Shown in pieces: positions 1 to 44,204 of a stretch of 44,204 nucleotides of DNA. Every line of letters begins with the position of its first letter. Position 1 is the stretch's first letter. This stretch comes from Methanobacteriota archaeon (GTDB taxonomy: Archaea; Thermoplasmatota; Poseidoniia; Poseidoniales; Poseidoniaceae), in the NCBI GenBank assembly GCA_018659375.1, contig JABJMO010000009.1, positions 100,320 to 144,523 on the forward strand. Reading direction: 5' to 3'. The notes under the pieces are model-generated. The model was not told the DNA's origin and made no database searches. It saw only the letters and a list, made by a program, of their open reading frames with translations. The translations under genes and the position numbers were made by a program.

Positions 1-3000
1 TCCCTTTCTGCACCATTGCTATCCACTAATGTTGAGGCAGAAGATGTATCAGACATTGCAGTTTTACACACTGCCATAAATCCCTACAACAACAATACAT
101 ACCATTTGCTGAGCGAAGCATCTTGGGGTGAATCTGCACAAGTCGCTTTAGGTCTAGATGGGTTCCTAGTAACGGTAGATGATCAGCAAGAAAATCAATG
201 GTTAATGGACACATTTGCTAATTTTGATAACCTTTCTAGACATTTGTGGATAGGTCTGTCAGACTTTAATTCTGAAGGGGACTATCGATGGCATGATGGC
301 ACCCCCTTTTTGTATCGAAACTGGGGGGCTGAGCAACCATCCGCCAATGGAGAAGAAGATTATGTCCACATTGCAAGTACCAACATGGGTAACATCATGC
401 CAGGCTATTGGAACGATTTAGAAGACGACCCACAATATTTCCCGGTATATGGAGTAGTAGAAGTTGGTCCAGGTGCAGATTATGCACTTAGGTTTGATGG
501 AATTGATGATAAAATTGTCATTGATGAAGATTTACCAAATTACTCAGAAGTCATTGAGATTTCAGCAATGGTAAACATGGTTGATACGTCTGGATTAAAT
601 TTCATCACTATGCTAGGAGATTATGGTTGGGGCCTCTATATCAACAACGGCAACTTAGGATATTCCAGTGAATATTCAATTTCTCGACACCCGACTTCCA
701 ATGTCAGCATAAATACCGACGAATGGACTCATGTAAGTGTCATAATAGAAGCTGGAATATATGGTGAATTTTTCATAAATGGCGAGCCTGCTGGTCTTAT
801 TGCTATTGAGGATACGAACATTCCACGGGGGGATTTTGGTTCCAATGATTGTTATCAATCTGGAGCAGACTGTGATGAATTATTCATCGGTAAAATGGGT
901 GCTGGTTGTGATTGTAATTACTTTAGTGGTATGATTGACAATGTGACAATAAGTAACTCAACGGAGTCGACATCTTGGCAATTCCCTGAAGGAGAAGGAA
1001 GTTTAACTGCTGGTGTATATGAAAATAGGACTGGTGAAATTGATGGCGCATCATGGGTTATGCCTGACGGGACTATCGTTGCTCAAGCAGTAGAATTATT
1101 CAGCGAGCAAGAATTGAGTGGTATTTCAGGACAAGTTGGTGACCAGTTACTATTTTTCATAGAAATTGGACCACTTACAAGCAGTCTAATGATTGATGCA
1201 TACCATGAATCTGAGGACTTTTTCTGGGATGAAGGAGAAAAATTCGATGCCTACTTTGGCCACGGATATATCCCAAATTCTTGGAACCATGATCGTCATG
1301 CAACCATGGAATGGGGATTTATGTTTGAACAATGGTCGTGGCCTGATGAAGGTATACTTTGGATGGTGATAGTGCCAAAAGAAGATCTTGAAAATTTAGT
1401 AATCTATTCTTACATGGAAGTTGCCGACCCTCCTCCAGAACTTGATGAGATGACTGAACTGATTAACGGCATCCCGGTCACTGACCAAACTATTGAAGGT
1501 GGCAGAGGAACACCTCAAGAAGAACGCATATTGTATTACTATGTTGATGTTACAGAAAATTTGTCTACACTAACTGTCAAGACTTACAACGGTAACGGCA
1601 ATGTAGATTTAGCAATATCTTGGGGAACTGTCCCTGACCCGTTTGGAGTTTTCTTTGGATTTGAAGATCCGTTTTTTGAAGATGAGGAAATGGGCATGGA
1701 AGAGCAAAAATCTGCTTGGGATGGTGGACCTGGCAATGAGCATCAAGTAACGCTGTATGATTTAGAACCAGCCATATATTATGTTGCAGCATATACATTT
1801 GGCAGAGCAAATGACTTCACTATAGCAGCATCCTTGACTTATGAACCAGAAAATATCGAGCCAGAGGATGCTATTGAACTGACGCCCGGAATCCCATACG
1901 GTCCGCTAAGTGGATATGATGGATTATTGCAATACTTCAAAATAAATGTCCCTCAAGGTACAGAACGTCTTGAAGTTGACCTTAATCCCGGGTTTGGTGA
2001 AGCCTCTTTATTCATGAAACTGGCCGAAGCACCCACCTATTCAGATTTCACTCACAACAGCAACAGTCCAGGGGCTGGTGATAAGATCGGATTTAATGAC
2101 CCAACACCCGGAATGTGGTACATTCTGTTAGAGACCGATATGGTCTTTGGTGAGGTGAAAATAACAGCTTCATTTGAAGACAGATATGTTTGGCAATACG
2201 ACGGAACGCCAATACAATTATTCAACGAAGACGAAGTGTCAGGCATAGAAGCACCCGCTGGTGAGTCACTGAATTTCTTCATAGATTTAGAGAAGCCTGG
2301 CGATTACTTATCCATTTCAACATATGGTGGAAGTGGAAGTTTACAATTAGAAGCCATTGGCAACGTAATCGATTTTGGATTTGATGACTTCTTTGATTTC
2401 TTTGAGGATGGTTTTGGTGAATCAGGTAGACAGCGACCTAGCGCCGACCCCGTAGCAGAACAAGTATCGGTAACCTCAAATGGAGATGGTACAGAACAAA
2501 ATATATTGATTAATTTACCGGCTAATGGCCGATTTGAAATCACACTAAATGCATTGGAAGACATCAGTGAAGTGAGTATAATTGCTTCATGGGTTTACTC
2601 GGAGTTTATCGATCCTGTAGACGAACCAAAAGAACCGATGGTAACCGAGGATTGTCGAGATTTAGCAACTAAGGAAATGACTAGTAAAGACATCGACGGA
2701 GATGGTTTGCTGAGTGAAGCTGAAGCCAAAACAGTTGTGATAAATGGTCAATCATTACAATTTTCAGAACTAGACTTAAACCAAGATTCCGAGGTAGAAT
2801 TTGCCGAAGTTTTACAAATATCTTGTAATTGTGACAATGAAATAGAGTTTATTTTTAATCAGTTGTCTCCAGATAATAGAGAAGTAAGTATCGAAATATT
2901 ATCATCTCAAGTTTATGAAAATAAATTTAACTTCTTTGAAACTGATACCGACTCTAACTTACGTATTTCCCAATCTGAAATAGAAATTTTAGCCCTCTTG

Positions 3001-3576
3001 TGTTCAACAACATTTGATGCATTTGATGGTGATGGTGATGGAGTTCCCGATGTTGATGACTTGTTCCCTAATGACCCTGATGAATCCAAAGATTCTGATG
3101 GTGATGGTGTTGGAGATAATGCCGATTTAGCACCTAGTGTTGCCAATGATTTGATTTATTCTGCTGGAGCAATTATGGCTATTGGTTTGCTAGCAATGCT
3201 AGTCTTAGTATCCAGAAATTCACGCAATAAGGATAACCAAATTACTTGGGATTCTGAGCAACAATTTGACATGTCTGATCGAATGATGCAAATGGAAAAT
3301 AATAACCAAGAGATATTCAAGGAAACTCCAGATTTGCCCAAGCAAAACCTAGATTACACCCAAATTAGTCAACCCGATAATAATTTAATAGAAACACCAC
3401 TAAACGCTGTGGTCGAAGAAAATTTATTCGAACAATTAATTGCTGAACCATCAGCACCTCCAAACCAATTGTTAGGAATGATTGATTCAAATGGTATGGA
3501 AGTATTAGAGTATCCAATAGGGACTGGCAACAAGTGGCAGAGAAAAGATTCAACCCATCCATGGTCTAAGAATTAG
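1..3576 (+). CDS. Large modular surface protein with C-type lectin-like domain (5'-truncated)
   Basis: The reading frame is open to the left edge, so the true start and any signal peptide lie outside; the first in-frame start-like codon is TTG at 16. Residues counted from 16: a C-type lectin-like domain at about 22-152 (LWIGLSD, WNDL and YGVVEVG motifs), a LamG/pentraxin-like domain at about 153-340, three PPC-like beta domains at about 475-860, EF-hand-like loops near 893, 920 and 975, and aspartate-rich TSP3-type calcium repeats at about 1003-1041. One membrane helix follows at about 1046-1066, then a tail of about 120 residues that is presumably cytoplasmic. It is probably a cell-surface adhesin or glycan-binding protein; the ligand is unknown. 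The gene is convergent with the archaeosortase gene, overlapping it by 4 nt. Domain calls are by eye; the lectin, TSP3 and helix calls are the firmest. Confidence 0.85.
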   Translation, partial: SLSAPLLSTNVEAEDVSDIAVLHTAINPYNNNTYHLLSEASWGESAQVALGLDGFLVTVDDQQENQWLMDTFANFDNLSRHLWIGLSDFNSEGDYRWHDGTPFLYRNWGAEQPSANGEEDYVHIASTNMGNIMPGYWNDLEDDPQYFPVYGVVEVGPGADYALRFDGIDDKIVIDEDLPNYSEVIEISAMVNMVDTSGLNFITMLGDYGWGLYINNGNLGYSSEYSISRHPTSNVSINTDEWTHVSVIIEAGIYGEFFINGEPAGLIAIEDTNIPRGDFGSNDCYQSGADCDELFIGKMGAGCDCNYFSGMIDNVTISNSTESTSWQFPEGEGSLTAGVYENRTGEIDGASWVMPDGTIVAQAVELFSEQELSGISGQVGDQLLFFIEIGPLTSSLMIDAYHESEDFFWDEGEKFDAYFGHGYIPNSWNHDRHATMEWGFMFEQWSWPDEGILWMVIVPKEDLENLVIYSYMEVADPPPELDEMTELINGIPVTDQTIEGGRGTPQEERILYYYVDVTENLSTLTVKTYNGNGNVDLAISWGTVPDPFGVFFGFEDPFFEDEEMGMEEQKSAWDGGPGNEHQVTLYDLEPAIYYVAAYTFGRANDFTIAASLTYEPENIEPEDAIELTPGIPYGPLSGYDGLLQYFKINVPQGTERLEVDLNPGFGEASLFMKLAEAPTYSDFTHNSNSPGAGDKIGFNDPTPGMWYILLETDMVFGEVKITASFEDRYVWQYDGTPIQLFNEDEVSGIEAPAGESLNFFIDLEKPGDYLSISTYGGSGSLQLEAIGNVIDFGFDDFFDFFEDGFGESGRQRPSADPVAEQVSVTSNGDGTEQNILINLPANGRFEITLNALEDISEVSIIASWVYSEFIDPVDEPKEPMVTEDCRDLATKEMTSKDIDGDGLLSEAEAKTVVINGQSLQFSELDLNQDSEVEFAEVLQISCNCDNEIEFIFNQLSPDNREVSIEILSSQVYENKFNFFETDTDSNLRISQSEIEILALLCSTTFDAFDGDGDGVPDVDDLFPNDPDESKDSDGDGVGDNADLAPSVANDLIYSAGAIMAIGLLAMLVLVSRNSRNKDNQITWDSEQQFDMSDRMMQMENNNQEIFKETPDLPKQNLDYTQISQPDNNLIETPLNAVVEENLFEQLIAEPSAPPNQLLGMIDSNGMEVLEYPIGTGNKWQRKDSTHPWSKN

Positions 3577-4505
3577 GTTTTTTTCTTGTTTGGCTGCATT
3601 ATGCCAAGTGGTTTGAGAAGTCTGACTATGTGCCGATGTAGTTCTGGTAAAATCTCAAACATAATTAAAGCCATAAAAAACATGGCGAATAGTGATACGA
3701 ATCTTGAAGCATAATTATGCCCAAATTCAAATACGTTCATTCCATAAAATGACCATGCAGTGTAGGTTTGATGCATCCAAATTAGACCTACATTTCTAAA
3801 CACATTCAAAATGTGAATTACTGGTATAGTAAACAAGATAGCACGAACTCTGCGTTTCCATCCAAGGTCCAAAACAGAAATTGCTCCAATGAATATAACC
3901 ATGGATTGTAGAGCAGTACAGGCTAGTACGAAATTTATTCCAATAAATGAACCATCAGCCATGACAAGTTCAGTCTGAAATGGAAACTCACCAATAGTTT
4001 CAGCACTAAACCATCGATTCCCACCCCATTCGTCCCAAGTAACCTTTCCAGAGGTAGTTTCAACCCATGTTTCACCAAGTTCGATATCGCCCGTTCCTGA
4101 TAATCGATAGAATAGGGAGACTTGGGATGCAACGAACCAAATTGCTAAAACATTCAACCAAGGGATGTGTGAAATTAACAGATAAGGTCCACCAGCATAA
4201 GCCATTGCTCCTCTAGCCCAATTTAGGGCACTTCTTGACTTTTTATCAGTAGTATTAGACTCCCAATAGGCTAACCCGATAGTTAAAGGCAAAGCAATCA
4301 AACTCATCATTGTCAGTAATAGATCGCCCTTTTCTTGATACTTCCATGCACCAAAGAAGAAATAGATACCAACTAATATCCATCCTAATTGCGCCAGCCT
4401 TACTGAATTACCGCCTCTAAGGTGCCATGAGAGGGCTAGGGAGATCAAGCCAATTGCTCCAATAAGTGCAACTAATGATTGAGCCTCCATGCTAGGCCGA
4501 CTCAC
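3573..4505 (-). CDS. Archaeosortase/exosortase family transpeptidase
   Basis: Polytopic membrane protein of 310 residues. It carries the three catalytic residues of the exosortase/archaeosortase family: Cys196 in ACTALQSM, Arg237 in NVFRNVG and His263 in FGHNYASR. Known members cut a C-terminal tripartite signal from surface proteins and join them to a lipid or other anchor. The frame opens at GTG 4505; an in-frame ATG at 4490 (residue 6) is equally plausible. The neighbouring surface protein at 1-3576 ends in a long cytoplasmic tail instead of a sorting signal, so it is probably not a substrate. The upstream region is shared with the divergent HAD gene and holds a perfect dyad at 4523-4537. 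The family call is confident; the substrate is unknown. Confidence 0.85.
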   Translation of the reverse strand: MSRPSMEAQSLVALIGAIGLISLALSWHLRGGNSVRLAQLGWILVGIYFFFGAWKYQEKGDLLLTMMSLIALPLTIGLAYWESNTTDKKSRSALNWARGAMAYAGGPYLLISHIPWLNVLAIWFVASQVSLFYRLSGTGDIELGETWVETTSGKVTWDEWGGNRWFSAETIGEFPFQTELVMADGSFIGINFVLACTALQSMVIFIGAISVLDLGWKRRVRAILFTIPVIHILNVFRNVGLIWMHQTYTAWSFYGMNVFEFGHNYASRFVSLFAMFFMALIMFEILPELHRHIVRLLKPLGIMQPNKKKT

Positions 4506-4522
4506 TCAGTCGATTTGAAAAC

Positions 4523-4537
4523 TTGCATTGAATGCAA
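4523..4537. promoter_or_regulatory. Perfect 15-bp dyad, candidate operator
   Basis: TTGCATT-G-AATGCAA is a perfect inverted repeat of 7 bp arms around one base. It sits in the 64-bp divergent promoter region between the archaeosortase gene and the HAD phosphatase gene. It lies about 33-47 bases before the ATG at 4570 and next to an A/T-rich stretch that could be a TATA box, so a bound dimeric regulator could block either promoter. Operator function is inferred. Confidence 0.4.
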
Positions 4538-4569
4538 AATAACATCTACATAATTACCCAGGGGTAGAC

Positions 4570-5241
4570 ATGTTGGGAGCGGTAGTGGAGGTATATCCCA
4601 ACAAGTGGCCAGAAGGTGTAGAACCAAATGGCGCTATCGCATTTGTCGATAGAGATGGTGTACTCAACATTGGTAGCCCTAATTATATCAACAATCCAGA
4701 GGAATTAATTCTTTTAGACGGGGCAGCAGAAACAATTGGCGATCTCAAAAGATTAGGTTTCAAAATATGTATAGTCACTAACCAGTCAGCTATATTCAGA
4801 GAACTATGGGATGAAGATAGGCTCCATGAAATTCACAGTGAGTTATCTAGAATTATGCTATCAATTGATAGCGATGCATTTGTCGATCTGATTATAACCT
4901 GCCCACATCGACAATTTGACCGTTGCTCATGCCGCAAACCAATGCCAGGAATGTTGTATTTAGGAGACCAAATCCTACGTAGCAATCTAGTATTACCATT
5001 GAAATTGAACAAAAACGTGCCCATTCCCAAGGTGGCAACAAACATAAATTGGTGGAAGGATAAGCCAAAACCGGTTAACACACTTGATATTATGGTTGGT
5101 GACAGGAAAAGTGATTTAGGAGCAGGTTGGGGTTTTGGGACCAGATTATTCAAAGTGAGAGCAGATATTGGGATTGTTGAGGTAAAAGATAGATTGCTAA
5201 ACCCATTGGACTCTGGAGATGTTTTCCAACCTGTAAGGTGA
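4570..5241 (+). CDS. HAD-superfamily phosphatase, GmhB/histidinol-phosphatase type
   Basis: The 223-residue protein has HAD motif I with Asp27 and Asp29 in FVDRDGVLN, motif II in IVTNQS, and motif III/IV in MVGDRKSDLGAG near residue 178. The zinc-binding loop C111-x-H113 ... C119-x-C121 is the hallmark of the heptose-bisphosphate phosphatase (GmhB) and histidinol-phosphate phosphatase branch. It would remove a phosphate from a sugar phosphate or from histidinol phosphate; no heptose or histidine genes lie nearby, so the substrate is open. An insertion of about 25 residues after the zinc loop lengthens it relative to E. coli GmhB (about 190 residues). It is followed after 4 nt by tiaS, probably in one transcript. 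Confidence 0.8.
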   Translation: MLGAVVEVYPNKWPEGVEPNGAIAFVDRDGVLNIGSPNYINNPEELILLDGAAETIGDLKRLGFKICIVTNQSAIFRELWDEDRLHEIHSELSRIMLSIDSDAFVDLIITCPHRQFDRCSCRKPMPGMLYLGDQILRSNLVLPLKLNKNVPIPKVATNINWWKDKPKPVNTLDIMVGDRKSDLGAGWGFGTRLFKVRADIGIVEVKDRLLNPLDSGDVFQPVR

Positions 5242-5245
5242 TAAT

Positions 5246-6439
5246 ATGGGCTGGCTAGGAATTGATGATACAGACCACATCAACGGTGGTTGCACAACAC
5301 ATACATTGTATCGATTAATTTGTGATTTGCCGACAAAGTACGCCTATCAAAACCCCCGACTTGTCAGATTATGGCCATTTGCAGCACAACGAACTCGCGG
5401 TAATGCCGCAGTAGCTATTGAAATTTTAACCGAAGATAATGAAGATGAATTGATCTCATTTTTGAACAACTGGTGGAATGAAAACATACTGCCACTCAAG
5501 GACCAAATATCAATTTCGCAAGACTATCAAAGAAAACAGTATCCGGCAGACCCTGGAATGGTATGGTATAACACTCAGCCACAAGATGATTTTTATTGGT
5601 CTGCGGTCACTAGGGAAGTAACAATAAACGAAGTGCCAAAGGCAGACTTCTCCTGGGGTGGACATGGAGTAATTGGTGCTTCTGCGGCAGCAACTTGGCC
5701 TGGAGTGAATCATACATATGAAGCAATATCTTGGCGTGAGAACAAATGTATTGTCAATTCAACAAGGCGAGATATTGATATTGCTGCTCTAGAGCTTGTT
5801 GACAGTGACCCAGAGACATTTATGTCTCGAGATATGCGGTCAAAAAATATTCTAATCGCTCCTAGGGGTAACTGTCCTGTTTTATTTGGATTAAGAGCGA
5901 AAACACATTCCGCAGCAGAAAAAAACTGTGAAATTTTAATTTCTGCTGCCAAAACTGAACAAGTCGAAGGGTACATGATTTTCAAAACTAACCAAGCAAC
6001 AGATGATCACTTAACTGAAAGTAAGACTGGTATTGTTACTAAGATTAATGTTCTGAAACGAGGTACTGTTGTGATTGAAACCCAACATCAAGGGAAATTA
6101 TTAGCCTTTGGTGAATCAGGAGAAGTTAAACTTCTATCTCAGTGGTTACAAGAAGGAGATTTAATAGAATTTAACGGGTTAAAAGCGATTGATCAATCTG
6201 TTCATTTAGAAAAACTACGTGTACTCAAGGCCAAACCTAATCGTCAACGCCCATTATGCGATGATTGCCAGGTAACAATGAAATCAATGGGGAAAAATCA
6301 GGCAGTAAGGTGCCCGAAATGTCGTAGAACCTCACAAATACTGTGGTGTGAAATTGAACGGAAACCTCCTTTTGACAACTGGGTTCAACCACCTAATGAT
6401 GCTAGAAGACATTTGGCTAAACCGTTAGATTGGAATTAA
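5246..6439 (+). CDS. tiaS: tRNA(Ile2) 2-agmatinylcytidine synthetase TiaS
   Basis: The 397-residue protein starts with the TiaS signature GWLGIDDTDHINGGCTTHT and ends in a zinc ribbon with Cys pairs 338/341 and 356/359. An OB-fold-like segment lies between about 260 and 330. TiaS uses ATP and agmatine to modify C34 of tRNA-Ile(CAU), so that it reads AUA codons; it is essential and found only in archaea. The length is near the family norm of about 400-440. It is 4 nt downstream of the HAD phosphatase gene, which suggests co-transcription; a functional link between the two is not evident. Confidence 0.92.
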   Translation: MGWLGIDDTDHINGGCTTHTLYRLICDLPTKYAYQNPRLVRLWPFAAQRTRGNAAVAIEILTEDNEDELISFLNNWWNENILPLKDQISISQDYQRKQYPADPGMVWYNTQPQDDFYWSAVTREVTINEVPKADFSWGGHGVIGASAAATWPGVNHTYEAISWRENKCIVNSTRRDIDIAALELVDSDPETFMSRDMRSKNILIAPRGNCPVLFGLRAKTHSAAEKNCEILISAAKTEQVEGYMIFKTNQATDDHLTESKTGIVTKINVLKRGTVVIETQHQGKLLAFGESGEVKLLSQWLQEGDLIEFNGLKAIDQSVHLEKLRVLKAKPNRQRPLCDDCQVTMKSMGKNQAVRCPKCRRTSQILWCEIERKPPFDNWVQPPNDARRHLAKPLDWN

Positions 6440-6495
6440 GGATTATCAATTATCATCAGGGCAAGGTACAATAATCGAACCCTCTTAGTAGCGAC

Positions 6496-6741
6496 ATGGT
6501 TGATGAATCAACTACCAAGAATATTGCTTACTTTATATTCATTATCTCATTTTTTGTCATGGTTTACTTTATCCTAAACCAGGCAAGACATAACCGTAAG
6601 TCTTCTGTTGAGGTAAATGCCCCAAAGGTAGCTGGTTCAGATCAAATGGGTGGTGGGGCCAAGGACCCTACTGCATTTGAGGAACCAGATGATGACGCAC
6701 TAGAAGAAATGGCTGAGTTATTAGGCGAAATGGATGATTAA
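6496..6741 (+). CDS. Small single-pass membrane protein, acidic C-terminus
   Basis: Hypothetical protein of 81 residues that I do not recognise. A hydrophobic helix at about 10-27 is followed by a basic stretch (ARHNRK), which suggests an N-out/C-in orientation with an acidic cytoplasmic tail rich in Asp/Glu at 60-81. It has its own short upstream region (6440-6495) after tiaS. The 3' end overlaps the convergent RadB-like gene by 4 nt. The coding call rests on the clear helix-plus-tail architecture and the lack of any competing frame. Confidence 0.65.
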   Translation: MVDESTTKNIAYFIFIISFFVMVYFILNQARHNRKSSVEVNAPKVAGSDQMGGGAKDPTAFEEPDDDALEEMAELLGEMDD

Positions 6742-7331
6742 GCAACTAATTCTAATCCTTCGTCTACAATCCTCAATTTAGTCACTTCTTCATCAATAGA
6801 TAGGTTTCTGTAGTGACCATCTTGACTTTTAGCCAAAGTCCAAATTTCAAAATCATTCTCTTTGAAATAAATTTCACTTCTGGCAAAAATAGCGCCAATT
6901 CTTTTACCACTAGCGTCAACAGTACCTTTACTAATCAAAATTATCTTTATTTCTTTGCTGACATTATCCGAACAACGCTGTATTTCAACGAGCTCTTGTT
7001 TAGTAATTTTCCCACTTTTTTCACACCAATCATCCAAAATTATTAACGAAACTGAAGGTAAATTATTGGCAGCAGAAATTACTGCATCAACAGCCTTATC
7101 CAGAGTCCCAGACATCATCATAGCATGAAATTTTGAGGATGCAACTGGTGATAGGTGGGCAAATAATTGCGGAAATCGATTAGGATTTGGCATTTCAAGA
7201 CCCACCCAAAGTACTCTATTACCGTCATTTATCTCATCTGCAGCCATATGTAAGCCAATTGATGTGCCGCCACAACTGCCCTCGATTGCTAAATGAATCC
7301 TATTTCCTGAGTGACGAGCATCCCATCGCAT
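6738..7331 (-). CDS. RadB/RecA-like ATPase homologue with degenerate Walker A
   Basis: The 197-residue protein has the layout of a RecA-fold core. It has a P-loop-like turn (EGSCGGTS, residues 17-24), a strand with VLWVGLEM where RecA/RadB/KaiC proteins have their second motif, and a Walker B-like strand VSLIILDDW. The Walker A is short and lacks the invariant lysine of GxxxxGK[ST], so ATP hydrolysis is doubtful. Archaeal RadB is a Rad51 paralogue that modulates recombination; this could be a diverged relative or a regulatory RecA-fold protein. The start is ATG at 7331, divergent from the small membrane gene at 7416. The fold assignment is moderate and the name tentative. Confidence 0.55.
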   Translation of the reverse strand: MRWDARHSGNRIHLAIEGSCGGTSIGLHMAADEINDGNRVLWVGLEMPNPNRFPQLFAHLSPVASSKFHAMMMSGTLDKAVDAVISAANNLPSVSLIILDDWCEKSGKITKQELVEIQRCSDNVSKEIKIILISKGTVDASGKRIGAIFARSEIYFKENDFEIWTLAKSQDGHYRNLSIDEEVTKLRIVDEGLELVA

Positions 7332-7415
7332 GTACTACGGTGTGTTGCCTAAAGTGAATGACTATTTTGGCTAAATGATGGAAATACTATTGACCTACCC
7401 CCTCGACCATCATCT

Positions 7416-7658
7416 ATGTCTGAGGACGAAAAAGTGGACAAAACGGAAGTTAGTTTCGTGGTTAAGAAGGGAGAACGAATTCCTCGTAAACCTCAAGGAG
7501 AATATGCAGAGGCTGATAGTCTGCGACACGCAATATCTCGAGATGGATTCCTTGGAACTGCCATGGATGATAAGAATCAATATGGACCGTTAACTATGAT
7601 GATTTTGCTGCTTATTGTAGCAACAATTACCGGCTTAGCGTTAAAATTACTCAGTTGA
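7416..7658 (+). CDS. Small tail-anchored membrane protein
   Basis: Hypothetical protein of 80 residues. About 55 hydrophilic, charged residues are followed by one C-terminal helix (about 57-77), the layout of a tail-anchored protein with a cytoplasmic domain. It resembles Sec61-beta in architecture only; I see no sequence match that would justify that name. It starts at ATG 7416 and overlaps the convergent four-helix membrane gene by 12 nt. A second overlapping frame starting at 7375 is a shadow. Confidence 0.6.
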   Translation: MSEDEKVDKTEVSFVVKKGERIPRKPQGEYAEADSLRHAISRDGFLGTAMDDKNQYGPLTMMILLLIVATITGLALKLLS

Positions 7659-8132
7659 TTCAATTTTTCTTGACGCTTCGATGCTGGCTGGATTCATGGC
7701 AATTCGAATGAAAATTATTGCCAGCAGTGATGATATAATGAAAAATACTCCGACATAATTAGAGATATTATACCACATCATACAGACACCGACCAGTGAT
7801 ATGTAAGCTACTAATTGACAAACAGCCGATGCTCGATTTAAACGATCTTTCATCTCATCGCTAAGTTTGCCAGAATTTTCCATCAAAAATGTATAGATAA
7901 GGAAATATATCCCTTGAAATGGTAAAGTTGCAGCAATTATTGCTAAAGCAATTTCTCGAATAAATTTTGGATTTGATTCTTGTTCTATTCCTTGAAACAA
8001 CATTACTGCTGTATTAGTACCCAACAATGCAGCCATTATTGTCCATCTTTTATCCTGAGAGGATGTTCTACTCTCCACATTGACAGACTTATCGGACATT
8101 GAGGCTAAATTCATCAACAAGGGTTTCAACAT
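7647..8132 (-). CDS. Four-helix integral membrane protein
   Basis: Hypothetical protein of 161 residues. A charged N-terminus of about 30 residues is followed by four hydrophobic segments at roughly 32-48, 60-80, 104-122 and 126-146, and a short charged tail. No catalytic motif or family signature is evident. The ATG at 8132 is divergent from purB with 113 bp between them. It is probably a small transport-associated or structural membrane protein; the function is unknown. Confidence 0.6.
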   Translation of the reverse strand: MLKPLLMNLASMSDKSVNVESRTSSQDKRWTIMAALLGTNTAVMLFQGIEQESNPKFIREIALAIIAATLPFQGIYFLIYTFLMENSGKLSDEMKDRLNRASAVCQLVAYISLVGVCMMWYNISNYVGVFFIISSLLAIIFIRIAMNPASIEASRKIESTE

Positions 8133-8245
8133 TTTGGCAAGTTAATGCAATTGGATAACTTTTACCGGTTGTCGGGTGTTTTCGGAGATAATCTAAATAA
8201 GATTTTAATCGAAATGTTATAGGATGTTGTCCAAGACCCCTTACC

Positions 8246-9595
8246 ATGGCATTCTGTCCACTAGATTACCGGTACGGGTCGCAAGAGTTCAAACATATAT
8301 GGTCTGAGCTTGGAAGACATGAAAGACAATTAGAAGTTGAGAGGGCCCTAATTTGGGCACACATGCAACTTGGTAGAGTTTCTAAAGAAGACTATGAGGC
8401 TGTTGCAGCAATTTCTAACCCTACATCGGTTACCAAAGAACGGGTGTCAGAAATCGAAGCAGAAACTCGGCACGACATTATGGCTTTGACTAAAGCGATG
8501 GCTGAAGCAGCAGGTGATGCTGGTTGGTGTATCCATTTAGGAGCCACATCCAATGACATAGTCGATACTGCTGTAGGATTACAGTTGAGAGACAGTATGG
8601 TTATGTTACGGTCTAGAATATGTGGACTCATCAGTATATGTGCTGAAGTAGCAGAGCGAGAAAGGGACACTGTGATGCTAGGTAGAACTCATGGTCAAGC
8701 GGCTGTTCCAATTACTTTTGGACTAAAAGCAGCAGTATGGCTGGATGAACTAAGAAGACAATTGATTAGACTTGATGAGAGAAGTCCAAGAATTGCTGTT
8801 GGTAAATTCCTCGGGGCTGTTGGAACCGGTGCAGCACAAGGTGTGCATGCTAGAAAGTTACAGGAATTGATTTTGACCCATCTAGGGCTTGGGGTACCGC
8901 TGGCAACTACCCAAGTTGTTGGACGGGACCGATATGTGGAATATGTCTCATGGTTAGCCAATGTCGCAACTACATGTGAAAAGATATTACAAGAAGTGCG
9001 TAACTTGCAGCGCTCTGAAATTGCTGAGGCTGGTGAAGGATTTGATGTTGAGAAACAAGTTGGTTCATCAACAATGGCGCACAAGAAAAACCCCATTAAA
9101 TCTGAAAATGCTAGTGGACTTGCAAGAATAGTTCGCTCTATGATAATACCAACTTACGAAAATGCCCTTCTTTGGCACGAAAGAGATTTAGCTAATTCAT
9201 CTAGTGAAAGATTTACTCTCTCCCATGCTTCAGCATTATGTGATGACGTCATGGCCAAAACGACTGATGTTTTGAAGAATATGTGGGTTGATGCTGAGCG
9301 TTGTATGGAGAACATCAAATCGCAGCGTGGGCTAGTGATGGCTGAGAAGGTAATGATTGAATTAGTTGAACATGGAATTCCAAGAGATGAAGCCCATGAA
9401 ATATTAAGAGCAGCATCGTTTGAAGCGGTCGACAAAAAAATTGAACTGATCGATATTTGTAGTAGAACACCTGCAATAGCTGCAGCATTTTCTGCTGAGG
9501 AATTAGAAGAAATGTTCGACCCTATGAATCACATCGGCGTGTCTGGAGAGATTGTTGACGAGTGTGTTCAGTTAGCTAGAGAAGCCATCAAGTGA
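8246..9595 (+). CDS. purB: Adenylosuccinate lyase
   Basis: The 449-residue protein matches the fumarase/aspartase superfamily and specifically PurB. It has an N-terminal CPLDYRYGS, the TSNDIVDT region, a GRTHGQ motif and the signature SSTMAHKKNP at residues 274-283 that closes over the active site. It catalyses two steps of purine synthesis, SAICAR to AICAR and adenylosuccinate to AMP, each releasing fumarate. The length is normal for the family (430-460). The upstream stretch AGATTTTAATC near 8200 could be its TATA box. The 3' end overlaps the convergent Dph6-like gene by 24 nt. Confidence 0.95.
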   Translation: MAFCPLDYRYGSQEFKHIWSELGRHERQLEVERALIWAHMQLGRVSKEDYEAVAAISNPTSVTKERVSEIEAETRHDIMALTKAMAEAAGDAGWCIHLGATSNDIVDTAVGLQLRDSMVMLRSRICGLISICAEVAERERDTVMLGRTHGQAAVPITFGLKAAVWLDELRRQLIRLDERSPRIAVGKFLGAVGTGAAQGVHARKLQELILTHLGLGVPLATTQVVGRDRYVEYVSWLANVATTCEKILQEVRNLQRSEIAEAGEGFDVEKQVGSSTMAHKKNPIKSENASGLARIVRSMIIPTYENALLWHERDLANSSSERFTLSHASALCDDVMAKTTDVLKNMWVDAERCMENIKSQRGLVMAEKVMIELVEHGIPRDEAHEILRAASFEAVDKKIELIDICSRTPAIAAAFSAEELEEMFDPMNHIGVSGEIVDECVQLAREAIK

Positions 9596-10252
9596 ATTCA
9601 AAATTTTGTTGATATTATAGTGGCCTCTACGACCTAACCACTGCTTTTCACCCTCAATTTTTATCGAGCCTGAAAAGTGAGGCCCATATACAACTAGAGT
9701 TTCATATTCTCCACCTTCGCCATCAACATTGAACCTAAACTTATTTGATAACTCAATTAGTTTGGCCAACGATTGTTCTGTTAAGAGTTCACCCAACCAT
9801 GATTCATCAAGTCCATCGCATGCTACACTTGTGATAACTACTCCAAAACCGTGTTCCACCAATCCAGTTATGTGACCCAGTGACGATTGATGCCAAAGAG
9901 GTGTGTAACTAATAATTCCTAATCGATGACACATTCGCTCTATTCGACTTTTTTGATAATCCGAACGTAGAGCACCACATACTAGAGCGTCGATTGACAA
10001 ATTGCTGAGGGATTGCTCCAGTTCATCTACTTCTAAATCTTCAATTCCTTGAGTTTTTATTGAGACCCATGTCGTGCCAGATAATTTTGCTTGATGACCG
10101 ACTATTTCTGTTCCTGGAATTTGAAACATCATTGAATCATTACCTTCAACAATCATCGTCACTAGGTGAGTCACCTCCCAACCTCGACAAGTTGCCCACC
10201 ACCATGCCGCTGAAGAATCCTTACCACCTGATGACAGAATTGCTACTCGCAT
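9572..10252 (-). CDS. Diphthine-ammonia ligase-like ATP pyrophosphatase (Dph6 family)
   Basis: The 226-residue protein begins with the PP-loop SSGGKDSSAAWW (residues 7-18) of N-type ATP pyrophosphatases. It contains the Dph6-type segment VCGALRSDYQKSRIERMC followed by YTPLW. Dph6 converts diphthine to diphthamide on a histidine of EF-2, the last step of that modification. The EF-2 gene in this window keeps the target histidine (His602), which fits. The length agrees with archaeal Dph6 (about 220-230). The gene is convergent with purB and divergent from psmA, with 154 bp between the two starts. The older name for this family is MJ0570-related, and substrates other than diphthine are possible. 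Confidence 0.82.
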   Translation of the reverse strand: MRVAILSSGGKDSSAAWWWATCRGWEVTHLVTMIVEGNDSMMFQIPGTEIVGHQAKLSGTTWVSIKTQGIEDLEVDELEQSLSNLSIDALVCGALRSDYQKSRIERMCHRLGIISYTPLWHQSSLGHITGLVEHGFGVVITSVACDGLDESWLGELLTEQSLAKLIELSNKFRFNVDGEGGEYETLVVYGPHFSGSIKIEGEKQWLGRRGHYNINKILNSLDGFSS

Positions 10253-10312
10253 ATTGCATTCCAGAAACTAACTACTGATGAAATTGATTATCTATTCGTA
10301 GGAGTTATATGG

Positions 10313-10340
10313 GTCGAAGAAAATTGCTCATTACTTCGAC
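10313..10340. repeat. 7-bp inverted repeat (hairpin candidate) between dph6-like gene and psmA
   Basis: GTCGAAG (10313-10319) and CTTCGAC (10334-10340) are perfect inverted arms around a 14-base A/T-rich loop. They lie in the 154-bp divergent intergenic region. Shorter complementary stretches follow (AGGG/CCCT, CACA/TGTG around 10344-10365). It could be a regulatory hairpin or a two-half-site operator for psmA or the divergent gene; the function is inferred. Confidence 0.35.
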
Positions 10341-10406
10341 TAGACACAGGGCTATGTGACCCTCATGCTCATAAAGTGTCGACTCGAGGAATAGATAGGT
10401 GAGAAG

Positions 10407-11129
10407 ATGCAACCAAGTGGAAGAGGATATGATCATGGAATCACAACATTCAGCCCTGACGGAAGATTATTTCAAGTTGAATACGCAAGAGAATCAGTAA
10501 AACGTGGTACTACTACCGCAGGATTAAAATTCAAAGATGGCGTAGTTCTAGTTTGTGACAAAAGAATTATCAGCCGATTAATCATCCCTGAATCTATTGA
10601 AAAAATGTTCAAAATTGACAACCATGTCGGTGTCGCAACATCAGGATTGATGGCAGATGCAAGGCAACTTGTCGCTCGCTCAAGGGTTGAGGCTCAAATC
10701 AACAGAATCACCTACGGCGCTACAGTTCCTGTTGACGTCTTGGTGAAGAAAATCTGTGATTTTAAGCAATCATTTACCCAATATGGTGGTTCAAGACCAT
10801 TTGGTACAGCACTACTAATTGGTGGAGTTGATGATAACGGAATTCACCTGTTTGAAACAGACCCGAGTGGTGCATATCAATCCTATCATGCTGGGGCAAT
10901 TGGTAGCGGAAGAAATACAGTAATCGAATACTTCGAAAAGAACTGGAAAGATACCCTAACTCTAAACGCTGCTATGAAATTAGGCCTAGAAGCATTGAGA
11001 AATGCCAATGATGCAGAACTTAACCGTGACGCTGTAGAAGTCGCAGTGATTGATTCATCTGGCTACAGATTCCTCGATAGAGATGATGTCAATAAGCAAA
11101 TTGACCGTCTAAAGCCTCTTGAAGAGTAA
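10407..11129 (+). CDS. psmA: Proteasome subunit alpha
   Basis: The 240-residue protein carries the proteasome alpha N-terminal signature YDHGITTFSPDGRLFQVEYA, which forms the gate of the 20S core, and the alpha-subunit core with GVATSGLMADAR and a conserved SRPFGTALLIGG segment. It forms the outer heptameric rings and docks regulatory ATPases (PAN, Cdc48); it is not catalytic. The ATG at 10407 is preceded by GGTGA at 10398-10402. It opens the superoperon that continues with SBDS and the exosome genes, a linkage known from many archaea. Confidence 0.95.
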   Translation: MQPSGRGYDHGITTFSPDGRLFQVEYARESVKRGTTTAGLKFKDGVVLVCDKRIISRLIIPESIEKMFKIDNHVGVATSGLMADARQLVARSRVEAQINRITYGATVPVDVLVKKICDFKQSFTQYGGSRPFGTALLIGGVDDNGIHLFETDPSGAYQSYHAGAIGSGRNTVIEYFEKNWKDTLTLNAAMKLGLEALRNANDAELNRDAVEVAVIDSSGYRFLDRDDVNKQIDRLKPLEE

Positions 11130-11178
11130 CCGTCAAGATGAAGTGACACCTTCCACATGGACAACATGAGGGAGATAC

Positions 11179-11865
11179 ATGGTCAGCCTAGATAACTCAG
11201 TGCTAGCAAGGATGGAAAAGGGTGGCAAGCGCTACGAATTACTAGTCGACCCTGAAATGGTCGACGATTTCAAAAATGATCCGGACTCAATAAATATCGA
11301 TGACTTTCTTGCCATGGATGAGGTATTTCACGACGCAAGAGGTGGAGAAAGACCTACCGAAGAAGCGATAGAGAATACCTTCGGCACCCAAGATATTTTG
11401 GAAATTGCTAAGACAATTCTAAATAAAGGCAGTATCCAATTAACCACTATTCAACGCAAAGCGATTGTTGAGAAAATGCGCCAGAAAATCATCCATCACA
11501 TACATAGCCAGGCTGTCGATCCAAGAACAAAAAGTCCTCACCCAGTCACTAGAATTGAACTAGCATTAGAAGAATCTCGCTATTCTGTAGATCCGTTCAA
11601 AAAGTTGGAACTGCAGATTAAAGATGCCGTTGATAAATTAAAGGTGTTAATCCCCTTATCTTTTGAGACAATGAGGCTTGCTTTCAAAGTGCCCGGTTCT
11701 GGATATGGTGGTGCTATGAGAGTTCTGCGTAGTTATCACGTCAAAGATGGTTGGCTAGAAGATGGAACCTGGGCTTGTGTAATCGAAATACCTGCTGGAA
11801 TGAAAGGGGAAATTATCGGCCAAATAATGAAAGTCTCTTCACAAACTGAAGTCAAAGAAATGTGA
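11179..11865 (+). CDS. Ribosome maturation protein SBDS (Sdo1)
   Basis: The 228-residue protein shows the SBDS layout. The FYSH domain comes first (ARMEKGGKRYELLVDP ... DDFLAMDEVFHDARGGERP), then the helical middle domain, which contains IQLTTIQRKAIVEKMRQKIIHHI. Last is a ferredoxin-like C-terminal domain. In eukaryotes SBDS helps release eIF6 from the 60S subunit with the EF-2-like GTPase EFL1; in archaea the partner is probably EF-2. The ATG at 11179 has a GGGAG motif 7 bases upstream. It lies between psmA and rrp4, its usual archaeal position. Confidence 0.95.
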   Translation: MVSLDNSVLARMEKGGKRYELLVDPEMVDDFKNDPDSINIDDFLAMDEVFHDARGGERPTEEAIENTFGTQDILEIAKTILNKGSIQLTTIQRKAIVEKMRQKIIHHIHSQAVDPRTKSPHPVTRIELALEESRYSVDPFKKLELQIKDAVDKLKVLIPLSFETMRLAFKVPGSGYGGAMRVLRSYHVKDGWLEDGTWACVIEIPAGMKGEIIGQIMKVSSQTEVKEM

Positions 11866-11934
11866 TTGCAATTACCGTTCGTCAAGGGTTGAGTTTATCA
11901 TGGGTTGGCCAGTCGCCGGTTCGGAGAGAAAGAA

Positions 11935-12630
11935 ATGTCCCAAGGTCTTAGCGGCGCCGAGCAGCGCCTAGTGACCCCGGGAATGACCATTGGGTCATTG
12001 ACCGGGATGCGTGTCGGAAGTGGCGCAATCGTCCACAACGACGAAATCATAGCAACTAAACTCGGTTGGGTCCGAGAAAATAACGGAACCATATCCGTTG
12101 ACCCAATCAATAGCCCATACATACCACGTTCAGGAGATCTGGTAATCGGCAATGTTGCAGAGGTTAGAAATAATCTATGGTTTATGGACATTAATGGTTC
12201 ATTCCAAGGCTTACTTCCTATGTCACTAGCACCATGGAAAGTAGAATATGGTCAAGCAAGACAACACATGAATGTTGGAGACAGCTCTCTTGCTAGAGTT
12301 CAGGAAGTTGATGAATGCCACAATGTAGTGTTAACTATGAAAGGCGTTGGACTTAGAAGATTATCACAAGGTGCTGTAATTGATGTACCAGTAAACCACT
12401 TGGATCGAATCCGTGGTGAAGGAAATGCAAACCTAGACCGTATGAAAGAAACCAGTGATTGTAGAATCATTGTTGGTGAAAACGGCAGAGTTTGGGTTGA
12501 TGGGAATGAAAATGGCATCGACTGGGTAAGAGAAGCACTAGATATTGCAAAACAACATGGACATAAATCTTCATTTGATTCTGCAATGAAAAAACACGAG
12601 AAAAAATTCAATAAAAAAGGTGATGCTTAA
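11935..12630 (+). CDS. rrp4: Exosome RNA-binding subunit Rrp4
   Basis: The frame is open from a TTG at 11905, but the ATG at 11935 is preceded by GGAGAG at 11924-11929 and begins close to the conserved RLVTPGM segment, so 231 residues is the better model. It has the N-terminal exosome domain, an S1 domain (GDLVIGNVAEVRNNLWFMDI onward) and a KH-like segment. Rrp4 caps the Rrp41/Rrp42 hexamer and feeds RNA into the pore. Its stop overlaps the rrp41 start by one base (TAATG), so the two are translationally coupled. Confidence 0.93.
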   Translation: MSQGLSGAEQRLVTPGMTIGSLTGMRVGSGAIVHNDEIIATKLGWVRENNGTISVDPINSPYIPRSGDLVIGNVAEVRNNLWFMDINGSFQGLLPMSLAPWKVEYGQARQHMNVGDSSLARVQEVDECHNVVLTMKGVGLRRLSQGAVIDVPVNHLDRIRGEGNANLDRMKETSDCRIIVGENGRVWVDGNENGIDWVREALDIAKQHGHKSSFDSAMKKHEKKFNKKGDA

Positions 12631-13358
12631 TGGGCGGATACGGAGATGTACAATTATTACGAGAAGACGGACTAAGATTAGACGGTAGAAAGGTCGATGA
12701 GATGCGACCTGTTTCAATCCAAGCGGGGATTTTACCAGCAGCAGATGGTTCTGCAATGGTGACTCATGGACTAAACGTTGCAGTAGCAGCCGTTTATGGA
12801 CCAATGGAAGCCCACCCGAGGAAGATTCAGCGACAAGATAGAGCTGTTATTGATGTTAGATATAATATGGCACCATTCTCAACTAGCGACAGAATTAGGC
12901 CCGGATTCAATCGAAGGTCTAGGGAAATTTCCAAGGTTACTGCAGAGTCACTAGAATCTGTTGTTTTAGTAGAGCGCTATCCACGTGCTAAAATCCGAGT
13001 AGAAATAGAGATATTAGCCGCTGAAGCAGGAACCAGATGTGCTGGAATAACCGCTGCATCTGTAGCTCTTGCTGATGCTGGAATCCCAATGCGTGACATG
13101 ATTGTTGGTGTCGCCTCTGGTAAGATCGAAGGGACTGTCGTACTAGATTTGGACAAAGCAGAAGACAATTATGGACAAGCAGACCTTCCAGTAGGAATTC
13201 TACCAAACACAGGAGAAATTGCGTTCTTACAAATGGATGGAGATTTATCACCTGAGGAATATGACCTAGCAATGGAATACAATTTCAAAGCCGCTGGAGA
13301 AATTCATGAGATTATGGTTGAGGCTTTAAGAGCACGATACGAGGAGAGTGAGAACTAA
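12630..13358 (+). CDS. rrp41: Exosome catalytic subunit Rrp41
   Basis: RNase PH-fold protein of 242 residues. It has the LRLDGRKVDEMRPV start, an arginine-rich RNA-binding stretch (RPGFNRRSREI), and Asp179 and Asp185 in DKAEDNYGQADLP, the catalytic acidic cluster of phosphorolytic Rrp41. It degrades RNA 3' to 5' using phosphate and can add heteropolymeric tails. Coupled to rrp4 upstream and rrp42 downstream through TAATG junctions, consistent with equimolar production of the ring subunits. Confidence 0.95.
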   Translation: MGGYGDVQLLREDGLRLDGRKVDEMRPVSIQAGILPAADGSAMVTHGLNVAVAAVYGPMEAHPRKIQRQDRAVIDVRYNMAPFSTSDRIRPGFNRRSREISKVTAESLESVVLVERYPRAKIRVEIEILAAEAGTRCAGITAASVALADAGIPMRDMIVGVASGKIEGTVVLDLDKAEDNYGQADLPVGILPNTGEIAFLQMDGDLSPEEYDLAMEYNFKAAGEIHEIMVEALRARYEESEN

Positions 13359-14143
13359 TGGCTCAACTAGTACCAAACTTACTGCGTCAAGAAGTCGCAA
13401 GATTAGCCGAACAAGATGCTAGAATTGATGGTCGAGAAAGATTTGAGGGCCGAGATTTTACTTTAGAAACAGACTGTCTGTACAATGCTGAAGGCTCAGC
13501 AAAAGTAACCATGGGTAAGACTGTTGTTTATGCAGGTGTCAAATTTGAAATCAGAACACCTTGGCCTGACCGGCCAGCAGAGGGTTCCCTGATGTGTGGG
13601 GCTGAACTTAGACCAGTAGCACACAGAAAATACGAACCGGGACCTCCATCACCTGAATCGATAGAACTTGGTAGAGTAGTTGATAGAGGCATTAGGGAAT
13701 CCGGATGTATTGATATGAACAGCCTGTGTATTATTCCTGGCGAGAAAGTTTGGGGAGTAATGATAGACATTCACGTTCTTTCTGACGGTGGTAATATTTT
13801 CGATGCTTGTGGACTTGCCGCAATAGCAGCACTTAGGACAGCAGTAGTTCCAGCAGAACGATTTGATGTCGGTGAAGATTACACACTTCCTGTTAAAGGC
13901 ACCCCAATTATGGCTTCGTTCACCAGAGTCGGTGGACGCTACATTTACGACCCTTGTGAAGAGGAAGAATTGGGCGGAGACGAGCGAATTCACATCACAA
14001 TTGGCGATGAAGGACATCTCCACTCCCTACAAAAGGGGTTAAGAGGGGTATTCACGCCCGCAGAATTCGCAGAGATATTCAAGGTGGCGCAAAACAAGTG
14101 TGCGGAACTAAGAAAAGTTGTAGCAGAAAAGGAGGCGAACTGA
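13358..14143 (+). CDS. rrp42: Exosome non-catalytic ring subunit Rrp42
   Basis: RNase PH-fold protein of 261 residues with the Rrp42 features: a long N-terminal helix, DARIDGRERFEGRDF, SIELGRVVDRGIRESGCIDM, and GGNIFDACGLAAIAALRTA. It lacks the acidic cluster present in Rrp41 and so serves to form the active site and bind RNA in the heterodimer. Its TGA stop abuts the TTG start of L37Ae, and the ribosome binding site GGAGGCG near 14131 lies inside its last codons. Confidence 0.95.
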   Translation: MAQLVPNLLRQEVARLAEQDARIDGRERFEGRDFTLETDCLYNAEGSAKVTMGKTVVYAGVKFEIRTPWPDRPAEGSLMCGAELRPVAHRKYEPGPPSPESIELGRVVDRGIRESGCIDMNSLCIIPGEKVWGVMIDIHVLSDGGNIFDACGLAAIAALRTAVVPAERFDVGEDYTLPVKGTPIMASFTRVGGRYIYDPCEEEELGGDERIHITIGDEGHLHSLQKGLRGVFTPAEFAEIFKVAQNKCAELRKVVAEKEAN

Positions 14144-14494
14144 TTGGCTAAGAGAACCCAAAAAGCAGGAGCAACCGCCAAATTTGGCGCAAGATATGGT
14201 GTATCGGTAAGAAGAAATGCAGGTTCTGCTATGGCAAAGAAAAGCAAGAAATATACTTGCCCGGTTTGTCAATACAAGAAAGTCACTAGAAAGTCTGTGG
14301 GTATTTGGCATTGTAACAAATGCGACTACACATTCGCCGGCGGCGCTTGGGAACCATTCACCAGAGCATCTGATGCTAACAGTAGAATTCTAAGAAGATC
14401 TGTTGAAGGGGCGACTACTGCTGATATGGCATTCATCGCTCAGCAAGCTGCAATGGACTACGAAAGAAGTCTTCTAGAATCCGAAGAAGAATAA
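14144..14494 (+). CDS. rpl37ae: Large ribosomal subunit protein eL43 (L37Ae)
   Basis: The 116-residue protein matches L37Ae: AKRTQKAGATAKFGARYG, then a zinc ribbon with Cys39, Cys42, Cys57 and Cys60, and the FAGGAWEP segment. It starts at TTG 14144 behind a strong GGAGG site. The C-terminal extension of about 30 residues (from about 88) is longer than in most archaea, whose proteins are 70-95 residues. In many archaea rpoP (RNA polymerase subunit P) sits between this gene and pcc1; here only 18 bases separate them, so rpoP is not at this place. Confidence 0.93.
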   Translation: MAKRTQKAGATAKFGARYGVSVRRNAGSAMAKKSKKYTCPVCQYKKVTRKSVGIWHCNKCDYTFAGGAWEPFTRASDANSRILRRSVEGATTADMAFIAQQAAMDYERSLLESEEE

Positions 14495-14512
14495 TCAATC
14501 CGGAGGACCTAC

Positions 14513-14773
14513 ATGTCCGCCACATGGAAATTGACTCTAGAAGTTCAATCAACTTCTAGTGAAAACACTTCGTCGCTTAAGGCTGCTATGATTACAGATT
14601 GCGAGATAATTAACAATGAAAAATCGTTCTCTATCGAAATTATTGAACACAAAGCAAAAGATTTACGCGCCATGTGGAATACCAGAATACGTGGATTGAT
14701 TGCTGTTGATTCATTAATGATAGTATTAGATGGATTGGACCATAGCGAGGATTCATCAACCAGTAACGTTTGA
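14513..14773 (+). CDS. pcc1: KEOPS complex subunit Pcc1
   Basis: The 86-residue protein fits Pcc1 in length, position between L37Ae and prefoldin beta, and in the segment DLRAMWNTRIRGLIAVD, which matches the dimerisation helix of Pcc1. KEOPS makes the universal t6A37 modification of ANN-decoding tRNAs; Pcc1 dimerises and binds tRNA and Kae1. The ATG at 14513 follows CCGGAGGACCTAC, a good ribosome binding site. Its stop lies upstream of the GGTGAG that drives prefoldin beta. Confidence 0.8.
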   Translation: MSATWKLTLEVQSTSSENTSSLKAAMITDCEIINNEKSFSIEIIEHKAKDLRAMWNTRIRGLIAVDSLMIVLDGLDHSEDSSTSNV

Positions 14774-14790
14774 GCCTAAATGGTGAGCAT

Positions 14791-15105
14791 ATGAGTGATA
14801 TGGAACAGTTCCAGATAGTGGTCTCTGAAATTCAATCAGTTCGACAACAAATGGCTAGCCTAAGTGCTCAAATTATGGAACTAAAAGCCACCTCAGAAGC
14901 AGTCACCAACCAACCAGCAGAACTTTCACTACACCAACAACTTGGTGGCGTCTTGATTGAAGTTGCAGATAGACAAACACTAATCGAAGTCCTCAATAAA
15001 GATGTAAGCACCTTAACTGAGCATTTAGAAAGATTACAAACCCGTGAAGTTGATTTAGTTAATTCATATGAAGAACTAAAAAAGGTTCTAGAGGGATCTA
15101 ATTGA
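14791..15105 (+). CDS. pfdB: Prefoldin subunit beta
   Basis: A 104-residue protein with two long coiled-coil helices flanking the short beta hairpin segment QLGGVLIEVADRQTLIEVL, as in archaeal prefoldin beta (about 110-120 residues). Prefoldin is a hexameric holdase that passes unfolded proteins to the thermosome. The frame opens at TTG 14770, but GGTGAG at 14782-14787 favours ATG 14791 (or ATG 14800). The stop overlaps the TTG start of the DHH gene (TTGA). Confidence 0.88.
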   Translation: MSDMEQFQIVVSEIQSVRQQMASLSAQIMELKATSEAVTNQPAELSLHQQLGGVLIEVADRQTLIEVLNKDVSTLTEHLERLQTREVDLVNSYEELKKVLEGSN

Positions 15106-16109
15106 GTCAATCCGAAATCGATGTAACCAGCCAGCTGGTTGAATTACACAAATGGATAGATAGTGCTTGCAAACGTGGCGCAGTACCGGTCTTAACTGGA
15201 ATGAATGGAGACATGGATACGGTAGGTTCGGCGATATCTCTAGCAGCATCAAACCCTAACATGCTGGCTTGCGGACTCCACCTAGGCAGAGTTTCCAAAA
15301 AGGTATGTCAAGAACTGTCTGCCCCGTTTAGGAAACTGTCTAATGGATTAGCAGATTTGCCAAAAAATCTAGGTGGTATTATAATCGTTGATGCTGCTGC
15401 TCCAAACCAAGTCGGCATTGACTTACCAGATCACATTCCAAAATGCATATTAGACCACCACATCACTGATGATTGGGTATTATCTGATACTGACTTATCG
15501 GTTAAGTTACCTGTATCTGCAACTACTGAAATAGTCGCCAACTATTTATCAAAACATTCTCCTGATAGCCTTACAGAACCTGTTCGAAAGCTATTATTGG
15601 CTGGACTGATTACCGATAGTGGACGATTCAAGCATTCCAGTAAGGAATCTTTCACTACTGCTTCACTAATTCTTAATGGCTCAAATATTGATTATGCAAA
15701 ATTTGTCGAATGGTTGGAAACCTCCAAAATTAATTCGAGTGAGCGAGGTAGTTTGTTAAGAGGTATGCAAAGAGCAAATTCAACAAATTCCGGTGAATGG
15801 AGCATCATACATTCCTACTGCGGAACCTTAGAAGGAAGACTAGCCTCCCTTTTACTTGGCCTAGGCCAAGACATTAGTTTGGTTAGTAGGAATAAAGATG
15901 GTGAAACAAGACTTACCGCAAGAGCCTCTAAAATCGCCACCTCGGATGGCTTAAGTTTAGGGAAAATCATGCAAGATATTGCCAAGCAACTAGGTGGCGA
16001 GGGTGGTGGCCATGACGGTGCAGCTGGCTGGACTGGAACCACTGACCGTATAACTGCAGAAAGTTCCTTCATTGCCCACATTGCAAAATTAAAGAGGAAT
16101 GGTGAATAA
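15102..16109 (+). CDS. DHH-family phosphoesterase (RecJ/NrnA-like)
   Basis: The 335-residue protein has the DHH superfamily motifs: NGDMDTVGSA (motif I), VDAAAPN (motif II), LDHHITDD (motif III), and a C-terminal DHHA1 domain ending in GGEGGGHDGAAGW. Members are Mn-dependent nucleases or oligonucleotide/cyclic dinucleotide phosphodiesterases. Its place at the end of the exosome operon suggests a role in finishing RNA or nano-RNA decay, but that is inference. It starts at TTG 15102, overlapping the prefoldin stop by 4 nt. Confidence 0.85.
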   Translation: MSQSEIDVTSQLVELHKWIDSACKRGAVPVLTGMNGDMDTVGSAISLAASNPNMLACGLHLGRVSKKVCQELSAPFRKLSNGLADLPKNLGGIIIVDAAAPNQVGIDLPDHIPKCILDHHITDDWVLSDTDLSVKLPVSATTEIVANYLSKHSPDSLTEPVRKLLLAGLITDSGRFKHSSKESFTTASLILNGSNIDYAKFVEWLETSKINSSERGSLLRGMQRANSTNSGEWSIIHSYCGTLEGRLASLLLGLGQDISLVSRNKDGETRLTARASKIATSDGLSLGKIMQDIAKQLGGEGGGHDGAAGWTGTTDRITAESSFIAHIAKLKRNGE

Positions 16110-16111
16110 TC

Positions 16112-17179
16112 GTGACACAAATTGATGTACCTAACACTCCAGGTAAATTTATTTCTAGATGGCGAGAACAAGGACCTGTTGATTTTTCAACATTGGATGA
16201 ATGGAAAATCGAAATGGAACTAGAATCATGGTTGATGATCGCTGAAGCAGCTTTATTCTTAGACGCTGCAGAATTATTTGAGATAATAAATGAACAATTA
16301 AGTCCGGCTGAACAAGCGACTATTGGCCTGGTTAGAAGAAGAATGCTTGGGGATAATATGCTTGAACAGGCAATAAATGATGCAATATCTATTGCGAAAA
16401 AACCTGAGACCCGTGATTTGAAATTAGAAGGTCGACTTAGAATGGAAAGGGGTTTGACTCGGTTTGAAAATGGTGATTTTGAAGGGGCTAAAGATGACCT
16501 TGAATGGGCAGAATTGCGTCTTAAATCTGTTGCCAAAGCTAGCAGAGACCATGATTTGTCGTTGTTAAACAAAGCCGCACTATTGTTATCTACAGGGGCT
16601 CCATTGATGGCATTACATGTGTACGCTGAAATCTCGAGAAATGGAAATCACGCCCAAGAAACAATCGCAATATCTAGATTAGGTGCATCGAGAATAAGAT
16701 CCTCTCTTGGCCATATGTTTGATGCTGCAAGGCATGCATGGAACGCACATGAACACGCAATTCGAGCGTTTCAAACCAATATGGCGATTGAAGCAGGCAC
16801 ATTGTTTATCGAACTATCACTAGAAAATATGGATGAATCTGCGGAACGTATGCAATTACAAGTTGATAATGCTAAACCAAGAACTGTTGAGGAAGACGAG
16901 CCAACATTATCGGTTAATCCAAAAGATATTGAAGGTGTATTTGATTGGTGTTTTAACAACCTTCCAAAATCAAATTCTGGAGAGCATAGACCCGATCTGC
17001 GTGCGATGGTAAGTATTGCTAAAAATTTGGCAAAGTTGGAACAATTTTCAGAACTATTTGCTGAACCAGATGCAGTGGAAGACGCCACATTAGCCGCCAT
17101 GATTCAAGTTTGTAATGATGATAGTGTCCACACCAAAATTTGGGGAGAACGCTTGTCTGTGCTAACCCTCATAGATTAG
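16112..17179 (+). CDS. Helical-repeat (TPR-like) protein of unknown function
   Basis: The 355-residue protein is almost wholly alpha-helical with paired helices of TPR type, for example EAALFLDAAELFEIINEQL, RMERGLTRFENGDFEGAKDD and NKAALLLSTGAPLMALHVYAEI. No catalytic motif is present, so a scaffold or adaptor role is likely. It starts at GTG 16112 behind GGTGA (16101-16105), two bases after the DHH gene, as the last gene of the exosome superoperon. It overlaps the convergent Nudix gene by 11 nt. Confidence 0.7.
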   Translation: MTQIDVPNTPGKFISRWREQGPVDFSTLDEWKIEMELESWLMIAEAALFLDAAELFEIINEQLSPAEQATIGLVRRRMLGDNMLEQAINDAISIAKKPETRDLKLEGRLRMERGLTRFENGDFEGAKDDLEWAELRLKSVAKASRDHDLSLLNKAALLLSTGAPLMALHVYAEISRNGNHAQETIAISRLGASRIRSSLGHMFDAARHAWNAHEHAIRAFQTNMAIEAGTLFIELSLENMDESAERMQLQVDNAKPRTVEEDEPTLSVNPKDIEGVFDWCFNNLPKSNSGEHRPDLRAMVSIAKNLAKLEQFSELFAEPDAVEDATLAAMIQVCNDDSVHTKIWGERLSVLTLID

Positions 17180-17564
17180 AATACCAGTTATCTAAATCGA
17201 TGAATTCTTGTTTGGTCCAAGTGATGACTGGAGGAACTGAGTCCCACCACTTAATTTCTTCCACTTTTAAATCGTTTACCTGCCAAGATTTTTGATGTGG
17301 CTTTTCTATGGTGACCACACTTGCTACCCAACCGTTCTGATAATATTCTTTATTCCATTCGATAATGGAGACATGGAGACCCGTTTCTTCTAATACCTCC
17401 CGAAGAAGAGCTTGCTCTGGAGATTCTCCCGCCTCTAAGTGGCCACCAGGTATTTCCCAACCCCTAGTAGGGTGTTTGACAAAAACTACGTGACCCCCAT
17501 TTGTTAAGGATGGTTTATTCTCCCCAGATGATGTAATCCAAGCTAAAACAAAATCAGGAGCCAT
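17169..17564 (-). CDS. Nudix hydrolase
   Basis: The 131-residue protein contains a complete Nudix box at residues 41-63 (G-x5-E-x7-R-E-x2-E-E-x-G: GHLEAGESPEQALLREVLEETG), which binds the metal-diphosphate. The substrate cannot be read from sequence; small Nudix proteins of this size clean up oxidised nucleotides, ADP-ribose or dinucleoside polyphosphates. It is the last gene of the operon that begins with the UbiD-family gene, separated by one base from the helical-repeat gene upstream. Confidence 0.88.
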   Translation of the reverse strand: MAPDFVLAWITSSGENKPSLTNGGHVVFVKHPTRGWEIPGGHLEAGESPEQALLREVLEETGLHVSIIEWNKEYYQNGWVASVVTIEKPHQKSWQVNDLKVEEIKWWDSVPPVITWTKQEFIDLDNWYSNL

Positions 17565-17565
17565 A

Positions 17566-18567
17566 CTAATCCAAACCCTGTTTTGCTTGCTCTAAGTATT
17601 CAAGAGCCCACTCTTCACCAGAGGCAACAAGTCTTCTGGCAACAAAAAAAGCCTCTGAAAAACTGCTCTGCTGAATTAACTGAATTAATTTTTGTTCATC
17701 TTTATTGATGATTTGCTTCATAGTCTCATCAGCAACATAATCTGCAACCGGTTCAGAAACTCTACCAGATAAGATCACCATTTGGTCTAAAAATTCCTGT
17801 CGCTTGGAGACTGGAGGTTTAGTCCACTGTTGCTTATCATGACCATCCATTCGAGAATGCAAGCGTTGCATGAAGTCATCTCGAGGAGTTTGATGGGGTC
17901 TCAGGTCCTGCACATGGTCATAACAAATCCAAGCGTCTTCTGCTTCATTCCTTCGCTCATACAGCCTACCAAGTTCCATCCATAGTTCATGGTTTTGTGG
18001 CCTGTGAGCCAAAAGATTTCTTGCTAGAGTAATGAATAAATCAATTTGCCCGGAATCTCGTATTCGCTCAATTCTACGACCAAATATGATATTAGCTCGC
18101 TGATCCCTGAAATCCAATCTACCACATCTTACAACAAATGATTCAAGACTATCTGTTTTCAGTTCTTTGGAGTTAATCCGTTCCCACCAAATGTCAGGGT
18201 TGAGTGGATCTCTTGCGAAGGCTGCCTCTAATAATTCAAGCCCTAACTTCAAGAAATCTATTCCTGTTAACTGATCCACCTGCTCAGGATCTCTGCCCAG
18301 GATTAAAAACACATCTTCTAGGACTGAACTTAGTCCAACTGCATCCCCTAAAATCACCTTAATATCTGCCAAACAGCGCCAATTATCCTCTTCTGTGAAG
18401 TCATATAATATTGCTTGACGAGCACTTTGTTCAGCCCATGAGATGTTGTCATCAAACCTTGATTCATCTAATGATGCTAATTTGGCAAATTTTCTTGCCT
18501 GTGATCTGTATCGGTTTCCGAGGTTACGCCTTGGGTGTTGCAACAGATTATTACTGCCACCTTCCAA
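17566..18567 (-). CDS. Helical-repeat (TPR-like) protein
   Basis: Unrecognised protein of 333 residues. It is rich in paired helices with TPR character in the centre, such as LARNLLAHRPQNHELWMELG followed by LYERRNEAEDAWICYDHV. The TTG start at 18567 is supported by a GAGGTG site (complement of 18573-18578) five bases upstream, placed inside the end of the UbiD-family gene. Co-transcribed with that gene and the Nudix gene. The TPR call is moderate; the function is unknown. Confidence 0.7.
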   Translation of the reverse strand: MEGGSNNLLQHPRRNLGNRYRSQARKFAKLASLDESRFDDNISWAEQSARQAILYDFTEEDNWRCLADIKVILGDAVGLSSVLEDVFLILGRDPEQVDQLTGIDFLKLGLELLEAAFARDPLNPDIWWERINSKELKTDSLESFVVRCGRLDFRDQRANIIFGRRIERIRDSGQIDLFITLARNLLAHRPQNHELWMELGRLYERRNEAEDAWICYDHVQDLRPHQTPRDDFMQRLHSRMDGHDKQQWTKPPVSKRQEFLDQMVILSGRVSEPVADYVADETMKQIINKDEQKLIQLIQQSSFSEAFFVARRLVASGEEWALEYLEQAKQGLD

Positions 18568-18576
18568 TTAAACACC

Positions 18577-19848
18577 TCATTGTACAGACATAAATCCTGA
18601 TTTATCAGCATCAAAAGCAATTGTGGCATCAAATCCAACTTTAGAAGTTGTACCATCCTCATATCTTGAAGGGTCCAAAGAACTACCTTTTTGATTGGAT
18701 AAAATGACTGTATCACGGTCAGGTTGCCATCTTGTGACCATTGCCCATTCAACTCGAACTGGGTCTGCAATATCGATATCTTCGTCCACAACTGTTACCA
18801 TCTTCATGCTACGATGTCCAGCAAGTGCTGCTTCAATGGCTTTCAGCGCATCATCAGGATTGTTTTTACGTATTTTCACCACCGCTGCAAGCCACCCACA
18901 GCCGCCTTCAGTCATGTGAACATCTAGGCATTCACAAACTTTCGAAACCGCATCTTTGATGGTTGGAGATCTTGGTAGACCCATCAAAGTTTTGTGTTCA
19001 GCCTCACCTGGAATTAGTGCGTGGAAGATAGGATTATTTCTATGAACCAGACCTTCAAACTCAATCACCGGTTCTTGCCTAACATCATCAACAGTACCAG
19101 TAATATCGACATATGGACCTTCGTCATCGTTTTCAAGAGTAATATTGCCCCAAAACACGTATTCTGATTCTGCTGGAACTTCAACGCCGTTAGGCATAGT
19201 AGTAAGTTTGAGCGGCTTATTGTACAGTTTTTCATGCAATGCTGCAGCGATGGTCAATTCATCGATATTTTCATCAAACGACATAGCAGCTGCCAGTAAT
19301 ACTACTGGGTCAGGCGCATTTACCACTGCGACCTTCACGGTATCACCATTTGCTCTTGCAGTTGTCATCATAGTCCTTAGATGCCTAGGCACTAATCGAA
19401 CAACTGTGTGATTCTCATCGCGTAGGAATTGACGATGAAATGACATATTTCTAATTCCGTCATATTCAGCGATGATTACACTAGCGGAAGAATATCGCCC
19501 ACGGTCTTGTGGCCAGTGATGCGGTATTGGTATTTCGAGCAGATTTACTTGACTTTGTTGATTTTCAAAGCATTCAGACTGTGACGGTTCAACTAGTATC
19601 GGTGTGGATGGATTTTCCATAGCCCAAGCCAATGTGTCGATATATGCTTCGGGTGTGATCCCGATTGCTGCGCATAATCTTTCCCGCGTTAACAAATTAA
19701 CTGCAGCTCTATGGCCGGGAGTTTCAGAAATGTTTTCAAACAATAACATAGGGTTGTTACGGCTTCTAGAATATTCCCACATACCGTGAATTAGGCTGAT
19801 TGGTTCTGATATTTGTTCTGCCGCGGCAAGATGGTCTCTGAAGGCCAT
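18577..19848 (-). CDS. UbiD-family decarboxylase, candidate anhydromevalonate phosphate decarboxylase
   Basis: The 423-residue protein follows the UbiD fold: an N-terminal segment (FENISETPGHRAAVNLLTRERLCAAIG), the FHRQFL region, the prenyl-FMN-binding core (VAVVNAPDPVVLLAAAM, SEYVFWGNI, EGPYVDITGT) and the GLVHRNNPIFHALIPG segment. UbiD enzymes use prenylated FMN to decarboxylate unsaturated acids. Archaea with the modified mevalonate pathway use a UbiD homologue of about this length for trans-anhydromevalonate 5-phosphate. Isopentenyl phosphate kinase at 26547-27419 is the next enzyme of that route, so this role is likely. No UbiX flavin prenyltransferase is in the window. It heads a three-gene operon. 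Confidence 0.82.
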   Translation of the reverse strand: MAFRDHLAAAEQISEPISLIHGMWEYSRSRNNPMLLFENISETPGHRAAVNLLTRERLCAAIGITPEAYIDTLAWAMENPSTPILVEPSQSECFENQQSQVNLLEIPIPHHWPQDRGRYSSASVIIAEYDGIRNMSFHRQFLRDENHTVVRLVPRHLRTMMTTARANGDTVKVAVVNAPDPVVLLAAAMSFDENIDELTIAAALHEKLYNKPLKLTTMPNGVEVPAESEYVFWGNITLENDDEGPYVDITGTVDDVRQEPVIEFEGLVHRNNPIFHALIPGEAEHKTLMGLPRSPTIKDAVSKVCECLDVHMTEGGCGWLAAVVKIRKNNPDDALKAIEAALAGHRSMKMVTVVDEDIDIADPVRVEWAMVTRWQPDRDTVILSNQKGSSLDPSRYEDGTTSKVGFDATIAFDADKSGFMSVQ

Positions 19849-19966
19849 ATTATACCCAAAGGAACCAATGGCTTAACCTTTCATACTGAATGTGGTAAAA
19901 CCATGGTAAATAACACCTGAATTATGATAATCAGTCTATCGAAAACTCGCATAGCAAGGGTCGTTG

Positions 19967-19973
19967 TTAAATA
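19967..19973 (+). promoter_or_regulatory. TATA box candidate for the S12-S7 operon
   Basis: TTAAATA lies 42-48 bases before the ATG at 20015 in the 166-bp region between the UbiD-family gene and S12. A start of transcription about 25 bases downstream would give a leader of roughly 15-20 bases that includes the GAGGTGAT site at 20003-20010. Confidence 0.5.
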
Positions 19974-20014
19974 GGGGCTTCAAGTCGGCGAATTGCTTCA
20001 ATGAGGTGATTATG

Positions 20015-20443
20015 ATGGGTAGAGGATTATTCGCTGGTGCAAAGATGGCTAAAGACCGACAAAAATTCCGTTGGTCTGACCGTAGATACAAGAAGCGTAT
20101 GCTCAAATCCAGAGCGAAACATGACCCCCTTGCAGGCTCTACTCAAGCCAAGGGAATTGTCATAGAAAAGGTGGGCATCGAAGCCAAACAACCTAACTCT
20201 GGGATTAGAAAAGCAGTAAAGATTTCATTAATTAAAAACGGTAACAAACTTACCGCCTTCGCTCCCGGAGATGGAGCAATTAACTTCATCGATGAACACG
20301 ATGAAGTCATGGTAGAAGGTATCGGTGGGCGCATGGGTCGTTCTTACGGAGACATCCCCGGAGTCAGATACAAAGTCATTCAAGTTAACGGCGTATCTCT
20401 GAACGAAATGGTACGTGGCAGAAAAGAGAAGCCAATTAGATGA
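20015..20443 (+). CDS. rps12: Small ribosomal subunit protein uS12
   Basis: The protein of 142 residues matches archaeal S12: [34 protein letters not shown] (the decoding-centre loop) and [17 protein letters not shown]. The frame is open from a TTG at 19964, but GAGGTGAT at 20003-20010 points to ATG 20015 (or 20012), which also gives the family's normal length. S12 monitors codon-anticodon pairing in the A site. Followed by S7 nine bases later in the usual str-operon order. Confidence 0.95.
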
Positions 20444-20452
20444 GGTGATTAA

Positions 20453-21082
20453 TTGTCAGAAGCAGAAATTGTTGAAGAAACCGCTCCGGTAGAGGAAGAA
20501 ATTAGACCAATTGCAGGAATTGGCACCCTTGTCTTTGGCAAGTGGGATGCTTCTGAAGTAACTTGCAAAGACCCAGGTCTTGCACCATACATTAATTTGA
20601 CAACAGTAGGCGTTCCGCATACTGGCGGCAGACACGCAAATGCTTGGTTTGGAAAAGCTAAGTTATCAGTTGTTGAAAGATATATCAACAAACTGATGCG
20701 TACTGGTCCATACACCGGGAAGAAACAAGGAGCCATGAAAGCATTCGAGGCCGCTCTTGACAACATCGCTGAAAGATCAGGAAATAATCCACTACAAACT
20801 TTTGTTGATGCAATCTGTAACGGGGCACCAATGGAAGAAATTACAAGAATCAAATTTGGCGCGGTATCACAACCTAAAGCTGTTGACTCATCACCATCAA
20901 GAAGACTTGACGTTGCGCTAAGAAACCTTGCTAAGGGTGCACAACAAGGAACCCACAAATCTAAGAGAACATTAACCAGTTGTATCATCAACGAATTGAA
21001 TAAAGCCTCAGCAGGCGATGTTACTTCGTATGCTGTTTCTAAGAAAGAAGAGTTAGAGAGAATCGCATCATCTGCTAGATGA
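20453..21082 (+). CDS. rps7: Small ribosomal subunit protein uS7
   Basis: The protein of 209 residues fits archaeal S7 (about 190-215). It has SVVERYINKLMRTGPYTGKK, the NPLQTFVDAICNGAPMEE segment and the core RRLDVALRNLAKGA. S7 starts assembly of the 30S head and lines the E site. It begins at TTG 20453 behind GGTGA at 20444-20448. In most archaea EF-2 follows directly; here another gene intervenes. Confidence 0.95.
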   Translation: MSEAEIVEETAPVEEEIRPIAGIGTLVFGKWDASEVTCKDPGLAPYINLTTVGVPHTGGRHANAWFGKAKLSVVERYINKLMRTGPYTGKKQGAMKAFEAALDNIAERSGNNPLQTFVDAICNGAPMEEITRIKFGAVSQPKAVDSSPSRRLDVALRNLAKGAQQGTHKSKRTLTSCIINELNKASAGDVTSYAVSKKEELERIASSAR

Positions 21083-21110
21083 TTCATTACAGTTCTGCTA
21101 GCCTACTGGA

Positions 21111-21118
21111 TTTATTTA
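21111..21118 (+). promoter_or_regulatory. TATA box candidate for the cyclotransferase-like gene
   Basis: TTTATTTA is centred about 26 bases before the ATG at 21140. Archaeal transcription starts about 25 bases after the TATA box, so this message would be leaderless. No GGTGA-type site precedes the ATG, which fits. A small dyad, GTTAG (21122-21126) and CTAAC (21134-21138), lies between box and start. Confidence 0.45.
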
Positions 21119-21139
21119 GGTGTTAGTTATTGTCTAACT

Positions 21140-21973
21140 ATGAACTATTACTTCGCCTATGGCTCCAATTTAGATTTAGCTGATTGGAAAAAGTGGTGTA
21201 TTGCAAATAACCACCAAGCTAGTGGACTGGTTGAACACTGTCGAGCATTTTTGCCAGGTTATGTCACCAATTACAGTCATTATTCTACAGGCCGAAATGG
21301 CGGTGCTGCTAATTTGCGAGAGGCAGATTTTGGTTTAAACGGAGTATATGGAAGTTTATTTATTGTTGACCATGAAAGTATTGAAATCCTAGATGACAAA
21401 GAAGGATATCCAAAACATTACGGCCGAAAGATAGTAAAAGTAATTACCGAAACCGGTGATATAATTGAGGCTTTAACATATATTTCGGTAAAGTATTCTG
21501 GTGATGAATTTTATAATCCCACAGATAAATATCACGAATTAGTGGTAAATGGACTAAGCCGCAGAGGAATGCCAACTACCGACATAGCCAAAGCGAGAAG
21601 CAATGAGGAAAATACTAATCAGGGCTATATTATTGTTTATGGGACATTGAAGAGGAATAACAGTCGAGAGAGTGTAATGACTGGCAAATACATTTCTGAT
21701 GGCATAATTTTCGGGGAATTGTATGATTTAGGACAATATCCAGCATTAGTGGATGGAAATAATGAAATCATGTGCGAGATATATTTCAGCGAAGACCTGA
21801 AAAACGATTTAATAAAATTAGACCGAATAGAAGGGGCTGACATGACTCCACCATATTATATTAGAAAAATCACCCCCGCAAAGTACGGTGATGACAAAAT
21901 TATTTGGGGCCATTGTTACTTTTTTTCCCAAGATTTAACCAACTATCCTGCTATTTCTAATGGCATTTGGTGA
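21140..21973 (+). CDS. Tandem gamma-glutamylcyclotransferase-like protein (two GGCT/AIG2 domains)
   Basis: The protein of 277 residues is two related domains in a row. Domain 1 (about 1-140) has YFAYGSNL at 4-11 and a candidate catalytic Glu88 in LDDKEGYP. Domain 2 (about 162-277) has the variant VYGTL at 166-170 and Glu231 in LDRIEGAD. Single-domain relatives release 5-oxoproline from gamma-glutamyl amines or peptides. Both halves keep the glutamate, so both may be active. It lies between S7 and EF-2 with its own promoter, not part of the conserved str operon. The substrate is unknown. Confidence 0.82.
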   Translation: MNYYFAYGSNLDLADWKKWCIANNHQASGLVEHCRAFLPGYVTNYSHYSTGRNGGAANLREADFGLNGVYGSLFIVDHESIEILDDKEGYPKHYGRKIVKVITETGDIIEALTYISVKYSGDEFYNPTDKYHELVVNGLSRRGMPTTDIAKARSNEENTNQGYIIVYGTLKRNNSRESVMTGKYISDGIIFGELYDLGQYPALVDGNNEIMCEIYFSEDLKNDLIKLDRIEGADMTPPYYIRKITPAKYGDDKIIWGHCYFFSQDLTNYPAISNGIW

Positions 21974-21988
21974 ACTCTAAACAGTTGA

Positions 21989-21995
21989 TTAAATG
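21989..21995 (+). promoter_or_regulatory. TATA box candidate for EF-2
   Basis: TTAAATG lies within GATTAAATGTTAAAC, between the cyclotransferase-like gene and EF-2. Initiation about 25 bases downstream, near 22017, would give a leader of about 45 bases ending in GGTGA (22054-22058) before ATG 22063. A separate promoter would be needed because the upstream gene interrupts the str operon. Confidence 0.4.
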
Positions 21996-22062
21996 TTAAA
22001 CTACATCCGAGTTGCTTAAGAACCCCTTTTTGGTGGGTGGTACATCGAGAAGTGGTGAACAC

Positions 22063-24270
22063 ATGGGCCGAAAAGAAGACAATATCAAGAAAGCAACAGA
22101 AGTAATGCATATACTACCTCAGATTCGTAATCTATGTATCGCTGCACACATTGACCACGGAAAGACAACTTTGTCTGACAACCTTATCGCTGGTGCAGGA
22201 ATGATGTCATCAGAATTAGCAGGTGCTGCAAGGGTTTTGGATTTTGACGAGCAGGAATCAGCCCGTGGAATTACTATCAATGCGGCTTCTGCTTCAATGG
22301 TTCACGAAGTTGAAGGTACAGATTACTTGATTAATCTAATCGACACACCTGGTCACGTTGACTTTGGTGGAGACGTAACAAGAGCAATGCGTGCTGTTGA
22401 TGGATGTTTCATTCTAGCATGTGCTGTGGAAGGACCAATGCCACAGACTGAAACTGTAGTTAGGCAAGCACTCAAAGAGAAAGTTAAGCCGGTACTTTTC
22501 ATCAATAAAGTTGACCGACTTATCAACGAACTTCAAGTAACTCCTGAAGATATGATGGAAAGATTTACTGAGACTATCAAGAAAGTCAACCAATTAATCA
22601 AGCAATTCGCTCCTGAGGAATTCAAGAAAAGCTGGCAAGTTTCAGTTGGTGATGGTACAGTCGCTTTCGGATCTGCTTACCACAACTGGGGTATTACTGT
22701 CCCATACATGGCTAAATCAAACATATCCTTCAAGGAAATTTTTGAATACTGTAACAACGAAGACCAAAAGACGCTTGCTGAAAAAGCACCAGTTCACGAA
22801 GTTCTCCTAGACATGGCGGTAAGTAAGTTACCGGGACCTGTCGAAGCACAACCGTACCGTGTACCAAATATTTGGACTGGCGATCTTGAATCGGAAATTG
22901 GTAAATCTATGATGAACTGCGATCCTGAAGCCGAATTAGCCATGATGATTACCAAAATCTGGATGGACCCGCATGCAGGTGAGGTTGCAGTTGGAAGAAT
23001 TTATTCTGGAGCAATAGCACAAGGAGAGTCGGTTTATGCAATTGGCGCAGCTAAACCAGAGCGTGTTCAACAAGTTAGTATGATGGTTGGCGGCGATAGA
23101 ATCACTGTTCCAAAGGTAGTAGCAGGAAATATTGCTGCGCTAACTGGAATCAGATCTGCGGCTGCTGGTGTTACACTATCACATGATAAAGAATTCACAC
23201 CATTCGAAGCTATTCGTCACTACTCTGACCCTGTAGTTACAGTGGCAGTAGAGCCAAAGAGTATGAAAGACCTGCCAAAATTCATTGATGCCCTCAGATC
23301 ACTTGCTAAGTCAGATGCTTCATTACAAGTAACCACAAACCAAGAGACTGGAGAAGCATTACTTGCTGGAATGGGTGAATTGCACTTAGAAATTACCGTT
23401 TATCGTATCGAAGAAGAACAGAATATCAAAGTCAGTGTAAGCCCACCTATTGTGGTTTATCGTGAAGGTATTCAAGGTAATAATCATAAGCGCCCATTCG
23501 AAGGTAAATCACCAAACAGACACAACAAATTTTACTTTGAAATTGAACCACTACCAGTTAATGTTGTTGAGGCAATGAAGGCTGGAAGTTTAGGAGATGG
23601 ACCTGTTCGAAACAAAGATTCCAAAGAAGTTGGTAACAAATTCGGTGAACATGGTATGGACAAAGACTTGATGCGTAAAATATACGCAATCAAGGGCACT
23701 AATGTACTGGTTAATGACACAAAAGGTATTCAAAACCTCCACGAAACACGTGAATTGATTATTGAAGCGTTCAATGAAGTCTGTGTCAAAGGACCTATTG
23801 CTGATGAACCTGTTCAAGGTATGATGGTAAGATTAGTTGATGCAAAGTTGCACGAAGACGCTATTCATCGTGGACCTGCTCAAACTATTCCTGCCGTAAG
23901 AAATGGAATCAAGGGTGCAATGGTTAGAGCAAGAACAATTATTCTAGAACCAATGCAAAAAGCGTTTGTCTCGGTACCAAATGACTGGCTTGGACAAGTC
24001 ACTAGAGAAGTTACTAACAGAAGAGGTATCATTGAAGATATGCCATCTGATGGAGAAGTCACCACTGTTGTAGGAATTATACCAATTGCAGAAACATTCG
24101 GTTTCTCCAACGACATTAGAGCTGCATCCCAAGGACGAGCAGTTTGGAATACTGAGAACCTCGGATTTGAACCACTACCACCTCAATTATTTGAGAAAGT
24201 GGTCGGTGAAATAAGAACCAGGAAAGGACTTAAGCCCGAACCAAATCCAGAATCATACTATTCAGATTGA
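22063..24270 (+). CDS. fusA: Translation elongation factor EF-2
   Basis: The protein of 735 residues has archaeal/eukaryal EF-2 features: the GTP-binding loop AHIDHGKTT (28-36), DTPGHVDF, NKVD and five-domain length. His602 in DAIHRGPAQ is the residue converted to diphthamide, and a Dph6-like gene is at 9572-10252. EF-2 moves tRNA and mRNA through the ribosome using GTP. The frame opens at TTG 22012, but GGTGA at 22054-22058 and the MGRKED start fix ATG 22063. The stop overlaps the frame of the following MOSC gene. Confidence 0.96.
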   Translation: MGRKEDNIKKATEVMHILPQIRNLCIAAHIDHGKTTLSDNLIAGAGMMSSELAGAARVLDFDEQESARGITINAASASMVHEVEGTDYLINLIDTPGHVDFGGDVTRAMRAVDGCFILACAVEGPMPQTETVVRQALKEKVKPVLFINKVDRLINELQVTPEDMMERFTETIKKVNQLIKQFAPEEFKKSWQVSVGDGTVAFGSAYHNWGITVPYMAKSNISFKEIFEYCNNEDQKTLAEKAPVHEVLLDMAVSKLPGPVEAQPYRVPNIWTGDLESEIGKSMMNCDPEAELAMMITKIWMDPHAGEVAVGRIYSGAIAQGESVYAIGAAKPERVQQVSMMVGGDRITVPKVVAGNIAALTGIRSAAAGVTLSHDKEFTPFEAIRHYSDPVVTVAVEPKSMKDLPKFIDALRSLAKSDASLQVTTNQETGEALLAGMGELHLEITVYRIEEEQNIKVSVSPPIVVYREGIQGNNHKRPFEGKSPNRHNKFYFEIEPLPVNVVEAMKAGSLGDGPVRNKDSKEVGNKFGEHGMDKDLMRKIYAIKGTNVLVNDTKGIQNLHETRELIIEAFNEVCVKGPIADEPVQGMMVRLVDAKLHEDAIHRGPAQTIPAVRNGIKGAMVRARTIILEPMQKAFVSVPNDWLGQVTREVTNRRGIIEDMPSDGEVTTVVGIIPIAETFGFSNDIRAASQGRAVWNTENLGFEPLPPQLFEKVVGEIRTRKGLKPEPNPESYYSD

Positions 24271-24737
24271 GCAACATGTCTGCCAAAGTTACTGGCTTAC
24301 ATATCTCAAGTGGTGGAGTCCCAAAAGCTCCAGTCAATACCCTTAGCGTGACACTAAATGGTTGCCAGGGCGATGACCAAGATGACAAGAAACATCATGG
24401 TGGTAAAAATAAAGCGATTTGTTTGTTTCAACAAGAAATATTGGAATCATTATCTTCTAACGGACATCCAATTTCACCAGGTAGTACAGGAGAAAATATC
24501 CTCATTGAAGGGATTGAAATAGGTTCAATAGAAGTTGGAACGTGTTTAAAGATTGGTGAAATAGAGATCGTGGTTACTCAAGATGCACCACCATGTAAAA
24601 CCATCAGAAATTCATTCGCTAATGGTGAGTTTAACAAAATTTCTCATCGCAAAAACCCCAACTTCACCAGATGGTATGCATCAGTAATATCTACTGGCAA
24701 TGTCAATGTCGGCGATATTGTTGAGTTAATCAACTAA
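24267..24737 (+). CDS. MOSC domain protein
   Basis: A stand-alone MOSC domain of up to 156 residues. It has HHGGKNKAICLF and PGSTGENI, the core motifs of the family found at the C-terminus of molybdenum-cofactor sulfurase, and Cys598-type residue candidates in APPCKTI. MOSC proteins bind molybdenum cofactor or carry sulfur for metal-sulfur clusters (YiiM and mARC relatives). The TTG at 24267 overlaps the EF-2 stop; ATG 24276 is an alternative start. No other molybdopterin genes are in the window, so the role is open. Convergent with, and overlapping by 8 nt, the isoprenoid fusion gene. Confidence 0.85.
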   Translation: MSNMSAKVTGLHISSGGVPKAPVNTLSVTLNGCQGDDQDDKKHHGGKNKAICLFQQEILESLSSNGHPISPGSTGENILIEGIEIGSIEVGTCLKIGEIEIVVTQDAPPCKTIRNSFANGEFNKISHRKNPNFTRWYASVISTGNVNVGDIVELIN

Positions 24738-26502
24738 TACGTTTCAATTGATAATCGGTTAATTCTCTTAGTGCTAAGATAGCGGGAGAATCTGGTAAAC
24801 GGTCTAAACATGCATGGGCTTTTGAATGGTACATCTCAGCTTTTTCCCTAGCATAATCTACAGAACCCATTTTGTTTAAGGCAAGTAAGCCTAAATCTAT
24901 TTCTTCTTGGCTTGCATCTTCACCTTTACCTAATACAGACTTTAAGTTGTCTAATTCGCTAGAATCACTTTGGGAAAGAGCATGAATGACCATTAATGTC
25001 CTTTTACCCTGAGCTAAATCTGAACCTGCAGGCTTACCTAAGGTAGCCGAATCTGAAAGAACATCGATTAAATCATCCATCAATTGGAAACATAGCCCTA
25101 CCGCTAGACCCCAATCCGCCATACATTGAATGGTGTCACCGTCGGCTCCAGCCATTCGAGAACCTACCTCAGCACAAGTCAAAAACATCACCGCGGTTTT
25201 ACCTTCAATCATTTCAAAATAATCTTCTTCAGATACTGCGATTCTATCTTCAAACTCAATATCTAATTGTTGGCCTTCACTTACTCTTCTTACCATCCAA
25301 GCCAAACGATTTACCATAGCACCAACGTCCTTGTGATCAAGACCCTTCGCTCCAACTAATCTTTCAAAAGCAATGGCTAACATTGCATCGCCGGCATTTA
25401 TTGCCGTTGGTAGTCCATACTCAATGTGAACCGCATTGAGTCCGCGACGAGTGTCATCATCATCCATAATATCGTCATGAACCAATGTGAAATTATGCAC
25501 AATTTCGATTGCCGCTCCAATATCTAGTAAACCTGAATGGGAATCTCCAACCGCTTTACCAACTAACCAAGGGAGGGTTGCCCTCAAGCGCTTTCCACCA
25601 CCTCCAATCAAATGCATCATTGCATCAGAAAGCCTTGAGTGCTTTGAGGCACGCAGGCTATCAGAAATTCTCTTTTCCACCAATTCTTTTACTTCCATAA
25701 TTGATGTCGATAAACCTGCACCAGTAGCATAGGTTAGCATGTGTGAGACATCACCCATATCATGGATCAAGTCATCTTTTAGTTTGGCAATTTCGGCCAA
25801 GTCACCTTGACTTGACCACCACTCATCGGTCATTATTCTTGATGCAATACATCTGAACCATGGAGCGATTTCACCATCTGACAAATCATTGCTTACCAGC
25901 ATCGATTCAAGTTCCTCTTCAGAAACCCATTTTACATCAGAAACTTCATTCTCATTGATGTTTAATTCTACATCTGCCTTAATTATTAGAATATGGTCAA
26001 TTTCTCTTTCAATCCATTCATTATTCATCCTCGCAGAATACATCATTTTGGTGATAAAGTGAAAATCGTCTGTTGAGATTGAATTAGGATCAATACCTAA
26101 TTCTTGGTGTAATTTCCTAATTGCTGCTCGCTTTACTCCCATTGCATTAGTCAAGTCTCTTTCGCTTTCAGAGTAAAGCGGATGCGAGCAACAAGAATTT
26201 GCCCACACGCTAGGGAATGTAACTTTGTGACTCGCTCTTTTTTGCAGCAACAACTTATTTTCTTGGTTAAATAGAAGAACACTAAAAGCACGATGTAATT
26301 GTCCCGCATCATAATGTGCTGCCACTTTTGAAGCCATACCTATTTCATTATCCAGTTCATCAACTGCGATAACTGCTTCAGACATCAAAGTAATCTGTTC
26401 TTCATCTGCTGAATTCTGCTGCAAAACCTGTTGCAATTCAGTATCGATTTCCACCGACGGAACATCATCTATTTGGTATCCTGTCAAGTCATCACCATAC
26501 AT
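24730..26502 (-). CDS. Fusion of type 1 IPP isomerase and geranylgeranyl diphosphate synthase
   Basis: A 590-residue protein of two enzymes. The N-terminal part (about 40-230) is a Nudix-fold type 1 isopentenyl-diphosphate isomerase with Cys105 in ANSCCSHP and Glu165/Glu167 in WIEREIDH, converting IPP to DMAPP. The C-terminal part (about 260-590) is a trans-prenyltransferase with the first aspartate motif DDIMD (343-347) and the second DDLID (476-480). Phe338, five residues before the first motif, matches the C20-forming archaeal type, so geranylgeranyl diphosphate for ether lipids is the likely product. A fused enzyme could pass DMAPP directly to chain elongation. Most archaea use the unrelated flavin-dependent type 2 isomerase. 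Upstream lies the kinase gene that makes IPP, in the same orientation after 44 bp. Confidence 0.93.
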   Translation of the reverse strand: MYGDDLTGYQIDDVPSVEIDTELQQVLQQNSADEEQITLMSEAVIAVDELDNEIGMASKVAAHYDAGQLHRAFSVLLFNQENKLLLQKRASHKVTFPSVWANSCCSHPLYSESERDLTNAMGVKRAAIRKLHQELGIDPNSISTDDFHFITKMMYSARMNNEWIEREIDHILIIKADVELNINENEVSDVKWVSEEELESMLVSNDLSDGEIAPWFRCIASRIMTDEWWSSQGDLAEIAKLKDDLIHDMGDVSHMLTYATGAGLSTSIMEVKELVEKRISDSLRASKHSRLSDAMMHLIGGGGKRLRATLPWLVGKAVGDSHSGLLDIGAAIEIVHNFTLVHDDIMDDDDTRRGLNAVHIEYGLPTAINAGDAMLAIAFERLVGAKGLDHKDVGAMVNRLAWMVRRVSEGQQLDIEFEDRIAVSEEDYFEMIEGKTAVMFLTCAEVGSRMAGADGDTIQCMADWGLAVGLCFQLMDDLIDVLSDSATLGKPAGSDLAQGKRTLMVIHALSQSDSSELDNLKSVLGKGEDASQEEIDLGLLALNKMGSVDYAREKAEMYHSKAHACLDRLPDSPAILALRELTDYQLKRIS

Positions 26503-26546
26503 TGCACAAGAACTCGATAAATGAATAGTTCCCCTATCATATTAGA

Positions 26547-27419
26547 TTATTCGGCAAAAATTTGAGTACCACGGGTTGAAATACCCTTACAGGCGTCCAG
26601 CAGACGTTGTGGTTCTTCTCCATTGATAATGAAAACATCAACACCGCTAGCTGCTACTTCAGAACCCCTTATTGCTTTTAGACCAATTCCCCCTGTAACA
26701 TCAATCTCGCTATTGTGAACTCCACTATACTCGGTACTGGGTGACCAATGTTCAATCAAATCACTCTCATCAGCCAGTTCAGGAGGCCGCTTTAGAATCC
26801 CGTCGACACCTTTCACTGCGAATATTAATCGCTTTACATTGGGAATATCCTGACAGATTCTGACCACTAGATCATCACCTGAAAGTATACCGAAAACCCC
26901 TTCATCACAATCGACGATATCTCCGAATGTAATCTCAACCGATTTATTATTATTGAATAATTTTGTAATGTTTCCATCGAAGTTGCTACCTGTGTTCCTA
27001 GCCCATTCATGAGGTGGTAATTTTGTAGTAGCAATACCCCTCTTAGAAAATGCATCTAAAACTATTTTATTCAAAGTGAGCATTTCTTTACGCACTAGGC
27101 TAACTGCATGTTGTTGTGATTTACAATCATCTTGCGAGAGGAAATCATAGTCTGGTAAGTAACCATGATTAAGTTTCCAGTGCTTAGATCTTAAATGACC
27201 AAATGAACCTGCTCCATGTACAACAATTACCCGTAAATTATCTTCTAGGCAATCTCTTACAACATTTACTAATGAATCAATGACAGCATGGTTTGGAGTA
27301 CACATCATTGATTTATCGGTAATCAGACCACCTCCGAATTTTATGACTATACAATCATCCATGTCAATGCGATGAGGGGAACACTCAATAGCATTGTCAC
27401 TGAAACTGAGTTTAATCAC
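26547..27419 (-). CDS. ipk: Isopentenyl phosphate kinase
   Basis: Amino-acid-kinase-fold protein: IKFGGGLITDK at the N-terminus, VIVVHGAGSFGHL with His68 and His75 (the second is the substrate-binding histidine of IPK), GDDLVVRI and DVTGGIGLKA near the C-terminus. It phosphorylates isopentenyl phosphate to IPP with ATP, the last step of the archaeal mevalonate route. The frame opens at GTG 27419 (290 residues); the ATG at 27362 (271 residues, MDDCIVIKFGG) is closer to the family's usual start. The IDI-GGPPS fusion that uses its product follows on the same strand. Confidence 0.92.
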   Translation of the reverse strand: MIKLSFSDNAIECSPHRIDMDDCIVIKFGGGLITDKSMMCTPNHAVIDSLVNVVRDCLEDNLRVIVVHGAGSFGHLRSKHWKLNHGYLPDYDFLSQDDCKSQQHAVSLVRKEMLTLNKIVLDAFSKRGIATTKLPPHEWARNTGSNFDGNITKLFNNNKSVEITFGDIVDCDEGVFGILSGDDLVVRICQDIPNVKRLIFAVKGVDGILKRPPELADESDLIEHWSPSTEYSGVHNSEIDVTGGIGLKAIRGSEVAASGVDVFIINGEEPQRLLDACKGISTRGTQIFAE

Positions 27420-27424
27420 GCATC

Positions 27425-27829
27425 ATGGAGTCATCTAAGGAAATATATTACTTACAAGGTTTGATGAACATGGTCCTTGTGTGGCAATACATGGCAGAAG
27501 GACCTCTACTTGATGAATTCATGAGACATTTACAAGCTTGTCTTGATGAAACTATGGAGATTGATGATAAAATCGAGCGGTATGATCGGATTCTGCAATT
27601 AGAAATAGCCATACAGGAGGCGATTATTTTCAAGAACCGGTATGCTGAATTGGTCAGTCATGGAATAGACCCATTGCTATTAGTTAGTCAGAAAGAAGGT
27701 TTGGAGACCCCACCACCTGCAACAAAGTCTCAAGCCCTAACTCTTGGGTTGTCCAATTGTTCTAAGTGTGGTAGTACATTAGATCTTGACCTAGGATTCT
27801 GCCCCGCTTGCGGGGCAATTGAAAAGTAA
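27425..27829 (+). CDS. Small helical protein with C-terminal zinc ribbon
   Basis: Unrecognised protein of 134 residues. The first 90 residues are helical, with QGLMNMVLVWQYMAEGPL and an acidic/hydrophobic helix that could form a coiled coil. The C-terminus is a zinc ribbon with Cys112, Cys115, Cys126 and Cys129. It is divergent from ipk with almost no space if the GTG start of ipk is used, and it nearly touches the convergent kptA (5 bases). A nucleic-acid or protein adaptor role is possible but unproven. Confidence 0.65.
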   Translation: MESSKEIYYLQGLMNMVLVWQYMAEGPLLDEFMRHLQACLDETMEIDDKIERYDRILQLEIAIQEAIIFKNRYAELVSHGIDPLLLVSQKEGLETPPPATKSQALTLGLSNCSKCGSTLDLDLGFCPACGAIEK

Positions 27830-27834
27830 TCGAA

Positions 27835-28542
27835 TTACTCTTCTTCTTCAGCTTCCCATCTAGCAACCATTTCGGAGATTACTGGGTCGTCTGCTTCAAC
27901 CTGGTAAAGGTAATCAGCAGGCATATCTGTAGTCAGATAAACTGATTTTCCTGCACGATAAATTATGTTGCCATCAGCAATTGCTCTAGTTGTATCAACT
28001 TCCATAATTGCAGGCCTAGCGATTCTAACATGTCCAGCTTCCATTGCCTTGTTGATTGTCTTGGAAAGGTGAACGTGTTGTCTGTCACCAGCGGTTATTC
28101 CCAATTCTAGAATTGCTTTGACTTGTTCTTCTTCACATGGCCAGTAGAGTGCTTCAGGTATATCATCGGTAGGAAGATCCAATTCTAATTCTATAGAATG
28201 GCCATATGTAGCCCTAATCATTTCTCCTTCCACTTGATATCGGCCTTTTTCATCAGAATTTGCTATTGCCGAAAAATGCCATCCTCTAAGCCAGTGGTAG
28301 TGTTTTCTTTGCTTTGAAATAGATTCAGAAAGTTCTATTGTGTTTACCCATCCATTGATATCCATATCCACTCCGAATTTCTCTGGAGCATGACGAAGTA
28401 CCAGTGCAAGGATTCTTCCAAGGGAGTTAGCTTCCCTATCACTCATGATGAATTTCCCTTCTTCATTACATACCGGGCAGTTAGAACCATTGAAGTGTCC
28501 GTTGTTAATCGAGCAGGACCGTTCTCTACATTGTCGTAGCAT
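27835..28542 (-). CDS. kptA: RNA 2'-phosphotransferase KptA (Tpt1)
   Basis: The 235-residue protein matches KptA/Tpt1. Arg50-His51 lie in LGRILALVLRHAPE, followed by the winged-helix part, MIRATYGHS with Arg and His, the HVHLS segment and the final YRAGKSVYLT. It moves a 2'-phosphate from RNA to NAD, giving ADP-ribose 1'',2''-cyclic phosphate; in yeast this finishes tRNA splicing. The N-terminal 30 residues hold four cysteines (5, 10, 22, 25), a likely zinc-binding extension absent from bacterial KptA. Divergent from the thiolase operon across 119 bp. Confidence 0.93.
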   Translation of the reverse strand: MLRQCRERSCSINNGHFNGSNCPVCNEEGKFIMSDREANSLGRILALVLRHAPEKFGVDMDINGWVNTIELSESISKQRKHYHWLRGWHFSAIANSDEKGRYQVEGEMIRATYGHSIELELDLPTDDIPEALYWPCEEEQVKAILELGITAGDRQHVHLSKTINKAMEAGHVRIARPAIMEVDTTRAIADGNIIYRAGKSVYLTTDMPADYLYQVEADDPVISEMVARWEAEEEE

Positions 28543-28628
28543 GATTATAGCCGGTTGGGGGTTGTTTTTAGTATCTACGGAATTTTTGGCTGTTTCAATA
28601 TTAATTTAGAATAAGTAAAATCAACCGC

Positions 28629-28635
28629 TTTAATC
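28629..28635 (+). promoter_or_regulatory. TATA box candidate for the thiolase operon
   Basis: TTTAATC within CCGCTTTAATCAAAT lies about 30 bases before the ATG at 28662. Initiation about 25 bases downstream would place the transcript start at or within a few bases of the ATG, so the message may be nearly leaderless. It lies in the 119-bp divergent region with kptA. Confidence 0.4.
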
Positions 28636-28661
28636 AAATGCTGTGACACTTTGGGGTTAAC

Positions 28662-29837
28662 ATGGTTGATGTTGCCATTGTCGGCGCAGGACAAACAAAA
28701 TATGGTAATCATCAATCAGGAATGAAAGGAATGTGGGCAGAGGCTGCCTACAATGCGTTCCAAAGCGTCGACAAGGATTTTGAACCGAAGCAAATTGATG
28801 AAGCATATATCGGAAGTGTAGCCTTTGGCGGTGGACAGTTAGGTAATACTGCGGCGTTGTTAACAGAACATTCAGGCATGAAAGGAATACCAGTTAGGCG
28901 AGTAGAGAATGCTTGTGCATCCTCTGGTTTCGCCCTTAGAGACGCTTGGATGGCAATAAAAAGTGGTCAAGCAGATGTTGTGATTGCGGGTGGTATTGAA
29001 AAAATGAACGATCTAACTCCTGAAAGAAAACGATTTTGGTTAGGAGTATCTGGTGACACCGAATGGGAAAGATTGGCAGGTCTAACTTTTCCTGGAACCT
29101 ATGCCTTGATGGCTAGGAGGTATTTCCATGAATTTGAATCAACTCATGACGATTTAGTAAATATCAGCGTCAAAAACCATTGGCATGGCTTGGATAATGA
29201 AATGGCGCACATCAGAAAAGATGTTAGTTTTGACAAAGCCAAGAACGGGTTTATGGTTGCTGACCCCCTGACACTGTACGATTGTTGCCCTACCTCAGAT
29301 GGTGCATCATGTGTGATCTTAGCAGCAGACCATGTAGTGAAACAATTTACTGATGACCCAGTATGGATTAACGGCTCAGCTGCCGCTTCAGATTATCTTG
29401 CACTCCACGACAGACCATCAATAACACAACTAATTGCCACTCAAAATGCCGCAAAAAAAGCCTATCAGATGGCTGGTATTGAAGCACATAATATCGATTT
29501 AGCCGAAGTACATGATTGCTTTACCATAGCTGAATTATTGGCAACCGAAGACCTTGGTTTTGCCAAACGTGGTAATGGCGGTAAATTTGCTAGAGACGGT
29601 GCTGGAAGAAGAAATGAAGGTGATGTGTGCATTAATCCTAGCGGCGGATTGAAGTCAAAAGGCCATCCTCTTGGGGCTACTGGAACAGGACAAACTGTTG
29701 AAATTTTCAAGCAGTTAAGAGGCGAGGTTGAGCAATCACGACAAGTTAGAGATGCTGAAAATGCACTATCGCACAATGTTGGCGGGTCAGGTGCCACTTG
29801 TGCAGTTCACGTATATGGGAGAAATCGAAATGAGTGA
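28662..29837 (+). CDS. Thiolase of the SCP2/archaeal acetoacetyl-CoA type
   Basis: The 391-residue protein is a full thiolase fold with nucleophile Cys85 in ENACASSG, His284 and Cys286 in HDCF, and His335 in GHPLGATG. The sequence is of the SCP2/lipid-transfer type that archaea use to condense two acetyl-CoA for mevalonate, acting in complex with a DUF35 protein and HMG-CoA synthase. A DUF35 protein is encoded directly downstream, overlapping by 8 nt, which supports that role. A fatty-acid beta-oxidation role is the alternative. No complete HMG-CoA synthase gene is in the window. Confidence 0.92.
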   Translation: MVDVAIVGAGQTKYGNHQSGMKGMWAEAAYNAFQSVDKDFEPKQIDEAYIGSVAFGGGQLGNTAALLTEHSGMKGIPVRRVENACASSGFALRDAWMAIKSGQADVVIAGGIEKMNDLTPERKRFWLGVSGDTEWERLAGLTFPGTYALMARRYFHEFESTHDDLVNISVKNHWHGLDNEMAHIRKDVSFDKAKNGFMVADPLTLYDCCPTSDGASCVILAADHVVKQFTDDPVWINGSAAASDYLALHDRPSITQLIATQNAAKKAYQMAGIEAHNIDLAEVHDCFTIAELLATEDLGFAKRGNGGKFARDGAGRRNEGDVCINPSGGLKSKGHPLGATGTGQTVEIFKQLRGEVEQSRQVRDAENALSHNVGGSGATCAVHVYGRNRNE

Positions 29838-30648
29838 GGTACAAAATTTCCACGGATATTTGATTCTATCAAAGTCCAATTCTTTCACAATATCTTCTCC
29901 TTACACAATCGATGGTAACCGCGTTTTTGGACATGATAGTGATTACACAACTATGGCAATTTCAATAATTAAATACTTAGTAAGCAATGAAATAGAATTT
30001 ACCATCGCCAGTGTCGATGAAAAAATCAATTTTGAAGTATTACAGATTGCTACCGGCATCCAATTAGTAGAAAATGGCCAAAATTTAGCGTGTGGAGATG
30101 ATGCGTCGGTATATCTGTCAAGCACGGAACACTCAACAATCGAAGTTCAAAATACTCCTTCCACATTGATGGATGTAAATTTATATCGATCAATGCAAAT
30201 GGCTTGGAAAACAGAATTAGATATTCGCAATATATCCCAAGGAGCGTATGTATCCAAGCAACAATATGATGAAAGCTTGTCCTCAAGATTATCTCTAATT
30301 GCACAAAATGATGATAAGATAATATGGCCGCCAAGGCAAATGAATAGTGACGGAGTCACTTTGTCAAAAGAAAGTACTAATTTATCACCAAAGGCAAATG
30401 TGTTGACTTGGACCAAGTTAAGTGCCGCTGGCGCACCTTCAGAGTTTGCCATTCGAGCACCTATTCTGGGAGGATTAAGCACAGTGATGGTTGAATTTGA
30501 TGAAGGCCCAAGGGGTGTGTTCTTGATGGTTGATGATGAAGACAGGGAGCCAAAAATTGGTGATAGTGTAGAATTCGTGGTAAGAATGCTGTACGGCCAA
30601 GAAGGAATTGTACGATATGGCACTAAAGCAAGAATTCATTTCGGTTAA
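29830..30648 (+). CDS. DUF35 (OB-fold) acyl-CoA-associated protein with a reduced N-terminal domain
   Basis: The frame is open from 29728 within the thiolase, but ATG 29830 (GGGAG eight bases upstream, overlapping the thiolase stop) gives a natural start and 272 residues. The last 110 residues are the DUF35 OB fold: APILGGLSTVMVEF, GPRGVFLMVDD, PKIGDSVEFVVRMLYGQEG and YGTKARIHF. The PPR motif that normally sits within a four-cysteine ribbon survives as IIWPPRQMNSDG, but the cysteines are gone. The first 150 residues faintly resemble a shortened HMG-CoA synthase-like domain (HDSDYTTMAISI, GDDASVYLSS). It probably scaffolds the thiolase. Stop and next start overlap (TAATG). Confidence 0.72.
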   Translation: MSEVQNFHGYLILSKSNSFTISSPYTIDGNRVFGHDSDYTTMAISIIKYLVSNEIEFTIASVDEKINFEVLQIATGIQLVENGQNLACGDDASVYLSSTEHSTIEVQNTPSTLMDVNLYRSMQMAWKTELDIRNISQGAYVSKQQYDESLSSRLSLIAQNDDKIIWPPRQMNSDGVTLSKESTNLSPKANVLTWTKLSAAGAPSEFAIRAPILGGLSTVMVEFDEGPRGVFLMVDDEDREPKIGDSVEFVVRMLYGQEGIVRYGTKARIHFG

Positions 30649-31709
30649 TGATAGGCAAAGCATTCATAGAAAAAGCCTCCTTTAGCAACCACATGGCGGG
30701 TTTTGGTGGACTCCGGAAAGGTCGGCGCGATGCTGTTGAAAATTTATCCTACAATGAAGGTGGAGAATGCCCACGTTGCGGTGGAGAGGCTGAAAATTCC
30801 TCTATGGCAGGTTACCTTCGATGTGTCACTTGCTCACATGAATGGGCTGACCCAGATTACGTCGAGGAACAGACAAAAAGTGACATCCCAACATATCACA
30901 GGGATGCCGAATTAATAGACCAATTCAAAAAAGATGTCGAGTCAGGTGGTTTGGCTAATGTTCTTGGCGTGGAGAGTAATTTGTCTGAACAACAAGAAGC
31001 CAGTTTAGGACGCTTGGAGGACAAATGGATGAGTGGTATGCAAGGCAGATTCAATACCGCAACTGAAGAAAGAAAACCACTTATGATTATGTTTGATGAT
31101 GAAGACAACATCGTATCTACCGAAGTTGCAGCACTAACCATTGTATCAAATGGCTTTGATGGTGGTGAAGAGATACGCTTAGAATACCCTACCAAAGGTA
31201 CTGAATTTTATTCATACAACGTCAATGATGGCATGGGTTGGAAGAAGGGCGCTAACGCTGAAGAGACTGCCAGATCAATTGCCAATGTGATAAACAATAA
31301 ATCAAATCTTGTCTTTGCCAATTCCAAAGGAACGAGAGTTTCCTTTGAGTTAAGAAATGAGAGCCTAAGGCCAGAATCTCTCGTTTTGTTTGTTGATGAC
31401 CCAGGCGGCACTGATATTGTTGCTGAGAAGAATGGTGTAATCTTAGATGCTAGAAATGCCAGTGATTTCGAAGATTATCGAAATGTTGTAGAGATGGTCC
31501 TAGAAGATGGTATTATTTCCCCAAGTGAAGACCAATTACTCTGGTCACTTAGACAGGAATTAGGTATTGATGATGCATATTATATTCAAATGGTAATTGA
31601 GATGTGCGGTGAAAACACCCTGAAAGAATGCACCTCATGTTCAGCAATGGCCGAATTATATGTTGAATATGGCACATGGTACTGTCATTCATGCGAAGAG
31701 TGGTGTTGA
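30648..31709 (+). CDS. Protein with two zinc ribbons and a TerB-like helical segment
   Basis: Unrecognised protein of 353 residues. An N-terminal ribbon uses Cys41, Cys44, Cys59 and Cys62; a C-terminal ribbon uses Cys328, Cys331, Cys346 and Cys349, with a further Cys353 at the end. Between them a beta-rich region (about 125-270) leads to a helical stretch, LEDGIISPSEDQLLWSLRQE, of the kind seen in TerB-like or EF-hand-like bundles. It is translationally coupled (TAATG) to the DUF35 gene, which has lost its own ribbon cysteines, so a partner role is conceivable. That link is speculative. Confidence 0.65.
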   Translation: MIGKAFIEKASFSNHMAGFGGLRKGRRDAVENLSYNEGGECPRCGGEAENSSMAGYLRCVTCSHEWADPDYVEEQTKSDIPTYHRDAELIDQFKKDVESGGLANVLGVESNLSEQQEASLGRLEDKWMSGMQGRFNTATEERKPLMIMFDDEDNIVSTEVAALTIVSNGFDGGEEIRLEYPTKGTEFYSYNVNDGMGWKKGANAEETARSIANVINNKSNLVFANSKGTRVSFELRNESLRPESLVLFVDDPGGTDIVAEKNGVILDARNASDFEDYRNVVEMVLEDGIISPSEDQLLWSLRQELGIDDAYYIQMVIEMCGENTLKECTSCSAMAELYVEYGTWYCHSCEEWC

Positions 31710-31835
31710 CTTCTAAAAACCCCCAGAAACACCGGTTCTATAGATTTATTATTGCGCTTTTAGGAACCCAAAATCGCATATTTTCATAGGGATTATTCAT
31801 AAGGTATGTCGCAATGGGATGGGTGAGTGAGTCAT

Positions 31836-32861
31836 ATGGCTGGAGATGTATTGTATATTGGAATTGATTTAGGAACCTTTCGCTCTGTGATGGTTTCTTC
31901 AGATAGTCACGAAGAAGAAGAATTAACTGTTATTGGTACACCAAAAGACCCGATTGCACGAAATTTCTTGAAGAGAGATGTTTTATTTGGAGAAGAAGCT
32001 CTAAAAAATAGACTTGCGTTAAATCTGTTTAGACCTCTAGAACATGGGGTAATCAAAGACACTAATGAAGACAGAGATTTCATCGCTCATTTCATCACCC
32101 ACCTAATCTCGCTTTCCGACCCAGAAACTTACGACCGTGTAGTTGCTGTTATCGGAGCTCCTGCTGAAGCAAGTTATGTTGACAAAACAGCCATCTTCGA
32201 TGCCGCTGCAGGAACAGTCAATGCAGCTATGATCATATCAGAACCATTTGCTGTAGCATATGCCCTCGACATGTTAGAACATACTCTAGTAATCGATATT
32301 GGTGCAGGTACAACTGACTTGTGCAGAGTGTACGGAACTATCCCTACACCTGATGACCAAATGCATACAGAGTACGCAGGTGACTATGTTGATAGAAAAA
32401 TTATTGAAGAAGTTCAATCAAAGTATAGTGGTGCTCAAATCACCAAGGATATGGCAAGAAGATGGAAGGAGCAACATTCCTTCGTCAGCACCTCAACTCC
32501 TGATGGACCAATCATGGTTGACTTTTCTATCGAAGGCAAAGCAATGACTCTTGACATCACAGATTGTGTCCAAAAAGCCTGTGAATCAATCGTTGACCCT
32601 ATTGTAGAGAACGTTAAGATACTGATTGCAACTTCTAACCCAGAATATCAAGACGCTTTCAGAAGAAACATGATTCTAGCAGGCGGTGGCTCAGGAATAA
32701 GTGGACTTGGCGCAATGATTGAGAGAAAACTATCAGATCTTGGAGATGTCAGTGTACACGTTGTAGACGACCCAGTTCGCCTTGGTGCAATGGGTGGTCT
32801 TAGACTGGCTATGGAAGTTCCAGAAGAGATGTGGAAGAACCTAACTCTAGCATCACGCTGA
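31836..32861 (+). CDS. Actin-superfamily ATPase closely resembling MamK
   Basis: The 341-residue protein has all actin-fold nucleotide motifs. Phosphate-1 is IGIDLGTFRS (8-17), and connect-1 is ISEPFAVAYALDML. Phosphate-2 is DIGAGTTDL (154-162), and the adenosine motif is LAGGGSGISGLG. Beyond these, segments such as GTIPTPDDQ, AGDYVDRKI and the MNLPEYQ-like NPEYQDAFRRN recall the magnetosome filament protein MamK more than MreB, ParM or Hsp70. The comparison is from memory. It presumably polymerises into filaments that position a cell structure. The frame opens at GTG 31827, but GGTGAG (31822-31827) sets ATG 31836. It is a single-gene unit; no other magnetosome gene is in the window. Confidence 0.85.
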   Translation: MAGDVLYIGIDLGTFRSVMVSSDSHEEEELTVIGTPKDPIARNFLKRDVLFGEEALKNRLALNLFRPLEHGVIKDTNEDRDFIAHFITHLISLSDPETYDRVVAVIGAPAEASYVDKTAIFDAAAGTVNAAMIISEPFAVAYALDMLEHTLVIDIGAGTTDLCRVYGTIPTPDDQMHTEYAGDYVDRKIIEEVQSKYSGAQITKDMARRWKEQHSFVSTSTPDGPIMVDFSIEGKAMTLDITDCVQKACESIVDPIVENVKILIATSNPEYQDAFRRNMILAGGGSGISGLGAMIERKLSDLGDVSVHVVDDPVRLGAMGGLRLAMEVPEEMWKNLTLASR

Positions 32862-32867
32862 TTAGTA

Positions 32868-33599
32868 TCACTCTTCTTCAACTGTACCATACTTGGCTGC
32901 TAGTTCTGGATCGATCAAAGAAGCTTGACAGTGTGGGCATTTATCACTAGAACTCAGCATTGATGGTCTTATGGCTAACACAGCCATACATTTAGGACAT
33001 GCAGCTAGCATCTCCCCATGCTCTAGTTGGAAATCCATGGAACTTGATTCACTGTTAAAATATCCAAGTTTATACATTGGATTAAAGTGATATAAAAATC
33101 TCCTAAAAGAACCGAAAGTAGCCCATCCAGTCAAGAATAAGAACAGAAGACCACCCATATTACCAGTCATAACGATAAATAATGAATCGATTGCGTTTAT
33201 GCCAAAGAACAGTCCAGCGATTAAAATTAATGTTGCTGCTGGCCAGTATGCCCATTTTGTGCGATTCCTGTAAGAACTCCATATAACAAAATTAGCCACT
33301 GCAACAAAACCTAGGATAGCAGTTGATGCAGAAGAGGAAATCATTGATGAGATTGCCCAAAATAAATACATCACTATCAGGCCATCAATAAAAACAATGA
33401 ATGATGTACCGCGGTGGATTCTATCAAATACACTATTGCTAGCGGTCAGAGAGTTAGGACTCATACCTGCTACCACCAACTGGTCACCTCTACTTGAGCC
33501 CATGTAACTCCGCGGCCATTCACTAATCTTGAACCATTGGTTTACAATCTCATAAACAGATTCAACGAAGGTGTCAAATTTGGACAGCCGTTGCCTCAA
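32868..33599 (-). CDS. Membrane protein with C-terminal zinc ribbon
   Basis: Unrecognised protein of up to 243 residues. It has about four hydrophobic helices at roughly 67-90, 93-107, 116-140 and 145-165, then a soluble tail with a zinc ribbon (Cys201, Cys204, Cys221, Cys224). The frame opens at TTG 33599, two bases from the divergent coaBC start; ATG 33503, preceded by GGAG, would leave room for promoters and is a fair alternative. It is convergent with the MamK-like gene after six bases. Confidence 0.62.
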   Translation of the reverse strand: MRQRLSKFDTFVESVYEIVNQWFKISEWPRSYMGSSRGDQLVVAGMSPNSLTASNSVFDRIHRGTSFIVFIDGLIVMYLFWAISSMISSSASTAILGFVAVANFVIWSSYRNRTKWAYWPAATLILIAGLFFGINAIDSLFIVMTGNMGGLLFLFLTGWATFGSFRRFLYHFNPMYKLGYFNSESSSMDFQLEHGEMLAACPKCMAVLAIRPSMLSSSDKCPHCQASLIDPELAAKYGTVEEE

Positions 33600-33601
33600 C
33601 C

Positions 33602-34798
33602 ATGGCGATGCGCGATACGGATGTTGAAATTCGTGGCGATAGCCTAGCCAAAAAGCGTATTTTGTTAGGCGTGAGCGGGGGAATTGCTGCAGTTGATACA
33701 GTTAGGTTAGCTAGGGAACTTAGACGTCATGGAGCGGTTGTAAGTGTTATGATGACGCATTCTGCGCAGAAAATAATCAGTCCGTTAGCAATAGAATGGG
33801 CGACCCAAACGCCAGTAATAACTGACTGGCAAAGTGATTTGACTGCCCTAGAAGAAGTGGATGGGATTCTTATTGCACCAACTACGAGAGACCTGATGGC
33901 TAGTTATCTACATGGATTACAACACGGACCTATTCTGATGGCACTTAGTGTGGCAAGAACGAGAGATTGTCCGGTAATGATGATTCCAAGCATGCATGCC
34001 GACTTAGCCAATGATCCGGTCACACAGGAATTAGTCGATGAAGTTAGACACAAAGGAATTGAGGTGCACTGGGGCGAGGAAGTCGAAGGAAAAAGAAAAA
34101 CCCCCCCTCATCAAGAAATTGTGGCAAGATTTGCAAATTATGTCAATTCCAGAAAAACTCATCGAAAATCTGTAGTGATCACCCTTGGTGCTACACGTTC
34201 ACCAATTGATGATATTCGATTTATTCAAAACACCAGTAGTGGCTCTACTGGTTTTTCTATTGCTGATGATTTATTTCGGCATGGTCATGATGTGACTTGT
34301 GTTAAAGGGATTACTAGTGTCGTAACTCCAAATTGGTTACCATTGATTATACCAGCTGAGTTGCCTAATGAAATGCTAAAAGAATTATTTGCCCTTACCA
34401 ATGATAACATAGATGCTTGGGTTCATTCTGCTGCAGTATTGGATTACGTTGTTGAAAATAGTGCCGAAGGAAAATTAGCCAGCCAGCAGGGTCCATTAGA
34501 TGTTAAACTAATTGAAAGCCCAAAGCATATTTTAGAATTGACTAAAAAATGTCACGGCTCAGTCAGAATCGGATTTAAATTAGAAACAGGAATCAAACAA
34601 AAAGAACTAGTTAGACGAGCATTAGCTCAAATAGAGTACGCCAATATGACTGCTGTAGTGGCTAATCGCTTAGAAGACATCAATGATTCAAGTAAACCAA
34701 GAGCGTACTTAGTGGATAGAACTGGTTCAGATTTTATGTTACCAACAATCGGTGATATGTGCACAGCGGTTCGAACCTTGATTGAACGAGGCAACTAG
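33602..34798 (+). CDS. coaBC: Bifunctional phosphopantothenoylcysteine decarboxylase/phosphopantothenate-cysteine ligase CoaBC
   Basis: The protein of 398 residues has an N-terminal flavoprotein (CoaC) domain (LLGVSGGIAAVDTVRLARELR, THSAQKII, PSMHADLANDPVTQE) and a C-terminal CoaB domain from about residue 180 (VVITLGATRSPIDDIRFIQN, SSGSTG, HSAAVLDYVV, GFKLETG). Together they turn 4'-phosphopantothenate into 4'-phosphopantetheine for coenzyme A. The usual APASANT loop of CoaC reads APTTRDL here, and an Asn is replaced, which may affect flavin or substrate contacts. Followed by trmY after eight bases with GGTG at the junction. Confidence 0.9.
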   Translation: MAMRDTDVEIRGDSLAKKRILLGVSGGIAAVDTVRLARELRRHGAVVSVMMTHSAQKIISPLAIEWATQTPVITDWQSDLTALEEVDGILIAPTTRDLMASYLHGLQHGPILMALSVARTRDCPVMMIPSMHADLANDPVTQELVDEVRHKGIEVHWGEEVEGKRKTPPHQEIVARFANYVNSRKTHRKSVVITLGATRSPIDDIRFIQNTSSGSTGFSIADDLFRHGHDVTCVKGITSVVTPNWLPLIIPAELPNEMLKELFALTNDNIDAWVHSAAVLDYVVENSAEGKLASQQGPLDVKLIESPKHILELTKKCHGSVRIGFKLETGIKQKELVRRALAQIEYANMTAVVANRLEDINDSSKPRAYLVDRTGSDFMLPTIGDMCTAVRTLIERGN

Positions 34799-34806
34799 GT
34801 GTTTTC

Positions 34807-35427
34807 ATGCGCAGATTTGTGATAATTGGGCATCGAGCAATGTCCCAAGGAAAACTGCCAATAAGTGATTTGGCAAGTGGTGCAGGAAGAGTAGACGTCT
34901 TGGTTAGAGCGATTATGTCGTCATTATTAACCAGTCACGGAATCCGCCAAGACACTGAAGTAATTATCCACTTACAAGGTGGACCAGGACCATATCGCAG
35001 AATAAAGTTCGTTGGCAATGAAATAAGAGGAATGCACGCTGAAGAGCGCTCAGTTGCAGGTTTGATTGCTAAAATTATCAAACAACCAACCCCACCAATT
35101 GGGATTTGGCGTCGAGAATCTGACGGATTGTACGAATCTGGTGGAGATATCCAGGATACCATAAGAGAACATTCATCATCCAAAATAGTGGTACTAGATG
35201 CAGAGCAAGAATCATTGTGGTCTTTTGATGCTAAACTAACTAATGATCAAATTAGCAATACCGATTTGGACTTGACTTTTATTTTGAGCGATGACAAACC
35301 ATTAGCTATAGAAATGGATAACCATTTCGTTTCTCGTTCAATTGGTGAACAGTGGTTACAGGGTCATACAGCAATAGGAATATGCCATTTCTTACTAGAC
35401 CAAAGCGTACCTCTTAATCTAGATTAA
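34807..35427 (+). CDS. trmY: tRNA pseudouridine(54) N1-methyltransferase TrmY
   Basis: The 206-residue protein matches TrmY (former DUF358), a SPOUT methyltransferase. It has RRFVIIGHRA at the start, the LASGAGRVDVLVRAI helix, VIIHLQGGPGPYRRIKF and a C-terminal knot segment. TrmY adds a methyl group to pseudouridine 54 in the T-arm of archaeal tRNAs, where bacteria have ribothymidine. It is downstream of coaBC in the same unit and overlaps the convergent surE by 14 nt. Confidence 0.9.
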   Translation: MRRFVIIGHRAMSQGKLPISDLASGAGRVDVLVRAIMSSLLTSHGIRQDTEVIIHLQGGPGPYRRIKFVGNEIRGMHAEERSVAGLIAKIIKQPTPPIGIWRRESDGLYESGGDIQDTIREHSSSKIVVLDAEQESLWSFDAKLTNDQISNTDLDLTFILSDDKPLAIEMDNHFVSRSIGEQWLQGHTAIGICHFLLDQSVPLNLD

Positions 35428-36397
35428 ACCAAGCAGGAAAACCTTTCTGGTCTTCCTCTAAAGCATGTTTCAAGATTTGCCCGTCAACTGCTAAAGGATG
35501 AGTTTGAGGCCAAGTTGGCAAGCATGAAATACTAGCTTTTTGAACCTCTACTGCATCACAATCACTCTTATCAATTGGAGTGTGATCTATACTTGCAGCG
35601 CCAATAGTGAAAGTTGCAGTAGAGTGTGAATCATCATTTTGGATACTAATGGCATCACGATACCATCGCATACCGAGCCTGGTACTAGTGAATTGACCCG
35701 ACCAATCTGTTGGAACATTCAGATTAAGCATTAAGTCACCTTGGAAAAATGCACTCCTTAGTGATTCATTAGCATTTGAAAACTCGAGACTATCTGGTGA
35801 TGGCCAATTGCTAAGGTATTCTTGTTCAAAATCAAGATTAGGTCTACGCAAATTTTGGGGAACCACTGGTAAAAACTCTAGAACTCTTTCAACAAATTCT
35901 ACAGTTGAGTCAATAGCAATGTCCATATTTGTGTCATCAAAAGATGCTAGTGATGAAGCAATTGCTGGCATACCATACAGCCCAGCCTCCCTTGCAGCCC
36001 CCATTGTACCGCTATGATAGGAATCTTGTGACATGTTTGGTCCAAGGTTAACCCCTGATACGACTAACCTTGGGACGATGTCTGGCAAGATATGTTGCAG
36101 GCCTCCATCTAAGGATACAATCATAGTATCACATGGTGAGCCTTCTAATTCTAACAACTTCACATTTTCAGGTGAAGAAAGATTCCAAGAATGGAATAAA
36201 TCATCTCTATATCGCCATTCGATTGGCTTCATTAAATTAATTCGCATACCAGTTGCTGAATGATTATCTTTGGGTGCAAAAACCACCACTTTGTGACCAC
36301 GGGAATTTAATTTCTGAACTAATTTTTTCATACCAATGGCTTCAATTCCGTCATCATTGGTAAGTAGTAACCAGCCTAGAGTGGAGTCTTCTGTCAT
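35414..36397 (-). CDS. surE: 5'-nucleotidase SurE
   Basis: The protein of 327 residues opens with the SurE metal site LLTNDDGIEAIG (Asn14, Asp15, Asp16) and continues with FAPKDNHSATG, VSGVNLGPNMSQDSYHSGTMGAAREA, all family hallmarks. SurE is a metal-dependent phosphatase for nucleoside monophosphates and short polyphosphate. It is about 60-70 residues longer than typical SurE (250-265); the extra length lies between about 165 and 230 and at the C-terminus. It is the last gene of the OPT-DMT-surE unit. Confidence 0.92.
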   Translation of the reverse strand: MTEDSTLGWLLLTNDDGIEAIGMKKLVQKLNSRGHKVVVFAPKDNHSATGMRINLMKPIEWRYRDDLFHSWNLSSPENVKLLELEGSPCDTMIVSLDGGLQHILPDIVPRLVVSGVNLGPNMSQDSYHSGTMGAAREAGLYGMPAIASSLASFDDTNMDIAIDSTVEFVERVLEFLPVVPQNLRRPNLDFEQEYLSNWPSPDSLEFSNANESLRSAFFQGDLMLNLNVPTDWSGQFTSTRLGMRWYRDAISIQNDDSHSTATFTIGAASIDHTPIDKSDCDAVEVQKASISCLPTWPQTHPLAVDGQILKHALEEDQKGFPAWFNLD

Positions 36398-36405
36398 ATC
36401 TATCC

Positions 36406-37407
36406 TTATTCCAGCCTCGCCCCAACCAGTGTTTCATTGTTCGTATCTTGTTGTGGAGTGCCAATTACGACTAATACGATACCTGAGATAAGGACTGGGC
36501 CACCAATCCATGTCCAAAAACCAGGCAAACCTGAATCAAATAATGCGTAACCAATAATCGAACCTATTATTGGCTCCATAGTAACGCTAGTTGAAACTAC
36601 TAATGGTGGAATATACCTAAGACAGGTATTAAGCCCAGTGTGGCCAAGTAGTCCAGCAATTAGAGCCAAGGCTAAGAACCACCAAAAATAATTACCTCCT
36701 AGCCATCCAAATATTCCAAAACTACTGAATTCATCTTCCAGTAGCATTGACCCTGGTATCAATAAGACAGCGCCAATTAGCGTCACTGGGAAAGCGTAAA
36801 TGAAAATGGGCATCCATTTCCTGAGGACTCTGCCGCTAACAATATAGCCGACAACAAATATTGCACCTAAAAATGCTAGGAAATCACCCCAAATAGTAAC
36901 AGTCCTGCCGCCTTGTTCATCTCCAAGATCAATTAATGCTAATGCTGCACCAATAAAACCAATACAAGCACCAATGATTTCTAAGCGATTTGGACTTCTA
37001 TGCTTTTGAAATAATCTAGCTAACAGAAGCATTCCAAATACTATAATTAACGGGTGAGCAGTAACAAATAGTAGTGAATGAGTAAGTGAAGTTTCATCTA
37101 AACTTGCCACCCATGCACCGAAGTGTAAAGCCAAGAATAAACCGCCGCCAAATAGCCACATCAAACTATTACGTTCGAGCATTCTATCTCTAATCTCTGA
37201 CCCATGTACTCGCCATTGCATTAACGCCAATGGGAATAGAACAATTGAAGTTAATTGAAGACGCCATGAAGCACGCAATAATGGTGGCACATCGTCGACT
37301 TGCTGGAATAAAGCGCCTGCGCTGGAGACGCCGAAAACTGCAGCAATAAGTAACAACCACACCCAATTAGGGGTGGAATTATTGCTCTGCATCGACTTCA
37401 CACTCAA
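36406..37407 (-). CDS. DMT-superfamily (EamA) transporter
   Basis: Ten-helix membrane protein of about 330 residues with two repeated EamA halves. The first half has GVSSAGALFQ and LFVTAHPLIIVFGMLLLARLF, and the second has GLLGHTGLNTCLRYIPPLVV followed by MEPIIGSIIGYALF. Such exporters or importers carry small metabolites such as amino acids, but the substrate cannot be read. The frame opens at TTG 37407, overlapping the OPT stop by 4 nt; ATG 37392 is an alternative start. Confidence 0.85.
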   Translation of the reverse strand: MSVKSMQSNNSTPNWVWLLLIAAVFGVSSAGALFQQVDDVPPLLRASWRLQLTSIVLFPLALMQWRVHGSEIRDRMLERNSLMWLFGGGLFLALHFGAWVASLDETSLTHSLLFVTAHPLIIVFGMLLLARLFQKHRSPNRLEIIGACIGFIGAALALIDLGDEQGGRTVTIWGDFLAFLGAIFVVGYIVSGRVLRKWMPIFIYAFPVTLIGAVLLIPGSMLLEDEFSSFGIFGWLGGNYFWWFLALALIAGLLGHTGLNTCLRYIPPLVVSTSVTMEPIIGSIIGYALFDSGLPGFWTWIGGPVLISGIVLVVIGTPQQDTNNETLVGARLE

Positions 37408-39773
37408 GCTGTCTTGGCATCAGGTGACTCAGAATCCCCACCAATAACTCCAGCTCTCTTGAATAGCCAATAAATTAGGTAACCAATAGACACATTGAGT
37501 CCAATAAAGCCTATCATTCTAGCGATATACCATTGCATTGAGAAACCAAATTCATCAATTCCAAAGAACTTTCCTGTTGGGTTATCGTCATTAGGAGTCC
37601 ATAGAGAATCGATAAAGGACAGAATACTTGATTCTGTGCCGAAGAATGCTTCGCCAGTCAATAGTCCTGCAGCCACCATGAATGTACCGAGTAAAATCAG
37701 TGCACGCTGTTTTTCGGCTTCATTCGAACCTGATTCTTGCTTGATTTTATCAATTCTTGGCGACAATTTCTTTTCTTCCCAATTATCTCTTGCATAGCCA
37801 CCAATCAGCATTGGCAAAGTGTATGGTACAGTCAAGTACATTCCAAGTCCAAATGAAGTCCCCATTCCCGTAGCCCATTCGACAAACATACCCAGTAAGA
37901 ACCCAAGTAGTAACAAGGTCATATCACCTTCTTTCTCAGCAAATATTACTGAAAATGTTGCGAAAGCGTTTGCCTGAGGCGCTAATAAATCGATGTTTCC
38001 ATCAGCTAATTGGATCGAAAGGAAGATGGCAACTCCTGCGCCGATTATTGCACCAGGAACAACTCCCATAATATTCCCCTTGGAGATGTGGTAGGGACGA
38101 TTACCAATATACAAACTATTTTTGTAATCACCAATTACTGTCCCTGACATTGATATGGCTGAACCAAATACTGTGGTACCTACTAGCCCTAATAACACCG
38201 CATCTTGCGTATTTAGTTGCAATAGTTCTTGAGCATTCAGGAATACCCCCAAGAGCATCAATAGTACAATGAAAGATGTTCCTGAAACAGGCTCAATTCC
38301 AGTTTCACCCATTACCCTAACAGCAATTGCTCCAAGTAAGAAGGTGGTCATGATTAGTACTGTAGCGAAGATCAATGAGGCTAAAATTGAAAAGCCACCT
38401 AAAGTGAAAATCAGTATCATTGAGAAAAATGTGAGTACCATGAATATAGGTATGTGCTTCAATGGCCATTCATACCATCCCTTACCTTCCATATACTCTT
38501 GACTACCTTCACCCTTCAACGCACCTCCAATGTCGCTAAATATATTGAGGAAAGTCTTGTACATCTTTGCTAAACCAAACATTCCACCACCAACAATCGA
38601 ACCAATAGCAATAGTTCTAACAGATTTAGCAAATGCAATCATTTGTAATGCCTCACCTGTATTGCCTGCATATTCTTGAATTGGTATATTTGACTGTGAC
38701 GCAGCATCGTAAATTGGGAAATTGAAATAAACCACCAAAGGTACCAAAAAGAACCATCCAACTAATGTCCCAAGGTTGACTAGGAAGGCCACTCTAGTCT
38801 TCATAAACCAACCAATAGCAAACATTGAGGGAGTCAGATAGACGCCTATGTAGGTGTAAGCAAAGGGATTCCATGCTGTATCTGGTGTCCATTGAGTATA
38901 ACTTAGCGAAACACCATCATCAGTCCCTGATGGCTGGTGAATTGTTCCTTTGGAATAGATAGTTGCTAGACCTATATCTCCAATACTAAGAGTTTGAGCA
39001 ATCCAATCTAGCAATGCTAACTTCTTGTCCCCAGCCCAAATAAGTGGATATTCGACTAGGAATAAACCGACCATAGTGAAACTGGTCCAAATACCAATTG
39101 TTTTCAGTGAATCACGTGCATGTTCAACTGCCCCTGTGTTGACATCAGAGGCGATATCTAGCATCTTTAGCGTAGCTTCAAAACCGGGAAGTGGCAATGG
39201 ATCCTCAACCAACCAAACCCTACGAAAAATTATGAAGTACATGACACCGAGAAAACCAGCAAACATACTAGCAACAATGCCGATAAATGCCAAATTGAAC
39301 GCATCTCCACTACCAAGGGTAATCAATGGACCACTGGCCAGTTCATACCGTGGATCAGATGCTAGTAGGAAAATTGCCGGGAAGGTGAAAATAAATCCAG
39401 TTGAAGCATGGGTTGCTCCAGTAGTTGCAGATGTAGCGATGTTTACTTCAGAAGGTGACCATTTTAATGCCATACCCAAAAGATAGGCGATATACCAGGC
39501 AGCAGAAATGGCCAAACCAAGTTTGAGACCGATATATGCAGTTACTCCGGAAAAAACCGCTCCGATTGCGATCCCGTACAGGACTTTAGGAGTACTCCAG
39601 TGAGATACCTCGAACGATTCTTGAAGGTTCTTTTCCTCAAGGTATTGCTCCAAAACACCTGTGTTAAGGTTGTTATACATCTCATCATCAAGCCAAGTTA
39701 ACTTACCCTCTTCGATGGCTTTGAGACCTTCAGGAGTAACTGGTTGACGATATGCAGATTTCTGAACACCCAT
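37404..39773 (-). CDS. OPT-family oligopeptide transporter
   Basis: Large membrane protein of 789 residues with about 14-16 helices. The OPT signature region is near residue 75 (VLYGIAIGAVFSGVTAYIGLKLGL), and conserved glycine-rich segments follow (SATTGATHASTGFIFTFPA, RVMGETGIEPVSGTSF). OPT proteins import peptides or metal chelates using the proton gradient, which fits a heterotroph that lives on protein. The ATG at 39773 is preceded by GGTGG; a TATTAAA on the minus strand (39841-39847) may be its TATA box. It heads the operon with the DMT transporter and surE. Confidence 0.9.
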   Translation of the reverse strand: MGVQKSAYRQPVTPEGLKAIEEGKLTWLDDEMYNNLNTGVLEQYLEEKNLQESFEVSHWSTPKVLYGIAIGAVFSGVTAYIGLKLGLAISAAWYIAYLLGMALKWSPSEVNIATSATTGATHASTGFIFTFPAIFLLASDPRYELASGPLITLGSGDAFNLAFIGIVASMFAGFLGVMYFIIFRRVWLVEDPLPLPGFEATLKMLDIASDVNTGAVEHARDSLKTIGIWTSFTMVGLFLVEYPLIWAGDKKLALLDWIAQTLSIGDIGLATIYSKGTIHQPSGTDDGVSLSYTQWTPDTAWNPFAYTYIGVYLTPSMFAIGWFMKTRVAFLVNLGTLVGWFFLVPLVVYFNFPIYDAASQSNIPIQEYAGNTGEALQMIAFAKSVRTIAIGSIVGGGMFGLAKMYKTFLNIFSDIGGALKGEGSQEYMEGKGWYEWPLKHIPIFMVLTFFSMILIFTLGGFSILASLIFATVLIMTTFLLGAIAVRVMGETGIEPVSGTSFIVLLMLLGVFLNAQELLQLNTQDAVLLGLVGTTVFGSAISMSGTVIGDYKNSLYIGNRPYHISKGNIMGVVPGAIIGAGVAIFLSIQLADGNIDLLAPQANAFATFSVIFAEKEGDMTLLLLGFLLGMFVEWATGMGTSFGLGMYLTVPYTLPMLIGGYARDNWEEKKLSPRIDKIKQESGSNEAEKQRALILLGTFMVAAGLLTGEAFFGTESSILSFIDSLWTPNDDNPTGKFFGIDEFGFSMQWYIARMIGFIGLNVSIGYLIYWLFKRAGVIGGDSESPDAKTA

Positions 39774-39840
39774 TATTTAACCACCCGCAAGTGCTTCCGC
39801 ACATAACAAACCATGCGCGCCCACTTGAATACTATTGCGC

Positions 39841-39847
39841 TTTAATA
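39841..39847 (-). promoter_or_regulatory. TATA box candidate for the OPT operon
   Basis: TATTAAA on the minus strand, in GGATATTAAAGCGC, is 68-74 bases before the OPT start. Transcription starting about 25 bases on would give a leader of about 40 bases holding a short hairpin, GTGC-TTCC-GCAC (39791-39802), and the GGTGG ribosome site. Confidence 0.35.
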
Positions 39848-39870
39848 TCCATAATCTGAACGGAAATTAA

Positions 39871-40590
39871 TTAATTCCTATCTGATGATTTTTTAATACA
39901 TTTGACCGGCAAACCAGCCCACACTTCTCCAGCAGGAATTGTTTTGTACTTACCAACAAGACCACTTGTTCCAATCACCGCACCTTTACCGACTGTCACA
40001 CCTGGTTGAATAGTAACTCTAGATCCTAACAATGAGCCTTCTTCTAGGGTGATTCTTGCTAATATCATCTGCCCTTTTTCAACTAGATGACCATTTAGGA
40101 CGCATCCGCCACCAACGACCACGTTATCTTCGATAGTAACCGTTGAAGGGTCATTTAGATTAATAGTATTAATTTGAACTCCCTTACCAATTTTAGCACC
40201 TGCTAAACGGTAATATGCATTACTTATGAAAGATGGAATCGTATGGACTAAAACCGGGTGAGTACATCGATGAAGATGTGCACAAATAGCCCATCTAATT
40301 GTTGTCCAAGAATTTAGGTTAGCAACTATTTTATCGCCGGAAAATCGAACATAAATCAATCTTTGCGACAAACCAGACATAGTTAACAAACTCAGTATGT
40401 AAGTCATGAAGCCTAATCCTCCTGCCAATCCATAAATAATGTAATTTAAATTATCATTATCTGTCAAGGTTGCATCAGTCACAATATCAAATAATGCAAG
40501 TGTTGGGGCTAACGGTAGACCCCACAGAATCATTGTGTACACCAGTAATAAAATTGTACCAACTGTTTGGACTAGCCCGAAGTTCTTCAT
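39871..40590 (-). CDS. Membrane-anchored hexapeptide-repeat acyltransferase
   Basis: The 239-residue protein has two N-terminal hydrophobic segments (about 8-35 and 48-72) and a C-terminal left-handed beta-helix from about 135. The hexapeptide pattern is clear there: TINLNDPSTVTIEDNVVVGG, then GSLLGSRVTIQPGVTVGKGAVIG, closing with the typical VWAGLPVKCI. Such domains acetylate or acylate sugars and other small acceptors. The layout resembles the C-terminal part of larger membrane acyltransferases, but the gene appears intact here. It is 28 bases downstream of the MFS gene and probably co-transcribed. Confidence 0.78.
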   Translation of the reverse strand: MKNFGLVQTVGTILLLVYTMILWGLPLAPTLALFDIVTDATLTDNDNLNYIIYGLAGGLGFMTYILSLLTMSGLSQRLIYVRFSGDKIVANLNSWTTIRWAICAHLHRCTHPVLVHTIPSFISNAYYRLAGAKIGKGVQINTINLNDPSTVTIEDNVVVGGGCVLNGHLVEKGQMILARITLEEGSLLGSRVTIQPGVTVGKGAVIGTSGLVGKYKTIPAGEVWAGLPVKCIKKSSDRN

Positions 40591-40618
40591 GGCTATCCCC
40601 TCGACTCAAGGTTTATGG

Positions 40619-42613
40619 TCATGCTTCTTGATTTTTAACCGCAAGTCGGTTTCTAGCATCTTCTTCTTCAGCGACTCTTATTCCCTCTTCCAAATCTACC
40701 TTACTGGTAAGATATGTCCCGGCTAAAATCACAAGTGTAATGGACAGAATTGCTACTCTGCTATCGAATGCTGTACTTGTAATTCCATACAAGAATGTCC
40801 CTATCATTGCAGCAGATTTCCCGAGGAAACCAAAGAATCCAAAGAATTCAGAGGTTCTGGTCTCTGGGACTAATTGAGAGAACATCGAACGAGCTTGAGC
40901 ACCTGCTGAACCCATCGCAACACCAACAAACATACCAAGAATAATCCATTGCAATGCCACACTAATACCAAACGGTTGCCAGACATTGTCGCGCATGAAT
41001 TTAGCCCATCCATCAACAGGGCCACCTTGATCCACAACGGTTGGATGAGTATCGCCAATTTCGTCTTCACCTGCTAAGGGTCCATCAATAAATATAATGG
41101 CAAATCTATGGTCACTAATATTGTCGAAATTAGCAACAATTGAATTTGCATCTGTTACTCCGATGTTATGTAATTCATCTTCAGCTTTTTCAGATTGTCC
41201 AGCAAGAAGTGATGCACCAAGAATACCAACCACGACGATAACAATCATTGCTACAACACCCATCTTGCCAAGGTCTTTACTTTGAATGAACATTACTCCT
41301 CCACCAATTATAGCAACAAATGCCAGTATCATTAAGCATACGAGCAAACCAGTACCTATGGTAGAAGACCCAGAACTTTCCTTTGAGTAATCTGTCGAGT
41401 TATCTGGGAAATACTCTTGGAAATTATCTCTAAATTCTGAATCTCCTGCTGATGTTTCTCCAACCCAGCTCTCATAACCACGGTCATACAAAGTAGTTAG
41501 TTCATACTCTTGTGTAGCGTTATCCCATTCAAAGGTAAAATCATAACGTTCTGCATCTTCTTCACCTTCTAGTTCAAGAGGGGCAAAACCTGCTGCTACA
41601 ATAGCAACAAAACAGTAGATGAATAGAGCCGTCATAAGTGCGAATTTGGTACCTTTTATGTCTGCCAACTTGCCAAATACGATAGTCATAGGTATTGCCA
41701 CAATGTTGACAGTAAGAAGAAGCATGACGTTCATACTTTGGTTTAACCTTAGAACCGATTCACCAAATGCAGTAGCCATGCTGGCGATAGTATTCACACC
41801 ATCATAAAAGAGCAGATAGGCGAGTAGGAAATATGCTAAAACTTTGAATCTTTTTATCTCTTTGAATGTTTGGAATACCTGACTATAAGCCACCTTAGTA
41901 GCATCTTTCAAACCCTTCCATTCCATAGAAGATGGAATATCTGGTTCAGGAGTCCACTTGAATATCTGTAAGCCGAATCCCCACCACCAAATTGCGGAGG
42001 TAGAGAATATTATGGCCATCTGGAAATTGGTATCCCAACTAGTCCCCAATAAAATTACCAAGTGGAAAATTAGAATCATCGAACCTCCAATGAAGCCATA
42101 TGCATAACCCCAAGTAGAAACATGGTCCTGACATTGTCTTGGTGCCAAATATGGCATAAAGGAATAGTAAATTACGTTACCTCCAGTAAAACCGATGGTT
42201 CCAATGGTATACATTAGTGCTAAAACCAAATATCCTTGAGAACCAAAATATGGGGCTGCACCCATCATTGCAGTAAATATAATCCCAACTATTGTATACC
42301 ATTTCAGTAACTTTTTCTTGATCGGCATCTTATCAGCAATTACTCCAAGTGCAGGGGCAGTTACCACGACAAAGAGCATTGAAAAGGTCAAAACCCAAGC
42401 ATAAAATGTATCTCCAGATTGAGTACCTGTAGCAGTATTGTATAATGCTGCCATCAAGGCTGGAGCAATTACCGTCATTACTGTCAGAGCATATGCTTGG
42501 TTTGCCCAATCATAGAAATACCAACTCTTCAATGCCTTCTTCTTGTCATCACTCATTGAGTTGAGAATCTCTTTCGCACTACTATTCTCGATTGCTACCG
42601 CTTCGCCAGCCAT
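40619..42613 (-). CDS. MFS transporter, UMF1/Atg22-like, with a large central insertion
   Basis: A 664-residue membrane protein. The N-terminal half has the SWYFYDWANQAYALTVMTVI start of UMF1-type MFS proteins, then APALGVIADKMPIKKKLLKW. The C-terminal part has FSQLVPETRTSEFFGFFGF, also typical. Usual members are about 420-480 residues; the excess is an insertion at about 350-525. It contains an acidic extracytoplasmic stretch (YDFTFEWDNATQEYELTTLY), two extra helices and another soluble loop. It could act as a sensor or docking domain. The transported compound is unknown. Confidence 0.82.
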   Translation of the reverse strand: MAGEAVAIENSSAKEILNSMSDDKKKALKSWYFYDWANQAYALTVMTVIAPALMAALYNTATGTQSGDTFYAWVLTFSMLFVVVTAPALGVIADKMPIKKKLLKWYTIVGIIFTAMMGAAPYFGSQGYLVLALMYTIGTIGFTGGNVIYYSFMPYLAPRQCQDHVSTWGYAYGFIGGSMILIFHLVILLGTSWDTNFQMAIIFSTSAIWWWGFGLQIFKWTPEPDIPSSMEWKGLKDATKVAYSQVFQTFKEIKRFKVLAYFLLAYLLFYDGVNTIASMATAFGESVLRLNQSMNVMLLLTVNIVAIPMTIVFGKLADIKGTKFALMTALFIYCFVAIVAAGFAPLELEGEEDAERYDFTFEWDNATQEYELTTLYDRGYESWVGETSAGDSEFRDNFQEYFPDNSTDYSKESSGSSTIGTGLLVCLMILAFVAIIGGGVMFIQSKDLGKMGVVAMIVIVVVGILGASLLAGQSEKAEDELHNIGVTDANSIVANFDNISDHRFAIIFIDGPLAGEDEIGDTHPTVVDQGGPVDGWAKFMRDNVWQPFGISVALQWIILGMFVGVAMGSAGAQARSMFSQLVPETRTSEFFGFFGFLGKSAAMIGTFLYGITSTAFDSRVAILSITLVILAGTYLTSKVDLEEGIRVAEEEDARNRLAVKNQEA

Positions 42614-42697
42614 ATTGTTAATTAATTATGTTTAGTTTATGAACTAGACACCTACAAATCACAGTAAGTGTTGTATTTCTTACCTGTAGATTTTATT

Positions 42698-43093
42698 TCA
42701 ATGGTCACGGATAATGATGTATCGGCCAAGGGCTTCTTGCCACATTATCTTCTGACCGGCTTCAATAGTCATTCCAACACCAGAACTAGGCATTGGGAGA
42801 ATCATCATAGAGTAGTCTCGGTCATTCATTGCATGAACTTCACTGCCATCCATGTGTGTTACAGTTGCTGTCCCTTTCTCAATCATGGGGACATTTATCG
42901 TATCAGTTACTGAGCCTACGTGAGATATTTTCTTACCAGTAAAGATGCTCTCTAAAGAAATACGAGCTTTGGCAGAACCGTGCTTACCAGGCTTGGATGT
43001 AGAAATACTCAAAATTTTGTATGCCTCATCGTCAACGACACAAAATCTGCCTACTTTCAATGTTCTAATTTCTACTCTATCAGTTCCTACCAT
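42698..43093 (-). CDS. eif5a: Translation factor aIF5A
   Basis: The protein of 131 residues matches archaeal/eukaryal IF5A: an N-terminal SH3-like domain with Lys37 in SKPGKHGSA, the lysine that becomes hypusine or deoxyhypusine, and a C-terminal OB fold. IF5A relieves ribosome stalling at proline-rich stretches and assists termination. The ATG at 43093 has GAGG upstream. It stands between the MFS and SDR genes with its own upstream space of 65 bases. No deoxyhypusine synthase is in the window. Confidence 0.95.
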   Translation of the reverse strand: MVGTDRVEIRTLKVGRFCVVDDEAYKILSISTSKPGKHGSAKARISLESIFTGKKISHVGSVTDTINVPMIEKGTATVTHMDGSEVHAMNDRDYSMMILPMPSSGVGMTIEAGQKIMWQEALGRYIIIRDH

Positions 43094-43158
43094 GGGTCTG
43101 CCTCATATTGCTGGCTGTGTGTTGGCTTATGACCATTGCCGCTAATATTAGTTGATTT

Positions 43159-43908
43159 TCACAAATCTCTAACATCGAACCTTTGACCAGAAACAGACAT
43201 ATCGTGTTGAGTAATTAGTTCAAACATGGCACTTGCAACATCGTCAGGGTTAGTTAAGTCACCATTTTCATGAAAACCAATAAATCGATCAACCATGGGA
43301 AATTTTTGCTTTGATACCGACCTTATGGTTGCTTGCATGCCTGTATCAACGATCCCAGGGGCGAAAGATATCGCAGTGATATTATCACCCATTCCTTCCT
43401 GTGCCAAACATTTGGTCCACATTTCGAGGGCTGCCTTCGAAGTGCAATAGGCTGACCATGAAGGCAGAGATGTAATTGCTGCACCGCTTGAAATCGTGGT
43501 AACTCTACAACCATTATTAGAGGCTAGCGACTCATAAATTATCCCAGTTAATCGTTGCACTGAAGACAAGTTAACTTGTAATGTAGCATCCCATTCATCA
43601 GCATTTACCGCAAACATATCATCCACAGGCCCAATTATGCCTGCATTGTGTACTAAACCTGATAGAGAAGGGTAGCGACCTACAATCAAATGACCGATAT
43701 TATTGACCTCTGCTGCTGATGACAAGTCACACTCGAAAACTGAGCATTTTGGATTGAAAGATTTTAGAATTTTATCTAGTGAAGTCAATTCATTTGATGC
43801 TCTGGCAAGCCCTACAACGACATAGCCTTTCCTTGCCAGTAATATTGCTATTGACCGACCAAGACCCTTGGATGCACCGGTAATCAGAAATGTTTCTTGA
43901 TTGGACAT
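43159..43908 (-). CDS. Short-chain dehydrogenase/reductase
   Basis: Classical SDR of 249 residues: TGASKGLG (10-17) for NAD(P) binding, NAG at 88-90, catalytic Ser140/141, Tyr154 and Lys158 in SAYCTSKAA. An Arg at 37 after the second strand favours NADPH. Some features (VVGLAR, the late loop MVDRFIGF) recall sepiapterin reductase-like or benzil reductase-like SDRs, but the substrate is not clear. It is six bases downstream of the DUF2237 gene, in the same unit. Confidence 0.9.
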   Translation of the reverse strand: MSNQETFLITGASKGLGRSIAILLARKGYVVVGLARASNELTSLDKILKSFNPKCSVFECDLSSAAEVNNIGHLIVGRYPSLSGLVHNAGIIGPVDDMFAVNADEWDATLQVNLSSVQRLTGIIYESLASNNGCRVTTISSGAAITSLPSWSAYCTSKAALEMWTKCLAQEGMGDNITAISFAPGIVDTGMQATIRSVSKQKFPMVDRFIGFHENGDLTNPDDVASAMFELITQHDMSVSGQRFDVRDL

Positions 43909-43914
43909 AGTTCA

Positions 43915-44204
43915 CTACTCTGCATACATTTCCAGTAGTTCTAGTGGAATAATCCTCAGTGATTCTTCATGAGTTGCCTCTAAGTTAACTGGACATGCAA
44001 CGCCATGATTTGCTGCATCTAGCCAAGTCCTAGCACAAATACACCAGCGGTCCCCTGGTGTGAGCCCGGGAAAATTAAATTGTGGCGCTGGAGTTATCAA
44101 ATCATTCCCTTTTGATTTAGCAAACTCAAGAAACTTTTCGGTCAAGATACCGCATACTACATGCAGACCTCGGTCATTTTCATCAGTGTTACAACAACCA
44201 TCCC
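43915..44204 (-). CDS. DUF2237 family protein (5' end beyond window)
   Basis: The conserved frame reaches the right edge, so the gene is partial. The part before residue 1 of the TTG at 44145 still reads as family sequence (DGCCNTDENDRGLHVVCGIL), then comes FLEFAKSKGNDL, FNFPGLTPGDRWCICARTW and LEATHEESL. This is the full C-terminal pattern of DUF2237, a small cysteine-rich domain of unknown function found in bacteria, archaea and plants. The conserved cysteines suggest metal or redox chemistry. The TTG at 44145 is therefore not the start. It is co-directional with the SDR downstream. Confidence 0.85.
   Translation of the reverse strand, partial: DGCCNTDENDRGLHVVCGILTEKFLEFAKSKGNDLITPAPQFNFPGLTPGDRWCICARTWLDAANHGVACPVNLEATHEESLRIIPLELLEMYAE

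Follow-up and report, generated by a model that had tools for sequence, protein, structure and literature searches.

A MamK-type actin homologue, its paralogue and their conserved partner genes in planktonic Thermoplasmatota archaea

The actin gene and its surroundings

The window analysed here, a stretch of 44,204 nucleotides from an archaeal genome of 1.9 Mb in 80 contigs (G000), carries an actin-like gene, designated A, within the following set of features.

30648..31709, + strand: zinc-ribbon protein (gene 5, representing cluster 5), 353 aa, upstream of A; adjoins A in 11/11 A loci from two families
31710..31835, + strand: leader of 126 bases between the zinc-ribbon gene and A, with a TATA-like TTCATAA (31796-31802) and the ribosome site GGGTGAG (31821-31827)
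31836..32861, + strand: MamK-type actin-like ATPase, paralogue A, 341 aa; NF040964 MamK 370.7 bits, PDB 5ljw/5ljv best
32868..33599, - strand: membrane protein with a C-terminal zinc-finger-like tail (cluster 18), convergent neighbour downstream of A

The reading frame of A (31836-32861, +) starts with ATG and runs uninterrupted for 341 residues. An in-frame GTG lies 9 bases 5' of the ATG, and a Shine-Dalgarno-like GGGTGAG lies 9-15 bases 5' of it, in line with the good ribosome site claimed in the initial annotation. TTCATAA is present in 8/8 A loci of the family to which this genome belongs (f1), at a similar distance from the ATG, which suggests that A has its own promoter. To that extent the earlier description of A as a stand-alone gene holds, but the zinc-ribbon gene adjoins it at every one of the 11 A loci. 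The convergent cluster 18 gene is probably outside the A system, since it is also retained in several genomes without A (L168, L170, L173). Another genome of the same genus, assembled as a single contig, has MamK-A in two adjoining pieces (G011:C1:1175447-1176441), which may reflect a frameshift or a sequencing error.

Among curated NCBIfam families, MamK scores best for A (370.7 bits, E = 5.9e-111), followed by BeeR (222), MreB (93) and salactin (71), with ParM (18.7 bits, cut-off 417, E = 8e-4), FtsA and DnaK as marginal matches. The Pfam search of A yielded MreB_Mbl (95 bits) and the Salactin model (63 bits) and gave no MamK model. Sequence matches in the PDB are headed by three MamK entries (257 bits, E = 2e-75), with BeeR (163) and MreB (56) behind them; the E values of the NCBIfam and PDB matches to MamK rule out a chance resemblance. 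All the segments that had been quoted as MamK-like were found in A and can be aligned with Magnetospirillum MamK (SEPFAVAYALDML/SEPFMVGYGLDKL, DIGAGTTDL/DIGAGTTDI, GTIPTPDDQ/GTVPGPEDQ and AGDYVDRKI/AGNYVDERL); the GT.P...DQ segment is missing in MreB, and BeeR has its own version.

When A was modelled as a monomer from an alignment of 52 proteins (pLDDT 91.6), its top fold match was 5ljv, the MamK filament subunit (TM 0.91, rmsd 1.7, 38% identity), with BeeR and MreB behind. The equivalents of the catalytic residues E143 and D161 of AMB-1 MamK occur in 45/45 A proteins and in 9/9 proteins of a second paralogue, B, and the phosphate loops of the ATP site are invariant across the same 45 A and 9 B proteins. 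Judged from its sequence, A is a real actin-fold ATPase with an intact active site, and it probably polymerises into filaments. The location of the gene and its assignment, within the actin superfamily, to the MamK side are thus confirmed: family scores and PDB matches place A closer to MamK than to MreB, ParM and DnaK, as had been proposed, and also than to actin and salactin, and an affinity for MreB (93 bits) or an Hsp70-like clade (DnaK marginal) was not found beside the 371 bits for MamK.

Distribution and history of the two paralogues

Rather than an oddity of a single genome, A is one of two paralogues that are near-universal in the family. B lies on another contig of the same genome (C14) and is 46% identical to A. 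A MamK-family match is present in 114/116 genomes of f1, most of which have two full-length matches, at about 360 bits for A and about 335 bits for B. In the sister family (f2), 10 genomes from genera g15, g17, g19 and g22, which are early branches of that family, have both A and B, and 48 have neither. Among the other members of the phylum sampled, only G241 has such an actin, the rest having none or weak matches. Assemblies span roughly 1.3-2.3 Mb in the first family and 1.2-2.1 Mb in the second, and archaellin is nearly universal in the former and occurs in some members of the latter. The two families, together one order, probably correspond to Marine Group IIa (Poseidoniaceae) and Marine Group IIb (Thalassarchaeaceae) (cf. 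PMC6461757, PMC6336850).

In a DnaK tree, the MamK-less genera form one supported clade (97/97), on a branch with smaller genomes, which argues for one loss of A and B; a history of many independent co-losses was rejected on the same tree. The co-loss of A, B and their partners is best read as a single event, because they disappeared on seemingly one branch that also shrank its genome. The simplest history would have A and B present in the ancestor shared by the two families, inherited vertically and later lost, a direction suggested by shared synteny. The missing MamKs of G119 and G149 may be assembly gaps, given that G119 keeps a subtilase match and both genomes lack flanking gene 19. A viral or plasmid origin was also considered and rejected, as no relatives occur in IMG/VR, phage or plasmid collections.

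These patterns bear on the possibility that A is a chromosome- or plasmid-segregation actin of the ParM or salactin kind, with the zinc-ribbon protein as its DNA-binding adaptor. Zinc ribbons can bind DNA, which counts in favour of such a role. So does the dynamic instability of salactin (PMC10746226). Against it, A reaches 71 bits with the salactin model (cut-off 400) and E = 8e-4 with ParM, is chromosomal and kept at one syntenic place, has no match in the plasmid collection (72,556 plasmids) or in phage collections, has no centromere-like direct repeat array at its locus, and is dispensable in the sister clade, so that segregation appears distinctly unlikely. More generally, the two actins are unlikely to be essential for division or chromosome partition, since the sister clade lives without both genes; the use in chromosome division suggested at first is not required, as sister lineages that lost A and B persist.

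Conserved partner genes

In a survey of relatives for conserved neighbours, as the initial annotation had advised, the zinc-ribbon gene stands beside A in every locus fetched. Its product has a zinc ribbon at the N terminus (CPRC...CVTC), a CxxC...CxxC pair at the C terminus and the helical module EDGIISPSEDQLLW; a structure model built without an alignment was unusable (pLDDT 36). In f2, full-length or long-fragment matches to cluster 5 occur in 10/10 genomes with A and 0/48 without. G007 lacks both A and cluster 5, possibly through an assembly gap, since flanking gene 19 is missing there too. In many genomes, small proteins of 144-178 aa share the helical module found at the C terminus of gene 5; their genes (for example, G000:C26:4871-5023) lie on the same contig as archaellin genes, about 6-10 kb away.

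Every B locus fetched has the order cluster 11 - B - cluster 10, where cluster 11 is a subtilase that bears a hydrophobic segment and a poorly conserved tail at its C terminus, and cluster 10 is a coiled-coil protein. The gap between cluster 11 and B reaches 228 bases in this genome, and B may therefore not be co-transcribed with the protease. Full-length cluster 10 tracks the MamKs, as does cluster 11 with few exceptions. In MamK-less relatives, the flanking genes keep an unchanged order and the pairs 5+A and 11+B are missing. Cluster 10 persists at the same locus in MamK-less genomes of the sister family (L156, L158-L163) as a protein of about 155-183 aa comprising the N-terminal part only, which suggests that the C-terminal part, lost with MamK, belongs with MamK-B.

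Motile Marine Group II archaea could use the actin to place or anchor the archaellar pole, a role also raised in the initial annotation. Archaellin and the MamK-type actin are both near-universal in f1, and the module of gene 5 occurs in the small proteins near archaellin genes described above, but the two traits separate in the sister family: MamK is missing from genera g14 and g21, which have archaellin, and archaellin is missing from three g17 genomes that carry both MamKs. On the DnaK tree, the independent contrasts gave no association, their number being too small for significance (n=3). Given genera with one trait and lacking the other, the co-occurrence test does not support an archaellum-specific role, and an archaellum- or motility-positioning filament is regarded as decidedly improbable.

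Position among MamK-type actins and the magnetosome question

A scan of 84,980 species genomes recovered at least 498 relatives. The best 80 belong to Planctomycetota, Thermodesulfobacteriota, Nitrospirota, Acidobacteriota, Omnitrophota and others, and for many of these 80 neither the name nor the gene neighbourhood hints at magnetosomes. In an actin tree of 99 proteins, all 78 MamK and MamK-like rows, which are bacterial save one archaeal (L068), fall on one side of a branch with support of 100/99, and A and B fall on the opposite side, where BeeR and MreB lie farther out. The MamKs of magnetosomes, identified mainly from isolate names, occupy at least three places within the bacterial group. 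A test forcing archaeal and magnetotactic MamK into one clade was rejected (AU test, p 2e-45), although this constraint also forces the magnetotactic MamKs together, so that the placement of the archaeal proteins rests on branch support and not on the AU test; a sister relationship of A and B was not rejected (p 0.32). Two sequence features accompany this placement: the position equivalent to residue 21 of AMB-1 MamK is F or Y in all archaeal A and B proteins and S in nearly all bacterial proteins, and DIGAGT is common to archaeal A/B and bacterial MamK-type proteins, BeeR and MreB having DIGGGT.

On this sequence evidence, A is the nearest archaeal outgroup of MamK and not MamK proper, in a tree that used the best 80 of at least 498 relatives (query L049) and from which closer kin of the archaeal proteins are possibly missing. 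The phylogenetic affinity proposed for A thus stands in that MamK is its nearest described relative, but A lies outside the supported bacterial MamK group (100/99). A second Thermoplasmata lineage (L068:8001-9032, G241:C140) carries a MamK-like actin of 435 bits, above the MamK cut-off, on a contig that also encodes archaeal RpoB, Kae1 and Dph6, as well as a 618-aa coiled-coil protein after the actin. This actin was probably acquired separately, because it sits within the bacterial group.

Could A be a bona fide MamK left from a lost, or serving a cryptic, magnetosome system? MamK is indeed its best-scoring curated family. However, A stays below the NF040964 cut-off (370.7 < 400 bits), which is reached in 0 of the 116 family genomes, and A and B fall outside the bacterial MamK group (100/99). 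In a genome-wide profile search for a single magnetosome marker, the magnetochrome domain (PF18509), no match was found in four genomes of the lineage (G000, G047, G009, G124) or in five other MamK-like carriers, and four magnetotactic controls scored, one of them weakly. Such an origin is therefore extremely improbable, and a true MamK of cryptic magnetosomes was rejected as contradicted by cut-off, tree and magnetochrome absence. The earlier statement that other magnetosome genes are lacking agrees with the missing magnetochrome gene in this genome, and the proposal of a MamK-type cytoskeleton with a use other than magnetosomes is upheld by the MamK affinity and the retained ATPase residues together with that absence. 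The implied surprise of a MamK-like protein without magnetosomes is lessened, as MamK-type actins are widespread in non-magnetotactic bacteria.

Neighbours of bacterial MamK-type actins

Beside bacterial MamK-type actins, a terminal peptide of the form ~L..[IV][FYV]..N[LI].[LI] occurs in 50/103 adjoining genes versus 12/645 other genes, figures that are optimistic, since these very data supplied the pattern. With leave-one-family-out profiles, several partner families remain well above background. Its carriers belong to several unrelated families, including a cell-wall amidase, GGDEF/coiled-coil proteins and small proteins in magnetotactic genomes (examples within L070-L147 are L075:3-1049, L105:7127-7918, L110:7431-7952, L116 and L138:6827-7870), and the peptide may be a common actin-binding peptide. 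A shared adaptor peptide in the archaeal partners was rejected, as clusters 5, 10 and 11 did not rise above background with the profile of the bacterial partners; VFADSLSL in cluster 10 and AVENLSY in gene 5 resemble the peptide and are only a lead.

An N-acetylmuramoyl-L-alanine amidase (Amidase_3) lies directly upstream of MamK-type actins in L070-L143, an arrangement found in Nitrospirota, Desulfobulbaceae, Acidobacteriota, Gammaproteobacteria and others, which suggests a cell-wall role for these bacterial actins. By extension, the archaeal proteins could form a cytoskeleton for cell shape or envelope synthesis with an MreB-like role. The many bacterial MamK-type actins that adjoin a cell-wall amidase bearing a hydrophobic segment at its N terminus, and the membrane-anchored surface protease that B adjoins, are in keeping with such a function, but A scores 93 bits with MreB (cut-off 293), no mreC or mreD was among the genes scanned around A, and the C-terminal tail of the subtilase is poorly conserved. 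Archaea, moreover, are not known to have murein. An MreB-like role is accordingly considered unlikely.

A candidate two-filament scaffold

The explanation judged somewhat more probable than all others together is that A and B form a two-filament internal scaffold, each with a dedicated adaptor and with a cargo that is most likely envelope-associated and not magnetosomes. A would be an ATP-driven, filament-forming actin homologue of the MamK type in a planktonic Thermoplasmatota archaeon, probably a member of Poseidoniaceae (Marine Group IIa), working through the zinc-ribbon protein encoded just upstream as its putative adaptor. B, encoded elsewhere in the genome, would work through the product of the next gene downstream, a long coiled-coil protein, and perhaps also with that of the gene immediately upstream, a membrane-anchored extracellular subtilase. 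Together they would build an internal scaffold that organises or anchors cargo, most likely envelope-associated complexes.

This two-filament reading draws on the family and PDB scores, the fold match to 5ljv, the invariant ATP site, the 114/116 distribution, the synteny of 5-A and 11-B-10, and the co-occurrence and co-absence of the partners. Fold class, conserved active site, two paralogues, partners and their joint absence in one sister clade are observed, and from them we infer polymerisation, adaptor binding, scaffolding and the nature of the cargo. The putative adaptor role of the partners follows from the adaptors beside bacterial actins and from those experimentally established for MamK, namely the MamJ-like Mg-1g50 (PMC10653835), McaA/McaB (PMC13170167) and coiled-coil Mad proteins (PMC12748827); by analogy, the archaeal partners may connect filament to cargo as MamK adaptors do. 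The surface protease next door and the membrane context lean slightly towards envelope organisation. Of the uses first suggested, the positioning of a body may apply, as may that of an envelope complex.

Marine Group II archaea are among the most abundant planktonic archaea and are uncultured. In the literature searched, an actin was not found described for this group, and the pair appears to be a new two-actin system conserved in these archaea. The conserved MamK-type actins and their named partner genes offer concrete targets for polymerisation and binding tests. It is conceivable, and held here with a little less than even confidence, that the two-filament cytoskeleton of Marine Group II, with its dedicated, lineage-specific adaptors, and the bacterial actin/adaptor pairs represent a general system for tethering cargo, and that the magnetosome filament was co-opted from it. 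The wider findings point to MamK as one specialised branch within a larger family with other tasks, which bears on the evolution of magnetosome alignment.

Comparison with known actin systems

MamK (NF040964; PDB 5ljv, 5ljw, 5jyg) shares with A whole-length homology at 38-39% identity (AMB-1), the same length, DIGAGT, the GT.P...DQ segment, the catalytic E143/D161 and the fold (TM 0.91). A differs in its score (371 versus 400 bits), in F/Y instead of S at AMB-1 position 21, in its neighbours, in its position outside the bacterial MamK group and in a genome without magnetosome genes, as judged by the magnetochrome marker. Non-magnetotactic bacterial MamK-like actins (Planctomycetota, Desulfobulbaceae, Nitrospirota, Acidobacteriota; L069-L147), at about 39-49% identity, resemble A in often having a dedicated partner gene adjoining, with mutually unrelated partner families, and in that a magnetosome role is not apparent in most; what sets them apart is the similar terminal peptide found in many of their partners, which the archaeal partners lack, and their separate supported group in the tree.

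BeeR (NF053558; PDB 8r2n) provides a precedent, being a filament related to MamK that has no assigned function and occurs in bacteria that are not magnetotactic (PMC11929497), and its GYFPGPDDQ segment recalls that of A. In contrast to BeeR, A scores 222 bits against a cut-off of 530 and lacks the N-terminal disordered extension of 30-50 residues, homology beginning at residue 6; a much longer branch is a further difference. The haloarchaeal salactin is likewise an archaeal actin, and its nearest subfamily was reported to be MamK (PMC10746226), but A belongs to another archaeal clade and scores 71 bits with NF053533 (cut-off 400) and 63 bits with Pfam Salactin. Finally, MreB shares with A the actin fold and the Pfam MreB_Mbl match (95 bits), from which A is set apart by a score of 93 bits against a cut-off of 293 and by an identity of 22-27% with the MreB structures that the fold search retrieved.
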